From Homoserinimonas sp. OAct 916 (lineage in GTDB: Bacteria; Actinomycetota; Actinomycetes; Actinomycetales; Microbacteriaceae), in assembly GCF_003260275.1 (NCBI RefSeq), contig NZ_QJHB01000005.1, positions 186,001 through 250,000 on the forward strand: DNA of 64,000 nucleotides, written 5' to 3'. Both the position numbers and the translations under genes were made by a program. Under the pieces are notes generated by a model. It saw nothing but the letters and a program-made list of their open reading frames with translations, was not told the origin of the DNA and did no database searches. Of this stretch, positions 1-64,000 are shown in pieces; the stretch's first letter is position 1; each line of letters starts with the position of its first letter.

Positions 1-100
1 CGACGCGCGTCGAGACGATCCCCGGACGCGTACGGAGAAGGTGCTGGGCTCCCCAGAAACATCCTCCGGCCAAAATAGCGGTTTCGGTCGATGCTGTCAT
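1..100 (-). CDS. msrA: Peptide-methionine (S)-S-oxide reductase, 5' part only (cut by left window edge)
   Basis: This gene runs off the left edge, so only about 33 N-terminal residues are visible. Reading the minus strand from ATG at 100-98 gives a peptide containing AGGCFWGAQ, the GCFW active-site motif of MsrA, with the catalytic Cys at residue 14. A clear AAGGAG ribosome binding site sits 8 nt before the ATG, which fixes the start. MsrA repairs oxidised methionine in the cytosol, using thioredoxin as reductant. The gene is divergent from the transporter at 372 and probably shares the roughly 270-bp promoter region with it. The rest of the protein cannot be assessed. Confidence 0.85.
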
Positions 101-371
101 CGTCTGGACTCCTTCATGTTGGGCACGGGCTCGACATCACCATGCTGTGTTCGACGGTAGATACCACGGACTCTATCTGGAACACCGGGCACGCCCAAAG
201 TGTTCCCGCATCACACGATCGCTGCGGTCGAACATCGGTGGGTGTTTCATCATGATCTCCCCGTCCTCCTCCTTCTGACTCCATCAAGGAAAGACGGAAT
301 CCGTTGGATCCACGAATGCACCGGGCTGCAATCACTGACGATGGTCCTGCGAACCCTTTACGGTTAGAGGT

Positions 372-1337
372 ATGACGAGCCACACCAGACTCCCGCTCAA
401 CTACTTCGCCATTCCCTTCGGGCTGGCGGGTATCACCGGAACCTGGATCGTCGCAAGCACCGCCCTCGGGGCACCCGCGGCCGTCGCCATCATCCTCTGG
501 ATCATCACCGCCGTCGCGTGGCTCAGCATGATCGGCGTGTATGCCTGGCGAGGCATGCGTGCAGAGGGCTCGCTGCTGGCCGACCTCCGGCACCCGATCC
601 TTGGCCCGTTCGGCTCTCTCGTCCCCGTCGTGGCCATCCTGCTCGGTGGGTCATTGGCCGGCGTCTTGCCCGTCGCAGGCCGCGTGCTCGTGGCGGCCGG
701 GTTCATCGTGATCGTCATTCTCAGCGCCTGGAAACTTGCCGCCTGGATGACGGGAGCAATAGACGCCCACCTCTTCCACCCCGGCTACTTCCTCACCATC
801 CTGGCCGGCGGACTGATCGGGGCGATCGGCCTTGCCCAGGTCGGCGCCCACGACCTCGCCCTGGTCGCGTTCGGCATCGGTATCTTCTTTTGGGCAGTGT
901 TGGCCGCGGTTGTTCTCACCCGCCTCATCGCAATCGAGACCCTCCCGGCGCCGCTGGTGCCGACGCTGGCGATCTTCTCGGTTCCGCCGAGCGTCGCCGG
1001 CATTGCGTGGTTCGGGATCAACGGCGACCAGATCGATGTCGTGCAGCAGATCCTGATGGGGCTGATGGTCTTCCTCCTGCTCAGCCAGGTGTTCCTCGTG
1101 CCGCGGTATGCGCGGGTTCCGTTCGGTGTTGGTTACTGGTCGTTCACGTTCTCGGCGGCGGCACCGGCCACCTATGCCATTCGTTGGCTATGGGTGACCC
1201 AACCGGCCGGCTGGGAAGCGTGGAGTTGGTTGATGCTTGGGGTGGTCACCGTGTGGATCGGCTGGATCGCCGGTCGGTCAGTGACTCTGGCCCTGACCAA
1301 TCATCGAACTCAGGTTGCAGAACCTCAATCTTCTTGA
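372..1337 (+). CDS. TDT/TehA (SLAC1-like) family membrane transporter
   Basis: This 321-aa protein is hydrophobic over nearly its whole length, with about ten predicted membrane segments and the short polar loops of the tellurite-resistance/dicarboxylate transporter (TDT, TehA/SLAC1) fold. It begins LPLNYFAIPFGLAGITGTW, typical of this family, whose members move small anions such as nitrate, chloride, malate or sulfite. The substrate is not readable from sequence. The ATG at 372 follows a weak AGAGG, and a TACGGT -10-like box ends 7 nt before it, so a leaderless transcript is also possible. A large overlapping Arg-rich ORF in another frame is a GC-bias artefact. Confidence 0.8.
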   Translation: MTSHTRLPLNYFAIPFGLAGITGTWIVASTALGAPAAVAIILWIITAVAWLSMIGVYAWRGMRAEGSLLADLRHPILGPFGSLVPVVAILLGGSLAGVLPVAGRVLVAAGFIVIVILSAWKLAAWMTGAIDAHLFHPGYFLTILAGGLIGAIGLAQVGAHDLALVAFGIGIFFWAVLAAVVLTRLIAIETLPAPLVPTLAIFSVPPSVAGIAWFGINGDQIDVVQQILMGLMVFLLLSQVFLVPRYARVPFGVGYWSFTFSAAAPATYAIRWLWVTQPAGWEAWSWLMLGVVTVWIGWIAGRSVTLALTNHRTQVAEPQSS

Positions 1338-1554
1338 GCAGTACCTGGCGCTCACGCTCGTTGCTCAGAGGAGCTTTGCCAGTGACCTGTTGTCGGCCAG
1401 GGAGCGAGCGGTTCTGCCCCGGCTCCCATGGCGTGTTTCCCGGACAGGGGGTTAGGGTGAAATTACGGGCCTGAGCGGCTGAGGACGCTGAATCACAGAA
1501 TGTCGCAGTCACCGCGAACCCGAGAGCCGATCCGAATGAACCGGGAGACGCACC

Positions 1555-2577
1555 ATGCAACTAGGAATGATCGGGCTCGGCCGGATGGGCGCCAACCTCG
1601 TGCGACGCGTGACGCGCGACGGACACGAGTGTGTCGTTTACGACCGGGATGCCAAAGCTGTTGCGGCGTTGGTCGATGAGGGCTCGATAGGAGCCGCGTC
1701 GGTCGATGAGTTGATCGAAAAGATGAAGGCCCCGCGGGCGGTCTGGGTGATGGTGCCGGCCGGAGACATCACCACATCGGTGATCACCGAGCTCAGCGAG
1801 AAGCTCGAGGCCGGTGACACGGTCATCGATGGCGGCAACTCCTACTACCGCGACGACCTCGCGCATGCAGAGCTTTTGTCGAAGCGCGGCATCCATCTGC
1901 TGGACTGCGGCACGAGCGGCGGCGTATGGGGTTTGGAGCGCGGTTACAGCCTGATGATCGGCGGCGACGCAGAGGCGGTGGCGCAGGTCGAACCGGTGTT
2001 CGCGTCGATCGCTCCCGGTTTCGAGGCAGCAGCACGTACCCCGGGCCGCAACGGTGAGCTCGCGACATCCGAGAAGGGCTATCTGCACTGCGGGCCGAAC
2101 GGGGCGGGGCATTTCGTCAAAATGGTGCACAACGGCATCGAGTACGGGATGATGGCCGCGATTGCGGAAGGTCTGAACGTTCTGCACAATGCGGATGTCG
2201 GCGAGCGCCCGCGCGCAGCCGGCGACGCGGAGACGACGCCGCTGCGTGACCCGCAGTATTACCGGTACGACATCGATCTGGCCGAGGTCGCCGAGGTGTG
2301 GCGCCGCGGCAGTGTGATCGGCTCCTGGCTGGTCGACCTCAGCGCAGCCGCATTGCAACAGTCACCGGATCTCGCCGACTTCTCCGGACACGTGTCCGAT
2401 TCGGGTGAGGGCCGCTGGACGGCGATCGCCGCCATCGACGAGGGGGTGCCCGCACCCATCCTGAATGCCGCGCTGAACTCCCGGTTCGCCTCCCGCGACC
2501 TCGGCGAGTTCGCCGACAAGGCACTGTCAGCCATGCGCAAACAGTTCGGTGGCCACGACGAGAAGCCGCTGGCGTGA
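1555..2577 (+). CDS. gnd: 6-phosphogluconate dehydrogenase, decarboxylating (short form)
   Basis: This 340-aa enzyme of the oxidative pentose phosphate pathway converts 6-phosphogluconate to ribulose 5-phosphate and CO2, making NAD(P)H. The N-terminal Rossmann motif is MIGLGRMGANLVRRV. DGGNSYYRDD and the substrate/catalytic segment FVKMVHNGIEYGMM, with the catalytic Lys, are intact. The protein is about 130 residues shorter than the E. coli-type enzyme and matches the short GntZ/YqeC-like class, so it is not truncated. The ATG at 1555 follows a GGGAGACG ribosome binding site. It is followed 57 nt later by a co-directional HAD phosphatase. Cofactor preference cannot be decided from sequence. 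Confidence 0.92.
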   Translation: MQLGMIGLGRMGANLVRRVTRDGHECVVYDRDAKAVAALVDEGSIGAASVDELIEKMKAPRAVWVMVPAGDITTSVITELSEKLEAGDTVIDGGNSYYRDDLAHAELLSKRGIHLLDCGTSGGVWGLERGYSLMIGGDAEAVAQVEPVFASIAPGFEAAARTPGRNGELATSEKGYLHCGPNGAGHFVKMVHNGIEYGMMAAIAEGLNVLHNADVGERPRAAGDAETTPLRDPQYYRYDIDLAEVAEVWRRGSVIGSWLVDLSAAALQQSPDLADFSGHVSDSGEGRWTAIAAIDEGVPAPILNAALNSRFASRDLGEFADKALSAMRKQFGGHDEKPLA

Positions 2578-2634
2578 ACATCATCGAATGGCAACGCCCG
2601 CTGTAGTGACGCGCGAACCGTGAGAGGAGATGGC

Positions 2635-3309
2635 ATGACCAGACCGGTGGCGGTCCTGTTCGATATCGATGAGACTCTGGTGCATACCGGAGGCGCAGGG
2701 GCCCGCAGTTGGACCTGGGCTTTCAACCAGCTGTATGGGATCGAAGCCGACATCGGCGAGCACTCCTCCGCCGGTGAGACCGACCCGCAGGTCGGCCGGG
2801 CCACGTTCGAGGCAGTGCTCGGGCGCGAGCCGAGCAACGATGAGCTGGCAAAGTTGTATTCGAAGTACTTGTGGCACCTCTCTGACGAGATCTGGGCTTC
2901 GAAGGGCTACAAGGTACTCGAGGGGGTGGCGGGTCTACTCCCCCGGCTTGCGGATTCCGGAGTCATCCTCGGCGTGATCTCCGGCGCCATGGAGGGAGCC
3001 GCCCGCATGAAGATGGACCCGGGCAAGCTGAACCGCTTCTTCGTGTTCGGCGCCTACGGCTCGGACTCCCCCGACCGCACCGAGATCACCCACCTCGCCG
3101 CAGGCAAGGCCGCCCGCCTGCACGGACACAGCCTCACGAAAGAAGACGTTTTTGTCGTCGGGGACACTCCGCGAGACATCGAGGCCGCCCGTGCCGCAGG
3201 GGTGACCGCGATCGGGGTCGCCAGTGGACACTACAGCGTGGACGAGCTGCGGGAGGCAGAACCCGACCACGTGCTGACCTCGCTCTCAGACGCCTTCCCC
3301 GGTCTTTAA
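2635..3309 (+). CDS. HAD-superfamily hydrolase (phosphoglycolate-phosphatase-like)
   Basis: This 224-aa HAD phosphatase shows motif I FDIDETLVHTGG (nucleophile Asp and acid/base Asp), a motif II region VISGAMEGA and motif IV VGDTPRDIEAARAAG. The helical cap between motifs I and II is typical of subfamily IA (Gph/PGMB type). A GTG lies at 2620, but AGAGGAGA at 2623-2630 is well spaced for the ATG at 2635, so that start is used. The substrate is probably a small phosphorylated metabolite. The gene follows gnd in the same direction, which suggests a sugar phosphate, though this is only contextual. Phosphoglycolate is a default annotation, not a demonstrated substrate. Confidence 0.85.
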   Translation: MTRPVAVLFDIDETLVHTGGAGARSWTWAFNQLYGIEADIGEHSSAGETDPQVGRATFEAVLGREPSNDELAKLYSKYLWHLSDEIWASKGYKVLEGVAGLLPRLADSGVILGVISGAMEGAARMKMDPGKLNRFFVFGAYGSDSPDRTEITHLAAGKAARLHGHSLTKEDVFVVGDTPRDIEAARAAGVTAIGVASGHYSVDELREAEPDHVLTSLSDAFPGL

Positions 3310-3346
3310 AGACACTCCGGCGACCACCGACTGATTGGATGACACC

Positions 3347-4303
3347 ATGACCGACAGTAACGCGAAGGCTCGTGAGCGCTGGCAGCCCCTGCCGTACGAC
3401 GAGTTGGCCCCCACTGTCGACTACGTGCGCCGATTGGCTCAGCTCGGTGGAAAGTACACCCTGGATCAGCCCTTCGAGCAGAGTTGGGGGAACATCGTTC
3501 TCGATGTCTCCCCGCGCGGCCTGTCGACCCCGACCCTGCGGGTCGCCGACGTCACGTTCCGGGTGCACTGCAACCTGCTTGACGCCGAGATCGTGCTCGA
3601 GAGCGATCGTGGAGTCGTCTCGGTTCCCGTCCGCACACAGTCGATGGCCGACGCGTACGCAGAATTTGTGGCCGCCGCCGCACATCTCGGAATCCCGGCC
3701 CCAGGGAGCGCGATCGCCACCGAGATACCTGGTGCACTGCACCTGGACAGAGACCACGAGGTGCGCGACTGGAACCCGGACGCGGCCCGGCTGCTCTGGT
3801 CAGCCTTCGCCGACGCGTCCGGTGCCCTCGAGCAGTGGCAGGCACCCTATCGCGGCCACCGACCACGGACCGGCGTCATGTGGGGCGGATTCGACCTGAG
3901 TGCGACCCGCTACCGGGGGGCAGCCCTACCACCCGCATCTGATCGGCCGGTGTTTCTGCAGTGGGACGCTGCCGAGGAGGTGGTCGCGGTGGGTTTTGCA
4001 TTCGGAACTGCTGACTCGCCCGACGCCGCATTCTTCGCCTACATCGTGCCGCAGCCCGATGGCGTGGAGAACCGTTCATGGGGACCACGCGGCGCAGCCT
4101 GGCTGGCGGATGCCGGTCTCGCCTCGCTGCCGTGGAGCGACGTCATCTCTGCCGACGATCCGGCTCAGGCTGTCATAGAGTTCGGCGATGCGACGTATGA
4201 TGCCGCGGTGGAGCTCGCCGGGTGGCCCGTCGACTTCATCGGGCCGCGCTTCGACGGCTGGTATGCGTCTCGCACTCCGCCGGGGCAGGTACCGCGCGCG
4301 TGA
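3347..4303 (+). CDS. DUF5996 family protein
   Basis: This 318-aa protein has the DUF5996 pattern: an N-terminal WQPLPYDELAPTVDYVRRL, a middle block with RGLSTPTLRVADVTF, then HTEIPG-like and WNPDAARLLWSAF segments, and the aromatic-rich MWGGFDLSATRYRGAALPP. It is soluble, with no signal peptide. The function of the family is unknown. An in-frame TTG at 3335 would add four residues, but the ATG at 3347 is preferred. It sits 37 nt after the HAD gene and may be co-transcribed with it, followed by arsenate reductase. Family assignment rests on recalled conserved segments. Confidence 0.75.
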   Translation: MTDSNAKARERWQPLPYDELAPTVDYVRRLAQLGGKYTLDQPFEQSWGNIVLDVSPRGLSTPTLRVADVTFRVHCNLLDAEIVLESDRGVVSVPVRTQSMADAYAEFVAAAAHLGIPAPGSAIATEIPGALHLDRDHEVRDWNPDAARLLWSAFADASGALEQWQAPYRGHRPRTGVMWGGFDLSATRYRGAALPPASDRPVFLQWDAAEEVVAVGFAFGTADSPDAAFFAYIVPQPDGVENRSWGPRGAAWLADAGLASLPWSDVISADDPAQAVIEFGDATYDAAVELAGWPVDFIGPRFDGWYASRTPPGQVPRA

Positions 4304-4373
4304 CTTCACCGCCGGCCCGATGTGAGATTCTCTATTGAGAGGAACCATCGGTTCAGAACAGGATGTGCACCCC

Positions 4374-4817
4374 ATGAACAGCAGACCGACAGTACTCTTC
4401 GTCTGCGTGCACAACGCCGGCCGGTCCCAGATGGCGGCCGGGTTCTTACGTGCCCTCGCCGGTGACCGAATCCAGGTGCTCTCGGCAGGCTCGGAGCCGA
4501 AGGATCAGATCAATCCGGTCGCCGTGCAGGCCATGAACGAAGTCGGGATCGACATCGCAGGGAATGTACCTGCTGTGCTCACTGATGGGGCTGTTCGCCT
4601 CGCTGACGCCGTCATCACAATGGGCTGCGGCGACGCCTGCCCGGTCTTTCCGGGCATTCGTTATGAAGACTGGGATCTGGCAGATCCGGCCGGTCAGGGA
4701 ATCGAAGCGGTGCGGCACATCCGCGACGAGATCAAGGAGCGTGTCAAAACGCTCGTTTCACGGCTACTCCCAGCACCGGGCAGACGGTCGTCCGACGAAG
4801 ACGATCGACCGGCCTGA
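4374..4817 (+). CDS. arsC: Arsenate reductase, low-molecular-weight tyrosine phosphatase fold
   Basis: This 147-aa cytosolic protein starts with the P-loop VLFVCVHNAGRSQMAAGFL, whose CX5R signature belongs to LMW-phosphatase-type arsenate reductases. A second redox pair is visible in MGCGDACPVFPG, followed by YEDWDLADPAGQG, as in actinobacterial mycothiol- or thioredoxin-linked ArsC. It reduces arsenate to arsenite. The ATG at 4374 is chosen because AACAGGA precedes it at a short distance. An in-frame TTG at 4335 would add 13 poorly supported residues. No arsB, acr3 or arsR gene is adjacent, so this is a solitary arsC. A CTCTATTGAGAG inverted repeat about 35 bp upstream could be regulatory. 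Confidence 0.9.
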   Translation: MNSRPTVLFVCVHNAGRSQMAAGFLRALAGDRIQVLSAGSEPKDQINPVAVQAMNEVGIDIAGNVPAVLTDGAVRLADAVITMGCGDACPVFPGIRYEDWDLADPAGQGIEAVRHIRDEIKERVKTLVSRLLPAPGRRSSDEDDRPA

Positions 4818-4867
4818 CCCTGCGCCGCAATCGGAACGGAGACCGGGACCGACGCCGGTACCGACCG

Positions 4868-5860
4868 TCAGCGCAGCTGCGGAAGCACGTCGCGTTCGAG
4901 CATCTCGATCCCCGACGTGTCATACGCGGCCTCCGGCAAGTAGAAGATCGCATAGTCGAGCCCCTTCTCCTTCATCGCCGAGAGCCGGTCGACGATCTGG
5001 TCGGGGGTACCGACCGCGAGTAACGTGGGGCGGCGATAGTCGGCCAGCACCGCCTCGGTCTGCTCGTGCCCGAGTACCGGCAGCAATCGTTCCTCGATCC
5101 GGCGCAGACGCTGATCGACGTCGGCCTGGCTGGAGCCGATCAGGCCGAAGTAGTTGGAGCTGCGGGTGATGGCGTCGAAGTCGGTACCCACCTCCCGGCA
5201 ATGTTGCTTCAGCACGGCGCTCTTGTGCGTGAAGCCCTCGGGACTGGCTTCGAAGTTTGTGTAGTTCGCATATTTTGCGGCGATGCGCAGGGTGACCTTC
5301 TCGCCCCCACCGGCAACCCACATCGGGATCCCGCCCTGCTGCAGTGGCAGCGGGCGAACGATCGCTCCATCCACCTGGTAGTGCTCGCCGTCCAAGGTTG
5401 CGGTGCCTGTGGTCCAGGCCTGCTGCATGATCTGCACGCCCTCGTCAAGTCGGGCGAGTCGCTCCCCCGCCCGCGGGAACCCGTAGCCGTAGGCACGCCA
5501 TTCCTGTTCGTACCAGCCTGCACCGATACCCATCTCGACCCGGCCGCCCGAGATCACGTCGACGGTTGCCGCCACTTTCGCCAGGTAGGCCGGGTTGCGG
5601 TAGCTCATGCAGGTGCACATCTGACCGAGCCGGATGCGTGAGGTTGTTGCCGCGAAAGCGCTCATCAGCGTCCACGCCTCGTGGGTGGCCTCCTCGGTCG
5701 CAACCGGCACGGTGTGAAAGTGGTCGTAGACCCACGCGGAGTCCCAATCACCGGCATCCGCCCGCTTCACCACGTCGTTCATGGCCTGCCACTGCTCTGC
5801 CGGGTCGATTCCGATCAGGTCGTGTCGCCAGCCTTGCGGGATAAACATTCCGAATCGCAT
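4868..5860 (-). CDS. LLM class F420-dependent oxidoreductase
   Basis: This 330-aa luciferase-like monooxygenase TIM-barrel protein starts MRFGMFIPQGWR. The family segments RLGQMCTCMSYRNPAYLAK, VEMGIGAGWYEQEWRAYG and MWVAGGGEKVTLRIAAKYA are all present, as is the late VGTPDQIVDRL. This subclass in Actinomycetota generally uses the deazaflavin F420 as hydride donor or acceptor. The substrate is unknown. It is convergent with arsC, with 50 bp between the two stops. No F420 biosynthesis gene lies in the window, so the cofactor is inferred from family membership. Confidence 0.87.
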   Translation of the reverse strand: MRFGMFIPQGWRHDLIGIDPAEQWQAMNDVVKRADAGDWDSAWVYDHFHTVPVATEEATHEAWTLMSAFAATTSRIRLGQMCTCMSYRNPAYLAKVAATVDVISGGRVEMGIGAGWYEQEWRAYGYGFPRAGERLARLDEGVQIMQQAWTTGTATLDGEHYQVDGAIVRPLPLQQGGIPMWVAGGGEKVTLRIAAKYANYTNFEASPEGFTHKSAVLKQHCREVGTDFDAITRSSNYFGLIGSSQADVDQRLRRIEERLLPVLGHEQTEAVLADYRRPTLLAVGTPDQIVDRLSAMKEKGLDYAIFYLPEAAYDTSGIEMLERDVLPQLR

Positions 5861-5965
5861 GGTTTCGAGCCTACCGGCAGGTCACAGCTGGCACCGGACC
5901 GCGGCGAACGACATGCCCCCACCAAAGCGACGGACAATCTCCCGACCCACGCGCCAACATGAGCC

Positions 5966-6568
5966 TCAGAGCCGTGCGTCAGGCTCCCTGCGATCCGATG
6001 CCGGGAGGATGCCGGCCGCCCTGGCTGGCGCTGCATACGCGTCGGCAAGTGATGCGATCGTGTCGTGGGCGTTCAGTCCGCTCGGATTCGGCACCGCCCA
6101 CAGTTCGGCGCCCGCAAGCGCCTCGCTCTGACGGCCCGCCGTCGCCTTTGGCCGGTCGAACCCCTGCCGATATGCGGTCAACCCGACGATCGCAACGACC
6201 CGCGGCTGCCACCGAGCGACATTCACCGCAAGTCGTTCCGCTCCGTCGCGCAATTCCGCGCGGGTCAGTTCGTCGGCTCGCGCGGTCGCCCGGCGCACGA
6301 GGTTCGAGACGCCGAGTCCACGCTCCAGAAACTTGCGCCTTTCCTCGTCGCTCAGCCCGTCGGCGAAACCCGGCAGACGCGGGATGATGCCGGCAGCGGC
6401 GAGCGCCGGGAAGAATCGGTTGCCCGGATGAGCAAAGGGAGTCTGCGTGGCTGCGGTCCAGAGGCTGGGGTTGATGCCGACGAACAACAGGCGCACACCG
6501 GGAGTGACGAGGTCGGGCATCGTCTGGTCGCGATACGACTCCAACTCTGCCCGGGTGAACCTCACCAT
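5966..6568 (-). CDS. mug: Mug-type G:T/U mismatch-specific uracil-DNA glycosylase
   Basis: This 200-aa base-excision repair enzyme has LLFVGINPSLWTAATQ and PFAHPGNRFFPAL, matching the GINPG...FA-PGN-F motif of family-2 (Mug/TDG) uracil-DNA glycosylases, and the C-terminal VPNPSGLNAH that replaces the classic UDG HPSPL. The reading frame is open for 85 more codons upstream, but ATG at 6568 starts exactly at the domain (MVRFTRAELESY). It overlaps the upstream DUF427 gene by 7 bp, which suggests translational coupling. It probably removes uracil or ethenocytosine opposite G. The Ser after GINP differs from the Gly of E. coli Mug. Confidence 0.85.
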   Translation of the reverse strand: MVRFTRAELESYRDQTMPDLVTPGVRLLFVGINPSLWTAATQTPFAHPGNRFFPALAAAGIIPRLPGFADGLSDEERRKFLERGLGVSNLVRRATARADELTRAELRDGAERLAVNVARWQPRVVAIVGLTAYRQGFDRPKATAGRQSEALAGAELWAVPNPSGLNAHDTIASLADAYAAPARAAGILPASDRREPDARL

Positions 6569-7089
6569 CCCATTGTTCCGGGGCCACCCTTGAACGGGCC
6601 CACGATCTGCGCGGTGATCCAGCCACCATAGAAATCGCCTGCCTGACTCATCACCTTTTCGCCGTCGACCTCGCAGGATTCCATGAGGCCCGGATAGAGT
6701 GCCACTCGGGTACCGAGCGCCTCGAATCCGCGTGCCGGCTCCGGGTAGGTCCACCCGGCGCGGGGAGCCACCACTCCGCCGGCGACCACGTCGAAATAGT
6801 GCGCCTGACCCTTGAACTCGCAAAAGCTGGTGCCGTCCACCGGCACGAGCACTCCGCTGCGGAACGCATTCAGCGGCAGGTAGTAGACGGGCGGATGACT
6901 GGTCTCCAGCACGCGCACGGCGTCCGTCGTGTCGGCGATCACCTCACCGCCGAGGCGAACGACGACGCGTTCGGGCCGAGGTTCGACCCTGGGCGGCCGC
7001 GGGTAGTCCCAGACCGACTCCTGGCCCGCGTGAGGCTTGATGGGTTTGGGGCGTCGGAAGTACTGCGGAAATCCGTGAGCTGGAGTCAT
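6562..7089 (-). CDS. DUF427 domain-containing protein
   Basis: This 175-aa soluble protein has the DUF427 beta-rich fold: VWDYPRPPRVEPRPERVVVRLGG begins the domain, followed by VLETSHPPVYYLPL, a CEFKGQAHYFDVV core and AGWTYPEPARGFEAL. The ending LYPGLMESCEVDGEKV is also conserved in the family. The biochemical role is unknown. It is the first gene of a two-gene minus-strand operon, with its stop inside the start region of the glycosylase gene (7-bp overlap). Whether the two proteins act together is not shown by sequence. Confidence 0.85.
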   Translation of the reverse strand: MTPAHGFPQYFRRPKPIKPHAGQESVWDYPRPPRVEPRPERVVVRLGGEVIADTTDAVRVLETSHPPVYYLPLNAFRSGVLVPVDGTSFCEFKGQAHYFDVVAGGVVAPRAGWTYPEPARGFEALGTRVALYPGLMESCEVDGEKVMSQAGDFYGGWITAQIVGPFKGGPGTMGW

Positions 7090-7324
7090 GCCCCTATCTT
7101 GCTGCCTGCCGCTGGGATGCCGCCGCGAGCTTCTTCACGTGATGCTCATCACTTGGAAGCTCGACACCGACTACCGTGAAATCAAGGACAGTTCACTTTT
7201 CGGCCAGATTTTGTGAGGACACCGTCATGCCGCACCCTTCTCACCCGCGCCCTCATCCAGATCGCCCAACCGCAGGGTGTTCACGAAGACCGGCAGTGAT
7301 CATCTTCGTCGGTAGCCCGAAACA

Positions 7325-8506
7325 TTGAGTACCGACGTGCCCACCCTCATTCACTCCGCTCGCCTCGTCTCTGGCGGTGTCGTCACCGACAACGCCTGGG
7401 TGATCTTCGACGGCGACCGTATTGTCGCGACCGGCGTCGGAGAGCCTCCGATTCGTGACACCGAAGCACAGCATTCTGTGCCGGATATGCCAGGAGAGGT
7501 CATCGATGCCGCCGGCCGTTTCCTCTCCCCCGGGTTCATCGACATTCACTGCCACGGAGGCGGCGGCAGTGCTTTCGACGACGGGGCCGAGGCGATCCAG
7601 ACCGCGCTCGCGCTGCACCGCAGCCGTGGAACAACCCGGTCGGTGCTCTCGCTGGTGACCGCGCCGCTGGATGCGCTCGCCCAGCGACTCGCCACCATCG
7701 CCGAGCTCACAGCGACCGACCCCCTCGTACTCGGCGCCCACCTCGAAGGCCCGTTTCTCGATCCCGGCCACAAGGGGGCGCACAACCCATCCTTGCTGCG
7801 GACTCCCGATGCGCAGAGTATCGAGCTATTGCTCGAAGCGGGCGAGGGCGCGCTCGTGCAGATGACGATCGCCCCCGAACTACCCGGCGGTCTCGACGCG
7901 GTGCGGCAACTCGTTGATGCAGGTGTCGTGGTGGCCATAGGTCACACCGATGTCGACCTCGAACAGGCACGGGTCGCATTCGACGCGGGCGCGTCGATCC
8001 TCACACATGCCTTCAACGGTATGAATGGAATCCACCACCGGGCCCCCGGCCCCATCGTCGCCGCCATGCACGATGCGCATGTGACCTTGGAGATCATCGC
8101 CGACGGTGTGCACCTGCACCCCGATATGACCAGGCTCGCGTTCGCGGGAGCACCTGGCCGAATCGCACTCGTCACCGATGCCATGGCCGCGGCCGGAATG
8201 GGCGACGGGGAATACCTGCTCGGCGAACTCCGCGTCACCGTTCGCGGCGGGCGCGCCCGCCTTGTTGACGGTGATTCCATCGCCGGGTCCACACTCACGA
8301 TGGACGCGGCGCTCCGGCATGCCGTGACGGCCGCGGGAATCGACGTGGGCGGAGCAGTGCAGGCTCTCACCGAGACCCCTGCCCGAGCGATCGGTCGCGC
8401 AGGCGACCTCGGCACCCTGGCCGCGGGCTACGCCGCCGACGCCGTGCTGCTCGACGAGACCCTGAACGTCGACGCTGTCTGGGCTGCTGGCAGAAGGCTG
8501 CGGTGA
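7325..8506 (+). CDS. nagA: N-acetylglucosamine-6-phosphate deacetylase
   Basis: This 393-aa amidohydrolase converts GlcNAc-6-phosphate to glucosamine-6-phosphate and acetate in amino-sugar and cell-wall recycling. Metal and substrate motifs are intact: DIHCHGGGGSAFDDG, HLEGPFLDPGHKGAH, AIGHTDVDLEQA, LTHAFNGMNGIHHR, IADGVHLHPDM and LVTDAMAAAG. The start used is TTG at 7325; GTG at 7337 is an alternative, and neither has a strong ribosome binding site. No nagB or PTS gene is adjacent. A GTGAT-gctc-ATCAC inverted repeat at 7139-7152, about 170 bp upstream, might be an operator, but this is weak. Confidence 0.92.
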   Translation: MSTDVPTLIHSARLVSGGVVTDNAWVIFDGDRIVATGVGEPPIRDTEAQHSVPDMPGEVIDAAGRFLSPGFIDIHCHGGGGSAFDDGAEAIQTALALHRSRGTTRSVLSLVTAPLDALAQRLATIAELTATDPLVLGAHLEGPFLDPGHKGAHNPSLLRTPDAQSIELLLEAGEGALVQMTIAPELPGGLDAVRQLVDAGVVVAIGHTDVDLEQARVAFDAGASILTHAFNGMNGIHHRAPGPIVAAMHDAHVTLEIIADGVHLHPDMTRLAFAGAPGRIALVTDAMAAAGMGDGEYLLGELRVTVRGGRARLVDGDSIAGSTLTMDAALRHAVTAAGIDVGGAVQALTETPARAIGRAGDLGTLAAGYAADAVLLDETLNVDAVWAAGRRLR

Positions 8507-8726
8507 GAACCAGCTCGTCGAAGACGCGGCGGCAGGAGCAAACCCGAGGCACCCAGCCTGCGCGTTGCCGTCATCGGCGTAGGGGCGAGCGCACCTTACA
8601 CGTATTCGGGAGATGAATAATCGCGCATCAGCCGGTTGACTGACCTCCATGGGCAGTACACCACGGTCGACCCATCGGTCATTGCCCGCCGGGAGCCGAG
8701 TGCAGGATTGTCGGCGGGGCTCTGGT

Positions 8727-8921
8727 CTAACGACCGTCGCGGGCCGCGTCGGCGCTGAGCGGCGGGCTGGAGACGATCGAAGAAGTGGGTCCCATCAATT
8801 GCTCTCGAACGCGAACTGGACTGTGTCCCGTCACCCTTTCGCCGGACGGCGCCGTGTCACGCCTGTCGGCGTCATCTGGACCGCAGGCCGGGCCTCCGGG
8901 CCCAAAGAATACCTTTTCCAT
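8727..8921 (-). CDS. Small hypothetical protein behind a strong ribosome binding site
   Basis: This is a 64-aa open frame beginning MEKVFFGPGGPACG. It has no recognised domain, signal peptide or membrane segment, and its composition is polar and Ser/Arg/Asp-rich. The reason to consider it real is a GAGGAGGAG ribosome binding site directly upstream, at about 8924-8932, and its position 12 nt after the stop of the next minus-strand gene. That layout suggests a two-gene operon. Coding bias is only moderate, so it could also be a chance frame. Confidence 0.35.
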   Translation of the reverse strand: MEKVFFGPGGPACGPDDADRRDTAPSGERVTGHSPVRVREQLMGPTSSIVSSPPLSADAARDGR

Positions 8922-8933
8922 CACTCCTCCTCA

Positions 8934-9326
8934 CTATCGGGACTTCACACGAGAACGCGGACGGCTGCGCGCCAACCTGGGGCTTGCGATACGAATGCGG
9001 CAGCGAGTCGCCCATCGCCTCCTCGCCGAGTGCAACGCGGACTGCACCTCTGGGAAGCCACCGGATTCGATAATCAGCCGCGCCGCAGCTCTATCCCAGA
9101 ACGGGGACTGCTCGCACTCCACGGCTCGGTCGGATCGCGCCCCGAGTAAGGCCACGAAGATTCGACCTGCCCGGTGGATGAAGCCGATGACGCGCCCGTC
9201 AAGACGAATCTCCTGTGTGAGTTCATCATGCCGGATGGCCGTCAGCCGAACCGTTCTGATTTGGGTCCGCCACTCCACACGCACCCAGGTGATGCGCGTC
9301 GTGAATGCCTCATATTGCGCAGACAC
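8934..9326 (-). CDS. Conserved-looking hypothetical protein
   Basis: This 130-aa protein starts at GTG 9326. It was chosen over the longer frame because GGGAGGAGG lies about 5 nt upstream on the minus strand. The N-terminal half looks like a folded domain (VRLTAIRHDELTQEIRLDG, then GRIFVALLGARSDRAVEC), while the last 40 residues are Arg/Ser-rich and probably disordered and basic. I do not recognise the family. Internal pattern FWDRAAARLIIE suggests an amphipathic helix. It is divergent from the DUF4190 gene and followed by a 64-aa frame that may be co-transcribed. Confidence 0.6.
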   Translation of the reverse strand: MSAQYEAFTTRITWVRVEWRTQIRTVRLTAIRHDELTQEIRLDGRVIGFIHRAGRIFVALLGARSDRAVECEQSPFWDRAAARLIIESGGFPEVQSALHSARRRWATRCRIRIASPRLARSRPRSRVKSR

Positions 9327-9622
9327 GATTCCTCCTCCCGAACGCGGAAGACTCACTCAGCCGAACAACGAGGGTCACCCGAGAACCGACACCTTCGGCA
9401 TCTGCGGGAACCCAACAACAACTTTGTCGTCCCCATGCTCCTACCGATGGTGCTTCGTATGGGCCCCATGGTATGTCGAAGCCCCATCCCGAACAAGGGG
9501 CAACGATGTCTCGGTCAACCGACCTCGTTGAACCGCCCAGCGAAACCCGTTCACCGGTCAGATTCGCCCATCTCCCTGGAGTGGAAAATGAGACTGGGGT
9601 GCCGTTCTGGAAGACTGGACGG

Positions 9623-10396
9623 ATGACATTTTCCCCACCGACCGAACAACACCCCGTCTCCGAGCCTCTGACTGCACCCGTCGCCCACGCGTCCTCCACG
9701 CTCGCCGTGATCTCGCTGGTTCTAGGAATCATCGCCTTTCTGACCGGGTGGGTTCCTTGCCTCGGGCTCATTCTCGGTATCGGCGCCGTCGTGCTGGGTG
9801 CCATCTCACTCGTCAGACGACAGGGCAAGGGGTTCTCGATCACTGGGATCATCCTCGGTTCCATCGCGGCACTCGTCTCGATCGGCGCGACAATTTTCTT
9901 GATCGTCGGTCTGGCCAACTGGAACACCGGGCTCTTCGCCCCGCTGGAGGAATCCGGGGAGCCCACACCAGCGGCCGAGGCCCTCACCGCGGAGGAACTG
10001 AGTCAATTCCTTGAGGTGGACGACACCACTCTCATGCAGATCATGGATGACCCGGCCTCCCATCTGGCAAAGACACTGATCATCTATGGCAGCATGGGCG
10101 AACCACTCATCCTGACCGGGGCGGATGGGGAAGGGTTGTGCGTGATGGAGTTCAGCCCGTCGGCGACCGCAGATACGAATCCAGGTGTCGACCCGCTTGC
10201 GACTAGGGCCGTGGGCATTGGTGATGGAACGCTCTACGAATGTCCGATGCTGGACTCGTTTGCCGTTCCAGACGCAGACTCCCTGTCTGGGAAGAAGAAG
10301 ATGTGGGTGATCGTGTCCGGAGAGACGATGCCTCGCGAGGGCTACGACGGCGACACCACCGATGCTGCTGTGTTCGCCGTGGTTCAGACTGAGTAG
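9623..10396 (+). CDS. DUF4190 domain membrane protein
   Basis: This 257-aa protein carries two close membrane segments, about residues 28-60 and 75-105, in the DUF4190 pattern (STLAVISLVLGIIAF, LGLILGIGAVVLGAISL, GFSITGIILGSIAAL). A roughly 140-residue domain follows and is expected to be outside the membrane; it has two Cys (GEGLCVMEFS and TLYECPML) that could form a disulfide. The frame is open well upstream, but ATG at 9623 places the start just before the Thr/Pro-rich leader typical of these proteins. The function is unknown. Exported-domain topology is inferred. Confidence 0.75.
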   Translation: MTFSPPTEQHPVSEPLTAPVAHASSTLAVISLVLGIIAFLTGWVPCLGLILGIGAVVLGAISLVRRQGKGFSITGIILGSIAALVSIGATIFLIVGLANWNTGLFAPLEESGEPTPAAEALTAEELSQFLEVDDTTLMQIMDDPASHLAKTLIIYGSMGEPLILTGADGEGLCVMEFSPSATADTNPGVDPLATRAVGIGDGTLYECPMLDSFAVPDADSLSGKKKMWVIVSGETMPREGYDGDTTDAAVFAVVQTE

Positions 10397-10569
10397 TCAC
10401 AGCCGTGCCCGCTGCATTCTCCACACTGGTCATCGCACTTTACCGGGGTCAGAACGAGCAACGCGTCGGTTGCAATCCAATTCTCGGCCGCCGCACCGGG
10501 CGCCATCGGCCGCCCACTGCCGGTCACCCCTGTAAAACTCCCCTTGGAACATCCGATTTGGCGAAATAA

Positions 10570-10585
10570 ATACCCCATGGGGTAT
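10570..10585. promoter_or_regulatory. Perfect 16-bp palindrome, CsoR/CstR-like operator
   Basis: The sequence ATACCCCATGGGGTAT is its own reverse complement. G/C-tract palindromes flanked by AT-rich ends of this kind are typical binding sites of the CsoR/CstR/FrmR metal- and sulfur-sensing repressors. It lies 59 bp upstream of the ATG of a small Cys-rich protein, where a repressor could block transcription. No CsoR-family gene is present in the window. Confidence 0.6.
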
Positions 10586-10644
10586 AGTTGACCCTGTACC
10601 GCCCGGTATCACGATTGTGGAACCGACAAACTTTTGGGAGCGCT

Positions 10645-10830
10645 ATGTGCCGAGCAGTGAGATGCAGTGTGTGCGACAAGACGACGTGGGCAGGCTGCGG
10701 CCAGCACATCCAAGACGTGAGGCGCATAGTGCCGGCGTCGAACTGGTGCAAGGGCAGTCACTCGCAGGCGCAAATCGATGCTGCGAAGGCCAGCCGTGGG
10801 GGTTTCTTCTCCCGACTCTTCGGCGGGTGA
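10645..10830 (+). CDS. Small cysteine-rich protein, possible metal-binding
   Basis: This 61-aa protein starts at ATG 10645 behind GGGAG. It contains four Cys in MCRAVRCSVC and AGCGQH plus a fifth in WCKGSH, with two His nearby, a pattern able to bind Zn or Cu. It ends in GGFFSRLFGG, a tail common to small actinobacterial proteins of this kind. I recall similar short proteins in many Actinomycetota, without known function. The palindromic CsoR/CstR-like site just upstream suggests control by copper, nickel or sulfane sulfur. A role in metal or persulfide handling is inference from that context. Confidence 0.65.
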   Translation: MCRAVRCSVCDKTTWAGCGQHIQDVRRIVPASNWCKGSHSQAQIDAAKASRGGFFSRLFGG

Positions 10831-10918
10831 ACAAAGGACTTCTGAATATTTGGACACGAGAGACGTTGCAGAGCGTCTTTCGTCACGAAACCGGTCTTCG
10901 ATAATCGGTGGTTCTCCG

Positions 10919-12394
10919 CTACTTGGCGACCACTGCCCCGGCGGGGTCCTGTCTCGCGAACCAGGCAGACAAATGCTCCGCCGTCGCGCCCATAGCGCAC
11001 GCGACATCTTTCGGAGTACCGGTTGCGACAACCTGCCCACCCGCGTCGCCGCCGCCCGGGCCCAGGTCGATGACCCAGTCGCAGGCGGCGATCGCCGCCA
11101 GGTCGTGCTCCACGAGCACGACGGTGTTGCCGGCATCTACCAGTCGTTGCAACTGGTCGAGCAGCAACCGAATATCAGCCGGGTGCAGTCCTGCGGTCGG
11201 TTCATCGAGAAGGTAGAGTGTATGCCCGCGCCGGGCCCGCTGCAGTTCTGTCGCGAGCTTGATGCGCTGCGCTTCGCCTCCGCTGAGCTCAGTCGCAGGC
11301 TGGCCGAGCCTGCGGTAGCCGAGCCCCACGTCACGAAGGGTCTCAAGACTCCGCGAGGCGGCCGGCACATCGGCGAAGAACGCCGCGGCCGAATCGACCG
11401 TCATCGCCAGAACATCCGCAATGGACTCTCCGCGATAGTTCACCTCACGTGTCTCGGAGTTGTATCGCGTCCCGTGACACGTGTGACAGGGTGCGTAGGT
11501 GCCGGGCAGAAACATCAATTCCACCGAGACGAAACCCTCGCCCCTGCACGTCTCGCACCGTCCACCCGCAACGTTGAACGAGAATCGTCCGGCGTTGTAT
11601 CCGCGAATTCGCGCCTCGTGTGTCGCGGCGAAGAGCTTGCGCACCACATCGAACATTCCGGTGTAAGTGGCCAGGTTCGACCGGGGTGTGCGGCCAATCG
11701 GCCGTTGGTCGACCACAACCAGCCGATCGAGGGACTCCAGGCCCGATATACCGGCGATGTCCACCTCGAGCATCACCTCGTCCGGGGTCTCGGCCGGCGC
11801 ATCCAGATGCCCACGCACCACATGCGCGAGCACCTGGGTCACGAGGGTTGACTTGCCTGAGCCGGAGACGCCTGTCACCGCTGTCATCACACCCAACGGC
11901 ACCTCGACCGAAGCATCTCGAAGATTGTGCCGAGTGACCCCGTTCAGGCGGAGCCAGATACGGGAGGTGCGGGGCTCACGATCTGCTTCACGGGCGTCGG
12001 GAAACAGATAACGAGCGGTGATCGAGTTCTCAACAGCTCGAAGCCCGTCGACCGGCCCGGAATAGACGACGTGCCCGCCCCCCTCGCCGGCACCCGGGCC
12101 GATGTCGACGACCCAGTCCGCGCGGCGCACGACGTCGAGATCGTGTTCGACCACGAACAGCGAGTTGCCTGACACTTTGAGGCGCTCCAGAACGTCAAGA
12201 AGTGGTGCGGCATCGGCCGGATGCAATCCGGCCGAGGGTTCGTCGAGCACATAGACGACACCGAACAGCCCGGAGCGCAACTGGGTGGCGATACGCAGCC
12301 GCTGCGATTCTCCGGTCGAGAGGGTGGTCGAGTTTCGACCGAGACTCAGATAGCCCAGCCCCAGCCCGAGCAATTCTTCGACCCGGCCGATCAC
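10919..12394 (-). pseudogene. UvrA-like ABC-ATPase paralogue, C-terminal part after a frameshift
   Basis: This 491-codon frame holds the first ABC signature (LSTGESQRLRIATQL), its Walker B (VYVLDEPSAGLHP), a second Walker A ([15 protein letters not shown]), zinc-ligand pairs CETCRGEG and CHTCHGTRY, and a second signature LSGGEAQRIKLATEL with Walker B. It is the continuation of the gene starting at 13392 but in another frame. Translation upstream of 12394 continues as EGSSEAAKRIAADVIGRV, so the true junction lies near 12434. Together the halves give about 820 aa, the size of the short UvrA paralogues without the UvrB-binding domain, linked to drug or DNA-damage tolerance. It could also be one intact gene with a sequencing error. 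Confidence 0.8.
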
Positions 12395-12402
12395 GTCGGC
12401 GG

Positions 12403-13392
12403 CTATTCGTTTCGCGGCTTCGCTGCTGCCCTCGGGGAGGTCGCTCCAGTCGCGTCGACGCCCATGCGCAACGTGTCAGCGAGGTCTGTGAGAGGAACCG
12501 CATTCATTTCAACGATGGAGCGACCGGCGAACGTCACCGCTCGCGCCTCCGGGCGTAGGCCGCTGCCGTCGCAGTCGGGGCACGGCATACTTTTCACGAA
12601 ACGCAGAGCACGCTCGCGCATCCGTTCACTCTGCGACTGTGAGAGCACATGCATGACATGTTCACGTGCGCTCCAGAACTTTCCGTAATAGCCGTGGTCG
12701 ATGCGACCGGCTTCGGGTTCGACCAATACCGACGGTTGCTCGTCGGTGTACAGCAACCAGTCTCGATCTGCTCGCGGCAGCGAACGCCACGGCTTCTCGA
12801 TGTCGATCCCGAGGCCACGCACAACACTGCGCAGGTTCGCTCCCTGCCAGGCACCCGGCCAGGCGGCGATCGCGCCCTCGCGAATGCTCAGCGTGCTATC
12901 CGGCACGAGGAGATCTTCGGTGACATCGTGCACCTTTCCGAGACCTTGGCATCGGGGGCATGCGCCGGCCGCTGTATTCGGGGAGAACGCCTCTGCCGCG
13001 AGGTGAGTGGCACCGGTTGGGTACGTGCCTGCCCGGGAGTAGAGCATGCGGAGAAGGTTGGACAGTGTGGTGATCGTGCCGACCGTCGAGCGCGAACTGG
13101 GCGCTCCGCGGCGTTGCTGGAGCGCGACTGCAGGAGGCAGTCCGGTGATCTCCCTCACCTCGGGTGCGCCCACCTGGTTCAGCAGCCGCCGGGCATAGGG
13201 CGCAACAGACTCGAAATAGCGCCGCTGGGCCTCCGCATACAACGTGCCGAACGCCAGAGACGACTTGCCCGAGCCTGACACACCGGTGAAGACCACCAGG
13301 CTGTCTCGGGGAATGTCGATGTCGACGTTCTTGAGGTTGTGCTCGCGCGCGCCCCGAACTCGAACCCAGCCATCTACATCATTGCGTGTCAT
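12403..13392 (-). pseudogene. UvrA-like ABC-ATPase paralogue, N-terminal part before a frameshift
   Basis: This 329-aa frame opens the UvrA paralogue, with ATG at 13392 behind GGAGGTGG. It carries Walker A in [20 protein letters not shown], the conserved YARRLLNQ segment, and two zinc-ligand pairs CPRCQGLG and CPDCDGSG. After MGVDATGATS the frame goes wrong and stops. Inserting one base in the run of four G (plus strand 12434-12437) would join it smoothly to the downstream frame (12394 to 10919). Intact homologues are DNA-binding ABC ATPases acting in repair or in self-protection against intercalating drugs. As written, the gene is disrupted. Confidence 0.8.
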
Positions 13393-13619
13393 GCGCCCAC
13401 CTCCTGATCTCGAATCGAAGCACTTCCCGCCGCGGCAAAGCGCCTCAGCATTCGCCGGATGAACAAACGCGGCGCGCCGACATCACACTACGCGTGCGCG
13501 CCCCGCACCCCATTCTCCAGGCAACATCGCCGAGGGGTGTGCGTGCCGAATACGTTGCTACGGGGCATGCTGGAAGCTGATGATCTTTCACCCCGGCGAA
13601 CTCTACGACTGGAGACACC

Positions 13620-14129
13620 ATGAACACTCTCATCGTTTACGAGACAATGTGGGGAAACACAGAACTGATAGCCCGGGCAATCGGTGCCGAGCTCAGCTCC
13701 ACCGTGACAGTGGACATCGTCGATTCCGATTCGGCTCCCCCCTCCATTGAAGGGTTCGACCTGCTGGTTGTGGGTGCACCGACGCACGCGTTCTCCCTGT
13801 CTCGCCCAGCAACCCGCCAGGAGGCGGCCAGCGAGCGGAACGCGCCTCATGTCCCGGTGTCGGGCGTTCGCGAGTGGCTTCAAACTCTATCCAGAACGGA
13901 GAATGCGGTTACTGCTGTGGCCTTCGACACCCGTGTAGACACACCCCGACTGCCGGGATCGGCCGCGAAAGTCATCCGACGCGAGTTACGGAGCCTGGGC
14001 TTCGAAACATCCCAGAAAGCAAAAACTTTTCGCGTTCACGGGTACGAGGGACCTCTCGTCGACGGCGAGCCCGCCCGCGCGGCCGCCTGGATCCGATCGA
14101 TCGCATCGGCCCGGGAGTCGAATCGCTAG
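13620..14129 (+). CDS. Flavodoxin-like domain protein
   Basis: This 169-aa protein begins MNTLIVYETMWGNTELIARAI, which matches the phosphate-binding FMN loop of flavodoxins (here ETMWGNTE). The second conserved stretch, FDLLVVGAPTHAFSLSRP, would form the isoalloxazine loop. It lacks long-chain flavodoxin insertions. The ATG at 13620 has GGAGAC upstream. Proteins of this type are common next to stress and alcohol-dehydrogenase genes in Actinomycetota, and may transfer electrons or act as a quinone/nitro reductase partner. It is divergent from the UvrA-like gene. The partner enzyme is not identified. Confidence 0.82.
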   Translation: MNTLIVYETMWGNTELIARAIGAELSSTVTVDIVDSDSAPPSIEGFDLLVVGAPTHAFSLSRPATRQEAASERNAPHVPVSGVREWLQTLSRTENAVTAVAFDTRVDTPRLPGSAAKVIRRELRSLGFETSQKAKTFRVHGYEGPLVDGEPARAAAWIRSIASARESNR

Positions 14130-14195
14130 CATCCCGTCATCGCCTGGACTCCATCGGGACCAAAATTGTTGCCTCACATCTGAGGCGAGTCGGGA

Positions 14196-14480
14196 TCACA
14201 CAGACCCGGTACCGTCGCCACTTCTGCGAGCGCGACCCCACGAGCTGAACCGAAAGATGTAGATCGCATCGAGGATCCCGGCGGTGTTGGCCAGGAGCAA
14301 TGCCGTGTACCACGGCTTGCTCCCATCTCGGGCCGCATGCCACATGGACACAGCCTTCCACGCGACACCCCACACGACGACACCCGAGAAGAACGCTCGT
14401 TGGCCGGGGCTGAATCTGTGCTCCATGTGCTTCCTCATTTCGGCGAGATGTCTCTCTCGATCCCTCATCCTGCTTGTCAT
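14196..14480 (-). CDS. DUF5652-like small membrane protein
   Basis: This 94-aa protein has two membrane segments (RAFFSGVVVWGVAWKAVSMW and WYTALLLANTAGILDAIYIF) with a short Gly/Lys loop between them, the layout of the DUF5652 family. The N-terminus is charged and His/Arg-rich. The start ATG at 14480 is set by a TGATG junction: it overlaps the stop of the alcohol dehydrogenase gene by one base, so translation is probably coupled. Function unknown. The pairing with a dehydrogenase is worth noting but its meaning is not clear. Confidence 0.75.
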   Translation of the reverse strand: MTSRMRDRERHLAEMRKHMEHRFSPGQRAFFSGVVVWGVAWKAVSMWHAARDGSKPWYTALLLANTAGILDAIYIFRFSSWGRARRSGDGTGSV

Positions 14481-15514
14481 CACGGCACCACGACCGCTCG
14501 TCCCAGTATGGTGCCGGCCCTGAGGCGTTCGTAGGCCTCAGGGGCATGCTCAAGATCGAAGCGTTCGGTGTGAACCCTGATCTGTCCGGTGCGGGCAAGG
14601 TCGAGAACCTCCATCAGCTCCGATCGCGAGCCCCAATAGGGTGCGCGAACAGATGCGCCGAACGGCGTGGAGAAGAAACCCGTAGGAAGCACGCCTCCCC
14701 CGATCCCGACGATCTGAATGACACCATTGGCCACGACGGATTCTCGCGCGATGTCGAGAGTCGCCTGCACCCCGACAAAGTCGAATACGGCGTCAGCACC
14801 GCGTCCTTTTGTCAACTCGCGGATGAATGCCGGGGCATCGCTGTTCGAGGGAACAACATGGTGGGCTCCGACCTCGGTCGCGAGCCGCAACTTCTCCCTG
14901 TCGACGTCGAGCACCACGATCATCGCCGCGCTGACTGCGCGGAGGATCTGCACACCCACATGCCCCAACCCACCGGCACCGATCACAACGGCCGTCGAAC
15001 CAGGCACCAGGGCGGAAAGACTCGACATGATGGCGTGGTACGGCGTGAGCCCGGCATCGGTGAGGGAGACGCTCTCGACCGGGTCCAGATCTCCGAGAGG
15101 TACAAGGTGCCTGACGTCGTCAACGATCAGGTACTCGGCGAGTGCGCCGGGAGCGCCGAGGCCCGGCGGCGCAATCCCGAGCTCCGCGGCACGGAGGCAA
15201 TAGTTCTCTTTGCCTTGGGCGCATGCATGGCAGAGACCACAGCCCCAGGGGCCGTAGACGGCGACCGAATCTCCGACCTCGACACCGACCACCCCGGCGC
15301 CGAGTTTCTCAACAACACCGGCACCCTCATGGCCCAGAGTAAGCGGGAGTCCGTAGATGTATTGCTCCTCCGGCAGGGTCATGACGAATTCATCGGAATG
15401 ACAGAGACCCGCTGCTGTGACCTTCAGCCGGATCTGCCCCGGTCCGGGCTCTGGGGTGTCGATCTCGACGACTTCGGGGGGTGCCCCGATGGTTCGATAT
15501 TGGAGTGCGCGCAT
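14480..15514 (-). CDS. Zinc-dependent NAD(P)-linked alcohol dehydrogenase
   Basis: This 344-aa medium-chain dehydrogenase has the catalytic zinc site (GLCHSDEF, LGHEGAGVVEKLG), the structural-zinc Cys cluster (CGLCHACAQGKENYC) and the nucleotide fold VVIGAGGLGHVGVQIL followed by DVDREKL, where the Asp favours NAD. The frame extends 30 codons upstream, but ATG at 15514 begins the family domain (MRALQYRTIG) and has GGAGGAT upstream. It reduces or oxidises an alcohol/aldehyde of unknown identity. It forms a two-gene operon with a small membrane protein. Confidence 0.9.
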   Translation of the reverse strand: MRALQYRTIGAPPEVVEIDTPEPGPGQIRLKVTAAGLCHSDEFVMTLPEEQYIYGLPLTLGHEGAGVVEKLGAGVVGVEVGDSVAVYGPWGCGLCHACAQGKENYCLRAAELGIAPPGLGAPGALAEYLIVDDVRHLVPLGDLDPVESVSLTDAGLTPYHAIMSSLSALVPGSTAVVIGAGGLGHVGVQILRAVSAAMIVVLDVDREKLRLATEVGAHHVVPSNSDAPAFIRELTKGRGADAVFDFVGVQATLDIARESVVANGVIQIVGIGGGVLPTGFFSTPFGASVRAPYWGSRSELMEVLDLARTGQIRVHTERFDLEHAPEAYERLRAGTILGRAVVVP

Positions 15515-15600
15515 GCCCCCATCATCCTCCTTCCTCATGGAGAGTTGAAAGCCTTCGACTTCCGTTTTTTGGAATGAGGCTCGCAGAACCGTATCCACCG

Positions 15601-18279
15601 TCACCGCTTCGACCTGCCAGCGGGTGACAGGCGTTCTGCGGTACTGAATCGGCGCATCCGGCGGCGCAGGTGGCTGTCGGCACGTGGGGCTCGTGGGGTC
15701 TCATCGCCCGTGCGGGTGACCGCCATGCGGTAGAAGAGCGTCTTCCCAAACTCAACGAGCACCAGATACCCGACCACCATGAGTGCCAGGACGGCGAAGA
15801 ACCCGACCGGAAGCGGAGAGAATCCGAGCACGCCAGCCAGAGGGCTGGCCGGAAGGATGATGCCGATTGTCACCGCTGCGAGCGCGGCGAGAGTCAAGGG
15901 AAGACTCGGGTGACTGCGGAAGAACGGGATCCTTCGGGTTCGGATTGCAAAGATGACCAAGGTTTGAGTGGCGAGCGATTCCACAAACCAGCCCGTGTGA
16001 AACAGCTCGGGCCCGGCGTTGAACCCCCAGAGCATCACTCCGAAGAGAATGAAGTCGAACACGGAGCTCAATGGTCCGAAGATCAGCATGAACCTGCGGA
16101 TGAACCGGATGTCCCATTGGGAGGGCTTGCGCAGTTGTTCCTCATCCACGTTGTCGGTCGGAATCGCAAGCTGACTGGCGTCGTAAATCAGGTTATTCAG
16201 CAAGATCTGCGAGGGCAGCATGGGAAGGAAGGGCAGGAAGATCGAAGCACCGGCGGCACTGAACATGTTCCCGAAATTGCTGGAGGTACCCATCAGAACG
16301 TATTTGATGGTGTTTGCGAAGATGCGTCGCCCCTCCATCACACCGTCGGCAAGCACATTCAAGTCCTTCTCAAGCAGGATGACGTCTGCCGCATCTTTTG
16401 CCACGTCGGTCGCCGAATCCACCGAGATGCCCACATCGGCGGCGTGCAGCGCGAGTGCGTCATTGACCCCATCGCCGAGGAATGCCACGTCGCCGCCTGT
16501 GCGTCGCTGGAGCGAGACGATCCGGGCCTTCTGTTCAGGACTGACTCGAGCGAACACTCGGGTCGCGGCTATCACAGCGGCCAGTCGAGTGTCGTCGATG
16601 GCGTCAAGATCCACACCGGTGAGCGTGCCCCCGTCGACCAACCCGAGATCGTCGCACACCTTCGTCGCCACGACCGCGCTGTCGCCGGTGATCACCTTGA
16701 CCGAGACCCCCAGCGCCGACAATCGTTTCAGTGCCGCCTCGGCATCCGGTTTCGCCGGGTCGAGGAACACAAGGAATCCCACCAGCGTCAGGTCGCGCTC
16801 ATCCGCTGGAGTGACCACATGCCTGTCCTCGGCGGCTCGTGTTGCCACGGCGATCACCCGATTGCCCGCCGCGAATTCAGCGTCCAACCGCGACTCGGCA
16901 GAGGCCGGAACGTGTGTGCAACGCTCCAGCACCGTCTCCGGAGCGCCCTTGGTGACGATGATGCCCGTGCCGGCAGCATCTCTCACCAGCACCGACACGA
17001 GACGTCGATCATGATCGAACGGCAGGATCGACACCCGCTCGTATCCCGCAATGGCACTGGCCTGGGCGCTGGCCGCCGGAGAGTTCCATAGCGCCATGTC
17101 GAGCGAATTGCCTCCCACCGCCTGCCCGTGGGCGCCCACCACTTCTGTGCACACCAGCCCCCACTTCAGCGGATCCGCCGACGGGGCACCCGTTGCAGAG
17201 ACCGTGCGCATGAAGCTGATGCTGCCGACCGTCAGTGTTCCGGTCTTATCGGTGAAGAGGGTGTCCACGTCGCCCAAGTCTTCGATGCACACCAATCGTT
17301 TCACGAGCACCTTACGGGCCGACATCCGCTTCGAACCCGCTGCGAGACTCGCCGATACAACTGCGGGTAACAGCTGCGGTGTGATTCCGACTGCAATGGC
17401 CAACGAGAACAAGAGCGCGTCAAAGAGGGGCTTGTGAAGCGCGATGTTGATCACGAAGATCGACCCGGTGAGGATGACCGCCACATAGACGAGCAGCACT
17501 GAGAACTTACGCAGCCCCACCTGGAATTGGGTCTCGACCTGATGCTCGCCGAGTCCGGCCGCGATCCGTCCGAATTCCGTGTTGACACCGGTGGCGATCA
17601 CAATTCCTGTGCCTGCGCCACCGTGCACCACCGACCCCATCATTGCCACACTGGAGAGCTCAGCGAGTGCCGTGTGCTCTGGCACGGGTGCAACCGATTT
17701 CTCTACGGGAGATGACTCACCGGTCAGGGTCGATTCGTCACATTCGAGATTCTGCACCTCTGAGAGTCGAATGTCTGCTGGAACAATGTCACCGAGCTGC
17801 AATGAGGTGACATCCCCCGGGACCAACCCCGTGACGTCAACCGGCACACGACGCCCGTCTCTGATCACTGTCGCCCGGTGGTGGATCTGCGAGTGCAGGG
17901 ACTCGGCCGCCTTTTCGGCACGGTACTCATTGACGAACCCGAGGCCAATGGACAGGGCAACGATCACACCGATGATGATGGCGTCGCTGATCTCTCCGAC
18001 GAACGATGACGCGACCGCGGCGATGAGAAGCAACCCGAGTAATGGGGAGCGCACTTGATGCCACAGCACCAACAGGGCCCGTGCCCGGTGAGACGACACC
18101 GCGTTGGGGCCAAACCGCGCGAGCCGAGCAGCCGCCTCGCTCGAGGAAAGGCCCGAGTCGTCCACTCCCATCCGGCCGCACACGTCATAGACCTCGAGGC
18201 AGGCGGCTTGCCGTGAGTCAAGGGCTGAGATGACCGACGCTTCTCGATCGTCGGTCTCAGACGACGGGCGGGTTGTCAT
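15601..18279 (-). CDS. mgtA: Magnesium-translocating P-type ATPase (MgtA-like, P3B)
   Basis: This 892-aa integral membrane pump has the actuator motif STLTGESSPVEK, the phosphorylation site TLFTDKTGTLTVG around residue 340, and the hinge FLGDGVNDALALHAADVG. The C-terminal membrane block SNFGNMFSAAGASIFLPFLP and LIYDASQLAIPTDNVDEE is characteristic of MgtA/MgtB rather than Ca2+ or H+ pumps. Such pumps move Mg2+ into the cytoplasm, often at low external Mg2+ or under acid stress. The in-frame ATG at 18279 is preferred over a start 20 codons upstream because MTTRPSSETDD fits family length. No Mg2+ leader element was recognised. Confidence 0.9.
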   Translation of the reverse strand: MTTRPSSETDDREASVISALDSRQAACLEVYDVCGRMGVDDSGLSSSEAAARLARFGPNAVSSHRARALLVLWHQVRSPLLGLLLIAAVASSFVGEISDAIIIGVIVALSIGLGFVNEYRAEKAAESLHSQIHHRATVIRDGRRVPVDVTGLVPGDVTSLQLGDIVPADIRLSEVQNLECDESTLTGESSPVEKSVAPVPEHTALAELSSVAMMGSVVHGGAGTGIVIATGVNTEFGRIAAGLGEHQVETQFQVGLRKFSVLLVYVAVILTGSIFVINIALHKPLFDALLFSLAIAVGITPQLLPAVVSASLAAGSKRMSARKVLVKRLVCIEDLGDVDTLFTDKTGTLTVGSISFMRTVSATGAPSADPLKWGLVCTEVVGAHGQAVGGNSLDMALWNSPAASAQASAIAGYERVSILPFDHDRRLVSVLVRDAAGTGIIVTKGAPETVLERCTHVPASAESRLDAEFAAGNRVIAVATRAAEDRHVVTPADERDLTLVGFLVFLDPAKPDAEAALKRLSALGVSVKVITGDSAVVATKVCDDLGLVDGGTLTGVDLDAIDDTRLAAVIAATRVFARVSPEQKARIVSLQRRTGGDVAFLGDGVNDALALHAADVGISVDSATDVAKDAADVILLEKDLNVLADGVMEGRRIFANTIKYVLMGTSSNFGNMFSAAGASIFLPFLPMLPSQILLNNLIYDASQLAIPTDNVDEEQLRKPSQWDIRFIRRFMLIFGPLSSVFDFILFGVMLWGFNAGPELFHTGWFVESLATQTLVIFAIRTRRIPFFRSHPSLPLTLAALAAVTIGIILPASPLAGVLGFSPLPVGFFAVLALMVVGYLVLVEFGKTLFYRMAVTRTGDETPRAPRADSHLRRRMRRFSTAERLSPAGRSKR

Positions 18280-18512
18280 CCTCGGCTCCACGCCCGCTGG
18301 CAACGACGGAGAGCGGCAACCGCATTCGCACGACCGCACGGATCACGTTGTTGCCATGCTCACGAGTGATATGAGTCAGATTCGCTTCGGATGCTCGGGA
18401 AGTCCCACCCAGTCGGGAATAGTTTCCGATGGAATGGGACATGAATCTCCAATCCGGCAATCAAATTCTAACTCTGCAGCCGCTGAAAGAGCAGTGGCCC
18501 GCTGGAGAGATC

Positions 18513-21005
18513 TCAATCTCGCGAGGGCCGCTGCGCCGGCACCTCGGTGTTCTGATGACCGGGACCGTTCGCGATCAACAGTCTTCGCCGGCTGGTGCGG
18601 TTCAACCGGAACATGACTTCGATGCCCGCGCACGCTATGAACGAAATGATGAGGCTGGCGATCAGTTGATCGGTTGGGGGCCATGCGACGCTGAAGAAGT
18701 CTCGCACGAACGGCACGACCAGCAGGAGCACGAGGCCCACATACATCGATCCGATGATGAGCACTCGCCAGAGGTTCAACGGCCGGGAGAGCACGATCAG
18801 CACCCAGAGCCCAATCAGTGCCAAGGTGATCACTGCGCTGGTTTGAGCGCCTTCACCGTGCCCCGTCCCTGATCTGGAGTAGATGCCGACAGCGATAAGC
18901 GCCCCAGCGATAGTGGCACCGGCCGGTACCGCAAAAGACAGCGAACGTCTCAGGAACCCGGGAACGTATCGACTGGTGTTGGGCATCAACGCCAGGAAGA
19001 GAGCAGGGATACCGATCGTGAGCCCGTCGGTTGCCGAAAGCTGGCGAGGAAGGAAGGGAAACTCCCACAAGAGCGCTCCGAACACCACCGACAATACGAT
19101 TATGTAGGCGGTCTTGGTGAGGAACAACATCGCGAGCCGTTCGATGTTCGCAATCACGCGTCGACCTTCGGCGACCACGACCGGGAGCCGATCGAAACGG
19201 CCATCGAGAAGAACCAACCGTGACACGGCTTTGGTCGCTGCGGCGGCAGAGTCCATGGCAATACCGATATCTGCTTCCTTCATCGCCAAGGCATCGTTGA
19301 CGCCGTCACCGGTCATCGCCACAACATGTCCGCGAGCATGCAATGCCCGCACAATATCCCTCTTCTGGTAGGGAGTGACCCGGCCGAAGACGACATTGTT
19401 CGCCATCACCTCGCTCAGTTCGTCCAGGTCTTCCGGCAGGGTACGGGCATCATATCCGCGTTCCACCGGCAGGCCGACCTCCCGGGCAACTGCCGCCACC
19501 GTGAGCGGATCGTCCCCGGAAAGCACTCTGATCTCGACACCCTCCTTCTGGAAATAGGCCAGCGTTTGTGCTGCATCGGAGCGAACACGTTCGCGAAACG
19601 TCAACAAGGTGACCGGGACACGATTGTCCGGCAAGCTGGGTGACGACGGATCCCCACCAGTCGAAGGCTGTTCAGGCGAATGAGCCAGGATCAGGGTGCG
19701 AAGGCCCGCCGCGGCCAACTCTGCCGCCTTCTGAAGGGTCTGGTCTGCGTGAGGTGCGGCCGGCGACAGCACAAATTCGGGAGCGCCCAATATCCAGGTG
19801 CCCGCCGATCCGCAATCATCGGTGAAGGTGACAGCACTCCACTTCCGTTCCGAAGAAAACGGAACGCTCGACAGCGCCTCCAGCCCATCACTGGCAGAGA
19901 ATTCCGTGGCGAGACACCGAGCCGTCGTATTGGCGATCGGATCATCGCCGAACCAGCCCAGTACCTGCCGCCAACCTGCCGGCGGCACTTTCGCGGTGTC
20001 GTGTACGGCGTCGAAGATCATGGCGCCATCGGTCAGCGTTCCGGTCTTGTCGATGCAGAGCACGTCCACCCTGGCCAGCCCCTCGAGTGCGGGCAACTCC
20101 TGCACCAGAACATTCATTCCGGCCAGCTTCATACCGCCCACTGCGAAAGCAACACTGGAGATCAGGACAAGCCCCAACGGGACCATCGCGATGATACTGG
20201 CCACGACACCGACCACCGCATCCCTCCAGGCCCCGGAGCTGAGCGCATATTCCCATCCGCCGTAAGCCTGCATCTGTCCGTTGACTACGATCGCGGTGAT
20301 CGGCAGAAGCGCCCAGGTTATCCAGCCGAGAAGCCGATTGAGCGAGTTGCGAATCTCCGAGTTGAACATGGCGAAGCGCTTGGCCTCAACGGTGAGGCGG
20401 CTCGAGTAGGACGCTTCACCGACCCGTGTGACACGCGCTCTGCCCTGTCCTCCGACAACGAGTGAGCCCGACAGTATTTCATCACCATGCGACTTGTCGA
20501 CGGGCTCCGATTCGCCGGTGAGTAGAGACTCGTCGATCTCCAGGCCGTCGTCATCGATGATGACCCCATCTGCGGCCACCTGGTCACCAGCACGCACGAT
20601 GAGCACATCATCCTGCACAACGTCTTCGACCGCGACGTGCTGAACAGTCCCATCGCGAAGCACTCGGGCATTTGAGGAATCAAGGATGGCGAGTCGATCC
20701 AGTAATCTCTTCGCCCGATATTCTTGACTCACGCCAATGATGCTGTTGGCGATCGCGGCAAAGCCGAAAAGCGCATCTCTCCAATGCCCGAGCAGCACCA
20801 GAAGCAGGAAACCGCCGAGGACGATGCCGTTGAACAGAGTCAGAACGTTCACGCGGAAAATGCGCCAAATACTTCGGCTGGAATCATCGGGAAGTTGGTT
20901 GTCCAGGCCGTCCCGCACGCGGCTCCTGGCTTCCCCGGAAGTCAGCCCGGAGAGCTCGAGGCTGTCGTCGTCGCGATTGGGCGGCGGAGGAGGAGGCAAA
21001 GTCAC
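18513..21005 (-). CDS. ctpE: CtpE-like P-type cation-transporting ATPase
   Basis: This roughly 830-aa pump shows ESLLTGESEPVDK, the phosphorylation site DVLCIDKTGTLTDG and AMTGDGVNDALAMKEADIG. Sequence style (LSGLTSGEARSRVRDGLDN at the N-terminus, MVPLGLVLISSVAFAVGGMKL in the fourth membrane helix) matches mycobacterial CtpE, a Ca2+ uptake ATPase. It is distinct from the MgtA-like pump that follows 233 bp downstream on the same strand. The start is uncertain: GTG at 21005 just before a polyproline stretch is used, but the frame is open to a GTG at 21146 and neither has a good ribosome binding site. Confidence 0.8.
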   Translation of the reverse strand: MTLPPPPPPNRDDDSLELSGLTSGEARSRVRDGLDNQLPDDSSRSIWRIFRVNVLTLFNGIVLGGFLLLVLLGHWRDALFGFAAIANSIIGVSQEYRAKRLLDRLAILDSSNARVLRDGTVQHVAVEDVVQDDVLIVRAGDQVAADGVIIDDDGLEIDESLLTGESEPVDKSHGDEILSGSLVVGGQGRARVTRVGEASYSSRLTVEAKRFAMFNSEIRNSLNRLLGWITWALLPITAIVVNGQMQAYGGWEYALSSGAWRDAVVGVVASIIAMVPLGLVLISSVAFAVGGMKLAGMNVLVQELPALEGLARVDVLCIDKTGTLTDGAMIFDAVHDTAKVPPAGWRQVLGWFGDDPIANTTARCLATEFSASDGLEALSSVPFSSERKWSAVTFTDDCGSAGTWILGAPEFVLSPAAPHADQTLQKAAELAAAGLRTLILAHSPEQPSTGGDPSSPSLPDNRVPVTLLTFRERVRSDAAQTLAYFQKEGVEIRVLSGDDPLTVAAVAREVGLPVERGYDARTLPEDLDELSEVMANNVVFGRVTPYQKRDIVRALHARGHVVAMTGDGVNDALAMKEADIGIAMDSAAAATKAVSRLVLLDGRFDRLPVVVAEGRRVIANIERLAMLFLTKTAYIIVLSVVFGALLWEFPFLPRQLSATDGLTIGIPALFLALMPNTSRYVPGFLRRSLSFAVPAGATIAGALIAVGIYSRSGTGHGEGAQTSAVITLALIGLWVLIVLSRPLNLWRVLIIGSMYVGLVLLLVVPFVRDFFSVAWPPTDQLIASLIISFIACAGIEVMFRLNRTSRRRLLIANGPGHQNTEVPAQRPSRD

Positions 21006-21255
21006 ATCACTTTCATCTACACGTAGCGTAGACGAAACACCGCGGAGTTCTCTGCTTCCACTCGCCTCGAGACCCAGGAGAGATCTGTAGCCAGTGGGTG
21101 AGGCCGGGTTCTGTTGAGGAGAACTGCCCGGACGGCCCGGCAGCACCGGCTACTCTCGACCATGATCGTCGCGGAGCGATACGCTGGGCAACCCGGCAGC
21201 TTTTTCAGGCAGCCCGCCGTGAATCATCTGAACGTCATCACTCGAGAGGTGCGCT

Positions 21256-22128
21256 ATGGACAGTTGGACCCGCGTCGGTGTGGATGGATCGCCCGCCTCC
21301 TATCGTGCTCTGGATTGGGCTGCGGATCGCGTAGCTGTTCGTGGCGGAGGGTTGGAGGCGCTGTGCGCGGTAGACCTGAAGGTCATATCGGCCATCTACG
21401 GCTCCGAGTTCGATCCGGTCTCCATAGCAAGCGATGTTCTGGCGGAGGCACGTCGCCGCGTGGAGGCGCGCCAACCCCGGGTCGTCGTCAAAACCCGATG
21501 GGTCGACGGTCGTCCGGCACGAGAACTGGTTCGAGGAACGAAGGCCTATGACCTCATCGTTGTCGGCACCGATAAACTCCCGGAAGTGAATGCGCCGCGG
21601 GTCGGGACTCTTCCGTTGAAAGTCGCAGCACGGGCCGAGTGCGTCGTTGCTGTCATCCCCGCCTTCGATCCCGAGGGTCGGTCCGGAGTGATCGCGGGCG
21701 TCGATCTGACCTCTCGTGCCCACAGTGCACTCTCTCTCGCACTCGTGGAGGCAACCTGGCTCAAGACGCAAGTACACGCTGTTCATGCGTGGGGTGTGCC
21801 GGAAATGCTCGAACGCGATGTGCTGGTCGGAGCGGAGCCAGAACCCACGTTTCCGAAGTCATCGTTCGATTTCCTGCACGAGGCCATCCGAGAAGTCGCT
21901 GATGGGGGCGATGAGTCGATAGTTCTCGAGGTGGTGCGTCAGAACCCGTCCCTCGCGCTGATCGAACGCGCGAGAACCGCACAACTCCTCGTGGTCAGCA
22001 CCCGCGGACGAGGCAAGGTCGCGTCGACTGTTCTCGGCTCCGTCTGCCATGACGTGCTGCAGAACATCGCTTCCCCGGTCATGGTGGTGGGCACCCGCTA
22101 CGATCCCACTGCGTCGCACGTGACGTGA
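21256..22128 (+). CDS. Universal stress protein with two Usp domains
   Basis: This 290-aa cytosolic protein has an N-terminal Usp domain (VGVDGSPASYRALDWAADRV, then DLIVVGTDKLPE) and a second one from about residue 145 (VIAGVDLTSRAHSALSLAL) ending in LLVVSTRGRGKVASTVLGSV, which resembles the ATP-binding G-x2-G-x9-GS motif. The first domain lacks that motif. Tandem Usp proteins in Actinomycetota are commonly induced by hypoxia or stationary phase. It is divergent from the CtpE-like ATPase, with a 250-bp intergenic region, and upstream of phosphoketolase. Confidence 0.88.
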   Translation: MDSWTRVGVDGSPASYRALDWAADRVAVRGGGLEALCAVDLKVISAIYGSEFDPVSIASDVLAEARRRVEARQPRVVVKTRWVDGRPARELVRGTKAYDLIVVGTDKLPEVNAPRVGTLPLKVAARAECVVAVIPAFDPEGRSGVIAGVDLTSRAHSALSLALVEATWLKTQVHAVHAWGVPEMLERDVLVGAEPEPTFPKSSFDFLHEAIREVADGGDESIVLEVVRQNPSLALIERARTAQLLVVSTRGRGKVASTVLGSVCHDVLQNIASPVMVVGTRYDPTASHVT

Positions 22129-22162
22129 TGTCGAACCTGTCTGCTGGTTGCCCTCCAGCACG

Positions 22163-22192
22163 GGATCGGTGGGGACAATTCTGCCCCGATCC
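22163..22192. terminator. Inverted repeat after the universal stress gene, terminator or operator
   Basis: GGATCGG at 22163-22169 pairs perfectly with CCGATCC at 22186-22192, and the inner GGGG/CCCC can extend the structure. It starts 35 bp after the Usp stop and lies about 190 bp before phosphoketolase. No T-run follows, so either an actinobacterial terminator or a regulator site is possible. Confidence 0.4.
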
Positions 22193-22380
22193 GGGCCGCT
22201 CACCGGCACGGCGACGCGGCGTGTGACCACAGCCCCTGTCTGCACACTGCGCGCACGCCTATTCTGCAGTTATGGTTCGCGGCGAGGATTGACTGCAAAT
22301 CGAGCGATTTCACGTCGAGCCAGGCCGTCTCCGGGCAGTTCCGATCGGTCATTCAGCCCGTTGAAACGGAACCTCATCCC

Positions 22381-24861
22381 ATGGACCAGAGAAACAGCAG
22401 GCCAGCATCGTGGCAACTTCGACCGATACACGAACTCACCGACCAGACGGGTGCGGAGCTCGACGCCTGGTGGAGGGCAGCCAACTACCTCTCGTTGGGG
22501 CAGATCTACCTCATGGACAACCCGCTGCTCCGCCGTCGGCTGTCACGTGAAGACATCAAACCACGACTGCTCGGGCACTGGGGCACCACACCCGGTCTGA
22601 ACTTCATCTACGCGCATTTGAACCGGGCGATCCGGGAACGCAGCCTCAACACGATCTATGTGACCGGTCCCGGCCACGGTGGTCCCGGGATGGTCGCGAA
22701 CGCGTATCTGGACGGTACCTATAGCGAGGTCTACAACGACATCGACCGCTCCGAAGCCGGGCTCCGCCGTCTTTTTCGGCAGTTCTCCTTTCCCGGCGGC
22801 ATTCCTTCGCACGTCGCCCCGCAGACTCCGGGCTCGATCCACGAGGGCGGCGAGCTCGGATACTCGCTCTCCCACGCCTACGGCGCCGCGTTCGACAACC
22901 CAGACCTGCTCGTCGCCTGCGTCGTCGGCGACGGTGAAGCCGAGACCGGCCCGTCCGCGACCGCCTGGCATTCCAACAAGTTTCTGAACCCGCTTCAGGA
23001 CGGGGTGGTATTGCCGATTCTGCATCTCAACGGGTACAAGATCGCAAACCCGACCGTGCTGGCGCGCATCCCCGAAGAAGAACTACTGCAACTGATGCGG
23101 GGCTACGGTCATACCCCCTTCCTGGTTTCGGGCGGTTTCGACGACGAGGATCCCATCGAGGTGCACAAACGCTTCGCTGAAACCCTCGACCGGGCACTGA
23201 ACCAGATCGCGCAGATCAAAGCGGATGCCGCGTGCGGCATTTCGACTGAGCGACCAGCGTGGCCGATGATCATCTTTCGCTCCCCGAAAGGGTGGACCTG
23301 CCCGAAAGAGATCGACGGGCATCCGGCGGAGAACAACTGGCGCGCCCACCAGGTGCCGCTCACCAACGCTCGCGACACCGTCGCGCACACCGAACTGCTC
23401 GAGACGTGGTTGCGCACATATCGGCCCGAGGAGCTCTTCGACGATGCCGGCGCGCCCGTCCCCCTCGCGACTGCACTTGCACCAGAGGGTGAGAGGCGCA
23501 TGAGCGCGAACCCCGTGGCCAACGGCGGGCTTCTGCGCCAGGAACTCCATCTGCCGAATTTTCGCGAGTACGCGGTCGATGTTCCGAGACCTGGCGGCTC
23601 GATCGACCAGGCGACAGAGGTCTTGGGACGCTGGTTGCGCGATGTGATCCGGCACAACCCTCACAACTTTCGCATCTTCGGCCCGGACGAAACCGCTTCC
23701 AATCGGCTCCAAGACGTCTTCGAAGCCACAAACAAGCAGTGGAATGCGGAAACCTGGCCGATCGACGAACTCGACAACCACCTCGCGCCGACCGGGCGAG
23801 TGATGGAGATGCTCAGCGAACATCAGTGCGAGGGCTGGTTGGAGGGTTACCTCCTGACTGGGCGCCATGGGCTGTTCAACTCATACGAGGCATTCGTGCA
23901 CATCGTCGACTCGATGTTCAACCAGCACGCGAAGTGGTTGGAGACGGCGCAATCGATCCCGTGGCGCCGACCGGTGTCGTCGTTGAATTACCTGCTCAGC
24001 TCACACGTCTGGCGGCAGGATCACAACGGCAATTCGCACCAGGATCCTGGCTTCATCGATCACGTCGTCAACAAGAAGGCGGACGTCGTGCGTGTCTACC
24101 TGCCATTCGACGCGAACACCCTGCTCTCCACCTATGACCACTGCCTGCGTTCCGTCAACTACGTGAACGTGGTGGTCGCCGGAAAGCAGCCGGAATACAA
24201 CTGGCTGAACATGGACGAAGCAGTCGCGCACTGCACTCGGGGCTTGGGCATACTGCAGTGGGCCGGCACCGAGTCGCCCGGCGTGGAACCAGATGTGGTG
24301 TTGGCTGCGGCCGGGGACGTGCCAACGCTGGAGGTGCTCGCTGCAGCCTCCATTCTGCGCCAGCAGGTGCCCACACTGAAAGTGCGGGTCGTCAATGTGG
24401 TCGACCTGATGCGGTTGCAGAGCGAGAGTGAGCATCCGCACGGGTTGTCAGACGGTGAGTACGACGGGATCTTCACCGCCGACAAACCGGTGATCTTCGC
24501 CTACCACGGCTATCCGTGGCTGATCCACCGGCTCACCTACCGTCGGCACGGTCACGACAACCTGCACGTACGTGGCTACAAAGAGGAGGGGACCACCACG
24601 ACCCCCTTCGACATGGTCATGCTCAACGATATCGACCGGTACCACCTGGTCATCGACGTTCTCGACCGGGTTCCCGGGCTCGCCGCCCGCTATGCCGGAT
24701 TGCGGCAGGAGATGCAGGACGCCCGGTTGACGGCACGCGCCTACACGCGCGCTCACGGCGAAGACATCCCCGAAGTCACCGAATGGCGATGGGGCCGGTC
24801 AACCCCAACCACCGAAAAGGCAGCAGCCACCGGATTCGACGACACCGGGAACGACAACTGA
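22381..24861 (+). CDS. xfp: Xylulose-5-phosphate/fructose-6-phosphate phosphoketolase
   Basis: This 826-aa thiamine-diphosphate enzyme splits xylulose-5-P or fructose-6-P with inorganic phosphate into acetyl-phosphate plus glyceraldehyde-3-P or erythrose-4-P. Family landmarks are intact: [59 protein letters not shown], the ThDP motif [20 protein letters not shown], and [12 protein letters not shown]. Length is normal (about 800 residues). Unlike many loci, no acetate kinase or phosphotransacetylase gene follows; a zinc dehydrogenase does. It gives acetyl-P without the oxidative steps of glycolysis, fitting an energy-limited state. Confidence 0.95.
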
Positions 24862-25081
24862 CCATGGCCGAAACCGCGCGTATCTCCTGGGGTCCGGCGA
24901 GGATTCCGCGGGACGAATTCATAGTCCGCACACTGCTTGGCCGATCGGTGGAGGGTTAGCCTGAGAATGCGGGCAACCTTGGCATCCCACGGGTCTTCTC
25001 ACCCTGTTCATACTCCTCCGTACCCGTGCCACTATCAAATTAACGTCGGGGCTCGGTCGCCGACGAGGAGGAAGACAGATC

Positions 25082-26179
25082 ATGAAGGCACTCGTCTATT
25101 CAGGGCCCAACCAGAAGAGTTGGACGGATGTACCGAATCCGGTCATCCAGTATCCGACAGATGTGATCGTCAAGATGGTGGCCACGACGATCTGTGGTAC
25201 CGACTTGCATATTTTGAAAGGAGACGTGCCCGAGGTAGAGCGGGGCCGGATCCTTGGCCACGAAGGTGTCGGGGTGATCACCGAGATCGGTTCGGGCGTC
25301 GATCAGCTTGCTGTCGGCGATCGGGTCATTCTGGCCTGCGTGAGCTCGTGCGGGCGGTGCGCGAACTGCCGGACCGGCCTGTACAGCCACTGCTTGGATC
25401 CGGAAGGAACTCCGGGAATCGGCTGGATCTTCGGTTATATGATCGACGGCACCCAGGCCGAGTACGTACGCGTGCCATTCGCCGAGAACTCTGCCTACAA
25501 GGTTCCCGAAGGCGTGAGCGATGCGGAGGCAGTGCTCCTTTCGGATATTCTGCCCACCGGGTTCGAGATCGGCGTGCAGTACGGCCAGGTGAAGCCGGGC
25601 GATGTGGTGGCCGTGATCGGCGCCGGTCCGGTCGGGCTGGCTGCCGTGATGACCGCCCGCCTGTATGGGCCGTCAAAAATCATCGCGGTCGACCTCGACG
25701 GGGCACGGCTGGAACGTGCGGCCGGGTTCGGCGCCACAGACACTGTGAACTCGGGTGACTCCGATTGGAAGGAACAACTGCTTGCCCTCACTGACGGGGA
25801 TGGCGTAGATGTCGCGATCGAAGCGGTCGGCATCCCGCAGACGTTCACCATGGCCACCCAGATCGCTCGGCCCGGCGGGCACGTCGCGAACGTCGGGGTG
25901 CACGGCAAACCGGTCGAACTCCCCCTCAACGAGCTGTGGATCCGCAACCTCACCATCACGACCGGATTGGTGAACACGAACACGCTGGGCATGCTGCTCA
26001 AACTGGTCACCGAACACGCGCTGCCCGCCGACAGGTTCGTCACTCACGAATTCACCTTCGACCAGGTTCAGGAGGCGTACGATGTGTTCGGAAACGCGGC
26101 CGAACATGATGCCCTGAAGGTGCTCATTCACGATGGCCCGCGCATCCTGCCGCGGGCGCACAGCACCAAAGCGGGGTGA
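25082..26179 (+). CDS. Zinc-dependent alcohol dehydrogenase family protein
   Basis: This 365-aa medium-chain dehydrogenase has the catalytic zinc residues (TICGTDLHILKG, GHEGVGVITEIG), the structural zinc cluster SCGRCANCRTGLYSHC, and the Rossmann loop VVAVIGAGPVGLAAVMTARL followed by AVDLDGARLERA. It belongs to the secondary-alcohol/formaldehyde-type branch, though the substrate is unknown. ATG at 25082 follows GAGGAGGAAG, a strong ribosome binding site. It lies between phosphoketolase and the sugar phosphorylase operon in the same direction, and could re-oxidise NADH during limited respiration. Confidence 0.9.
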   Translation: MKALVYSGPNQKSWTDVPNPVIQYPTDVIVKMVATTICGTDLHILKGDVPEVERGRILGHEGVGVITEIGSGVDQLAVGDRVILACVSSCGRCANCRTGLYSHCLDPEGTPGIGWIFGYMIDGTQAEYVRVPFAENSAYKVPEGVSDAEAVLLSDILPTGFEIGVQYGQVKPGDVVAVIGAGPVGLAAVMTARLYGPSKIIAVDLDGARLERAAGFGATDTVNSGDSDWKEQLLALTDGDGVDVAIEAVGIPQTFTMATQIARPGGHVANVGVHGKPVELPLNELWIRNLTITTGLVNTNTLGMLLKLVTEHALPADRFVTHEFTFDQVQEAYDVFGNAAEHDALKVLIHDGPRILPRAHSTKAG

Positions 26180-26290
26180 CTCGGCCATGCAGGCACGCCC
26201 GAGAGTCGCGGCACCACCGCTCGGACGGCGCACGTTCGGTTCGGATTGTGGCGTCGAACTCACCATCCTCTCCCCCAGCGGAAGATGACT

Positions 26291-27067
26291 ATGTCAATCA
26301 CTGATGGTGGCGTGAACGTGGTCTCGGTCGGGCTCAGGGAGGGCGTCATTGCGTGCCTCTTCGATCTGGACGGGGTAGTGACGCAGACTGCCGCCGTGCA
26401 TGCTGCCGCGTGGAAGGACACGTTCGACGCGTTCCTGTTGGAGCGTTCGCGTCGCACCAACACACGGTTCGTTCCGTTCGACATGCACGCCGACTACGAC
26501 CGGTACGTCGACGGAGAGTTGCGGGAGGACGGCATCCGCTCGTTCCTGGCCTCGCGCGCGATTACCCTTCCTGAGGGTGATATGGGTGACGCGGCGAGCG
26601 CCGAGACGGTGAGCGGGTTGGGAAAGCGAAAGAACGAACTCTTTTTGTGGCGCCTGCGTGAGCATGGAGTACAGGTCTACCCGGGGTCGGTGGAGTATCT
26701 GCACGCTATCGGGCGGATGGGGCTTCAGAGTGCGGTGGTCTCGTCGAGCACGAATTGCCGCATGGTCCTGGAGGCTGCCGGCATCGAGGACCTGTTCCAG
26801 GTTCGGGTGGATGGAGCGACCGCGAGACACGAACATCTGGCGGGAAAACCCGCTCCAGACGCCTACCTGTTCGCAGCTCGTGCACTCGGAGTGGCGCCAG
26901 CACGGTGCGCCGTCTTCGAAGACGCGATCGCGGGGGTGGAGGCTGGCCGTTCCGGTGGTTTCGGCCAAGTGGTCGGGGTGGACCGGGCGGGACGATCAGA
27001 TGAATTAGGGGCACACGGTGCGACGATCGTGGTCTCTGATCTGGCCGCCTTGTTGGTGCACCAGTGA
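26291..27067 (+). CDS. pgmB: Beta-phosphoglucomutase family HAD hydrolase
   Basis: This 258-aa HAD protein has motif I CLFDLDGVVTQTAAVHAAAW, the cap-domain basic residues, SAVVSSSTNCRMVLEAAGI, and KPAPDAYLFAARALGV with CAVFEDAIAGVEAG. This is the beta-phosphoglucomutase pattern, converting beta-glucose-1-P to glucose-6-P. GTG of the next gene overlaps its stop by 4 bp, and that gene is GH65, whose phosphorylases release beta-glucose-1-P. The pairing resembles M. tuberculosis Rv3400-Rv3401. The start is ATG 26291, spaced well from GCGGAAGA; ATG at 26285 is an alternative. Confidence 0.88.
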   Translation: MSITDGGVNVVSVGLREGVIACLFDLDGVVTQTAAVHAAAWKDTFDAFLLERSRRTNTRFVPFDMHADYDRYVDGELREDGIRSFLASRAITLPEGDMGDAASAETVSGLGKRKNELFLWRLREHGVQVYPGSVEYLHAIGRMGLQSAVVSSSTNCRMVLEAAGIEDLFQVRVDGATARHEHLAGKPAPDAYLFAARALGVAPARCAVFEDAIAGVEAGRSGGFGQVVGVDRAGRSDELGAHGATIVVSDLAALLVHQ

Positions 27068-29451
27068 TAACGCACCCAGATTTCGTGGCTGAACCGTGGC
27101 GTCTGCGCGCCAGTGGGTTGGATCTGAGCGTGTTGGCTCAAGTGGAGTCCATATTTGCGCTCTCGAACGGATATCTCGGCTGGCGCGGCAATCTCGACGA
27201 GGGAGAGCCACATGGGCTCCCGGGCTCCTACCTGAATGGTGTGTTCGAACTGCGCTCGCTTCCCTACGCCGAGGCCGGATTCGGGTATCCCGAGTCTGGT
27301 CAGACCATGATCAATGTGACCAACGGCAAGGTGATCCGCTTACTGGTCGATGATGAACCATTTGACATCCGCACCGGCGTGCTGCGCTCCCACGAGCTCT
27401 GCCTGGATTTTCGCACCGGACTTCTGCGTCGGCGGGTGGAGTGGATCTCACCTGCTGGCCGCGCGATCCGAATGACCTCGTCGCGGATCGTCTCCTTCTC
27501 CCAGCGCTCGATTGCAGCGGTGGATTATGGGGTCGAGGTTCTTGACGGGCCGGCGCGGGTGGTGCTGCAGTCGGAGTTGATCGCGAACGAACCGCTTCCG
27601 CCCCAGGCGGCGGACCCTCGTGCAGCGCGTGAGCTGGCGGATGTCCTCGAGGGTGCTGAACACCGTTCTGACGGGCGCCGGGTTGCCCTGGCGCACGTCA
27701 CACGGCAAAGCAGGTTGACGATCGCGAGCTCGATGGACCATGTTGTGGATGGGCCCGCGGGCACCAAGGTCAGTTCAGACAGTTCGCCAGACCTGGGCCG
27801 CGTGAGCGTGTCGGCCGACCTGGTCCCCGGACAACGACTCCGTCTCGTGAAGATGGTCGCGTTTGCGTGGTCTGGTTCCCGCTCGCTGCCGGCCCTTCGT
27901 GACCAGGCCGACGCCGCCCTCACCGGGGCGACGAGCGCTGGCTGGGATGACCTTGTCGCCGAACAGCGCAGCTATCTCGATGATTACTGGGAACATTGCG
28001 ACATTCGGATCGAGGGTGACGTGCGCCTTCAACAGGCGGCGCGGTTCGCGCTCTTCCACACTCTGCAGGCGGGAGCGCGGGCCGAGGGCGTGGCCATTCC
28101 CGCAAAGGGGTTGACCGGGCCCGGCTATGACGGCCACGCATTCTGGGACATGGAGAGCTATGTGCTTGCGGCGTTGACCTATCTCGTTCCTGAGGCAGCG
28201 GCAAATGGGTTGCGGTGGCGGCAGGACACCCTGCCTGCGGCGATCACCCGCGCGTCACAGTTGGGCCTTGCTGGCGCGGCCTTCCCCTGGCGCACCATTC
28301 ACGGCGAGGAGTGCTCCGGGTACTGGCCTGCGGGAGTCGCCGCTTTCCACATCAACGCGGATATCGCCGACGCTGTTCTTCGCTACGTGAATGCAACCGG
28401 CAACCGTGAGTTCGAGCAGTCAGTGGGTGTCGACCTGCTGGTCCACACCGCACGCTTGTGGACGTCGCTCGGGTATTTCGACGCGGATGGGCGATTTCGC
28501 ATCGACGGGGTCACCGGTCCGGACGAGTACAGCGCCGTCGCCGACAACAATGTCTACACCAATCTGATGGCGCAACGGAACCTGGTTGCAGCCGCTGACA
28601 CCATCGCACGGCATCCGGAGCGTGTCGCCGACCTTCAGGTCGGTGACGACGAGGCGGCCATCTGGCGTCGCGCAGCAGCTGGGATGTTCATCCCATTCGA
28701 CCACACGCTCGGGGTGCATCCGCAGTCTGAGGGGTTCACTCATCATGAGAAATGGGACTTCGAGAAGACCGGCGCCGATCAGTACCCGTTGCTGCTGCAT
28801 TTTCCCTACTTCGACCTGTACCGCAAACAAGTGGTCAAACAAGCCGACCTCGTGTTGGCGATGCACTTTCGTTCAGACGCGTTCACTGCAGAGCAGAAGG
28901 CCCGCAACTTCGCCTATTACGACGCGTTGACCGTGCGCGACTCGTCGCTGTCGTCCAGTGTGCAAGCAATAATTGCTGCCGAGATCGGCCAGTTGGACCT
29001 CGCGCATGACTACCTCGCCGAGTCGGCGTTTCTCGACCTGGACGATACAGGACACAACACTCGCGACGGATTGCACATCGCTTCCCTCGCCGGAATATGG
29101 AGCGCACTGGTGGCCGGCTACGGCGGCATGCGCCACGACGAGACTGGACTTGCCTTCACCCCGCGACTACCACGCGGCTTCTCACGAATGAGCTTCGGGC
29201 TGCGCATGGCCGGCGGAACACTCCGCGTCAAGCTGACGCGCACGCACGCAACTTATGACCGAACGAGCGGGCCACCCCTGCACCTTCGCCACTATGACAC
29301 CTCGATGCAGGTGGCTTCGCTCGAACCGCAGACACTGCCGATTCCTCCCGCTGCCGTTGCCGGCAAAACCCCGACTCAGCCGGCCCATCGATCACCCGCG
29401 CCTTACTCCGGCGGCACCCCTGATCGTCAGGACCAAAGGTCAAGAAGATGA
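27064..29451 (+). CDS. Glycoside hydrolase family 65 protein (disaccharide phosphorylase type)
   Basis: This 795-aa enzyme has the GH65 layout: an N-terminal beta-sandwich from FALSNGYLGWRGNLDEG, a linker, then an (alpha/alpha)6 barrel with GYDGHAFWDMESYVLAAL, CSGYWPAGVAAFHINADIA and DGVTGPDEYSAVADNN, where Glu488 is the expected general acid. HTLGVHPQSEGFTHHEKWDF and KQADLVLAMHF are the phosphate-binding and substrate segments. Maltose, trehalose, kojibiose and nigerose phosphorylases share these motifs, so the sugar is not decided. It overlaps pgmB by 4 bp (GTGA) and the H+-ATPase by 4 bp (ATGA). Confidence 0.9.
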   Translation: MITHPDFVAEPWRLRASGLDLSVLAQVESIFALSNGYLGWRGNLDEGEPHGLPGSYLNGVFELRSLPYAEAGFGYPESGQTMINVTNGKVIRLLVDDEPFDIRTGVLRSHELCLDFRTGLLRRRVEWISPAGRAIRMTSSRIVSFSQRSIAAVDYGVEVLDGPARVVLQSELIANEPLPPQAADPRAARELADVLEGAEHRSDGRRVALAHVTRQSRLTIASSMDHVVDGPAGTKVSSDSSPDLGRVSVSADLVPGQRLRLVKMVAFAWSGSRSLPALRDQADAALTGATSAGWDDLVAEQRSYLDDYWEHCDIRIEGDVRLQQAARFALFHTLQAGARAEGVAIPAKGLTGPGYDGHAFWDMESYVLAALTYLVPEAAANGLRWRQDTLPAAITRASQLGLAGAAFPWRTIHGEECSGYWPAGVAAFHINADIADAVLRYVNATGNREFEQSVGVDLLVHTARLWTSLGYFDADGRFRIDGVTGPDEYSAVADNNVYTNLMAQRNLVAAADTIARHPERVADLQVGDDEAAIWRRAAAGMFIPFDHTLGVHPQSEGFTHHEKWDFEKTGADQYPLLLHFPYFDLYRKQVVKQADLVLAMHFRSDAFTAEQKARNFAYYDALTVRDSSLSSSVQAIIAAEIGQLDLAHDYLAESAFLDLDDTGHNTRDGLHIASLAGIWSALVAGYGGMRHDETGLAFTPRLPRGFSRMSFGLRMAGGTLRVKLTRTHATYDRTSGPPLHLRHYDTSMQVASLEPQTLPIPPAAVAGKTPTQPAHRSPAPYSGGTPDRQDQRSRR

Positions 29452-32018
29452 CCCACAACCACAGCACGACCCCCGGCCGCCGGATTAACGGAGCGGTGAC
29501 GCCAAAAACCACAATCGTTGTCCCTGCAACCACCCCTGCTGATGACTACAAAACACTTCCCTTGGCCGAGCTCGAAACGAAGCTGGGCTCATCCCCTGAG
29601 GGGATCAGCCAAGCTGACGCCGAGATTTCTCTGGTTCGGTACGGTCCGAACGAGATCGAGGAGAAGAAGTCGAATGCGTTCTGGAAGTTTCTGGGCTACT
29701 TCTGGGGGCCGATTCCGTGGATGATCGAGGTGGCAGTCATCCTTTCGGCTGTGGTGGGACATTGGCCGGACTTCTTCATCATCCTGGTTCTGCTTCTGGC
29801 CAACGCAGTGGTCGGGTTCACCGAGGAACGTCAGGCCGGAAACGCTGTAGCTGCACTGAAAGCGCAGCTCGCGATCACTGCCACGGTCAAACGAGACGGG
29901 GCATGGGCCGAGCATCCCGCACGCGAACTGGTGCCTGGCGACGTGATCCGGGTGCGGCTCGGCGACATCATTCCGGCAGACGTGCGCCTGCGCGCCGGTG
30001 ATCCCGTGGAAGTCGACCAGTCGGCGTTGACCGGTGAATCGTTGCCGGTGAGCCTGAAAACGGGTGATGCCGCGTATTCCGGGTCGATCATACGTCAGGG
30101 CGAGAGCGACGGCCTGGTCTATGCAACCGGGTCGGGCACGTATTTCGGAGCGACGGCGCGTCTGGTTCAGGAGGCCCACAGTGTCAGCCATTTTCAGCGC
30201 GCGGTACTGAAGATCGGCAATTTCCTCATCGTTCTCGCTCTGGTGATGGTGGCGGCGATCATTGCGGTCGCGACCTTCCGTGGGGATCCGATCCTCACAA
30301 CGATCCAATTCGCATTGGTGCTCCTGGTGGCAGCGATCCCGGTGGCGATGCCGACGGTTCTGTCGGTGACGATGGCGGTTGGGGCCCGTTTGTTGGCAAA
30401 GAAGAAAGCGATCGTGACGAGACTGTCGGCTATCGAGGAACTCGCCGGTGTCGACATCCTCTGCTCAGACAAGACCGGCACTCTCACCCAGAATCAACTC
30501 ACTCTCGGGGAGCCGTATTCAGTCAGCGGTGTGGACGCCGGCTCCGTAATTCTCTTCGCGGCTCTGGCCTCCCGTGCAGAAGACTCGGACACGATCGACC
30601 TCGCCGTGATCAGCGGTGTCACTGCCGACCAGAACCTCGGCGACTACGTGGTCACGCAATTTCGCCCCTTCGACCCCGTTCACAAACGGACCGAAGCGAC
30701 CGTCACGCCGAAGGACGGTGCGCCGTTCACCGTCACCAAGGGTGCACCGCAAGTGATCCTGGCCATGTGCGCAGACGCCACTTCGGTCACCCCCGCGGTG
30801 CAGAAGGCTGTCGCAGAGTTCGCTGCCCGCGGCTTCCGCTCTCTCGGTGTCGCACGGGCCGACAAAGAGGGCGAGTGGAGGTTCCAGGGGGTGCTTCCCC
30901 TGTTCGACCCGCCTCGGGATGACGCGAAAGCGACGATCGCCGAAGCAGTCGCGATGGGTGTCGCCGTGAAGATGGTCACCGGCGACCAACTGGCGATCGC
31001 GCAGGAGACAGCGAAGAAACTCGGCCTGGGAACCAACGTCCTCGACGCGGCCGGTCTCGGCGACTCCACGCAGCAGAAGACCCCTGCAACGACGGCTTCG
31101 ATCGAGACAGCAGACGGATTCGCTCAAGTGTTCCCGGAACACAAGTTCCATATCGTCGACGTGTTGCAGAAGAGCGGTCACATCGTCGGGATGACCGGAG
31201 ACGGAGTGAACGACGCGCCAGCGCTGAAGGAGGCCGACTGCGGTATCGCGGTTTCTGGCGCCACCGACGCCGCACGCGCTGCGGCCGCCATCGTGCTCAT
31301 GACGCCAGGACTATCGGTGATCATCGACGCGATCAAAGAAAGCCGCAGAATCTTCCAACGCATGAACAGCTACGCCATCTACCGCATCGCTGAAACATTG
31401 CGGGTGCTGCTGTTCATGACTGCGGCGATCCTGTTCTTCAACTTCTACCCGTTGACCGCGATCATGATCGTGATCCTTGCGCTGATGAACGATGGCGCGA
31501 TCCTGTCAATCGCGTACGACAACGTGCGCTACAAGAAGAAGCCCGAAAAATGGAACATGCGCCTGGTGTTGAGCATCTCCACCGTGCTCGGGATCATGGG
31601 CCCGATCGCAGCGTTCGGCTTGTTCTATCTCGGCGAGGAGGTCTTTCACCTGTCGCGCCCGGAGTTGCAGACGATGATGTACCTGATGCTCTCCGTGGCC
31701 GGGCATCTCACTATTTTTCTGACCCGCACCCGTGGGCCGTTCTGGTCTCAACGGCCCGCCCGCATCCTGGTGATTGCCGTCTTCGGAACCCAATTGATCG
31801 CCACCTGCTTCGCGCTGTTCGGGATCCTCATGACTCCCCTGCCTCTGGGATGGGTCGCGTTCGTTTGGGGATACGCAGCGGTCTGGGCGCTGATCAACGA
31901 CCGCATCAAGCTGCTCGCCTATCGCATCTTCGACCCACCCCAAAAACACCAGGCGGCCTCCACGCCCCCGCCGAACCGTGCTGCACGCGTCACCCACCAG
32001 CCTCCCGGACATCAGTGA
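29448..32018 (+). CDS. Plasma-membrane proton-efflux P-type ATPase (P3A)
   Basis: This 856-aa pump has QSALTGESLPVSLKTGDAAYSG, the phosphorylation site DILCSDKTGTLTQNQL and GMTGDGVNDAPALKEADCG. The helix segment VLLVAAIPVAMPTVLSVTMAVG and the MNSYAIYRIAETLRVLLFM block mark the P3A H+-ATPase subfamily better known from plants, fungi and archaea. It would export protons at the cost of ATP. The ATG at 29448 overlaps the GH65 stop (ATGA), so all three genes pgmB-GH65-ATPase are translationally coupled. A tandem 17-bp repeat straddles its stop codon. The N-terminal 30 residues are Thr/Pro-rich and probably disordered. Confidence 0.9.
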   Translation: MTHNHSTTPGRRINGAVTPKTTIVVPATTPADDYKTLPLAELETKLGSSPEGISQADAEISLVRYGPNEIEEKKSNAFWKFLGYFWGPIPWMIEVAVILSAVVGHWPDFFIILVLLLANAVVGFTEERQAGNAVAALKAQLAITATVKRDGAWAEHPARELVPGDVIRVRLGDIIPADVRLRAGDPVEVDQSALTGESLPVSLKTGDAAYSGSIIRQGESDGLVYATGSGTYFGATARLVQEAHSVSHFQRAVLKIGNFLIVLALVMVAAIIAVATFRGDPILTTIQFALVLLVAAIPVAMPTVLSVTMAVGARLLAKKKAIVTRLSAIEELAGVDILCSDKTGTLTQNQLTLGEPYSVSGVDAGSVILFAALASRAEDSDTIDLAVISGVTADQNLGDYVVTQFRPFDPVHKRTEATVTPKDGAPFTVTKGAPQVILAMCADATSVTPAVQKAVAEFAARGFRSLGVARADKEGEWRFQGVLPLFDPPRDDAKATIAEAVAMGVAVKMVTGDQLAIAQETAKKLGLGTNVLDAAGLGDSTQQKTPATTASIETADGFAQVFPEHKFHIVDVLQKSGHIVGMTGDGVNDAPALKEADCGIAVSGATDAARAAAAIVLMTPGLSVIIDAIKESRRIFQRMNSYAIYRIAETLRVLLFMTAAILFFNFYPLTAIMIVILALMNDGAILSIAYDNVRYKKKPEKWNMRLVLSISTVLGIMGPIAAFGLFYLGEEVFHLSRPELQTMMYLMLSVAGHLTIFLTRTRGPFWSQRPARILVIAVFGTQLIATCFALFGILMTPLPLGWVAFVWGYAAVWALINDRIKLLAYRIFDPPQKHQAASTPPPNRAARVTHQPPGHQ

Positions 32019-32046
32019 CTACCGCACAACAGTGACTACCGCACAA
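32013..32046 (+). repeat. Two perfect tandem copies of a 17-bp unit across the ATPase stop
   Basis: The unit CAGTGACTACCGCACAA occurs at 32013-32029 and again directly at 32030-32046, followed by a partial third copy (CAATGAC). The first copy holds the TGA stop of the ATPase gene. Looks like a recent slippage duplication. Confidence 0.9.
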
Positions 32047-32337
32047 CAATGACGGGCGCGCGTTTCAGCTGCATCGTTGCGGCGACGCGAATCCCGCACG
32101 TGTTCGGTGTGGGGTTCCCTGGGCCCAGGCAGGGCGTCCGCGAGTCGCATGCGTCGTTGCGGCCGATCCTGCACCCCCAATGTCGGACGCCACAGCTATC
32201 GTCAAAAGTACGTTCCAGAGTTGCGGCCGACAGTACCTGGCTGGCCGCACGGCAACCCGATCCATCAACCGGGTGCCCCAGGGAAAGAACGGGTTGCCCG
32301 AGTTCCCGGGCGACAAGCACGATGGAAAGGACAATTC

Positions 32338-33063
32338 ATGTCTGGGCTTCACGACAACGCCCGCATCTTTCACCTCCCGCCGACCCGCGGCTGGGCTGAC
32401 TTTGCCGTGGGCCTCCTGGCCCGCGTGGAGGCGCTCCAACCCGCATGCGTTCTCGACGTGCGGATCACTGACCGGCATCAGGAAGTGGCCTGGGTGACGA
32501 TCTACCGGTCACCGGATGACGTCATCACAGCGAGCGGCCCGAACGGGCCCTACCTGACCCGCGGTCAGACAACATGGACGTGGCAGCTGGCAGCTCCTGA
32601 GCCACCCGAGTTCCGGAACGAGCGTGAAATCGAGCGAGCCGAGCTCATCGCGAGTTCGGTGCTCACCTTTCTCGCGAAACTCGACGCAGTTCCGGATGCC
32701 GAAAACTTCGGGATGGAGGGGGCGGTGCAGTTTCACACGTGGTCACCGCGTTCCGGCCCCGCCCCGAGCGACTACAGCTGGGACAATTACGCCGAGCACC
32801 GCACAGGGCTTCAGATCAGCAATTTTCTCCACTATCTGCACGTCATTCCCGTGGGTAAGGGCTTCACGAAGGAGCACGTCGACAAAAACTTCCCCGGCTG
32901 GAGATGGGAGGATCTGGTCGAGGTGATCAAGGCCGCAGACGTGTTCATCGGACGAGGTGGCTCACCGGCCACGTGCCGGCCCACGGTCAAGGCGATCCAC
33001 TTCACCGACCGCAGCCACTGGGCCGTGGAATGGCTCGACGGCACTGTCACGACATCCGCGTAA
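32338..33063 (+). CDS. Hypothetical protein
   Basis: This 241-aa soluble protein has no signal peptide or membrane segment. The frame opens 87 codons earlier, but ATG at 32338 follows GAAAGGA and starts the protein-like sequence MSGLHDNARIFHLPP. It is Trp- and His-rich in its second half (HFTDRSHWAVEWLDGTV at the C-terminus; NFPGWRWEDLVEVIKAADV before it). I do not recognise the family. It follows the H+-ATPase by 320 bp and is convergent with the amine oxidase gene. Composition and codon use look normal for the window. Confidence 0.65.
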   Translation: MSGLHDNARIFHLPPTRGWADFAVGLLARVEALQPACVLDVRITDRHQEVAWVTIYRSPDDVITASGPNGPYLTRGQTTWTWQLAAPEPPEFRNEREIERAELIASSVLTFLAKLDAVPDAENFGMEGAVQFHTWSPRSGPAPSDYSWDNYAEHRTGLQISNFLHYLHVIPVGKGFTKEHVDKNFPGWRWEDLVEVIKAADVFIGRGGSPATCRPTVKAIHFTDRSHWAVEWLDGTVTTSA

Positions 33064-33100
33064 GAGACGACGTCAACAATCTCCTGGGGCACTCGCCGAA

Positions 33101-34429
33101 TCAGAGCGGATCCGCCAACTCACGAAACTGGAGCTTGCGGCCGAGTATATTCTCGGCCGCACGGTGGCCGGAGCGCAGCGCTGCCGTCACGGTCGCCGGG
33201 TCTTCCGTCCACGTCGCCTCGCCTGCGAAATGCAGCACTCCGTCGACCGGCGTTGCCAGCAGATCATGGTCACCAGGAGTTGATCCGGGCTTCATGTAGG
33301 CGTAGGAACCACGAGAGTATGGGTCGCTCTGCCAGTCGGTGACCAGCACCTGATCTGGCTGCACCACTCGCTCCCCGTAGAGACCACGCAGCGACTGCAG
33401 CACCGACTCGACGATCCTGTCGTCGCACCACTCGCGGGTTTCAATGGCGCTCGGCCCCGCGGCGAAGGTGAGAAGGGTCGGCACCCCATCCAGGGCGGTC
33501 AGGTCGTACCAGGAATGCCACCATGTACCGGCGTCGCCCTGCTGACGAATGGCGTAGACGTCTTTGTCCCAGAACCTGGTGGGGAAGCGCAGAAATACCT
33601 TCTCGAAGCTGTTCATCTCGAAACCGGAGATGGCGCTGGTGAGCCATTCGGGCAACGGGGGATCAAAGGCGAGGGTGCCAGATTTCAAGACCCCGATCGG
33701 AACGGTGACGACGACATTCGAAGCGGCGAATTCGCCCTGATTGGAGCTGACTGTGGCTCTGCCGGCCGACCTCGCGACGCGCGTCACCACGTGCTCGAGT
33801 CTGACATCGATTCCCTCTGCGAGGTTCGCAGAGAGTTGGTCGAAGCCGTCGGGAAAGACCACCTCGTCGCCGTCCACGATGTCGTCGTCGAGGCCGTGCG
33901 CATCGAGGTCTCCCGCCCACACCCCGTATTGCTCTTCGGAACGGTGCAACAAGAACTCCCGCACTCGCTCAGCGCGGTCAGGTTCCCACACCAATCTGGC
34001 CAGGGTTGCCTCAATCGCCTCCAAATAAGTGCTGCCAACCTCAGATGCATCGATCGAGACCGCCAGATGCAGATCGAAGTTGCGCACGTCGTCGGCGAAC
34101 TCGCGGATCGCACCATCATTCAGTCGCTTGCCGGCGGGATCGTAATAGGCGATGGGTCTTCCGTCTGGCTGGTAACTGCCGACAGTGAACTCGACCGTTC
34201 GCATTCCGAAGTCGTGCACCACCGCGGTCAATCGGTTGTCGTCGATGCCATGAATCCACGAGGCGCCACGGTCGCAGGTGAAGCTGCCGGAGCGCTCAGT
34301 CCAGGTGCGGCCTCCGACGCGATCGCGTGCCTCGAGTACGACGACCCGCTGCCCCGCCTGCGCGAGCAACCGCGCGACGGTCAGCCCAGAGACGCCCGCA
34401 CCGATGATGACGGTGTCGAAGTTCTTCAT
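33101..34429 (-). CDS. Flavin-containing monoamine oxidase family protein
   Basis: This 442-aa FAD oxidase starts MKNFDTVIIGAGVSGLTVARL, the GxGxxG dinucleotide-binding fold, with VVLEARDRVGGRTWTERSG at the end of the second strand, which is diagnostic for amine oxidases/polyamine oxidases. The C-terminus has PGSTPGDHDLLATPVDGVLH and FAGEATW, the FAD-contacting segment. It would oxidise a primary or polyamine to an aldehyde plus H2O2 and ammonia. ATG at 34429 follows GAGGAG. The precise substrate is unknown. It is convergent with the hypothetical gene and divergent from the kinase. Confidence 0.88.
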   Translation of the reverse strand: MKNFDTVIIGAGVSGLTVARLLAQAGQRVVVLEARDRVGGRTWTERSGSFTCDRGASWIHGIDDNRLTAVVHDFGMRTVEFTVGSYQPDGRPIAYYDPAGKRLNDGAIREFADDVRNFDLHLAVSIDASEVGSTYLEAIEATLARLVWEPDRAERVREFLLHRSEEQYGVWAGDLDAHGLDDDIVDGDEVVFPDGFDQLSANLAEGIDVRLEHVVTRVARSAGRATVSSNQGEFAASNVVVTVPIGVLKSGTLAFDPPLPEWLTSAISGFEMNSFEKVFLRFPTRFWDKDVYAIRQQGDAGTWWHSWYDLTALDGVPTLLTFAAGPSAIETREWCDDRIVESVLQSLRGLYGERVVQPDQVLVTDWQSDPYSRGSYAYMKPGSTPGDHDLLATPVDGVLHFAGEATWTEDPATVTAALRSGHRAAENILGRKLQFRELADPL

Positions 34430-34703
34430 ATCTGAAAGCTCCTCACTGGGCCAGAGTAGCAACCTCCAAGCACTGGTTGAAGGGAAGAAGCACGTATTCG
34501 AATGAGAAATGAAGGAGGCTCGGCGCACCCACGCAATGTCGCACGACGAGGCCACACCTGAGGACTTCCAGCTTCGGCAGATCCGTCGGTAGACCGCGAA
34601 GTGGAGCGGCCACTAATATCATGTTGTCGGGGCTGACGATCAACTCACAGCGGCCCGTTGCCCCACGCAACGGTGCCATCGGTGGCAGAACGAGGAGGAT
34701 TTC

Positions 34704-36038
34704 TTGTCAGATGGCGCGAAAGTGAGCCGTGCCGTCGAAGCCGGCGATCTCATCGACGGGCGGTATCGGATCCAGAGCCTCCTGGGCCGAGGTGGCATGT
34801 CGGAGGTATACTCCGCGACCGATGAGACGCTTCACCGTACAGTCGCAGTCAAACTGTTTCACCGTGATGCGGCCGACCCGGTAGATATGGAGCGGGCCGC
34901 GACCGAAGTCAAACTTCTCGCATCGTTGAGCCACCACGCGCTCGTCACGGTTTTCGACGCCCGCGTCGCAACCACCTCTGAGAGCGGCTATGCCTACCTG
35001 ACCATGGAGCTGGTAGACGGCGAAGACCTGCGCACCCGCATCGAGCGGGGGCCCGTCGCTCACGATGATGCCGCCGCCATGTTGTGTGATCTCGCCGAAG
35101 CCCTCCACGTGGTCCATTCCCATGGAGTCGTGCATCGTGACATCAAGCCGGCCAACGTGCTGCTCAGGGCATCTCCGCTACCTGACCGCGAGTTCAGCGT
35201 GAAACTGGCCGATTTCGGCATCGCGCACCTGACAGATTCCATCGGCCTGACCGCCACGGGCGCCGTTATCGGAACCGCCGCCTACCTCAGTCCTGAACAG
35301 GCCACGGGCGACGGGTCTGGCCCCGCGTCCGACATTTATTCGCTTGGTCTCGTGATTCTCGAGGCGCTGACCGGAGTTCGCGCGTTCCCGGGCTCGATGG
35401 TTGAATCGGTCAGTGCGCGGTTGGTGAGCGACCCACCGATACCGGATTCCCTCGATCAGGATTGGCAGACGTTGCTCCGGTCAATGACCGTCCGCGACCC
35501 TGGGCAGCGCCCGGTTGCCCTCGACGTGACGCTCGCCGCCCACTCATTGAACAAGCGGTCACCGTCACACTCATCGGTGCAGGGGGAATCGGCAAACCAG
35601 GACACGATGCCGCTCGACCAAATTGGAGTTCCCACCGTTCCAATGCAGCGAAGCGACTTCGACACGGCGGGCGCGAGGGTGCCAGGATCACCGGACGGGT
35701 CGGACAGTCCGACCGTCAGGCTCGACCTGCAGGAGCCACGAGGGGCCGTGCCACCGTCGACATCGACCCTGACACGGGAGACTGTCACGGCCAATGCTGT
35801 GACGGCCGACAACAACACGCTGGACCAGAGCGGTTTCGCCTCCGATCGAAGACAAGGCCAGTTCCGTCGATGGCTCGCAATTGTGGCCATAATTCTTGGA
35901 GTTCTGGTTCTAGCTACAGTGACGGTAGTGCTGTGGTCAATGTTGTCGTCCGGAACGTCCAGCCCGCCAGCGCTGCCCGCTATTGACGATCCGCTCGGCA
36001 CGCATCTGCACGAGCTGATGAAAAGCGTGACACCGTGA
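34704..36038 (+). CDS. Membrane-anchored Ser/Thr protein kinase (PknB-like)
   Basis: This 444-aa eukaryotic-like kinase has a glycine loop LLGRGGMSEVYSATD, catalytic Lys50 in TVAVKLFHR, HRD Asp146 in GVVHRDIKPANVLL and DFG Asp170 in LADFGIAHL. After a roughly 110-residue Ser/Thr/Pro-rich juxtamembrane linker there is one membrane helix at about 390-414, then only about 30 residues outside. There are no PASTA domains, so any signal is not sensed by that route. The start is TTG at 34704, fixed by GAGGAGGA at 34692-34699. It overlaps a lipoprotein gene by 4 bp (GTGA). Confidence 0.9.
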   Translation: MSDGAKVSRAVEAGDLIDGRYRIQSLLGRGGMSEVYSATDETLHRTVAVKLFHRDAADPVDMERAATEVKLLASLSHHALVTVFDARVATTSESGYAYLTMELVDGEDLRTRIERGPVAHDDAAAMLCDLAEALHVVHSHGVVHRDIKPANVLLRASPLPDREFSVKLADFGIAHLTDSIGLTATGAVIGTAAYLSPEQATGDGSGPASDIYSLGLVILEALTGVRAFPGSMVESVSARLVSDPPIPDSLDQDWQTLLRSMTVRDPGQRPVALDVTLAAHSLNKRSPSHSSVQGESANQDTMPLDQIGVPTVPMQRSDFDTAGARVPGSPDGSDSPTVRLDLQEPRGAVPPSTSTLTRETVTANAVTADNNTLDQSGFASDRRQGQFRRWLAIVAIILGVLVLATVTVVLWSMLSSGTSSPPALPAIDDPLGTHLHELMKSVTP

Positions 36039-36559
36039 CGCCCGCGAGAAGATTTCGGTGCCATCTGGCCGCTGTGGTGCTGGCCAGCAGCATCATTCTG
36101 ACCGGATGCGTCAGCGGGCCGCCTGATCTAGACGAAGCCACGGCGGCCAAACTCCAGGAATCGGTCGCGCACATCGCCGAAGTAGCGGCGGCCGGAAAAT
36201 TCGCAGACGCGCTGACTAACCTTGAATCCCTGCAGGCGCAGTTGACCGAGGCCACCGCGCGAGGCGATGTCGGCGGTGACCGGGAGGCCCGCATTCGCGG
36301 GGCGATTGAGAATGTGCGCTTTGACCTGAACGCATTGATCGATGCACAGAAATCAAAGCCCGAGCTTCCACCGGAACCGGAGCCCGAACCCGAGACGACA
36401 CCGGATCCCACGCCCATACCTGAGCCTGACCCGTCCCCCGTCCCGACGCTTACCCCCGACCCCTCACCCGCTCCTGAACCACCGGCTCCCGATCCGGAAC
36501 CCGAACCAGAACCGGCTCCATCAATCACGCCAGACCCGAACCCATCTCCTTCTCCATGA
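36035..36559 (+). CDS. Lipoprotein with Pro/Glu/Asp-rich C-terminal tail
   Basis: This 174-aa secreted lipoprotein has an N-terminal signal and lipobox LTGC with Cys25. Residues about 30-105 form a predicted helical domain (DEATAAKLQESVAHIAEVAA...), then residues about 109-174 are a low-complexity tail of PEP, PDP and PSP repeats that is probably extended and disordered, suited to span cell wall. Start is GTG 36035, overlapping the kinase stop, so the two are coupled. A role as the exported sensor or partner of the PASTA-less kinase is inferred only from the coupling. Confidence 0.8.
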   Translation: MTPARRFRCHLAAVVLASSIILTGCVSGPPDLDEATAAKLQESVAHIAEVAAAGKFADALTNLESLQAQLTEATARGDVGGDREARIRGAIENVRFDLNALIDAQKSKPELPPEPEPEPETTPDPTPIPEPDPSPVPTLTPDPSPAPEPPAPDPEPEPEPAPSITPDPNPSPSP

Positions 36560-36607
36560 GCCGGAAAGGAATTATTGCGACAGAGCGGATACGCTGGCGC
36601 AAACCGC

Positions 36608-36613
36608 TACTAT
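36608..36613 (+). promoter_or_regulatory. -10 box for a probably leaderless ppk2 transcript
   Basis: TACTAT ends 6 nt before the ATG at 36620, so transcription would begin at or next to the start codon. There is no ribosome binding site in front of that ATG, which fits a leaderless mRNA, common in Actinomycetota. No clear -35 at the usual distance. Confidence 0.5.
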
Positions 36614-36619
36614 TTACCC

Positions 36620-37471
36620 ATGTCAAAGACAGCGTGGTCAGAAAAAGCAAGTGAATTACTCCGGGTTGGGCCCGATTTCCGGCTCGAAGACGTCGACCCG
36701 GCATCGACGCCCGGGATTGACTCCGGCAAACGTTCTGGCGTTGCGCTTCGGCTCAAGAACAAGAAGTCCCTCCGCACGCTGCAGGGCAAGCTTTTTGCCG
36801 ACAGCACCGTCGGCGGCGAACGATCAGTACTGCTCGTCCTGCAAGGAATGGACAGCTCTGGAAAGGGCGGAGTCATCACTCACGCACTCGCTGGGATGAG
36901 CGCATCGGGCGTGATGGTGCATGGATTCAAAGCACCCTCCGCCGAGGAGAAGAAGCACGGTTTTCTGTGGCGAGTTCGCAAAAGACTCCCCGAGCCGGGC
37001 ATGGTGAGTGTCTTCGATCGCTCCCACTACGAGGATGTGCTGGCCGCCCGAGTGCGCAACCTTGCCCCTCCAGAGACAATCGAGCGACGTTACAACCAGA
37101 TCAACACCTTTGAGCGGTACGCCACTGAGAGCCAGACCACGATCGTCAAGGTGATGCTTCATGTAAGCGAAAAAGAACAGAAGAGGCGACTCATCTCCCG
37201 CCTCCACCGTCGCTCAAAACTGTGGAAGTACAACCCCAGCGATGTGGACGATCGGGAGCTGTGGCGCCAACTTCACGACGCGTACCAAATCGCGATCGCG
37301 CGAACCTCCACCGATCACGCGCCGTGGTACGTCGTGCCGGCTGATCACAAGTGGTACGCGCGTCTCGCGGTGCAGCAGATCATTATTGAGAAACTCGAAG
37401 CGATGCAACTGAAATGGCCATCACCCGACTATGACCTGACTACCGAGCGAAAGCGCGTGGCCAGCGCGTGA
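36620..37471 (+). CDS. ppk2: PPK2 family polyphosphate kinase
   Basis: This 283-aa enzyme transfers phosphate between polyphosphate and nucleotides. It has Walker A LVLQGMDSSGKGGVITHAL, Walker B VSVFDRSHYEDVL and the lid RLISRLHRRSKLWKYNPSD with the basic residues of the family. The single-domain length suggests class I (NDP to NTP) or AMP/ADP-type activity; the sub-class is not settled. The ATG at 36620 has no ribosome binding site but has a -10 box just ahead. The stop overlaps GTG of a PAP2 phosphatase by 4 bp. Confidence 0.9.
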   Translation: MSKTAWSEKASELLRVGPDFRLEDVDPASTPGIDSGKRSGVALRLKNKKSLRTLQGKLFADSTVGGERSVLLVLQGMDSSGKGGVITHALAGMSASGVMVHGFKAPSAEEKKHGFLWRVRKRLPEPGMVSVFDRSHYEDVLAARVRNLAPPETIERRYNQINTFERYATESQTTIVKVMLHVSEKEQKRRLISRLHRRSKLWKYNPSDVDDRELWRQLHDAYQIAIARTSTDHAPWYVVPADHKWYARLAVQQIIIEKLEAMQLKWPSPDYDLTTERKRVASA

Positions 37472-38220
37472 GCACCTCCGATGCAGGCTTTAGAGAAAAG
37501 TTCTTGGTCGAAGAGCGGTTCATGCCGCGTGAGGCTAAGAGAAAACTGTACGTCACTGCTGCAGGGCTCATTACCATAGGGCTCGCTGGCTTCTTGTTGA
37601 CGCTGCGGGGGGTGCTTCTGAACGTGGCCCCGGCATCGATCGATGCGCCGTTGAAATCCTGGCTGTATGACGGCAGAACAGATTTCCTCACCGGGATCAT
37701 GATCGGCCTCGCGGTTGGTTTCGGCCCGATCGCGCTGCCCATCATCATCCTTGTCGTCGTCGTCGCCTGGGCCATCATCGCAAAACACATCTGGCGACCG
37801 ATGCTTCTGGCCGCTGGAACGACCACTGGCGTGGTTCTCGCGCTCACCATCACTCATGCAGTCGGGAGACACCGGCCGCCAACGGAACTGATGCTGTTCG
37901 GCGCCGACTCAACTTTCTCGTTTCCGTCGGGGCATGTGCTCGGGGCGTGCAATTTTCTTTTGTTGCTCACCTATTTGATTTTTTCCCGCCGTCACAATCC
38001 GCGTGCAGAAGTGTCCGCGTTCATTCTGGTAGGTCTGCTCATCGTGGCTGTTGCGCTCAGCAGAATTTACCTCGGCTATCACTGGGCCACCGACGCCGTC
38101 GCTTCTATCTCGTTGTCTCTGGTCATCCTCGGGGCAGTGATTGCGGTGGATACTCAGCGCACGGTGCGCGTCAGCGCGGCACCATCATCTGGAGGGCGCG
38201 CGGCTTCACCCGCGCCTTGA
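37468..38220 (+). CDS. PAP2-family membrane phosphatase
   Basis: This 250-aa membrane protein has about six helices and the PAP2 motifs PSGH (in TFSFPSGHVLGAC) and SRIYLGYHWATDAV. The first motif normally reads K-x6-RP; here the Lys position is Thr (T-H-A-V-G-R-H-RP), so activity may be altered. Typical substrates are phosphatidate, undecaprenyl-PP or similar lipid phosphates on the outer face. It is coupled to ppk2 by GTGA. Its last 50 bp overlap antisense with the diacylglycerol-kinase-like gene. Confidence 0.82.
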   Translation: MSTSDAGFREKFLVEERFMPREAKRKLYVTAAGLITIGLAGFLLTLRGVLLNVAPASIDAPLKSWLYDGRTDFLTGIMIGLAVGFGPIALPIIILVVVVAWAIIAKHIWRPMLLAAGTTTGVVLALTITHAVGRHRPPTELMLFGADSTFSFPSGHVLGACNFLLLLTYLIFSRRHNPRAEVSAFILVGLLIVAVALSRIYLGYHWATDAVASISLSLVILGAVIAVDTQRTVRVSAAPSSGGRAASPAP

Positions 38221-39163
38221 TGGCCGTTGCTTCACCGATATTGTCACCGTCGAGCTCAATCTCCTCCGCACTGCCCAGCCGCATAGTGATCCGAGCCGCC
38301 TTCGCATACTTGAGAGCTCGCACTTCGGGAGTCGTCAGTTTCTCGCCCAGCTTGGTTCGCCTGAGCACGCCGTTCTCCCAGAAGACTTTTACCAGTACTT
38401 GCAGCCAACCGAACACCCCTTCAGGGCGCATAACAGCGATGTCGAACAGTCCGTCGTCGACGACTGCATCCGGAAGCAGTAGTACGTTCGCTTGAAGGGA
38501 GCCGCAATTGCCGATGATGATTGTGTGCGCGCGCACCGATTTTGTCCGTCCGCCATCGAGGCGGTACCGGGTTCGCAGCTCACTCTTATCTCGAAGTGCT
38601 TTGGCGATGGCACTGACGTAGGCCAGCCAGCCGACCTTGGCCTTGAGCTTGTCATCGGTATTGGCGAGCATTTTCGCGTCGAGTCCGAGGCCCGCCATGA
38701 CCACGAAGGCATGTTTGGTGAGCGAACCGTCGCCGTGACGGATGTCGATGAGCCCGACATCCACAGCCCGTTCCACCCCGGTGAACGCGGTCTTCACTGA
38801 ATGCTCCACGTCGTCGAGTGTGAACTCGAGGTTGCGCGCCAACAGGTTGCCCGTGCCAGAGGGAATCAGCGCGAGGCGTGCCGAGCTCTCGTGCAGAATT
38901 TCAGCTACGGCTCGAACGGTGCCGTCACCCCCTGCCACGATGACGAGATCCGCACCCGCCTCCAACGCTTGCCGTGCCACGCCCTGACCGACGTCTTCGA
39001 CGGAGGTGGCGAAATAAAGGGTTTCATTCCAGCCAGCAGCATTTTGCTCGGCGCTCACGGCCGCCTTGATGACGTCGAGGTCGACCTTGATCGGGTTGTA
39101 GATGACGGCCGCGGTATGAGTTTTGGTCTGGGCGTCAGAGCGTGTGGAGGTCATTCTTCCCAT
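38171..39163 (-). CDS. Diacylglycerol/lipid kinase family protein
   Basis: This 330-aa protein of the DagK/LCB5 family has the ATP-binding segment LVIVAGGDGTVRAVAEIL, then LIPSGTGNLLARNLEF, the conserved VGLIDIRHGDG and a C-terminal beta-sandwich (IELDGDNIGEATAIKARV). It phosphorylates a lipid such as diacylglycerol or a sphingoid-like substrate at the membrane. Start is ATG 39163; ATG 39154 is a close alternative. It is convergent with PAP2 (50-bp overlap) and divergent from a second PAP2 gene, so a kinase lies between two phosphatases. Confidence 0.87.
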   Translation of the reverse strand: MGRMTSTRSDAQTKTHTAAVIYNPIKVDLDVIKAAVSAEQNAAGWNETLYFATSVEDVGQGVARQALEAGADLVIVAGGDGTVRAVAEILHESSARLALIPSGTGNLLARNLEFTLDDVEHSVKTAFTGVERAVDVGLIDIRHGDGSLTKHAFVVMAGLGLDAKMLANTDDKLKAKVGWLAYVSAIAKALRDKSELRTRYRLDGGRTKSVRAHTIIIGNCGSLQANVLLLPDAVVDDGLFDIAVMRPEGVFGWLQVLVKVFWENGVLRRTKLGEKLTTPEVRALKYAKAARITMRLGSAEEIELDGDNIGEATAIKARVKPRALQMMVPR

Positions 39164-39230
39164 TTCTGCTTTCGTTGGTGAACCCGGGCAACGACCTGCT
39201 CTCTTGCGACCAGCGTGCGATTACGGCACC

Positions 39231-39236
39231 TAATAT
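39231..39236 (+). promoter_or_regulatory. -10 box for a probably leaderless PAP2 transcript
   Basis: TAATAT, a near-consensus -10 element, ends 6 nt before the ATG at 39243. No ribosome binding site precedes that ATG, as at ppk2. A TTGCGA at 39204-39209 is 21 bp away, which is too far for a standard -35. Confidence 0.55.
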
Positions 39237-39242
39237 TGTTTC

Positions 39243-39959
39243 ATGGTATCCCCTCGCGATCGGCAGGCCGTCGCCACCCCGCGTGCTCACCGTGTCGCGA
39301 GGCGCTGGCCGTGGGTTAGCGGAATAGCGCTCATAGTCCTGGCTCTCGCGTTAGGAGCTCTGATCACGGCGCGCGATCACGGCATGGCGTTGTCGATCGA
39401 CACCAGATGGATGGACGAGTTGATGGAGAACCGCGCCCCCGTCTGGCAGTTTCTGTCTCTGGTGATGAACAATCTCGGCGGAGGAGTGATTGCCACTTTC
39501 ATAGTGCCGATCGCGCTGATAGGTATCCTGCTTCTGCTGAAGCGCCCGTGGGCCACTGTGTTCTTTTTCTTGGCGACCGTGCTGACGGGCGGTGCCGTGC
39601 AGCTCCTCAAACATCTTTTCGGTCGAGTGCGACCCGAGTCTTTGATGGTGAGCGTAGACTTCGGGTCTTTTCCATCGGGCCACGTCGCGAATGCCGCGGC
39701 CATGGCATTGATTCTCTCGATCCTGTTCCCCAAATGGTGGGTCTGGCTCGCGGCAGCGGTCTATACGGTGACCATGATGTTCAGTCGCACGTATTTGGGT
39801 GCCCATTGGCTGAGTGACACTATTGGCGGGCTCTTGCTTGGCATTGGCCTCACGCTGTTGATCTGGGCACCCCTGGCGTCACGAATCGACGGAGAGCGTC
39901 AGCTCCGAAGGCGGCGACACGACTCGCCGCCGGCGTCGAGCAAAGACGTTGCGGTTTAG
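39243..39959 (+). CDS. PAP2-family membrane phosphatase
   Basis: This 238-aa protein has six membrane segments with all three canonical PAP2 motifs: K-HLFGRV-RP (in LLKHLFGRVRPESLM), PSGH in SFPSGHVANAAAM, and SRTYLGAHWLSDTIGG with the catalytic His and Asp. It is a lipid phosphate phosphatase, with phosphatidate, phosphatidylglycerophosphate or undecaprenyl-PP as possible substrates. Unlike the paralogue at 37468 it keeps the first-motif Lys. It is divergent from the lipid kinase gene and starts from a leaderless-type promoter. Confidence 0.87.
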   Translation: MVSPRDRQAVATPRAHRVARRWPWVSGIALIVLALALGALITARDHGMALSIDTRWMDELMENRAPVWQFLSLVMNNLGGGVIATFIVPIALIGILLLLKRPWATVFFFLATVLTGGAVQLLKHLFGRVRPESLMVSVDFGSFPSGHVANAAAMALILSILFPKWWVWLAAAVYTVTMMFSRTYLGAHWLSDTIGGLLLGIGLTLLIWAPLASRIDGERQLRRRRHDSPPASSKDVAV

Positions 39960-40040
39960 CCCAGATATCGTCCCCCTTTCGTGCTGGGTTGCGAGTGCGG
40001 TTCAGGCGAGAGTCGCCAGAAATTACTCCATGCCCGACAA

Positions 40041-40850
40041 TCAGAAACGTGCCCGCTGGGCCCGCACAAAGCAATAAACGCCATAGGCGATCAAGCCAGC
40101 CCCGACGACGCAGAGGATCACGACTCCGAAAGGAAGTTCGGCGAGAGTCTTCAACCCACCGTCGAGACCGGTGGACTTGCTGGGATCATGAGTGATGGCA
40201 GCCACGCCGACCAGGACCCCGACGACGCCCAACGCGATGCCCTTCGATACGTAACCCGCAATACCGAGCACCATGACCATTTTTCGAGCCGGCTCGGGCG
40301 GAACGACGATATCCTCGGTGAATTTGGTGGCTACACCTTTACGAATGAAATAGATTCCGATGGCTAGAATTGCGACCCCGCCGATAAAAAGAAGGATGAC
40401 ACCGCCCGGGGAGGAGATCAGGGTTCCCGCAGCATCGCTGGCGCTGCCCGAGGAGCTTGATGAGCCGCCGTTCGCGAAGGTGAAGGCGGTGAACGCGAGA
40501 ACGAGGTAGACCACTCCCTTGCTCACTTCAGCCACACGACGAGCCCACTTCTTCTTGGGGTCACCTCCCAGGATAAGAAATGCGGCGATGATCAGCCAGA
40601 TACCGAGTGCGAACATGCCGATCACCACGGCCCAGAGCACAAACACCCCGCCGGGAGTGGACGCCAACTGTTTGAGCGCCCCCGATTGGTCTGCCGACCC
40701 CCCTCCGGCTCCGATAGCAACACTGATGGCGATCCCTCCAATGAGTATGTGCAAAAGCCCATTGGTGGCGAACCCGAGTCGTGCAAGAACACGTAAGGTG
40801 GTGCTGTTTTTGGCGGCACGGGCGACGCTCTTCGCTGAGTTGTCCTTCAT
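40041..40850 (-). CDS. DUF1206 membrane protein
   Basis: This 269-aa protein has six membrane helices arranged as three repeats of two, each repeat opening with a helix like LARLGFATNGLLHILIGG, VAEVSKGVVYLVLAFTAFTF or GIAGYVSKGIALGVVGVLV. That is the DUF1206 signature (three copies). The short Ser/Gly linker near residues 136-144 is not conserved. Function unknown. The frame is open 7 codons upstream, but ATG 40850 (MKDNSAKSVARAAK) is the natural start. It is convergent with the PAP2 gene. Confidence 0.85.
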   Translation of the reverse strand: MKDNSAKSVARAAKNSTTLRVLARLGFATNGLLHILIGGIAISVAIGAGGGSADQSGALKQLASTPGGVFVLWAVVIGMFALGIWLIIAAFLILGGDPKKKWARRVAEVSKGVVYLVLAFTAFTFANGGSSSSSGSASDAAGTLISSPGGVILLFIGGVAILAIGIYFIRKGVATKFTEDIVVPPEPARKMVMVLGIAGYVSKGIALGVVGVLVGVAAITHDPSKSTGLDGGLKTLAELPFGVVILCVVGAGLIAYGVYCFVRAQRARF

Positions 40851-41056
40851 GGGCCCAGTGTAGAGGGGCAACGGCCCCGCACGAAAGGGGCGTCATGTCA
40901 ACCCCTTGGCAACAGGGTGCATGTTCCCGTAAACAAGAACTGTGAACGATTCCAAGTAACTCTGCTTGAGCGCCCGCGAATGAGCCTGTCGGCGCCGCGA
41001 TGCCAGAAGCGCGGACCGAACGCTGACACGATCGCCGCACAACAGGAGGTTGGCCC

Positions 41057-41626
41057 ATGACGCGCTCCGTGGAACGAGCAGCTGACGATAGCTCTGCTTT
41101 GCGGGTTTTCACAATCGGTCATTCGACGCGAGAGTTTGACGAAGTTGTTGCGATGCTTCGCGACAACGGCGTGGATGAGCTCGTTGATGTTCGCTCGCTC
41201 CCGGGCTCCCGAAAATTTCCGCAGTGGAACCGGGAGACGCTTGAAGTGTCGATGCCGGCTGACATCGGGTATCGATGGATCAAGGATCTTGGGGGCCGAA
41301 GGTACACCCCGGTTGATGTGGTGAGTCCCAACAGCGGGTGGCGGGTGAAAGCGTTCCGAGACTACGCCGACTATATGACGACGGACACGTTTCGGTCGGG
41401 GCTGCATGAATTGTTGGAAGACGCAGGTGACCGGGTGCCGGCCATCATGTGCAGTGAAGCCGTCCCCTGGCGGTGCCATCGCCGGTTGATCACGGACGCA
41501 TTGCTCGTCGCCGGCGTCGATGTGTTCAACATCATGTCTGCAACATCGACACGCCTGGCGGAGCTGACCGAATTCGCCGAGGTAGACGACGGGCAGATCA
41601 CGTACCCGAAACCAAAGGACCCGTAG
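41057..41626 (+). CDS. DUF488 family protein
   Basis: This 189-aa soluble protein starts its domain with VFTIGHSTREFDEVVAML, then VDELVDVRSLPGSRKFPQWN and a late CSEAVPWRCHRRLITDALL, the three conserved blocks of DUF488. The two Cys and the His-Arg cluster could bind a metal or form the active site, but the role is unknown. ATG 41057 follows CAGGAGG at a suitable distance. Two small membrane-protein genes follow in the same direction. Confidence 0.87.
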   Translation: MTRSVERAADDSSALRVFTIGHSTREFDEVVAMLRDNGVDELVDVRSLPGSRKFPQWNRETLEVSMPADIGYRWIKDLGGRRYTPVDVVSPNSGWRVKAFRDYADYMTTDTFRSGLHELLEDAGDRVPAIMCSEAVPWRCHRRLITDALLVAGVDVFNIMSATSTRLAELTEFAEVDDGQITYPKPKDP

Positions 41627-41693
41627 CGTGACAACTCGACGCGCAGTACGACCGCTCGAAACTTCCAACCCAAACAAATAGAAAGGGAATCAC

Positions 41694-41918
41694 ATGCGTA
41701 AATTTCTCACCTGGCTCACGATCGGAGTGGTGGCGTTCGTCGCCTACACCTACGGCGCGAAAGCTGGGCGCGCACGCTACCGCGAGATCAAAGCAACCCT
41801 CGACGCGGTCTGGAACGACCCTCGCGTCAAGAAGGCGCGCAAAAGGGCCTCCAAACAGGCCGATAAAGTCGCCAAGTCAGCCACGAAACAAGCGAAGAAG
41901 ATCGGACGAAAACTATGA
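41694..41918 (+). CDS. Small membrane protein with basic tail
   Basis: This 74-aa protein has one N-terminal membrane helix (FLTWLTIGVVAFVAYTYGA) and then a strongly basic, Lys/Arg/Ala-rich cytoplasmic tail (KKARKRASKQADKVAKSATK), predicted helical. AGAAAGGGA precedes ATG 41694. Its stop overlaps the next gene by 4 bp (ATGA). The tail could bind nucleic acid, acidic lipid or the acidic partner encoded next. Function unknown. Confidence 0.75.
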   Translation: MRKFLTWLTIGVVAFVAYTYGAKAGRARYREIKATLDAVWNDPRVKKARKRASKQADKVAKSATKQAKKIGRKL

Positions 41919-42265
41919 CTCCACCAACCGATGACACAGCACAGGACAAAGTCGATGCCGCCGCGGACGTTGCGCATGACGCGGTTTCCAAGTCTGCAGA
42001 CGCGGTGACCGATGCGGCCGGACACGTCTCTGACTCAGCAGCGAAGGCATTCGCATCCGCAACCAGCGCCGTGGATGACGCGGTCGACACCGTTCACAAG
42101 ACCGTCTCGAAAGGCCTGCACCAAGCGACCAGGACCGCCTCGGACATCAGCGACAAAGCGACTGCCACGGTGAAGGAATACCCGACCCGAATGGTGCTGA
42201 TCGTGGCCGCGGTCGCGGCGATCATAGGTTTCATTGCCGGAGTCCTGACATCCGAACGCAACTGA
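41915..42265 (+). CDS. DUF883/ElaB-like small membrane protein
   Basis: This 116-aa protein is Ala/Asp/Val-rich with a long amphipathic helix (residues about 10-85) and a C-terminal membrane helix MVLIVAAVAAIIGFIAGVL, ending in SERN. This layout resembles ElaB/YqjD-type (DUF883) proteins that anchor ribosomes to the inner membrane in stationary phase in E. coli. The family match is structural, not by clear sequence identity. It overlaps the previous small gene by 4 bp, so both are made together. Confidence 0.7.
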   Translation: MTPPTDDTAQDKVDAAADVAHDAVSKSADAVTDAAGHVSDSAAKAFASATSAVDDAVDTVHKTVSKGLHQATRTASDISDKATATVKEYPTRMVLIVAAVAAIIGFIAGVLTSERN

Positions 42266-42476
42266 GCTGAAATCCGCTTCCCGAGGGCTCGGAGTCTCTT
42301 GCCGCCAGGCCTGTGTGGCGCCGGGCAATCGGGGGCCGCGGTCGCTGGCCAGTATGGGAATCGGGGGCCTAAATGTTTGGCCTAGCGCTCCACTGCGGGC
42401 AGGCGACTGAACCCTACGTGAGAACACAGTTTCCGGTAACCCGTCGCGCGCGGGTGATCGGCAACTCCCACAGGCC

Positions 42477-42899
42477 CTACTCGGCGGTCGGCCGCTGCCG
42501 CTGCCTCTTCGTTGTTGACCGCTGGCTCTTTGCCGCGAGGCGTCGCCGATCGGAGCCTCGCGTGGGTTTCGTCGCACGGCGACGAGGCGAACCTGGGGCG
42601 AGGGCCGCGCTCACCAGCCTGGCGAGCTTGTCTAGGGCGATCTCACGATTCCGCAGCTGGGAGCGCCGCTCGGAGACGGTGACGGTGACTGACCCGGCGA
42701 TAAGTCGACGCCCGAGTCGAGTGATCAGCATCCTCTGTTGTTCCTCAGAGAGTGCCTCCGAGTCGGCAACGTTCCATGTGAGCTCCACCCGGCTGTCGGA
42801 GGTATTGACATGTTGGCCGCCTGGTCCCGACGACCGTGAGAATCGCCAGCTCAGCTCCGATGCCGGGATCGTGAGTGCAGACGACACGTTCAGATCCAT
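42477..42899 (-). CDS. arfB: Alternative ribosome-rescue factor, ArfB/YaeJ peptidyl-tRNA hydrolase
   Basis: This 140-aa protein has the class-I release-factor GGQ motif in SSGPGGQHVNTSDSRVEL and a basic, probably disordered C-terminal tail (ending in KRQRQRPTAE) that in ArfB enters the empty mRNA channel. It rescues stalled ribosomes by hydrolysing peptidyl-tRNA. Length (140 aa) fits ArfB, not full release factors. ATG 42899 is the domain start. Confidence 0.92.
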   Translation of the reverse strand: MDLNVSSALTIPASELSWRFSRSSGPGGQHVNTSDSRVELTWNVADSEALSEEQQRMLITRLGRRLIAGSVTVTVSERRSQLRNREIALDKLARLVSAALAPGSPRRRATKPTRGSDRRRLAAKSQRSTTKRQRQRPTAE

Positions 42900-43058
42900 T
42901 CACCAAGCGTTGCACAATCGGAACCCCGTCGGGATCCGTGTCGCGGTGTGTGCGCCCCGCAAATTGCCACGCCGCACCCGTGAACGGCCCCGCACCCAGT
43001 CCGGGAGCGAGCGTGCGCAGGATCTGGTGCGGGTGCGGAACCGTCGCCGGGTTCACGA

Positions 43059-43781
43059 TCAGAATCCGCCAACCCGTAGGTCATCGCTTTCGCGTACGCG
43101 AGCATTCGCTGCACCCGCGTCGTCACCCACGCGGTCCCTGGACCGCAGGATGCCGTAGGCAGCAATCATCCCACCAGCCGCCATGACCCAGACACTCAGA
43201 GATTCGAGAATTTCTGCTGCAAACAACAGATGGATCAGCGCACCGATCACAAACACCACCGGTGAAATCCAATGGACACGGCGAACACGTACCAGGCCGA
43301 AAAGCAGAAGCGCGAAGGACCAGGGCCCGACCAGAGCTACAAAGAAGATCGGGATGACCCAGGGTCCGGTGCCATCTCCGAGTCGTTCGACCAGGAACTG
43401 GTTCATTGCCGGGCCGTCCAGGCCGGCCGCCGCCGTCTCCAGGGCCAGCAGGTGAACCATCGCGAACGCACTGAGCCCGGCGGCCAGGGCCGTCGTCAGC
43501 GACCACCCGATGCGCCCTATCCTGCTCGCCCAGATGAGGGGCGCCACACCCACCAGCCCCACGGTGAGCGAGAGCGCCGCCGCCCAATGCAACATTCCAG
43601 CAATCGTGATGACCAGGTAGTTCTCGCCGATCATGCCGACGTCGTTCAGAGCGTCTTGCCCGCCAATGAGCAACGTCTCCGCGACGGCCACGGCGATCCA
43701 TGCCCCGCCGAGCCCAACGGCGGCCATCCCGTTCGCTGGAAAACTCCGCTGTACCGTCATTGCCTTGGGTGATCTGTTCAT
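43059..43781 (-). CDS. Hypothetical membrane protein, seven or so helices
   Basis: This 240-aa protein has about six to seven hydrophobic helices (for example GGAWIAVAVAETLLIGGQDAL, GPWVIPIFFVALVGPWSFALL, HWISPVVFVIGALIHLLFAAE). The C-terminal 25 residues are charged and polar. I do not recognise the family. ATG 43781 is chosen over an in-frame start 10 codons upstream because AGGAGACGAG precedes it. It is divergent from the histidine kinase gene at 43950, so it may be a target of that system. Confidence 0.7.
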   Translation of the reverse strand: MNRSPKAMTVQRSFPANGMAAVGLGGAWIAVAVAETLLIGGQDALNDVGMIGENYLVITIAGMLHWAAALSLTVGLVGVAPLIWASRIGRIGWSLTTALAAGLSAFAMVHLLALETAAAGLDGPAMNQFLVERLGDGTGPWVIPIFFVALVGPWSFALLLFGLVRVRRVHWISPVVFVIGALIHLLFAAEILESLSVWVMAAGGMIAAYGILRSRDRVGDDAGAANARVRESDDLRVGGF

Positions 43782-43949
43782 CTTCTCGTCTCCTGACGTC
43801 GTGTTTTGCAAATCTTGTTCAGCAAATCTAGGTCGCCGGTATGGGCCGCCGCGTCGGCAGTTCGAAGCGTCAGCGTCATCCTTTCGGAGTGGGGATTCCC
43901 TACCTGCGAACGACCGTGGAGCGTTCGATGTACGGCTATCGTTGGCCGT

Positions 43950-45107
43950 ATGAAGTCGTTGAGTCGCGGCCAGTGGTGCTTCGATGTGGCCGTGGCTGCG
44001 GCCTTTGTCGTGATCGGCCAGTATGAACTGCGCTTCCTCCCGGAATCCGGTTATCAGGAGGGGTCGTTCGCGCTCAACACCGTGCTCTCCCTTCTCTGCG
44101 CCGTTCCGTTGATTGTGCGTCGCCGCTGGCCGCTCACAGCTTTTGCGATCGCTGCGGTTCCCCTGGTTATCGCCTCACTGTTCACCGTGCATGCCTTGAC
44201 GTTCTGGGGGATGGGCGTGCCGCTGGTCATACTCTGTTACTCGGTGGCGCGATGGTCGGAGCACCGGCATGCCTCCGTGCTTGCACTCGGAATGGCTGTT
44301 TTGGTGCTGGCCACATACGGCATCCGCACCACCGCCTTCGCCGACGTGGAAGCCTATGCCTTCGGTGGCGCGTTGTTCGGGCTGTCCTATTTGTCAGGGG
44401 CGGTGATTTCGCGTCTCACTAGACAAGGGCTGGCGCTGGACGCTGCCATGGTGCAGCTGCGCGAACAGGAACGGGGTCGACAATCACAGGTGCTGGCCGA
44501 GGAGCGCGCCCGGATTGCTCGCGAGATGCACGATGTGATGGCTCACGGAATCAGCGTGATGGTCGTGCAGGCCGGCTCTGCTCGCCTTGAATTGGCATCC
44601 GATGCCACCAAAGCACGCGAGTCACTGCTGATCGTCGAACAGACCGGGCGCGAGGTGCTCACTGAATTGCGCCACACGGTAGGTCTTTTGCGTGACCCCG
44701 AATCGGCAGCCGGCGCCGATCCCACTCCCAACCTTGCCGCGCTGCCGGCACTCGCACAGTCGATGAAAGTGGCCGGTCTCGACGTGCGCCTCGAGGTGGA
44801 GGAGAACCTTGACCTCGATCCCGGGCGTGCCTTGGCTGTCTATCGAGTCATTCAGGAGGCGCTGACCAATGTGCTGAAACATTCGGGCCCGGGGAAGGTG
44901 CGGGTCACTGTCACCCGACCCGACGACCTTCGAATCGAAGTCGTGGATTCGTGCGCCGGTTCTGCGCCCAAGTTCGCGAACGGAGGAGGCAACGGGCTAA
45001 CGGGCATGAGAGAGCGCGTCGGCATGTTTGGCGGTGAACTGGTCACGGGGCCCGAACCAGACGGCTTTGCTGTGCGCGCCCGCATCCCCATGGAGCAGGG
45101 ACGATGA
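43950..45107 (+). CDS. Sensor histidine kinase (NarL/DesK class, HisKA_3)
   Basis: This 385-aa kinase has four to five N-terminal membrane helices with little outside the membrane, then a HisKA_3 dimerisation domain with phospho-acceptor His194 (RIAREMHDVMAHGISVM), and a C-terminal ATPase domain (AVYRVIQEALTNVLKHSG, GNGLTGMRERVGMFGG). It phosphorylates the LuxR-type regulator encoded next, which overlaps it by 4 bp. The input domain is an integral sensor, perhaps for membrane state. The upstream frame is open, but ATG 43950 fits the first helix; there is no ribosome binding site and a TATCGT box precedes it. Confidence 0.9.
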   Translation: MKSLSRGQWCFDVAVAAAFVVIGQYELRFLPESGYQEGSFALNTVLSLLCAVPLIVRRRWPLTAFAIAAVPLVIASLFTVHALTFWGMGVPLVILCYSVARWSEHRHASVLALGMAVLVLATYGIRTTAFADVEAYAFGGALFGLSYLSGAVISRLTRQGLALDAAMVQLREQERGRQSQVLAEERARIAREMHDVMAHGISVMVVQAGSARLELASDATKARESLLIVEQTGREVLTELRHTVGLLRDPESAAGADPTPNLAALPALAQSMKVAGLDVRLEVEENLDLDPGRALAVYRVIQEALTNVLKHSGPGKVRVTVTRPDDLRIEVVDSCAGSAPKFANGGGNGLTGMRERVGMFGGELVTGPEPDGFAVRARIPMEQGR

Positions 45108-45766
45108 TCCGCATCCTGCTCGTCGACGATCAGGCCCTGGTGCGTGCTGGGTTCAGATCGATCCTGGAGAAGCAACCCGATTTCGAAGTGATAGGTGAGG
45201 CGGCTGACGGCCGGGAAGCACTGCGACTTGCCGCCGTTTCTACCGTTGATGTGGTGCTGATGGACATTCGGATGCCCGTACTGGATGGACTGGGCGCCAC
45301 CCGGGAGCTGATGCGAACAACAGCTCCCCCACGCATCATCGTGCTCACGACCTTTGATGCCGACGAGCACGTCTACCACGCGTTGCGAGCAGGTGCTGCC
45401 GGCTTCCTGCTCAAGGACACGTCACCGGAGAGGCTCATTCAGGCGGTGCGCGACGTGATGACAGACGAGTCGATGCTCTCCCCGGTGATCACCAAGCGGC
45501 TGATTGCAGCTTTCGTGGACTCTCCGCCACCCAACGAGGGCGGCGTGCCCGACGCGTTCAGTGGTCTCACCGACCGTGAACTCGACGTGCTCCGACATCT
45601 GGCCCTCGGAGCCAGCAACGCAGAGATCGGGCAGGCACTTTTTCTCGCTGAGACGACCGTGAAGACCCATATCGCGCACATACTGGCGAAACTCGATGTT
45701 CGCGACCGTGTTCAGGCGGTCGTCGCGGCCTACGAAGGGGGTCTGGTCCGACCCAGGTTTCCCTGA
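45104..45766 (+). CDS. LuxR-family response regulator
   Basis: This 220-aa regulator has an N-terminal receiver domain (MIRILLVDDQALVRAGF, phospho-acceptor Asp54 in VVLMDIRMPVLDG, and FLLKDTSPERLI) and a C-terminal LuxR/NarL helix-turn-helix (LTDRELDVLRHLALGASNAE, then ETTVKTHIAHILAKLDVRDR). The ATG overlaps the kinase stop (ATGA), so this is one operon. Targets are unknown; the divergent membrane protein is a candidate. Confidence 0.93.
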   Translation: MIRILLVDDQALVRAGFRSILEKQPDFEVIGEAADGREALRLAAVSTVDVVLMDIRMPVLDGLGATRELMRTTAPPRIIVLTTFDADEHVYHALRAGAAGFLLKDTSPERLIQAVRDVMTDESMLSPVITKRLIAAFVDSPPPNEGGVPDAFSGLTDRELDVLRHLALGASNAEIGQALFLAETTVKTHIAHILAKLDVRDRVQAVVAAYEGGLVRPRFP

Positions 45767-45772
45767 TTGCGG

Positions 45773-45794
45773 ATGACCGCCGCGTTGCGGTCAT
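45773..45794 (+). terminator. Hairpin after the two-component operon
   Basis: ATGACCGC and GCGGTCAT form an 8-bp perfect stem around a 6-nt loop, 7 bp after the regulator stop. No U-tract follows, as often in Actinomycetota. Confidence 0.55.
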
Positions 45795-45807
45795 TCAACG
45801 ACCGTAT

Positions 45808-45840
45808 AACGGCAACCACAACGGCAAACAGCAACGGCAA
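45808..45840 (+). repeat. Three direct copies of AACGGCAA at 12-13 bp spacing
   Basis: The octamer AACGGCAA begins at 45808, 45820 and 45833. The copies sit about 200 bp upstream of the flavin monooxygenase gene and could be regulator sites on one helix face. Confidence 0.45.
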
Positions 45841-46040
45841 ACGCACAATAGGCAGGATGTTGGTACAATTTCGACTAAATGACGAACATTCCACCGCCTC
45901 ACAGCCCTGGGGCTGCCGTGCCGCCAAACGACCTCACCGCCACGGCGCGCATTCGTAACGCGGCCCGAGTCGGAGATGGGTAGGGCTGTGAAGGGCATCC
46001 TGGCGTTGAAAGCACCTACTGCCGCTGTGAGGCGTCGCCG

Positions 46041-47456
46041 ATGCCCTATTTGGTGAAGCCCGAACACCGTGCCGAAGCGGTGACGGCCCCCGTCCCCGTG
46101 AACGAGTCACTGCCTCGCACGTGCATCATCGGTGCCGGCGCCTCGGGAATCACCGCTGCAAAGGCGCTCTACCTTGCCGGTGTGCCGTTCGACTGGTTCG
46201 AGAGCGGCAGCGCGATCGGCGGCAATTGGCTTTTCGACAACCCAAACGGTCTCTCTGCCTGCTACGAAACTCTGGAGATCAACACCTCATGCCCCCGGAT
46301 GGCGTTCTCCGATTTTCCGATGCCGGCTGACTACCCGCCGTATGCCCGGCATGACCAGGTGCACGACTACTTCGAGAACTACATCGATCACTTCGGATTT
46401 CGGCACACGATCACCTTCAATACGACGGTCGAAGAAGTCACGCGCGATGGCGACCACAGCTGGCTTGTGCGCTCGAGCGGCCCGGATGGCGAGCGGGTGG
46501 GCGAATACCAGGCGGTGCTGGTCGCCAACGGGCACCACTGGGACCGACGGTGGCCTGAACCGATCTACCCCGGCTCGTTCGATGGCAAACAGATTCACGC
46601 CCACGACTACCGATCCGGCGACCAGCTCGCGGGCCGTGATCTTGTCGTCGTCGGTGCGGGCAACTCCGCCATGGATATCGCCGTCGAGGGCGCCCACCGT
46701 GCGAAGAGCGTCACCCTGTCGATTCGCCGCGGCCAATGGGTGCTGAAGAAATTTCTGCTCGGACGCCCCAGCGACCAAGTAGTGCTGCCGGGCTGGATGC
46801 CGTGGTGGGTGACCGCGCTGCGGTTGCGCATCGGGGCGATGGCCTCGGGCAGCCTGCGCAAATATGGGCTGCCGCGACCGCCGCACCGACCCGGCCAATC
46901 ACATCCGGTGCAATCGGACCAGATTCGCGCACGCATCGCCGAAGGCCGAATCGCCGTGCGCCCGGGCATCGAGCGGTTAGACGGCGATGGGGTCGTATTC
47001 GTCGACGGCACCCGTGCGAAGGCCGATCTGATCGTGTGGGCGACCGGATACACGGTGACGTTCCCGTTCCTTGCCCCCTCCCTGATCGCCGCGACCGATA
47101 ACGAATTGCCGCTCTGGAAGCGCACGGTGCATCCCGACCTGCCCGGCCTGTTCTTCATCGGGCTGGTGCAACCGGTCGGGGCGGTGATGCCGCTGGCCGA
47201 GGCGCAGGGGGCGTGGGTGGCCGAGACCCTGAGCGGACGCTACGCTCCCCCGCCCTCGAGCGAGATCCGCGAGCAGATGGCCACCGAACATGAACGCAAC
47301 AAGCGACAGTTCTACGCGTCGCCGCGACACACCATGGAGGTGGACTTCGACCGTTACCTCTGGCATCTCGCACGCGAACGACGTCGCGGCCAAAAGCGCG
47401 CTGGCAGCCAAGTTGGTGCAGCATCGAACCACACGCTCAGTGGGAACAAGCCTTGA
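46041..47456 (+). CDS. Flavin-containing (class B) monooxygenase
   Basis: This 471-aa enzyme has an FAD fold CIIGAGASGITAAKALY and a second Rossmann fold VVVGAGNSAMDIAVEGA, and LIVWATGYTVTFPFL late in the chain, matching FMO/N-hydroxylating or Baeyer-Villiger-like class B monooxygenases. It would insert oxygen from O2 using NADPH. The substrate is not predictable. It overlaps the SDR gene by 4 bp (TTGA). Confidence 0.88.
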   Translation: MPYLVKPEHRAEAVTAPVPVNESLPRTCIIGAGASGITAAKALYLAGVPFDWFESGSAIGGNWLFDNPNGLSACYETLEINTSCPRMAFSDFPMPADYPPYARHDQVHDYFENYIDHFGFRHTITFNTTVEEVTRDGDHSWLVRSSGPDGERVGEYQAVLVANGHHWDRRWPEPIYPGSFDGKQIHAHDYRSGDQLAGRDLVVVGAGNSAMDIAVEGAHRAKSVTLSIRRGQWVLKKFLLGRPSDQVVLPGWMPWWVTALRLRIGAMASGSLRKYGLPRPPHRPGQSHPVQSDQIRARIAEGRIAVRPGIERLDGDGVVFVDGTRAKADLIVWATGYTVTFPFLAPSLIAATDNELPLWKRTVHPDLPGLFFIGLVQPVGAVMPLAEAQGAWVAETLSGRYAPPPSSEIREQMATEHERNKRQFYASPRHTMEVDFDRYLWHLARERRRGQKRAGSQVGAASNHTLSGNKP

Positions 47457-48283
47457 CTCGGCAACCAGATCTGACCGGAAAGATCATCGCGGTCACCGGC
47501 GGTGCCAACGGAATCGGTCGCGAGATCGCGCGGCTTCTGGCCTCAGCAGGTGCCCAGGTCGCCATCGGGGACCAAGATGGCGAGGCGGCGAGGCAGGCCG
47601 CGAATGAAATCGCCGGCATCCTCCTCGGCGCCGATCTCGACGTGACCGACGCGGTTTCATTCGCGAGCTTCCTGGCGACCATCCAAGCCGAGTGGGGCAC
47701 CATCGATGTTCTGGTCAACAATGCGGGGGTGATGTGGGCCGGCCCGTTCGACACCGAACCCGACGCCGCGACCGAGCGTCAGATCGCCGTGAACCTTCTC
47801 GGCGTCATCTTGGGGGTGAAGCTCGCGGCACCCGCGATGGTGGCCCGCGGCTCGGGGCACATCATCACTGTCGCGTCGGCAGCCTCGATACTGACCACCC
47901 CCGGGGAGGCGAGCTATTCCGCGACCAAGCACGGTGTCTTCGGCTATATGAAGGCGGTGCGCGCGGAACTGTACCGCTCCCCCGTGCGCTTATCCGTCAT
48001 CATGCCCACCGTGGTCGAGACCGCCATGTCAGTGGGAACTGCGACGGGTGCCGCCACGCTGTTGCAGCCGACGGATGTTGCCGCCGCAGTTCTGCGCACC
48101 ATCCAACGACCGCGCTTTGAGGTCACCCTCCCCGGCTACGTCGGCCCGCTGGCGGCAGCCGTGAACGTGCTGCCGGGCTGGTTGCGCGACCGGATCTCCC
48201 GCAGACTCGTCCCCGACCAGGTGCGCCACGTCGATCGTGTCGCCCGCACGGGTTACGACGCTCAGTTCTGCCCGCGCAATTAG
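47453..48283 (+). CDS. Short-chain dehydrogenase/reductase
   Basis: This 276-aa classical SDR has IIAVTGGANGIGREIARLL (TGxxxGxG cofactor motif), VLVNNAGVMWAGPFDTEP, and the catalytic Ser-Tyr-Lys in ASILTTPGEASYSATKHGVFG. Start is TTG 47453, inside the stop of the monooxygenase gene, which suggests coupling and a common pathway for an alcohol or ketone. The extended C-terminus (PGWLRDRISRRLVPD) resembles SDRs acting on lipid or terpenoid-like substrates, but this is weak. Confidence 0.88.
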   Translation: MTRQPDLTGKIIAVTGGANGIGREIARLLASAGAQVAIGDQDGEAARQAANEIAGILLGADLDVTDAVSFASFLATIQAEWGTIDVLVNNAGVMWAGPFDTEPDAATERQIAVNLLGVILGVKLAAPAMVARGSGHIITVASAASILTTPGEASYSATKHGVFGYMKAVRAELYRSPVRLSVIMPTVVETAMSVGTATGAATLLQPTDVAAAVLRTIQRPRFEVTLPGYVGPLAAAVNVLPGWLRDRISRRLVPDQVRHVDRVARTGYDAQFCPRN

Positions 48284-48369
48284 CGAGACCCGGAATGCCC
48301 GGAGGTTTCCAACTCGCCCATGTCGACCCGGAGGGGACTACTGGGGAAGTCGGGCGCCCAATGCGCTCG

Positions 48370-48398
48370 CGCGAAAGAAGTTCGACCCTTCTTTCGCG
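48370..48398. terminator. Strong 11-bp perfect-stem hairpin
   Basis: CGCGAAAGAAG at 48370-48380 pairs fully with CTTCTTTCGCG at 48388-48398 around a 7-nt loop. It lies about 90 bp after the SDR stop and is probably its terminator. Confidence 0.6.
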
Positions 48399-48486
48399 GC
48401 GTCTTGGGTGAGAGAATCAGTTTCAACGGCGGTGCTGACTCGTACTGGGCGTCGTACTTTGAGAGCAATGAAGCAACGGAGAACCG

Positions 48487-48870
48487 ATGAGCCCGAGCAC
48501 AGCAAGTGAAGCCGCCTCTCGCGGATGGAAATCGCGCCTCGGCGGCGTATGGCATGAAGTCTGGAAGGCTGCGCTCACGGTCGCGTTCGCCGGACTCACG
48601 GCATGGCTTGTAGCGCCGTGGATCCAGACTATTCTGACCAGTCCGAGCTGCGACGATCCCGGCGATCTGCATCTGGTGACTCGTTCCGATCTGACGGCTG
48701 AAGCCACCAGCGTGAACGACCCGGAAGATCAGGCCACGTACGAGGCCGCACTCGCGATTGACGGCGATTCAAGCTCAGCCTGGGTCGAAGGCTCTCCCCC
48801 TGTCAAAAGAACTTGCGCCGAGCCCCCCGCACGTCGTTATTGTTTGCCCCGGCCATTTCTCGTTTCGTGA
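48487..48870 (+). pseudogene. Truncated membrane protein gene, discoidin/NADase-type domain cut short
   Basis: The frame encodes 127 residues: a cytoplasmic start, one membrane helix (ALTVAFAGLTAWLVAPW), a linker and TSVNDPEDQATYEAALAIDG followed by DSSSAWVEG, a motif found at the start of discoidin-like, NADase-type glycan-binding domains. From about 48793 onward (PPVKRTCAEPPARRY...) the sequence no longer looks like that domain and is antisense to the next gene. So most of the expected beta-sandwich is missing. A rearrangement has probably cut the gene; a functional short protein is less likely. Confidence 0.5.
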
Positions 48871-49108
48871 GTCCGGTCTTCGACTGCACGAACTGATCGT
48901 GCAGCTGCATGTTGTGCAGGCTCGCCTCGGTTTCAGACTCATGTTTGTGGCGCTTGTCGACGTTTCGATACTTGAGGTAGATCACCACATAGAAAATTGG
49001 CCCAGACAACAAGAACAGGAGCCCAAGGTTCCCGCCCTCGCCGTCGGAGGACGATGCGGCCATTACCTGGCCGTTCTCGATCACCCACGCGCTCAATGTA
49101 AGCATCAT
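48803..49108 (-). CDS. Small single-pass membrane protein, third gene of the SPFH operon
   Basis: This 101-aa protein has one membrane helix (GNLGLLFLLSGPIFYVVIYL) and then a charged cytoplasmic part (KYRNVDKRHKHESETEAS) ending in a conserved-looking QSKTGLTKREMAGANNNDVR. ATG 49108 is fixed by the 4-bp ATGA overlap with the stop of the zinc-ribbon gene. I do not recognise a named domain. By position it may help anchor the SPFH/zinc-ribbon complex in the membrane, like YdjH in Bacillus, but there is no sequence proof. Confidence 0.7.
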   Translation of the reverse strand: MMLTLSAWVIENGQVMAASSSDGEGGNLGLLFLLSGPIFYVVIYLKYRNVDKRHKHESETEASLHNMQLHDQFVQSKTGLTKREMAGANNNDVRGARRKFF

Positions 49109-50541
49109 ATTCCCAACACCGTCAGCACAATTCCAATGACCGTTCCAACCACCTGGACAGCCCCAGCCACCAACAACAGTCGGCTCTGGTGAAGCGGAAC
49201 GCTTCCCATGGTCTCCCCGGTGCGTGCGTTCACCGCCACATAGTGCAGAAAGGTCTTCCCGTTCGATTTCACTTCTTGGTAGCTGTACAACCAGACCGGC
49301 AGGTAGGCGGACACCCATCGTTCACCGCGCACGACAATGTCCTCCTGCGTCCAGCGCACTCCACGGTCGTAGAACGTGAGGGTTTCGTTGACGCGATGGC
49401 GGGTGACGTCCTCTGCCTGGACCCGAGCGATCGGCGAGAGCTGCTCGAGGTTGCTGTCCCTGCGCTCTGAGGTGAAACCCTTGAGGTAGTTGGCGTCGTA
49501 CCGTACTGAATTCTCAACGTCGAACGGCATGATCGTATTGATGATGTTGTTGGAGTTCTGCGACGTGTTCTGGTCGAGGCGCTCGCTCGAGGATTCCACG
49601 GTGAGATCGTTCACGTGGATATCGAACTCGCGCGCCACATCGTAGACGTCGGCGTCGTATCGCTGTTGGTCGTCGTCGCCGACCTTGACTGTGTACGAGC
49701 GTGTCTCGTGCTCCCCCTGCCCGCTGAGCCGGGCGTGAGCGTTGATATCCACAACCATGTAGGGCAGGTACACCCCCATCACGTTGTCGGCGTTGAACTC
49801 CGCCCGAAACTTCGGATGCGCGAAGAACTGCCGCTTCTTCACAAACTGGGTGATGCGCTCGACCGCCGCCTCCTTCGTCATCTTGAACGGGAGAATCATG
49901 TCGGGAACCGCACCGTTGGGAACCTGTTGGTTCATCGACAACGTGTTGCGACACCAGTGGCAGCGAGCCTGGGTGCTGCTCGTGGTGTCGATCACCACCT
50001 CCGCCCCACAGGCGCTGCACTTGAAGGTGAGCACCTCGGAGGTGGAAGGCACGATGTCGCTCGAGCCCGACCCCAGAACCAGTCCCACGAGTTTGCCAAT
50101 ATCCGCGTCGAGATTGAATGCCTCTATCGCGTTCTGCGCCGAAAACTCGGCACGACAGAATCCGCACCGAAGATTCCCCGTCGCAAGATTGAGAGAGATC
50201 TCGGTCGCCCCGCAACGGGCGCACTTGGCCAGCCCGTCTTTTGCGCCCTCATCGGTTTTGATCACCCGAGGCGTGTCGCCGGTGTTCTCCGGCTGCTCGA
50301 TCGGTGCTGCGGTCGGGTCGTTGTGCACTGGTGGCGCCTGTTGCGCCGCCTGAGCAGGGGGCATTCCCTGCGCAGGCTGGGCAGGCGGCACCCCCTGGAC
50401 TGAGTTGGGTGGCGGCGTTGCCTGCGCAGGTGGGGGCGGGGGTTGCCCCTGTGCAGGCTGAACCGGTGGCATCCCCTGCGCGTTCTGCGCGGGGGGAGGA
50501 ACCAGGTTCGTCGGTGAGGGTTGAGGGGGTTGGTTCTCCAT
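49105..50541 (-). CDS. Zinc-ribbon membrane protein (YdjG-like)
   Basis: This 478-aa protein has a low-complexity Pro/Gln/Ala-rich N-terminus (residues 1-80), two zinc ribbons (CARCGATEISLNLATGNLRC with GFC, and CSACGAEVVID...CHWC), a beta-rich middle domain, and a C-terminal membrane helix (LLLVAGAVQVVGTVIGIVL). It resembles B. subtilis YdjG/TFIIB-type zinc-ribbon proteins that work with a YdjI SPFH protein. ATG 50541 is used; the frame opens 16 codons earlier. It overlaps the downstream small gene by 4 bp and follows the SPFH gene by 13 bp. Confidence 0.78.
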   Translation of the reverse strand: MENQPPQPSPTNLVPPPAQNAQGMPPVQPAQGQPPPPPAQATPPPNSVQGVPPAQPAQGMPPAQAAQQAPPVHNDPTAAPIEQPENTGDTPRVIKTDEGAKDGLAKCARCGATEISLNLATGNLRCGFCRAEFSAQNAIEAFNLDADIGKLVGLVLGSGSSDIVPSTSEVLTFKCSACGAEVVIDTTSSTQARCHWCRNTLSMNQQVPNGAVPDMILPFKMTKEAAVERITQFVKKRQFFAHPKFRAEFNADNVMGVYLPYMVVDINAHARLSGQGEHETRSYTVKVGDDDQQRYDADVYDVAREFDIHVNDLTVESSSERLDQNTSQNSNNIINTIMPFDVENSVRYDANYLKGFTSERRDSNLEQLSPIARVQAEDVTRHRVNETLTFYDRGVRWTQEDIVVRGERWVSAYLPVWLYSYQEVKSNGKTFLHYVAVNARTGETMGSVPLHQSRLLLVAGAVQVVGTVIGIVLTVLGI

Positions 50542-50554
50542 CGGTGCCCCCGGC

Positions 50555-51757
50555 CTACAGACCGAGAACCTTAGCCTTGGCCGCCTCATAGTCAGCCTCG
50601 GTGATCAGCCCCTGATCCAACATGCCTTTGTACTGCTGCAGTTTCGCCATTGGATCCTCGGCAGCAGGTGCGGCGGCAGCGGGTGCGGCCTCCTGATGCT
50701 GTGGTGGAGCTGTATTGGGCTGCTGGAATCCGGATGCCGCTCCCCCGGCGGCATTCATGCCCATACCGAGGAACGCCATGCCGGCACCCCCGCCCATTCC
50801 GCCCTCGTTCGAGCCGGCCGCCTCGAACCCGCGGGCAGCAGCTTGCTGCATGAACGCGTTGCCGCGGGCACCACCCAGCGCATCCGCCTTCTTGACGTCG
50901 CTGAGCAGTGCGCGCGTGTCTTCATCGTATTCAATCGACTGCAGCGCGACTTTGACGATCGTCAGACCCCGATCGGTCGTCCACTGGTAGCCGTCTTCCA
51001 CGGCCGCGCTCAGGGACTGCGCAAACCCGATCGCGTCGCCCTGGATGCGGGCGATCCGATTGCCCTTGCTCGGGTCGTTCGTGTAATAGGAGAACGCTGC
51101 GGCGAGCGAACCGACGACTTCGTTGAACAGTTGGCTCGCAGCGTCATTGTCGAGATCAGAGAAGTCGAAGACCTTGGCGTCATAGCTGAGGTAGCTCAGC
51201 GGAATGAAATTTTTGACCAGAAGAATGGGATCGACAATACGAAGTGAGTAGCTTCCGCGGGTGATGGCACCAACCTGGGCGTTCAGATACGCGTCGTCCC
51301 AATAGATCTCAGACTGTGTGCCGAATCGGTTATTCGGGATCTCTTTCAGGTTCACGTAGAACGCGAGTTGCTGCGACGCGGGCTGGCCGCCGAACTTGAA
51401 CCGCTCCCAGGATGTCGTGATCGTGGGGCTGATGATTCCGTCTCCGGCAAAGATCGACTGCGCGTTCTGATCCTCGCTGGTGAAGATGAAACCGCCCGGC
51501 TCTCCGATGAATCCGGTGAGTTGACCATCCTGGAATGTCATCAGGCCGTAGCCCTCCGGCACGATGATCCGGCTGCCGTTGGTGATGATGTGCTCAGAAC
51601 CCTTGGTGTTGGAGCCTCGGCCGGCATCCTGCCCCTGGGCCACCGCGGGAAAAAGCGCTGCAGTCGGCGCCAGCCCGGCAGGCGGAACGAGAAAATCTTT
51701 CCACTGGTCTGCAAAAGTTCCGCCGATTGCACCCGCGAACGCCTTAATGAAACCCAT
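50555..51757 (-). CDS. SPFH-domain protein with SHOCT tail (YdjI-like)
   Basis: This 400-aa protein has an SPFH/virion-core-type domain (SRIIVPEGYGLMTFQDGQ, GGQPASQQLAFYVNLKEI, AITRGSYSLRIVDPILLV), a Gly/Met/Ala-rich linker (GGMGGGAGMAFLGMGMNAAG) and a C-terminal SHOCT helix pair (LQQYKGMLDQGLITEADYEA). SPFH proteins build membrane-bound rings or scaffolds. It is the first gene of the SPFH/zinc-ribbon/membrane operon. Bacillus ydjI, ydjG and ydjH form a similar set that recruits PspA; no pspA is here. It likely acts in envelope stress, by inference. Confidence 0.82.
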   Translation of the reverse strand: MGFIKAFAGAIGGTFADQWKDFLVPPAGLAPTAALFPAVAQGQDAGRGSNTKGSEHIITNGSRIIVPEGYGLMTFQDGQLTGFIGEPGGFIFTSEDQNAQSIFAGDGIISPTITTSWERFKFGGQPASQQLAFYVNLKEIPNNRFGTQSEIYWDDAYLNAQVGAITRGSYSLRIVDPILLVKNFIPLSYLSYDAKVFDFSDLDNDAASQLFNEVVGSLAAAFSYYTNDPSKGNRIARIQGDAIGFAQSLSAAVEDGYQWTTDRGLTIVKVALQSIEYDEDTRALLSDVKKADALGGARGNAFMQQAAARGFEAAGSNEGGMGGGAGMAFLGMGMNAAGGAASGFQQPNTAPPQHQEAAPAAAAPAAEDPMAKLQQYKGMLDQGLITEADYEAAKAKVLGL

Positions 51758-52079
51758 CTGTACACCCCATCAGCTCATAATTCGGGCCGCCCCATCAGGA
51801 ATTGGAAGACGCGCAGAAATTGTGTTTGTACCCCATCACGGCCTACGCGACTCTGCGGGCGGTAACCACCCACCATAGCAGTGGGGAAGGTGCGAGCAGG
51901 CCCACCGCTTGACCCCTTTTCTCGGAGCAGTCAATACTTCGGTCGAATGAGTGGCTGGATGGATGACCGGGTCGCAGGCACCAGATGTTTGTTGAGAATC
52001 GCGTGTGGGCAGTCAGCCCACCGACCGGCGACACGAGATTCTCATTCTCTCGGGCTCCACGTGCGCGGAGCAGGCTCGG
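51758..52079. other. 322-bp intergenic region, no gene seen
   Basis: This lies between the SPFH gene start (minus) and the stop of the DAO gene at 52080 (minus). It should hold the SPFH promoter. A CCCAC-catagca-GTGGG inverted repeat at 51869-51885 is the only structure noticed, and it is weak. All open frames here are short and unlike proteins. Confidence 0.5.
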
Positions 52080-53234
52080 CTACTGCTCCCCCGGGTGGCG
52101 CGGAGCCTCGGGCACGTTCACCACCTTGTCCCCTGCAAGCCGACTCGGTCTGAAGTCCGCGAAAAGGGGCTCTGAGTCGCCGAAGATCTCCCCCGCGACG
52201 CCCGAACCAAGCAGTGGGGCCAGTGTGATGCCGCTGTGCGTGGCCACAAGGTACAACCACGGCGCCGATTCCGCGGGGCCGATCACGCTGAGGCCATCCC
52301 GCGGCATGGCCCGCTGCCCCACCTGCAGTTCGACGATCTCCGCTTCAGCGGTGTTCTGGAGAACCCCACGCAACCGGTCGATGAACTCCGTGGCAATGAC
52401 CGAACTGGTGTCCGGCACGCACGTCGGATCTGCGCTCACGTCAAGGTCGAGCGCCTGCAGCATCAACCGGCCGCCACCGGCTGGTCGCACGTTGAGCCGC
52501 GGGCTCGTGACGAGTCCTGTCAGCGATGTGGGAAGCGGATTCGTGATGGTGAGGTAACCGACGGTGACGTCTCCAGGCTCGGTGAACTCGAACATCACCG
52601 GCGGCACCCCGGCGAGCGCCGTGATCTGATTGGTCCAGCGTCCGGCCGCGCTCACCACATGATTCGCCGCCAATACAGTGCCGTCCTCGAGGATGACGTT
52701 CGCGCCGTGACCCCGTGCCTCCAGACGCTCCACGTTCAGACCGGTGAGGATTGTCACCCCCTCCAGCGCCGCTTCCCGAAGAAGATGGCCGACAAAGGGC
52801 AACGGGTAACAGCACGACTCGCTCGCGAAGGAGACGATGGAATCGCAATCGTCGGGAATGAGGAGGTCGGGCACCAGTTCGCGCGCACGCGAGGCCGAGA
52901 TGTGCTCGGCAGGGTACCCCATTTGCTGAAGCCTGGCCGTGCGCTCTTCAAGTTCAAAGCGGTGCGCGTCATCCGTGGCCAATTCGACGTGGCCTGTCTG
53001 CTGCAACCACGCGCCCGAGCCGGCGATCTCGGCGTGCGCTCTCATGCCGGCGAGGTTCAAATCGAAGTAGCTCTGCGGCTCCTTGTTGTTCGCGTTCACC
53101 CAGGCATATGACGTCGACGAGGTTCCAGACCCGGCCGAATTGCGCTCGATGACCGTTACCTCCGCTCCGCGTCGCGCGAGGTTTACCGCGATTGACAGGC
53201 CGACCACGCCAGCACCAATGATGACTACTTTCAC
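52080..53234 (-). CDS. FAD-dependent oxidoreductase, D-amino-acid dehydrogenase/glycine oxidase (DAO) family
   Basis: This 384-aa enzyme begins MKVVIIGAGVVGLSIAVNLA with GAEVTVIERNSAGSGTSSTS, a DAO-family FAD-binding start, and ends with PWLYLVATHSGITLAPLLGSG, the conserved C-terminal FAD segment. It would oxidise a D-amino acid, glycine or related amine. The ATG overlaps the stop of the second DAO gene by 4 bp, so both are coupled. Soluble or loosely membrane bound. Exact substrate is unknown. Confidence 0.87.
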   Translation of the reverse strand: MKVVIIGAGVVGLSIAVNLARRGAEVTVIERNSAGSGTSSTSYAWVNANNKEPQSYFDLNLAGMRAHAEIAGSGAWLQQTGHVELATDDAHRFELEERTARLQQMGYPAEHISASRARELVPDLLIPDDCDSIVSFASESCCYPLPFVGHLLREAALEGVTILTGLNVERLEARGHGANVILEDGTVLAANHVVSAAGRWTNQITALAGVPPVMFEFTEPGDVTVGYLTITNPLPTSLTGLVTSPRLNVRPAGGGRLMLQALDLDVSADPTCVPDTSSVIATEFIDRLRGVLQNTAEAEIVELQVGQRAMPRDGLSVIGPAESAPWLYLVATHSGITLAPLLGSGVAGEIFGDSEPLFADFRPSRLAGDKVVNVPEAPRHPGEQ

Positions 53235-54370
53235 AGCACATTCCTTACTCGCGCGGGACGAGCAAATGCCACAGAAGGAACCGGATGTCTCCCCACCACC
53301 TCCTGCGCGATCGCCTCACCAACTGCCGGGCTCATCTTGAAACCGCCACCTGAGAACCCCGTCGCCACGTATACGCCAGGCATCTCGTCGATCCAACCGA
53401 TGAGCGGCACTCTGTCCAGCGTGAACTGGTCAGGGTAGGCATCGGCGCGCACCGGGGAGGGGAAGAGACCCGGAAGCAACTCGGCGACGATTCTCGTTGC
53501 CCTCTCGAGCTCGATGGGGCTGAGGTCACGCGACAGTTGGTCGGGATGCACTGCACCGTACGCCGTCATGCCGGCCACCTTGACGGCGGTGTTGTCGATC
53601 GAGGGCGCCCCATAGAGCACACGGTCGTGAGACTCCCGAATGAAGACCGGAAACCGTTCTGGGGAGTACCGTTCGGGCTCCTTGGCGACGAACCAGGTCA
53701 GTGGCAAGCGTTTCGCGATGAGGTGGGCGCTGAGCCGTTCAGGCAGCAGTGCGGCAGACCATGCGCCTCCCGTCACCACTACCCGGCGAAACCTCCAGCG
53801 GCGATCGTCGGACGCGATGTCGACGTGACCCGGTCCCGACGCGACCGAAATGAGGCGGGTGTTGCGGATCAGCACTGCCCCAGCCTGTTCGGCCAGCTGT
53901 ACCGCCGTGAGCACCGCCTGATCCGAGCGGATCACCCCGGCCAGCGGATCGAAAATGCCGTAGTCGTCGTCGAACAAAGCGTGCTGTGGGTAGTGGTTGA
54001 TCAATTCGTCGCGGTCGAGAATAGTGTGATCTGCCCCGGATGCAGCGATGCTGGCTTCCAGAGACCTCATATACTCCCCGCCGCGGGTGCCGATTGACAG
54101 TCCGCCGCACTGGGTGAAGACCCCTGCGGTGTCGGCGTTCAGTTCATGGAACAGCTGCTGCGCGTCAGCGAGCAAGTCGGTGAAACCTGCGCCTTCCTGG
54201 TACGCACGGCGAAACAGCCGGGTGTCGCCGCCCACGGCCGTCCTGTCCGAGGCCGGGAAGGTCGTATCGAAGCCGACCACGTCCTGAGACCGCAAGGCGC
54301 AACGCCACATCGCCATGCTGCCCATGGCGCCGACACCGATGATTGCGATGTCTCCATCGAACTCCACCAC
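53231..54370 (-). CDS. FAD-dependent oxidoreductase, monomeric sarcosine/N-methyl-amino-acid oxidase type
   Basis: This 379-aa DAO protein has IAIIGVGAMGSMAMWRCALR, the flavin segment FPASDRTAVGGDTRLFRRAY with the Arg common in sarcosine/N-methyltryptophan oxidases, and the C-terminal VYVATGFSGGGFKMSPAVGE. It would oxidise a secondary amine such as sarcosine or an N-methyl amino acid to an aldehyde plus amine. GTG 54370 is the start, with a second GTG next to it and only a weak ribosome binding site. The 4-bp overlap with the next gene suggests one pathway. Confidence 0.85.
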   Translation of the reverse strand: MVEFDGDIAIIGVGAMGSMAMWRCALRSQDVVGFDTTFPASDRTAVGGDTRLFRRAYQEGAGFTDLLADAQQLFHELNADTAGVFTQCGGLSIGTRGGEYMRSLEASIAASGADHTILDRDELINHYPQHALFDDDYGIFDPLAGVIRSDQAVLTAVQLAEQAGAVLIRNTRLISVASGPGHVDIASDDRRWRFRRVVVTGGAWSAALLPERLSAHLIAKRLPLTWFVAKEPERYSPERFPVFIRESHDRVLYGAPSIDNTAVKVAGMTAYGAVHPDQLSRDLSPIELERATRIVAELLPGLFPSPVRADAYPDQFTLDRVPLIGWIDEMPGVYVATGFSGGGFKMSPAVGEAIAQEVVGRHPVPSVAFARPARVRNVL

Positions 54371-54424
54371 CGGCTGCCAGTCCCTACCGTCGTCCGATTT
54401 GCTCTGTCGCCCGCGGCCGCGTTA

Positions 54425-55345
54425 TTACTTGCCTTTCGAGGCCGCGTTGATCGTAATTTCCTGCACCGCGCCGGCCGACTGCCCCCACTTGTCGAGGATT
54501 TTCATATAGCTGCCGTCATCGACCATCGATTGGAGGGCGGCCTGGGTGGCTTTTGACAGTTCCGTCTCCTTCTTGCTGACCACGATCCCGTAGGGAGACG
54601 CGTCAAAAGCCTGCCCGTCAACCTGAAGCTTGCCTCCAGTCTGGGTAACCGCGTAGCCGACGACCGGCCCGGCTGCGGTCATGGCGTCCGCGCGGCCGAG
54701 CACCAACGCGCTCGTCGCCTCCTCCTGTGACGCGAATTTAAGAATGTCGATCGGTTTCTTACCCGCCTTCGTGCACGCCTCTGATTTTGCCGGGAGCTCG
54801 TCGGTCTCTTGGCGTGTGGTTGCCTGTACGGCGACGATCAGGCCGCATGCGTCATCCGGGTCGACGGCTTTTCCCGCTGGTGATGCCCACAGGGTGCCGG
54901 CGAAGTAATAGTTCACGAAGTCGACCTGCTCCTCGCGTTTGATGTTGTCGGTGAACGACGACAACCCCAGATCCATGGTGCCTGCGTTGACGCTGGGGAT
55001 GATGTTTTCGAAGCTCGAAATCTTCCACTCAAGGTCAAGGCCGAGCTTCGCCGTGAGCGCCTCGCCGAGTTCGACCTCCCAGCCGATGGGGTTGCCCGCG
55101 TCATCCTTCGATTCGTTCGGCGGGTAGGTGGGGTCGATGCCAATGACCAGTTTCCCAGCATCTTTGATCCGCGCCGGGAGCAGGGCGGCGGCCGCCGCAT
55201 CGACGCCGTCAGCGGCAGGGGCCTGCGATGACGGTGGCGTGCTCGCTGCGGGCGTTTCGGGGCCGGAGTTGTTGACACACCCCGACAACAGCAACGCGGT
55301 GCCGGCCGCGAACACGACGGTCGAGAGGAAGAACTTCTTGCTCAT
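54425..55345 (-). CDS. Amino-acid ABC transporter substrate-binding lipoprotein
   Basis: This 306-aa exported lipoprotein has a signal peptide and lipobox LSGC (Cys22), then a type-II periplasmic fold: IDPTYPPNESKDDAGNPIGW, DLEWKISSFENIIPSVNAGT, MDLGLSSFTDNIKREEQVDF and KATQAALQSMVDDGSYMKIL, as in polar amino-acid binding proteins. No permease or ATPase gene is adjacent in this window, so it is an orphan unless its partners lie elsewhere. By context it may bring in the amine or amino acid used by the two DAO oxidases. Confidence 0.9.
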   Translation of the reverse strand: MSKKFFLSTVVFAAGTALLLSGCVNNSGPETPAASTPPSSQAPAADGVDAAAAALLPARIKDAGKLVIGIDPTYPPNESKDDAGNPIGWEVELGEALTAKLGLDLEWKISSFENIIPSVNAGTMDLGLSSFTDNIKREEQVDFVNYYFAGTLWASPAGKAVDPDDACGLIVAVQATTRQETDELPAKSEACTKAGKKPIDILKFASQEEATSALVLGRADAMTAAGPVVGYAVTQTGGKLQVDGQAFDASPYGIVVSKKETELSKATQAALQSMVDDGSYMKILDKWGQSAGAVQEITINAASKGK

Positions 55346-55569
55346 CAGGTGCCTTTCATCGCAAATGCACCGAGGGGCAACATTGCAGCATTATTGGGGT
55401 GAGAAACTTTGGTAGGGGAACAATATCAGTCGCAGAGCGCAACAGTTGAATCGTGATAAATGCTCGCTAAACACGCTCGCATTTTGTGATTGATCAGCCC
55501 ATTGGGTCACCTGAACCATCCATCAAGTCTGCGCAGTTCCAGATGCGAAGGAACCGACAAGACGCAATA

Positions 55570-56808
55570 TCAGGTCGCTAGCTGAATGATGGTATCAAGC
55601 AAGACGTTTGCGCCGTTCTCCACGTCCGCCCACGAGGTGCTCTCTTCCGGACAATGACTGCGCCCGCCGATGCTTGGGACAAAGATCATGCCCGTGGGAG
55701 CCACTAGGGCCATATTCTGCGAGTCATGCCCGGCGGCTGATGACAGCCGACTTGCGACGAGGCCGCGCGCTTTTGCGTTCCCCTCGATCATCCCTTGAAT
55801 TTTCGCATCCAGGGGAGCCGGCTGGATAGTCCGTTCGAAGTCAAAATCAACATCGAGATGGTGCTCTTCGGCGATCGAGCGAGCAGTATCGATGATCTTC
55901 GTCTCGAGCGTGACCATTCGATCAGCATCCGGGTCTCGAAAGTCAATCGTCACCCGAGCTACGCCCGGCACTACGTTGGCGCTCGCAGGTTCCACTGAGA
56001 TCAGCCCGCAGGTGACCACTGCTCGACTACTGGTACTTGTCGCGAGGCTCGGACAAGAGGCCAGGAACGCCCCCGCAGCGACGAGAGCGTCCCTGCGTAC
56101 CGCCATTGGTGTGGTTCCTGCGTGGTCGCTGCGGCCGCGAAAGGTGACAACTCCTCCCCCCATTCCCACAATTCCTGTGACAATGCCGATTTGATGTCCG
56201 AGTTGCTCCAGAAATGGGCCCTGCTCAATGTGGAGCTCAACCGTGGCATGTAACGAGCCCGACGCAATTCTCGTTCGCGTTGCGGCATCGATGTCACCAC
56301 CTGCAGCCTCAAAAGTGTCGACAAAATGGTCACCGTCCCTGCCGATCATGGCGTCGAGTTCATCGCGTGAGTACCCTCGAACAAGTGCACTAGAACCCAG
56401 CAGACTGGAGAAATTACCCTCTTCGTCAGAATACACAGCGACGCACACCGGACGATTCAGGGCGATGCCCTCTTCGTGGATTCGGCGCAGGCATTCGAGG
56501 GCTGCCACGGCGCCCAGCGCACCATCGAACTGACCACCACTCGGAACCGTGTCGATGTGCGAGCCAGACCAGACTGCCGGGCGCGATGCAACTTCGGCGG
56601 AGACGTTCGGCGAACAAACGATCATGTTTCCGATGCCATCGATCTTCACTGCCAAACCCGCCTCGGCGCAACGGCTCATGTACCATTGCCGAGCTTCAGT
56701 ATCTGCCGTTGAGAACGAACTGCGGTCCAACCCGCCGCCTTTTGATCTGCCTATCTGTCCGAGTTCTTGGAGATCCGCGACAAGTCGGTCGGCATCAATG
56801 GAAAGCAT
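55570..56808 (-). CDS. M20-family amidohydrolase (allantoate / N-carbamoyl-amino-acid hydrolase type)
   Basis: This 412-aa metalloenzyme has zinc/dimer motifs SGSHIDTVPSGGQFDGALG, VAVYSDEEGNFSSL, ATVELHIEQGPFLEQ, GRSDHAGTTPMAVR and VPSIGGRSHCPEES. They match the hydantoinase/carbamoylase branch, which splits N-carbamoyl amino acids, beta-ureidopropionate or allantoate. ATG 56808 follows AAGGGGA; a start 5 codons earlier is less likely. It transcribes toward the binding-protein gene, 224 bp upstream of that start, and probably belongs to the same nitrogen-scavenging group. Confidence 0.9.
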   Translation of the reverse strand: MLSIDADRLVADLQELGQIGRSKGGGLDRSSFSTADTEARQWYMSRCAEAGLAVKIDGIGNMIVCSPNVSAEVASRPAVWSGSHIDTVPSGGQFDGALGAVAALECLRRIHEEGIALNRPVCVAVYSDEEGNFSSLLGSSALVRGYSRDELDAMIGRDGDHFVDTFEAAGGDIDAATRTRIASGSLHATVELHIEQGPFLEQLGHQIGIVTGIVGMGGGVVTFRGRSDHAGTTPMAVRRDALVAAGAFLASCPSLATSTSSRAVVTCGLISVEPASANVVPGVARVTIDFRDPDADRMVTLETKIIDTARSIAEEHHLDVDFDFERTIQPAPLDAKIQGMIEGNAKARGLVASRLSSAAGHDSQNMALVAPTGMIFVPSIGGRSHCPEESTSWADVENGANVLLDTIIQLAT

Positions 56809-57053
56809 GATTCCCCTTTCCACTAAGAACCGGTCGGAAGATTTTACTTACGCTAGCACCGCGACCCGAGCCGCTGCGGGAATTTCGCCGGTTATCTCAT
56901 GGTGAGGAGGTGTGTCACCTCGCAGCTGGCGCTGCGGTCAAGTAAGCGGATGACGGCACGATGGGACCCTGGCCATTACGCACTCGGGTTCGGAACTCCG
57001 CGCAGGATCGGCACTGCCGTTCGTAGTCGATCGAATGATACTAGTGCGGAAAA

Positions 57054-58031
57054 CTAGATCTCGAATTCGTCCGTTGGAGTGTGATCCGTGTTGGGCGCGG
57101 CGGCTTCCGCTGGCGCGGCAGCCGGTGGCGGGCTCTCGATGCGCCGGCTGGGCTGCGGTTTCTGGTCCGAAAGTTCACCGCCCTGTCGGCCGCCGTAAGG
57201 CCGCCCGTGGTCGGCATACTCCTCGCGGAAGAAACCCATCCGCCATTGCCCCATTTCCATCCGCGCGCCCGTTCGCAAGATCCGCCCACTCTCTTCCTGG
57301 CCCGCAAGCGGCTGTGTACCTCCTCCCACCTCGCCTCGCGCGTAGAGCACATATTCGTCATTGCCATCATGACGAATCTCGGCGTGCAAAGGCTCCAGAC
57401 CCGGGAGTTGCAGATCGGCTGACGGCGACGATCCGATTGTGGTCACGTGTGGCAGCAGGTCAAACTCGCGCGGCTTCTGACCGTTCCAGTTCTCGGAACC
57501 GACGACGAAGATCAGCCGGGGGCGACCTGCCCCAGACGCATAGTGCGTCGTGGTGATCCTCCGGCGAATGCGGCGATCAAAGGTGGGCAGCAGCGGCAAC
57601 AGCGTTGACGGTGGGAGCAGCGGCCCCGAGCGCTTGGTCGCCGCGGAGCGGCGAGGGCGCAGAAACGGAGCCAACGCGGTCCGGCTGCCGAGCCCGATAT
57701 GCGAGGAGCCGGTGAGAAGCCGTTGGGTGGCGGGTGCCTGCACAGCGCCAAGCCGCGCGATCAAGCCGTCCGGACCAGACAGAGACACGGTGAGACCCCG
57801 CTCGGCCAGTGCCGCGGCGACACCGCGGAGATCTTTGAGTTTGACCGTTGCGGCCTGCGCAAAGAGTTCGGGCTTGGTCGAATAGATCTCGATGTCCATG
57901 CCACTGGCCGTGATGGTGCCGGTCATCTGTTCCGCCACCGAAGCAGCAGCGTCGGACGGGTCGGAAGGCGTGCCGTTCGGCTCCGTGAGTGAGAAAGCCA
58001 GGTCGATGTCTAGTCGAGTGGACGTGCTCAT
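57054..58031 (-). CDS. FHA-domain protein with unknown N-terminal domain
   Basis: This 325-aa protein has an N-terminal roughly 110-residue domain (TRLDIDLAFSLTEPNGTPSD, VKLKDLRGVAAALAERGLTV) that I do not recognise, then a basic linker, an FHA domain at about 205-285 (LLPHVTTIGSSPSADLQLPG, LHAEIRHDG) and a Pro/Ala-rich disordered tail. FHA domains bind phosphothreonine, so a Ser/Thr kinase partner is expected; one lies at 34704, but it is not adjacent. ATG 58031 starts 2 bp after the stop of a small gene upstream, so the two are a tight pair. Confidence 0.75.
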   Translation of the reverse strand: MSTSTRLDIDLAFSLTEPNGTPSDPSDAAASVAEQMTGTITASGMDIEIYSTKPELFAQAATVKLKDLRGVAAALAERGLTVSLSGPDGLIARLGAVQAPATQRLLTGSSHIGLGSRTALAPFLRPRRSAATKRSGPLLPPSTLLPLLPTFDRRIRRRITTTHYASGAGRPRLIFVVGSENWNGQKPREFDLLPHVTTIGSSPSADLQLPGLEPLHAEIRHDGNDEYVLYARGEVGGGTQPLAGQEESGRILRTGARMEMGQWRMGFFREEYADHGRPYGGRQGGELSDQKPQPSRRIESPPPAAAPAEAAAPNTDHTPTDEFEI

Positions 58032-58033
58032 GG

Positions 58034-58297
58034 CTACGGGGCAAGCGGTTCGGTGCCGGAGCCCTCGCTCGTGGTGACCTTCAGGGTTCCGTTCAGCTTC
58101 CACGTGGCGCGCGGGGCGTCGGGTCCAACATCACGCGGCACCTCAACGGTCATGTCGACGAAGCTGTAGTTGATGACAGCACTCCTACCGGTGAGGTAAG
58201 ACCACATTTCCTTGCCGAGGTCTGTCCAGTCCTTGATGTTGTGCACGTCGGGACCATCTGCGTTCGTAGCGGCTGTAGGGTTCTCGAGGTCAGTCAC
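58034..58297 (-). CDS. Small conserved-looking partner of the FHA protein
   Basis: This 87-aa soluble protein starts at GTG 58297 behind AAGGAAGC; the frame is open far upstream but without a plausible start. It has an N-terminal helix (VHNIKDWTDLGKEMWSYLTG) and a beta-rich end (SFVDMTVEVPRDVGPDAPRA, TWKLNGTLKVTTSE). I do not recognise the family. It stops 2 bp before the FHA gene start, so it is probably co-translated and may be a partner or effector-associated small domain. That idea is inference. Confidence 0.65.
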   Translation of the reverse strand: MTDLENPTAATNADGPDVHNIKDWTDLGKEMWSYLTGRSAVINYSFVDMTVEVPRDVGPDAPRATWKLNGTLKVTTSEGSGTEPLAP

Positions 58298-58634
58298 GGT
58301 TGCTTCCTTTTCGCTCGCATTCAGGAATCGGCCAGCCGATGACGTTTGCGCCCGCCGAGGGTAAAGCAACACTAGCTGAGGTGAGCGCCCCGGGGAAGCT
58401 TTTTTTGAGACATCTGTGACTTCCGCACTCGGCGATCGCTCAGACAATGAGCGACTGGCCGCGACCGGCATCCCCAGCGACAACACCCCCGGCGCGCTGG
58501 TCGGGTAGTCGTCATCGCGCACGATGCACCCGGAGTCGAACGGTACCCCCAGTAATGCGCACGCCACAACGTAGCGCCCGCATTGCGGTAGTTCGAATTC
58601 GACAGAACACCTCTGGTAACGACACACTGTCCAC
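58298..58634. other. 337-bp divergent intergenic region, no gene seen
   Basis: This separates the small FHA partner (minus) from azlC (plus) and must hold at least two promoters. The minus-strand frame is open across it but reads like non-coding sequence, with Ser/Arg/Pro-rich text. No repeat or clear operator was noticed. Confidence 0.5.
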
Positions 58635-59366
58635 GTGAGATTTCGCGAATCACCCGCCGTCAAAGTCGCCTTGTCGATCGCGGTGGCAACGGGCCTGTAC
58701 GCCATCTCGTTCGGGGCGTTGGGGGTGGCCAGCGGTCTGACCTTCTGGCAGACCGTGGCGCTGAGCGCCCTGATGTTCACCGGCGGCTCGCAGTTCGCCT
58801 TCATCGGCGTGATCGCCGGCGGCGGTGGCGGCGCGGCGGCCTTCGGCTCTGCGGCGCTGCTCGGACTGCGCAACACCGTCTACGGAATGCAGATGAATGC
58901 TCTGCTGGGCCCGTCGGGCTGGCGGAAGATCGCCGCCGCACACGTGACGATCGACGAATCCATGGCCACCGCATCCGGGCAGAACGATCCGATCGAGCAG
59001 AAGCGCGGCTTCTGGGTGGCCGGGCTGGGCATTTTCGTGCTGTGGAACCTGTTCACGGTGCTCGGCGCGCTGCTCGGCCAGGCGCTCGGCGATCCGAAGG
59101 CCTGGGGGCTCGACGGTGCCGCCGTCGCCGCGTTCCTCGCCCTGCTCTGGCCCCGGCTGCGGGCGCGTGAGCCGGTCGCGATCGCGGTGGTGTGTGCGCT
59201 GGCCACAGTGCTGGCGGTTCCCTTCGTGCCGCCGGGGGTGCCGATCCTGGTCGCGGCCGTCGTCGCCGGAGTCTGGGGCTGGTTCAGCCATGCGCCCGAG
59301 GATGAGGGTCTGGAACCGGATATCGAGCCGTACCCCCATGGATCTGACAGCAAGGAGGGGCGCTGA
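58635..59366 (+). CDS. azlC: AzlC-type branched-chain amino-acid exporter subunit
   Basis: This 243-aa membrane protein has about seven to eight helices, with the AzlC signature ALSIAVATGLYAISFGALGV, FWQTVALSALMFTGGSQFAF and the Asp-rich AAHVTIDESMATA. With AzlD it exports branched-chain amino acids (BrnFE/AzlCD family). GTG 58635 is the start. It ends with a charged acidic tail (APEDEGLEPDIEPYPHG). The stop and the ATG of azlD overlap by one base (TGATG). Confidence 0.9.
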   Translation: MRFRESPAVKVALSIAVATGLYAISFGALGVASGLTFWQTVALSALMFTGGSQFAFIGVIAGGGGGAAAFGSAALLGLRNTVYGMQMNALLGPSGWRKIAAAHVTIDESMATASGQNDPIEQKRGFWVAGLGIFVLWNLFTVLGALLGQALGDPKAWGLDGAAVAAFLALLWPRLRAREPVAIAVVCALATVLAVPFVPPGVPILVAAVVAGVWGWFSHAPEDEGLEPDIEPYPHGSDSKEGR

Positions 59367-59677
59367 TGTCATTGTGGTTCTGGGTGATCGCCGCCTGCGT
59401 GGTCGCGTTCGCCACCAAGCTGGTCGGTTATCTGATTCCGGCGAGAGCGCTCAAGAGCAAACGGATGTCCCGGGTCGCCGGAGCGCTGACGATTGGCCTG
59501 CTGGCGTCCCTCACCGTCGTGAATGCGGTGGCGAGCGGCACCCAGTTGACGTTCGATGCCCGCGTGGGCGCCCTGGTGGCCGCTGCGATCGCATCGCTGC
59601 TGCGCGCGCCTTTTCTCGTGGTCGTGATCGTCGGCGCCCTCGCCGCGGCCCTGCTGCGGCTGGCGGGCATGCCGTAG
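59366..59677 (+). CDS. azlD: AzlD small membrane subunit
   Basis: This 103-aa protein has four helices and matches AzlD: VIAACVVAFATKLVGYLIPA, RVAGALTIGLLASLTVVNAV and PFLVVVIVGALAAALLRLAG. It pairs with AzlC in branched-chain amino-acid export. The TGATG junction couples translation of the two. A broken DUF1801 gene follows at 59804. Confidence 0.9.
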   Translation: MSLWFWVIAACVVAFATKLVGYLIPARALKSKRMSRVAGALTIGLLASLTVVNAVASGTQLTFDARVGALVAAAIASLLRAPFLVVVIVGALAAALLRLAGMP

Positions 59678-59803
59678 AGCTGCCGGACGTGCTCATCCGC
59701 CGGCCGCGCGCGGCTCTCCACGCTGGGCCGACGCTGTGTCGGCGCGAACCCGACCGGGTCGCCATCCGACCGTGGTCGAGCAGCCAGGGCGAGCACTGTC
59801 CGC

Positions 59804-60067
59804 AGCTATCACTATGTCTCACCGGCCAATCCGCGCACACACGGCCACTGGCCGAAGACCGGTTTCTCCCCACGCAAGGCCAGCCTGTCGATCTACGGGC
59901 TGAAGGATCTCCCGGAGGGCGCGAACCTGCTCCCCCAGCTCGGCACCTACACCGAGGGTGCGGGCTGCGTGTACGTCAAGAAGCTCGATGACATTGATGA
60001 GGACGTGCTGCGCCGCCTCATCAAGATCGCGTGGTCGCGCGGCGATGATCCGGACCCCGGAACGTAG
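59804..60067 (+). pseudogene. DUF1801 gene remnant, N-terminal half missing
   Basis: An open frame of 87 codons ends at TAG 60065. It encodes SYHYVSPANPRTHGHWPKTG, FSPRKASLSIYGLKDLPEGA and then LPQLGTYTEGAGCVYVKKLD and DIDEDVLRRLIKIAW, the C-terminal half of a DUF1801 (YdhG-like) protein. No start codon or N-terminal half (with its MWGPSIVGFG-type motif) precedes it; the sequence from 59678 to 59803 is not homologous in any frame. The gene appears truncated by deletion or rearrangement beside azlD. A full-length DUF1801 protein exists at 62226. Confidence 0.7.
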
Positions 60068-60183
60068 CCCTACCACTGAAAAGCCCGCCAAAACTACGGC
60101 GATGCCGGCCGGCGCAACGCGACGGCGCTGAGACCGGAACCGTGAGGCAGGTCGGACGCGGAAGGTCACCCGCCGCAGGGCGA

Positions 60184-60189
60184 TACACT
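60184..60189 (+). promoter_or_regulatory. -10 box for a probably leaderless transcript
   Basis: TACACT ends 6 nt before the ATG at 60196, with no ribosome binding site between. This is the same arrangement as at ppk2 and the second PAP2 gene. Confidence 0.5.
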
Positions 60190-60195
60190 CGGATA

Positions 60196-61452
60196 ATGTT
60201 CCGGTTACCGCTGCGCACGGGTTACCGGATGGCGCGCCGGTTCAGCTTTCGGCTGTTCGGGGTGGTGATGGCCCTGCAGGTGGCAGTGGCGGCGGCTCTG
60301 GCCATCGCAGACGCCATCAAGAAGAAGGACCGTGTCAAGCGGTTTGGTTTTCCACATCCGGGATCCTTCGAGGCCACTGTCGATGACACCGTCACGACGC
60401 TGTACACCCGTGGCGAGAATCTGTACCGCGACATGCTCAAGGCCATCCGTGGCGCCCGCCATCAGATCCTTTTCGAAACTTACCTGTGGAAGTCGGATGA
60501 GGTCGGGCACGAGTTCCGGGACGCTCTCAACGACGCTGCGGCCAGGGGCGTGGATGTCTACGTCATTGTCGACTGGTTCGGAAACCTGGTGGTGCCGCGG
60601 TCGTTCTACCGCTTCCATCCCGATGTGCACGTGTTCCATTTCCCGCCGGTGCGCCTGTCGCTGTTGCTGTCGCCGCTGCGCGCGGCCGGGCTGACCCACC
60701 GCAAACTGATGGTGGTCGACAACGAGTTCGCGTTCATCGGTGGGTACAACATTGGTTCGCTGTACGCGACGGAGTGGCGTGACACGCACGTGCGGCTCTC
60801 TGGGCCAGCCGTCTACGAGCTGAGACATTCGTTCGTGCAGGTTTGGAATCAGCTCGCGGGCCGACGCGCCCCTCAGCTGTCACCGCACAATCCCACGCCG
60901 TGGGGCCCATCGCTTCGGGCCATCAACAACATCCCAGCGAATCTGGTGTACCCGATCCGGGCCGTGTACCTTGACACGATCAGTCGCGCGCAGGTTCACA
61001 TTCACCTCACCACGGCCTATTTCATCCCCGATGAACAGATTCTCGCCGCCCTGATCGAAGCGGCGCGGCGAGGTGTGGATGTGCAGATAATGATTCCCGA
61101 AGAGTCGAACCACATCGTCGCGGACTGGCTGTCCCGCGGCTTCTACAGTGCACTTCTGAACGAGAACATCACTCTTTTGCTCTATCGGAACGCCATGATC
61201 CACGCGAAGACCATGACTATCGACGGTCACTGGTCGGTGGTGGGCACCACGAACATCGACCGGTTGAGTCTGCGGTTCAATTACGAGACCGTGTTGGAGG
61301 TGCAGGATCCCGCATTCGCCGCGAACATGGACCTCATCTTTCAAGCCGACCGCAATAACTGCCGGCGAGTGAACCGCGAGGAGTGGGAGGCCCGGCGCCC
61401 CGTGGCCAGGGCGGTGGAGAGCGCCCTCGAACCCTTGCGCAAGATGCTCTGA
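60196..61452 (+). CDS. Phospholipase-D-domain protein, cardiolipin-synthase-like
   Basis: This 418-aa protein has an N-terminal hydrophobic helix (FGVVMALQVAVAAALAIADA) and two HKD motifs: THRKLMVVDNEFAFIGGYN and IHAKTMTIDGHWSVVGTTN, both complete. Such proteins make cardiolipin from two phosphatidylglycerols or act on phospholipids. The downstream segment NFNYETVLEV-like (RFNYETVLEVQDPAFAANMD) also fits cardiolipin synthase. ATG 60196 is the start; the frame opens 18 codons earlier but the -10 box lies in between. Confidence 0.87.
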   Translation: MFRLPLRTGYRMARRFSFRLFGVVMALQVAVAAALAIADAIKKKDRVKRFGFPHPGSFEATVDDTVTTLYTRGENLYRDMLKAIRGARHQILFETYLWKSDEVGHEFRDALNDAAARGVDVYVIVDWFGNLVVPRSFYRFHPDVHVFHFPPVRLSLLLSPLRAAGLTHRKLMVVDNEFAFIGGYNIGSLYATEWRDTHVRLSGPAVYELRHSFVQVWNQLAGRRAPQLSPHNPTPWGPSLRAINNIPANLVYPIRAVYLDTISRAQVHIHLTTAYFIPDEQILAALIEAARRGVDVQIMIPEESNHIVADWLSRGFYSALLNENITLLLYRNAMIHAKTMTIDGHWSVVGTTNIDRLSLRFNYETVLEVQDPAFAANMDLIFQADRNNCRRVNREEWEARRPVARAVESALEPLRKML

Positions 61453-61641
61453 TCCTCTTTGGCTTGCTCCGTTCGTCGGCCCGTGCATTGTGTCGTGAAT
61501 CACGGAGTGGACCCGGGCGAGCCTCCCGGGCTTACGGGCATAGATCTCTGGAAACGGGACATGCACGCCGGCCTCGCGGGTGCCCGATCTCTACAGCTCT
61601 CACGGATCTGGGCGGCACGATCGAACTATCGCGGCGCTGAA

Positions 61642-61664
61642 GCCGGCGCCGGCGCCGGCGCCGG
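61642..61664 (+). repeat. GC-rich hexanucleotide microsatellite
   Basis: About four copies of GCCGGC lie in tandem (23 bp), between the phospholipase-D gene and the Rho_N-like gene. It could form hairpins or vary in length by slippage. Confidence 0.75.
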
Positions 61665-61699
61665 ACAAGCACTTCACCTAGGAGTTTTCTTTGCCTCTA

Positions 61700-61966
61700 C
61701 TAGTGGTGCCGTAACTGATCGATGAGTTCTGACTTCCTCTTCCCCGAGTATCCGCTCAGACCCAACTCCTTCGCCCGGCGGCGAAGATCCTCAACGGTCC
61801 AGTCCTCGTACGAACCAGATTCGCCACCCTTGCGCCCCACCTCGGACGCTCCACGATTTGCAATCGCATTGGAGACCCGCGCAGCTTTCTCCTTGGACGC
61901 ACCGTCGTCGCGCAATTTCTCGTAGAGTTCCGGATCCTTCAGCGGTGAATTCTTCTGCCCAGGCAT
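61700..61966 (-). CDS. Small Rho_N/SAP-like protein
   Basis: This 88-aa protein has a Lys/Glu-rich first part (SPLKDPELYEKLRDDGASKEK, then ARVSNAIANRGASEVGRKGG) and ends in WTVEDLRRRAKELGLSGYSG plus KRKSELIDQL, the Rho termination-factor N-terminal (SAP-like) helix pattern that binds nucleic acid. The first part resembles the DUF7218-type proteins of Actinomycetota. ATG 61966 follows AAAGGAGC. Function unknown; a nucleoid or RNA-binding role is plausible. Confidence 0.8.
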   Translation of the reverse strand: MPGQKNSPLKDPELYEKLRDDGASKEKAARVSNAIANRGASEVGRKGGESGSYEDWTVEDLRRRAKELGLSGYSGKRKSELIDQLRHH

Positions 61967-62225
61967 CGTTGCTCCTTTATCGTGTCTCAACCATTAGGCC
62001 TCTTCTGATCGGCGACGGCAAGGCTTTGAATCCGCAGGTCGTTGTTCAGCAGGAATTGGTTACAGCCTGGAGCAGAGCCCTTGCGGTGCACCCTATCGGT
62101 GCCAGCGCGGGAACAGGACTTCGTGTGCACGGATGCAAACCACGCCAGGCAGAACCGATGAACCAGGTCCTCATGATTCCAACTACAGTGAGTAACGTAC
62201 GGCGCACCAGCGGAAGGAACAGACC

Positions 62226-62636
62226 ATGAACACAACCTTCAGCAAAGAGGAAAAAGCTGCCATGCGGGCGGCAGCGGCCGAAGCGAAGGCCGCGAAGCAG
62301 GGCGCAGACTTGGAGGCGGCGTGCCTCACTGCAATCGCCGAGATGACGGGCACAGACAAGGAGTTGGCCGAGACCCTGCACCAGCTGGTCAAGAAGCACA
62401 CCGCCCTGACCGCAAAAACTTGGTACGGAATGCCTGCGTACACGAACGCTGAAGGCAAGGTCGTGGTTTTTTTCCAGGCCGCTGCCAAATTCAAGGTGCG
62501 GTATGCCACCATCGGCTTCCAGCCGGACGCGAATCTCGACGACGGCAATTTCTGGCCGAACTCATATGCTGTGACCAAGTTGACCGCCGCCGATCAGAAG
62601 CGCCTGGTGGCACTGTTGAAGCAGGCCGTCAGCTAA
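62226..62636 (+). CDS. DUF1801/YdhG-like protein
   Basis: This 136-aa protein has an N-terminal Lys/Ala-rich helix (TFSKEEKAAMRAAAAEAKAA) then the DUF1801-type domain (AKTWYGMPAYTNAEGKVVVF, YATIGFQPDANLDDGNFWP). YdhG-family proteins are called iron chaperones, but this role is not proven. The ATG at 62226 follows CGGAAGGA. Neighbouring genes give no clear pathway. Confidence 0.82.
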   Translation: MNTTFSKEEKAAMRAAAAEAKAAKQGADLEAACLTAIAEMTGTDKELAETLHQLVKKHTALTAKTWYGMPAYTNAEGKVVVFFQAAAKFKVRYATIGFQPDANLDDGNFWPNSYAVTKLTAADQKRLVALLKQAVS

Positions 62637-62798
62637 CGACGTGTTCGTCGGGCGAACTCCGACCGATGCCGCCGCTCAAAAGCACTGGCTGAATTGTCGA
62701 CGGGCCACGTCGGCAAGCCAGCGCTTGTATCGGTCCATGTCCCACCCGTTCTGGAGAACGAGCTGCTGGTGGCTCTCAGGTAGCGGACTCGCGCTACG

Positions 62799-63179
62799 TC
62801 ACCACGTTCTAGTCGGCGGCGACTTGATCTCCAGCCATACAGCGCCCTCGTCCCCTGCCTTCATGTGGTGGAGCACTCCGACAGGATGTCTGAAACCATC
62901 TCCTGGCGCGAGGTCAAAGGTTTCGCCGTCCACAACGGTCTGTGCGCGCCCACTCACCAGATAGCCGACACTCTCATGGTCGTGAGTATGCGGGTTAGAA
63001 GCCGCATTCGGCGGCATCGTCACCTCCAGAAGTATCATGTCCTCGCCCTCAGACAGAACTCTCACGTCGACCGGACCAGAGAGGGAGACTCCTTCTACCT
63101 GGGTGATGCGGTGGTGTTCGGCCCTTGCGTTCGGGATCACGATATGCTCGGCGGGGTTCAGAGCATCAGCGTTGTTCAT
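62799..63179 (-). CDS. Cupin-domain protein
   Basis: This 126-aa single-domain cupin has a first motif with PHTHDHESVGYLVSG (His-x-His and Glu metal ligands) and a second motif with GDGFRHPVGVLHHMKAGD. It may be a metal-dependent dioxygenase, isomerase or sugar-binding protein. ATG 63179 follows AAGGAG. It overlaps the Dabb gene upstream by 14 bp, so the two are probably co-translated in the small minus-strand operon at the right edge. Confidence 0.85.
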   Translation of the reverse strand: MNNADALNPAEHIVIPNARAEHHRITQVEGVSLSGPVDVRVLSEGEDMILLEVTMPPNAASNPHTHDHESVGYLVSGRAQTVVDGETFDLAPGDGFRHPVGVLHHMKAGDEGAVWLEIKSPPTRTW

Positions 63180-63513
63180 GTGCACTCCTTGTTATTTTTG
63201 AGACGTCGTCGTGCGAAGTTTCCAGCGACAGATCGTCTCCGATGTCGCACGTTGCCATTTCGCGGATCATTTCCCGAACCTTCGATCCCACCTCGAGATG
63301 CGCCGGATGCGTCTGATACGCGCGGACGGCATCCGCATCGACGAAAGTCATCACGAAGCCCAGATCCCACGTTGTTTGCAACTGCACGGCGCTTGGTCCG
63401 CCGCGCACCTTAGTCAACCCCGGCACCTGACTCTCCAGAGATAGCACTTGAGCCGTCACGAACGGACTGTCCCCAGCCTGGCTCAGATTCATGAGAATCA
63501 AATGAGTGATCAT
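63166..63513 (-). CDS. Dabb (stress-responsive A/B barrel) family protein
   Basis: This 115-aa protein has the dimeric alpha-beta barrel pattern ITHLILMNLSQAGDSPFVTA, LTKVRGGPSAVQL, TTWDLGFVMTFVDADAVRAY and QTHPAHLEVGSKVREMI. Dabb proteins often carry out decarboxylation or help catabolic enzymes. ATG 63513 is the start; a TTG codon directly upstream is less likely. It overlaps the cupin gene by 14 bp and follows the truncated DAO gene by 55 bp. Confidence 0.85.
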   Translation of the reverse strand: MITHLILMNLSQAGDSPFVTAQVLSLESQVPGLTKVRGGPSAVQLQTTWDLGFVMTFVDADAVRAYQTHPAHLEVGSKVREMIREMATCDIGDDLSLETSHDDVSKITRSAHEQR

Positions 63514-63568
63514 CAATCAGTCCCAAACCTTTCGGAGACATCGTCGTCGAATTGGAGCTTCGGTCGAA

Positions 63569-64000
63569 CTAGAGCTTCGGGGGCATAAAACGCATGGGCG
63601 AATACGCGTCAATGTTGAGATCAAGGTCGGTCTTGCCCGTGAGTGCGAGGTCAGCCGTGAGCTTTCCAGTAACGGCCGACAGGTGGATCCCCTTTCGGCC
63701 GTGTCCGGCAGCGATGAAGACATTGTCCAAGGCGGGAGTTGCTCCGATCATCGGCAGGAGGTCGACAGACATCGGTCGACCACCAGCGAGGTCTTTGACA
63801 ATCTCCGCACCTTTGAGAAAAGGGAACATGGAAAGACCCGTTTCGAAAAGCAGGTCCGTGTCCTCCGGTAAGGCGTTGGTTTCATAGAGAGGGCGGATGT
63901 ACGCATCCGTCGGGCGAAGCCCCCCGCCTGGTGCGGGGTCGGGCGTCGCGGCAAGCAGGTACTCTCCGTTCGGGTACTGCATGACAGCAATTCGCTCAAT
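63569..64000 (-). CDS. DAO-type FAD oxidoreductase, 3' part only (cut by right window edge)
   Basis: The C-terminal 144 residues of a third DAO-family oxidase are visible; the start lies beyond the right edge. The sequence has SMFPFLKGAEIVKDLAGGRP, VDLLPMIGATPALDNVFIAA and GHGRKGIHLSAVTGKLTADL, the conserved C-terminal FAD-contacting segment of glycine oxidase/D-amino-acid dehydrogenase proteins. It is the first visible gene of a minus-strand operon with the Dabb and cupin genes. Substrate unknown. Confidence 0.85.
   Translation of the reverse strand: MERIAVMQYPNGEYLLAATPDPAPGGGLRPTDAYIRPLYETNALPEDTDLLFETGLSMFPFLKGAEIVKDLAGGRPMSVDLLPMIGATPALDNVFIAAGHGRKGIHLSAVTGKLTADLALTGKTDLDLNIDAYSPMRFMPPKL

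Follow-up and report, generated by a model that had tools for sequence, protein, structure and literature searches.

The gene encoding a Cys/His-rich protein of 61 aa (MCRAVRCSVCDKTTWAGCGQH...), located within the 64-kb stretch of the Homoserinimonas sp. OAct 916 genome analysed here (hereafter the window), is, as judged from the DNA sequence and with a probability that we put at about 0.9, subject to CstR-type regulation, and the 16-bp palindrome ATACCCCATGGGGTAT preceding it very probably serves as the operator of a repressor that senses persulfide. The wider statement, namely that CstR-type regulation goes together with a role of whatever kind in sulfane-sulfur handling, is somewhat less secure and still highly likely. 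An earlier reading based on the sequence only had assigned the gene to a regulon for copper or sulfane sulfur; because of the spacer length of the operator, the neighbouring genes and a published operator, the sulfane-sulfur part of that proposal can be kept, and the copper part is to be dropped. Operators and regulators of this kind have been described before; within the literature searched, no report was found of the small protein as part of such a regulon, and a literal search with its core motif returned a single, unrelated paper. The small-protein family is encoded next to sulfur-detoxification genes in many actinobacteria, and is therefore probably an overlooked part of their reactive-sulfur handling.

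The palindrome is perfect throughout, and its distance of 59 bp to the start of the 61-aa ORF, as claimed in the sequence-only reading, was confirmed, as was the Cys/His-rich nature of the product (Table 1). It has the form ATACCC-N4-GGGTAT (hereafter N4) and, written as ATACC-CCATGG-GGTAT, fits ATACC-N6-GGTAT. Within the 64-kb window, ATACCCCATGGGGTAT had no other match when up to 3 mismatches were allowed (shuffle mean 0.09), and the pattern TACCCC-N0-6-GGGGTA matched once, versus 0.00 in shuffles. A generic promoter scan, which covers spacings of 16-18 bp only, returned nothing at the window site, where the spacing of the putative promoter elements is 19 bp. This same spacing is found in the relatives: among the best 80 of 572, a TTGAC box is present in 27 loci, and in every one of them a 19-bp gap separates this box from the hexamer that starts at the last TAT of the palindrome, and TATAGT is the commonest hexamer at that -10 place (19 of 52 loci in the same best 80 of 572). 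Since the palindrome lies between and across the two promoter elements, a repressor bound to it would cover the promoter. On the minus strand of the window, at 10919-13392, a UvrA-like ATPase, named by sequence, is spread over a pair of ORFs whose frames differ (10919-12394 and 12403-13392), and is therefore frameshifted or split.

Table 1. Features of the 61-aa gene and its upstream region, in window coordinates
Feature	Position	Strand	Basis
Putative -35 element TTGGCG	10558..10563	+	Sequence; TATAGT 19 bp further
Operator ATACCCCATGGGGTAT, CstR/ScCsoR type	10570..10585	.	Sequence; same kind of site in relatives; published ScCsoR consensus
Putative -10 element TATAGT	10583..10588	+	Sequence; TAT common to the palindrome end
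Gene for 61-aa Cys/His-rich protein, unnamed family	10645..10830	+	ORF (ATG at 10645, TGA at 10828-10830); alignment of relatives

The genome comprises 3.64 Mb in 135 contigs, the window being on contig C93. In agreement with the sequence-only reading, no CsoR-family gene was present among the ORFs listed at 5000-17000 of the window, nor was there any PF02583 match on contig C93. That reading had also made its proposal depend on a CsoR-family regulator being encoded somewhere in the genome, and three CsoR-family (PF02583) genes were identified, on contigs C84, C51 and C49. The product of the C84 gene, a 95-aa protein encoded together with a rhodanese, matches PF02583 at 78.7 bits (cut-off 22.8). 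Its Cys39 and Cys68 are 29 residues apart, and position 64, four residues ahead of the second Cys, holds an Ala and not a His; in an alignment, its nearest solved chains (7mq3 and 7mq1) likewise lack a His at that position. The C51 and C49 proteins, on the other hand, carry a His 25 residues after a Cys. The best NCBIfam model was the copper repressor RicR for the C51 and C49 proteins and FrmR for the C84 protein, below cut-off in each case. Two Cys residues about 29 residues apart without the copper-site His characterize the CstR type, whereas a His in the metal position is typical of CsoR copper sensors. By its two-Cys pattern lacking the metal-site His, the C84 protein is therefore predicted to be CstR-like.

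A whole-genome scan for the palindrome, which the sequence-only reading had suggested as a check, revealed 10 sites of the form ATACCC-N3-6-GGGTAT, and none with a reversed-pattern control. Six of these are N4 sites. Apart from the window site (C93:196570), they comprise two sites on C62 (C62:160128 and C62:160162) that precede a persulfide dioxygenase (PDO)-rhodanese gene followed by a TauE/SafE gene (Pfam), a site between a thioredoxin gene and the rhodanese-CsoR operon of the C84 regulator (C84:1993), a site beside a DUF302 gene (C104:17010) and, as an exception, a site that precedes a short, broken copper-ATPase-like start (C49:21233). The proposal that a CsoR/CstR-type operator precedes a regulon member is thus supported, with the regulator encoded elsewhere in the genome.

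The association of such sites with the small gene extends to its relatives. Among the best 30 family (Microbacteriaceae) loci, window included, 26 carry ATACCC-N4-GGGTAT no further than 200 bp upstream, two copies being present in 11. In a second, independent collection made up of the best 80 of 572 relatives, to which the following counts refer, ATACC-N6-GGTAT was found within 150 bp upstream in 52 of the 80 loci, at least two sites being present in 30, as compared with 12 of 3539 random 150-bp windows drawn from those loci; 14 of the 82 sites were perfect palindromes. A CstR-like gene, identified with the C84 protein as query, lies divergently within 700 bp in 36/80 loci and on the same strand, just upstream, in 9/80. 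PDO is encoded within 1 kb downstream in 31/80, and a shorter, 37-aa paralogue and a thioredoxin are encoded at 23/80 and 12/80 of the loci, respectively, the usual order being CstR-like gene, operators, 61-aa gene, 37-aa paralogue and PDO. Altogether, a site or a CstR/PDO neighbour was found in 64/80 loci and none of these in 16/80, counts that do not represent independent events because the 80 loci share ancestry within genera, some of the genomes are also among the 299 family genomes searched, and near-identical island copies (L118-L121, L123 and L124) are included. Phylum-wide, a CsoR-family gene occurs within 1.5 kb in 12 of 29 loci (the type being ambiguous in L152) and a site within 200 bp in only 6 of 26 scored loci. 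That is, the CstR link is strong in Microbacteriaceae and their relatives, and partial elsewhere.

The six near-identical copies just mentioned show 97-99.6% DNA identity over as much as 12 kb (in four of them the length is about 12 kb), and in this common segment a CstR-like gene is followed by the small gene. The records in question are titled Microbacterium (plasmid and MAG), Thermocrispum, Cellulosimicrobium, Microlunatus and Haematomicrobium, and the segment could represent either a mobile island that has spread recently or contamination common to these assemblies.

The small protein itself contains five Cys and at least two His residues (C2, C7, C10, C18 and C35; H21 and H39). It matched no family in Pfam, NCBIfam or PHROGs, and the claim that it is new holds in the sense that the family is absent from these three collections. 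In a single-sequence search, the protein or close relatives were found in 131 of 299 Microbacteriaceae genomes, covering 55 of 85 genera, part of these matches corresponding to the 37-aa paralogue. With a profile, 49 of the 396 genomes searched from the phylum were found to encode the protein, and the family had matches in 41 of 72,556 plasmid records. Two of the family genomes (G095 and G207) contain up to five small-family matches each, including two full-length ones apiece. The 37-aa paralogue (MCARITCDRCGKPTWAGCGQHVEEALAGVPEADRCRC type) shares with the 61-aa protein the arrangement M-C-x4-C-x2-C...W-x-G-C-G-x-H...C and is found in the same operons; it lacks the C-terminal tail of the longer protein and, like it, has no NCBIfam match. 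A contig classified as viral has one family member at its edge (L163:5001-5180), and a phage record of human faecal origin has another (MT835623.1:19139-19300). A viral origin of the small protein was considered on the basis of these two matches and rejected, as they are not typical.

An alignment of members was obtained by thinning near-identical rows (129 to 103), dropping two members with a GTG start (L024 and L058) and adding the window protein, resulting in 102 rows; three members (L143, L157 and L162) had been left out as they showed no CxxC...W pattern at the expected place. Ten positions are invariant in the 102 aligned members (M1, C2, C7, C10, W15, G17, C18, G19, H21 and C35), although the invariance of C7, C10 and W15 is not independent evidence, that pattern having partly served to choose the rows. 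A C-terminal tail, GFFxRLFGR, and the CxxC/CxxH pattern are also conserved in the relatives. The predicted structural model of the 61-aa protein is a hairpin plus a helix, of moderate quality (pLDDT 81.8, pTM 0.53). Foldseek searches with this model yielded mainly zinc-finger and similar domains, with a best E-value of only 4.6, and the VIA comparison gave Z below 2, so that the structure search with the moderate model (pTM 0.53) gave no usable match among solved folds. By sequence, the PDB contained only weak matches to the protein (best E-value 0.097) and no relative.

Taken together, these data lead us to propose the following scheme. The repressor acting on the palindrome would most likely be the 95-aa C84 protein, which, when bound between the -35 and -10 elements and over them, would keep the 61-aa gene off. 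Sulfane sulfur would persulfidate the Cys residues of this repressor and cause its release, upon which the 61-aa protein would be made alongside the products of the PDO, rhodanese, thioredoxin, sulfite-exporter and DUF302 genes. Most likely, it would be a small Zn-stabilised thiol protein, in which the CxxC...CxxH residues hold Zn and shape the hairpin-plus-helix structure, and the remaining C2 and C35 may accept or relay sulfane sulfur among the enzymes of the persulfide response. Removal of the N-terminal Met exposes residue 2 of a protein, and may in this case expose C2 at the N-terminus. Both the Zn and the relay function are unproven because the model is only moderate and no solved fold or PDB relative matches, and the view that the small protein is a persulfide relay or buffer is put forward tentatively.

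It is also possible that the gene is a member of the CstR regulon, as proposed above, with a product that is a structural or adaptor subunit, e.g. one that holds PDO, thioredoxin and rhodanese together via the GFFxRLFGR tail, or a Zn/thiol chaperone. The conservation of this tail and of the CxxC/CxxH pattern among relatives, the position of the gene directly before PDO or thioredoxin in their operons and the small hairpin-plus-helix model are all consistent with such a role. However, the window gene stands on its own, distant from PDO and thioredoxin, and C2 and C35, which lie beyond the four CxxC/CxxH positions, are invariant in the 102 members, a feature that hints at reactive thiols. Overall, a role as PDO adaptor is about as likely as one in sulfur relay.

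Small Cys/His-rich proteins are often metal-binding, and a copper regulon was the first possibility considered, since, of the three CsoR-family genes, two resemble genes for metal sensors. According to this explanation, a copper-sensing repressor of the CsoR/RicR type would control the gene, and its product would be a metallothionein-like Cu(I) or Zn buffer. The C51 and C49 regulators do carry the metal-position His, their operators have ATACCC/GGGTAT arms too, and one N4 site, as described above, precedes a broken copper-ATPase start. This last case, in which a degenerate copper-ATPase fragment follows the site, means that the spacer rule is not absolute. Nevertheless, all four sites of the 17-bp, N5 form in the genome (C49:3541, C51:4424, C62:140704 and C125:210175) adjoin either the C49 and C51 CsoR-family genes or two ORFs that resemble copper ATPases in sequence, whereas the window site is of the N4 form. 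Within a single genome, the copper-type and persulfide-type operators thus measure 17 and 16 bp, respectively, differing by one spacer base pair, and the split is alike family-wide. Furthermore, in the best 80 of 572 relatives, the N5 form (ATACC-N7-GGTAT) was found upstream of the small gene in none of the 80 loci, and copper-ATPase matches in just two of the 80 neighbourhoods.

The two spacer forms were also compared in a control sample of 60 family genomes from 60 genera, 21 of which have the small protein. N4 sites were present in 22 and N5 sites in 40 of the 60 genomes. The occurrence of N4 follows that of the small protein (18 of 21 genomes with the protein versus 4 of 39 without it; Fisher p 8e-9), whereas that of N5 is unrelated to it (14/21 versus 26/39; p 1). 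When one locus per genome was examined for marker genes, the sulfur-side markers including the small protein itself and its 37-aa paralogue, 13 of 21 N4 loci had sulfur-side markers, none had copper markers and eight had neither; conversely, 23 of 29 N5 loci had copper markers only, one had both kinds and five had neither. With respect to spacer, neighbours and co-occurrence, a copper regulon is thus rejected as the working explanation, and we regard it as very improbable. Five of the eight unmarked N4 loci encode a pyridine-nucleotide-disulfide oxidoreductase (with a partial rhodanese domain in three cases), one encodes OsmC beside the site, and of the remaining two, one has an MscS channel and the other lacks a clear ORF. 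One of the five oxidoreductases was tested and was closest to CoA-disulfide reductase, below the model cut-off. These five CoA-disulfide-reductase-like flavoproteins, each preceded by the N4 palindrome (L199, L200, L207, L209 and L212, near position 1501), are probable further regulon members.

Finally, a scan flags the palindrome as a weak minus-strand terminator. The explanation that it is a terminator hairpin, or a repeat arising by chance with no regulator acting on it, is practically excluded by the shuffle mean of 0.6 against the one match in that scan, by the upstream-site counts at related loci, where the site recurs at the same promoter place across genera with the fixed 19-bp spacing, and by the empty reversed-pattern control in the own genome.

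Reactive sulfur species are an active field of research, and the CstR-like regulon of actinobacteria has been described in only a few species. The small protein stands at the head of PDO operons in many genera, yet it has no name and no paper in the literature searched; its function is directly testable because the operator predicts the inducer. Moreover, the one-bp difference in spacer length offers a simple rule by which to sort the targets of CsoR-family paralogues sharing a cell. The most far-reaching interpretation, in which an actinobacteria-wide, so far unnamed family of 37-65-aa proteins whose N-terminal cysteine is exposed would be a dedicated persulfide carrier of the CstR response, passing sulfane sulfur among thioredoxin, rhodanese and PDO, and in which, in addition, the CstR-like and copper repressors of one cell would distinguish their promoters by a single spacer base pair (N4 versus N5), is in our opinion rather doubtful as a whole.

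In Staphylococcus aureus, CstR is a CsoR-family persulfide sensor that controls the sulfurtransferase, persulfide dioxygenase and sulfite-exporter genes of the cst operon, and the system described here is alike in combining a CsoR-family regulator of predicted persulfide-sensing type with sulfur-handling target genes. We know of no relative of the small protein in the cst operons of Firmicutes. Copper CsoR and RicR resemble the present system in the fold of the regulator and in the ATACCC/GGGTAT arms of the operator, but differ in that their spacer is one bp longer (N5, 17 bp), that they possess the metal-site His and that their targets are copper ATPase and CopZ-like genes. The Thermus CsoR-family regulator of sulfur oxidation has a different site, according to the available part of the source (PMC10318464). 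The closest parallel is ScCsoR (SCO0620) of Streptomyces coelicolor which, in the available part of its description, binds the 16-bp ATACCn6GGTAT, of which the persulfide dioxygenase promoter contains two copies, comes off the DNA in response to hydrogen polysulfide and requires both Cys37 and Cys66 (PMC7533328). The four genes of that circuit, as given in the same portion of the source, are those for the regulator, PDO, a rhodanese and a sulfite transporter, a small Cys-rich protein not being among them (PMC7533328). As far as this portion allows a comparison, the two systems agree in the 16-bp operator, the two PDO sites, the two-Cys regulator with its 29-residue spacing, and PDO-rhodanese, TauE and rhodanese as targets (PMC7533328). 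They differ in that the regulon described here gains a solo small-protein gene, which in relatives heads the PDO operon.
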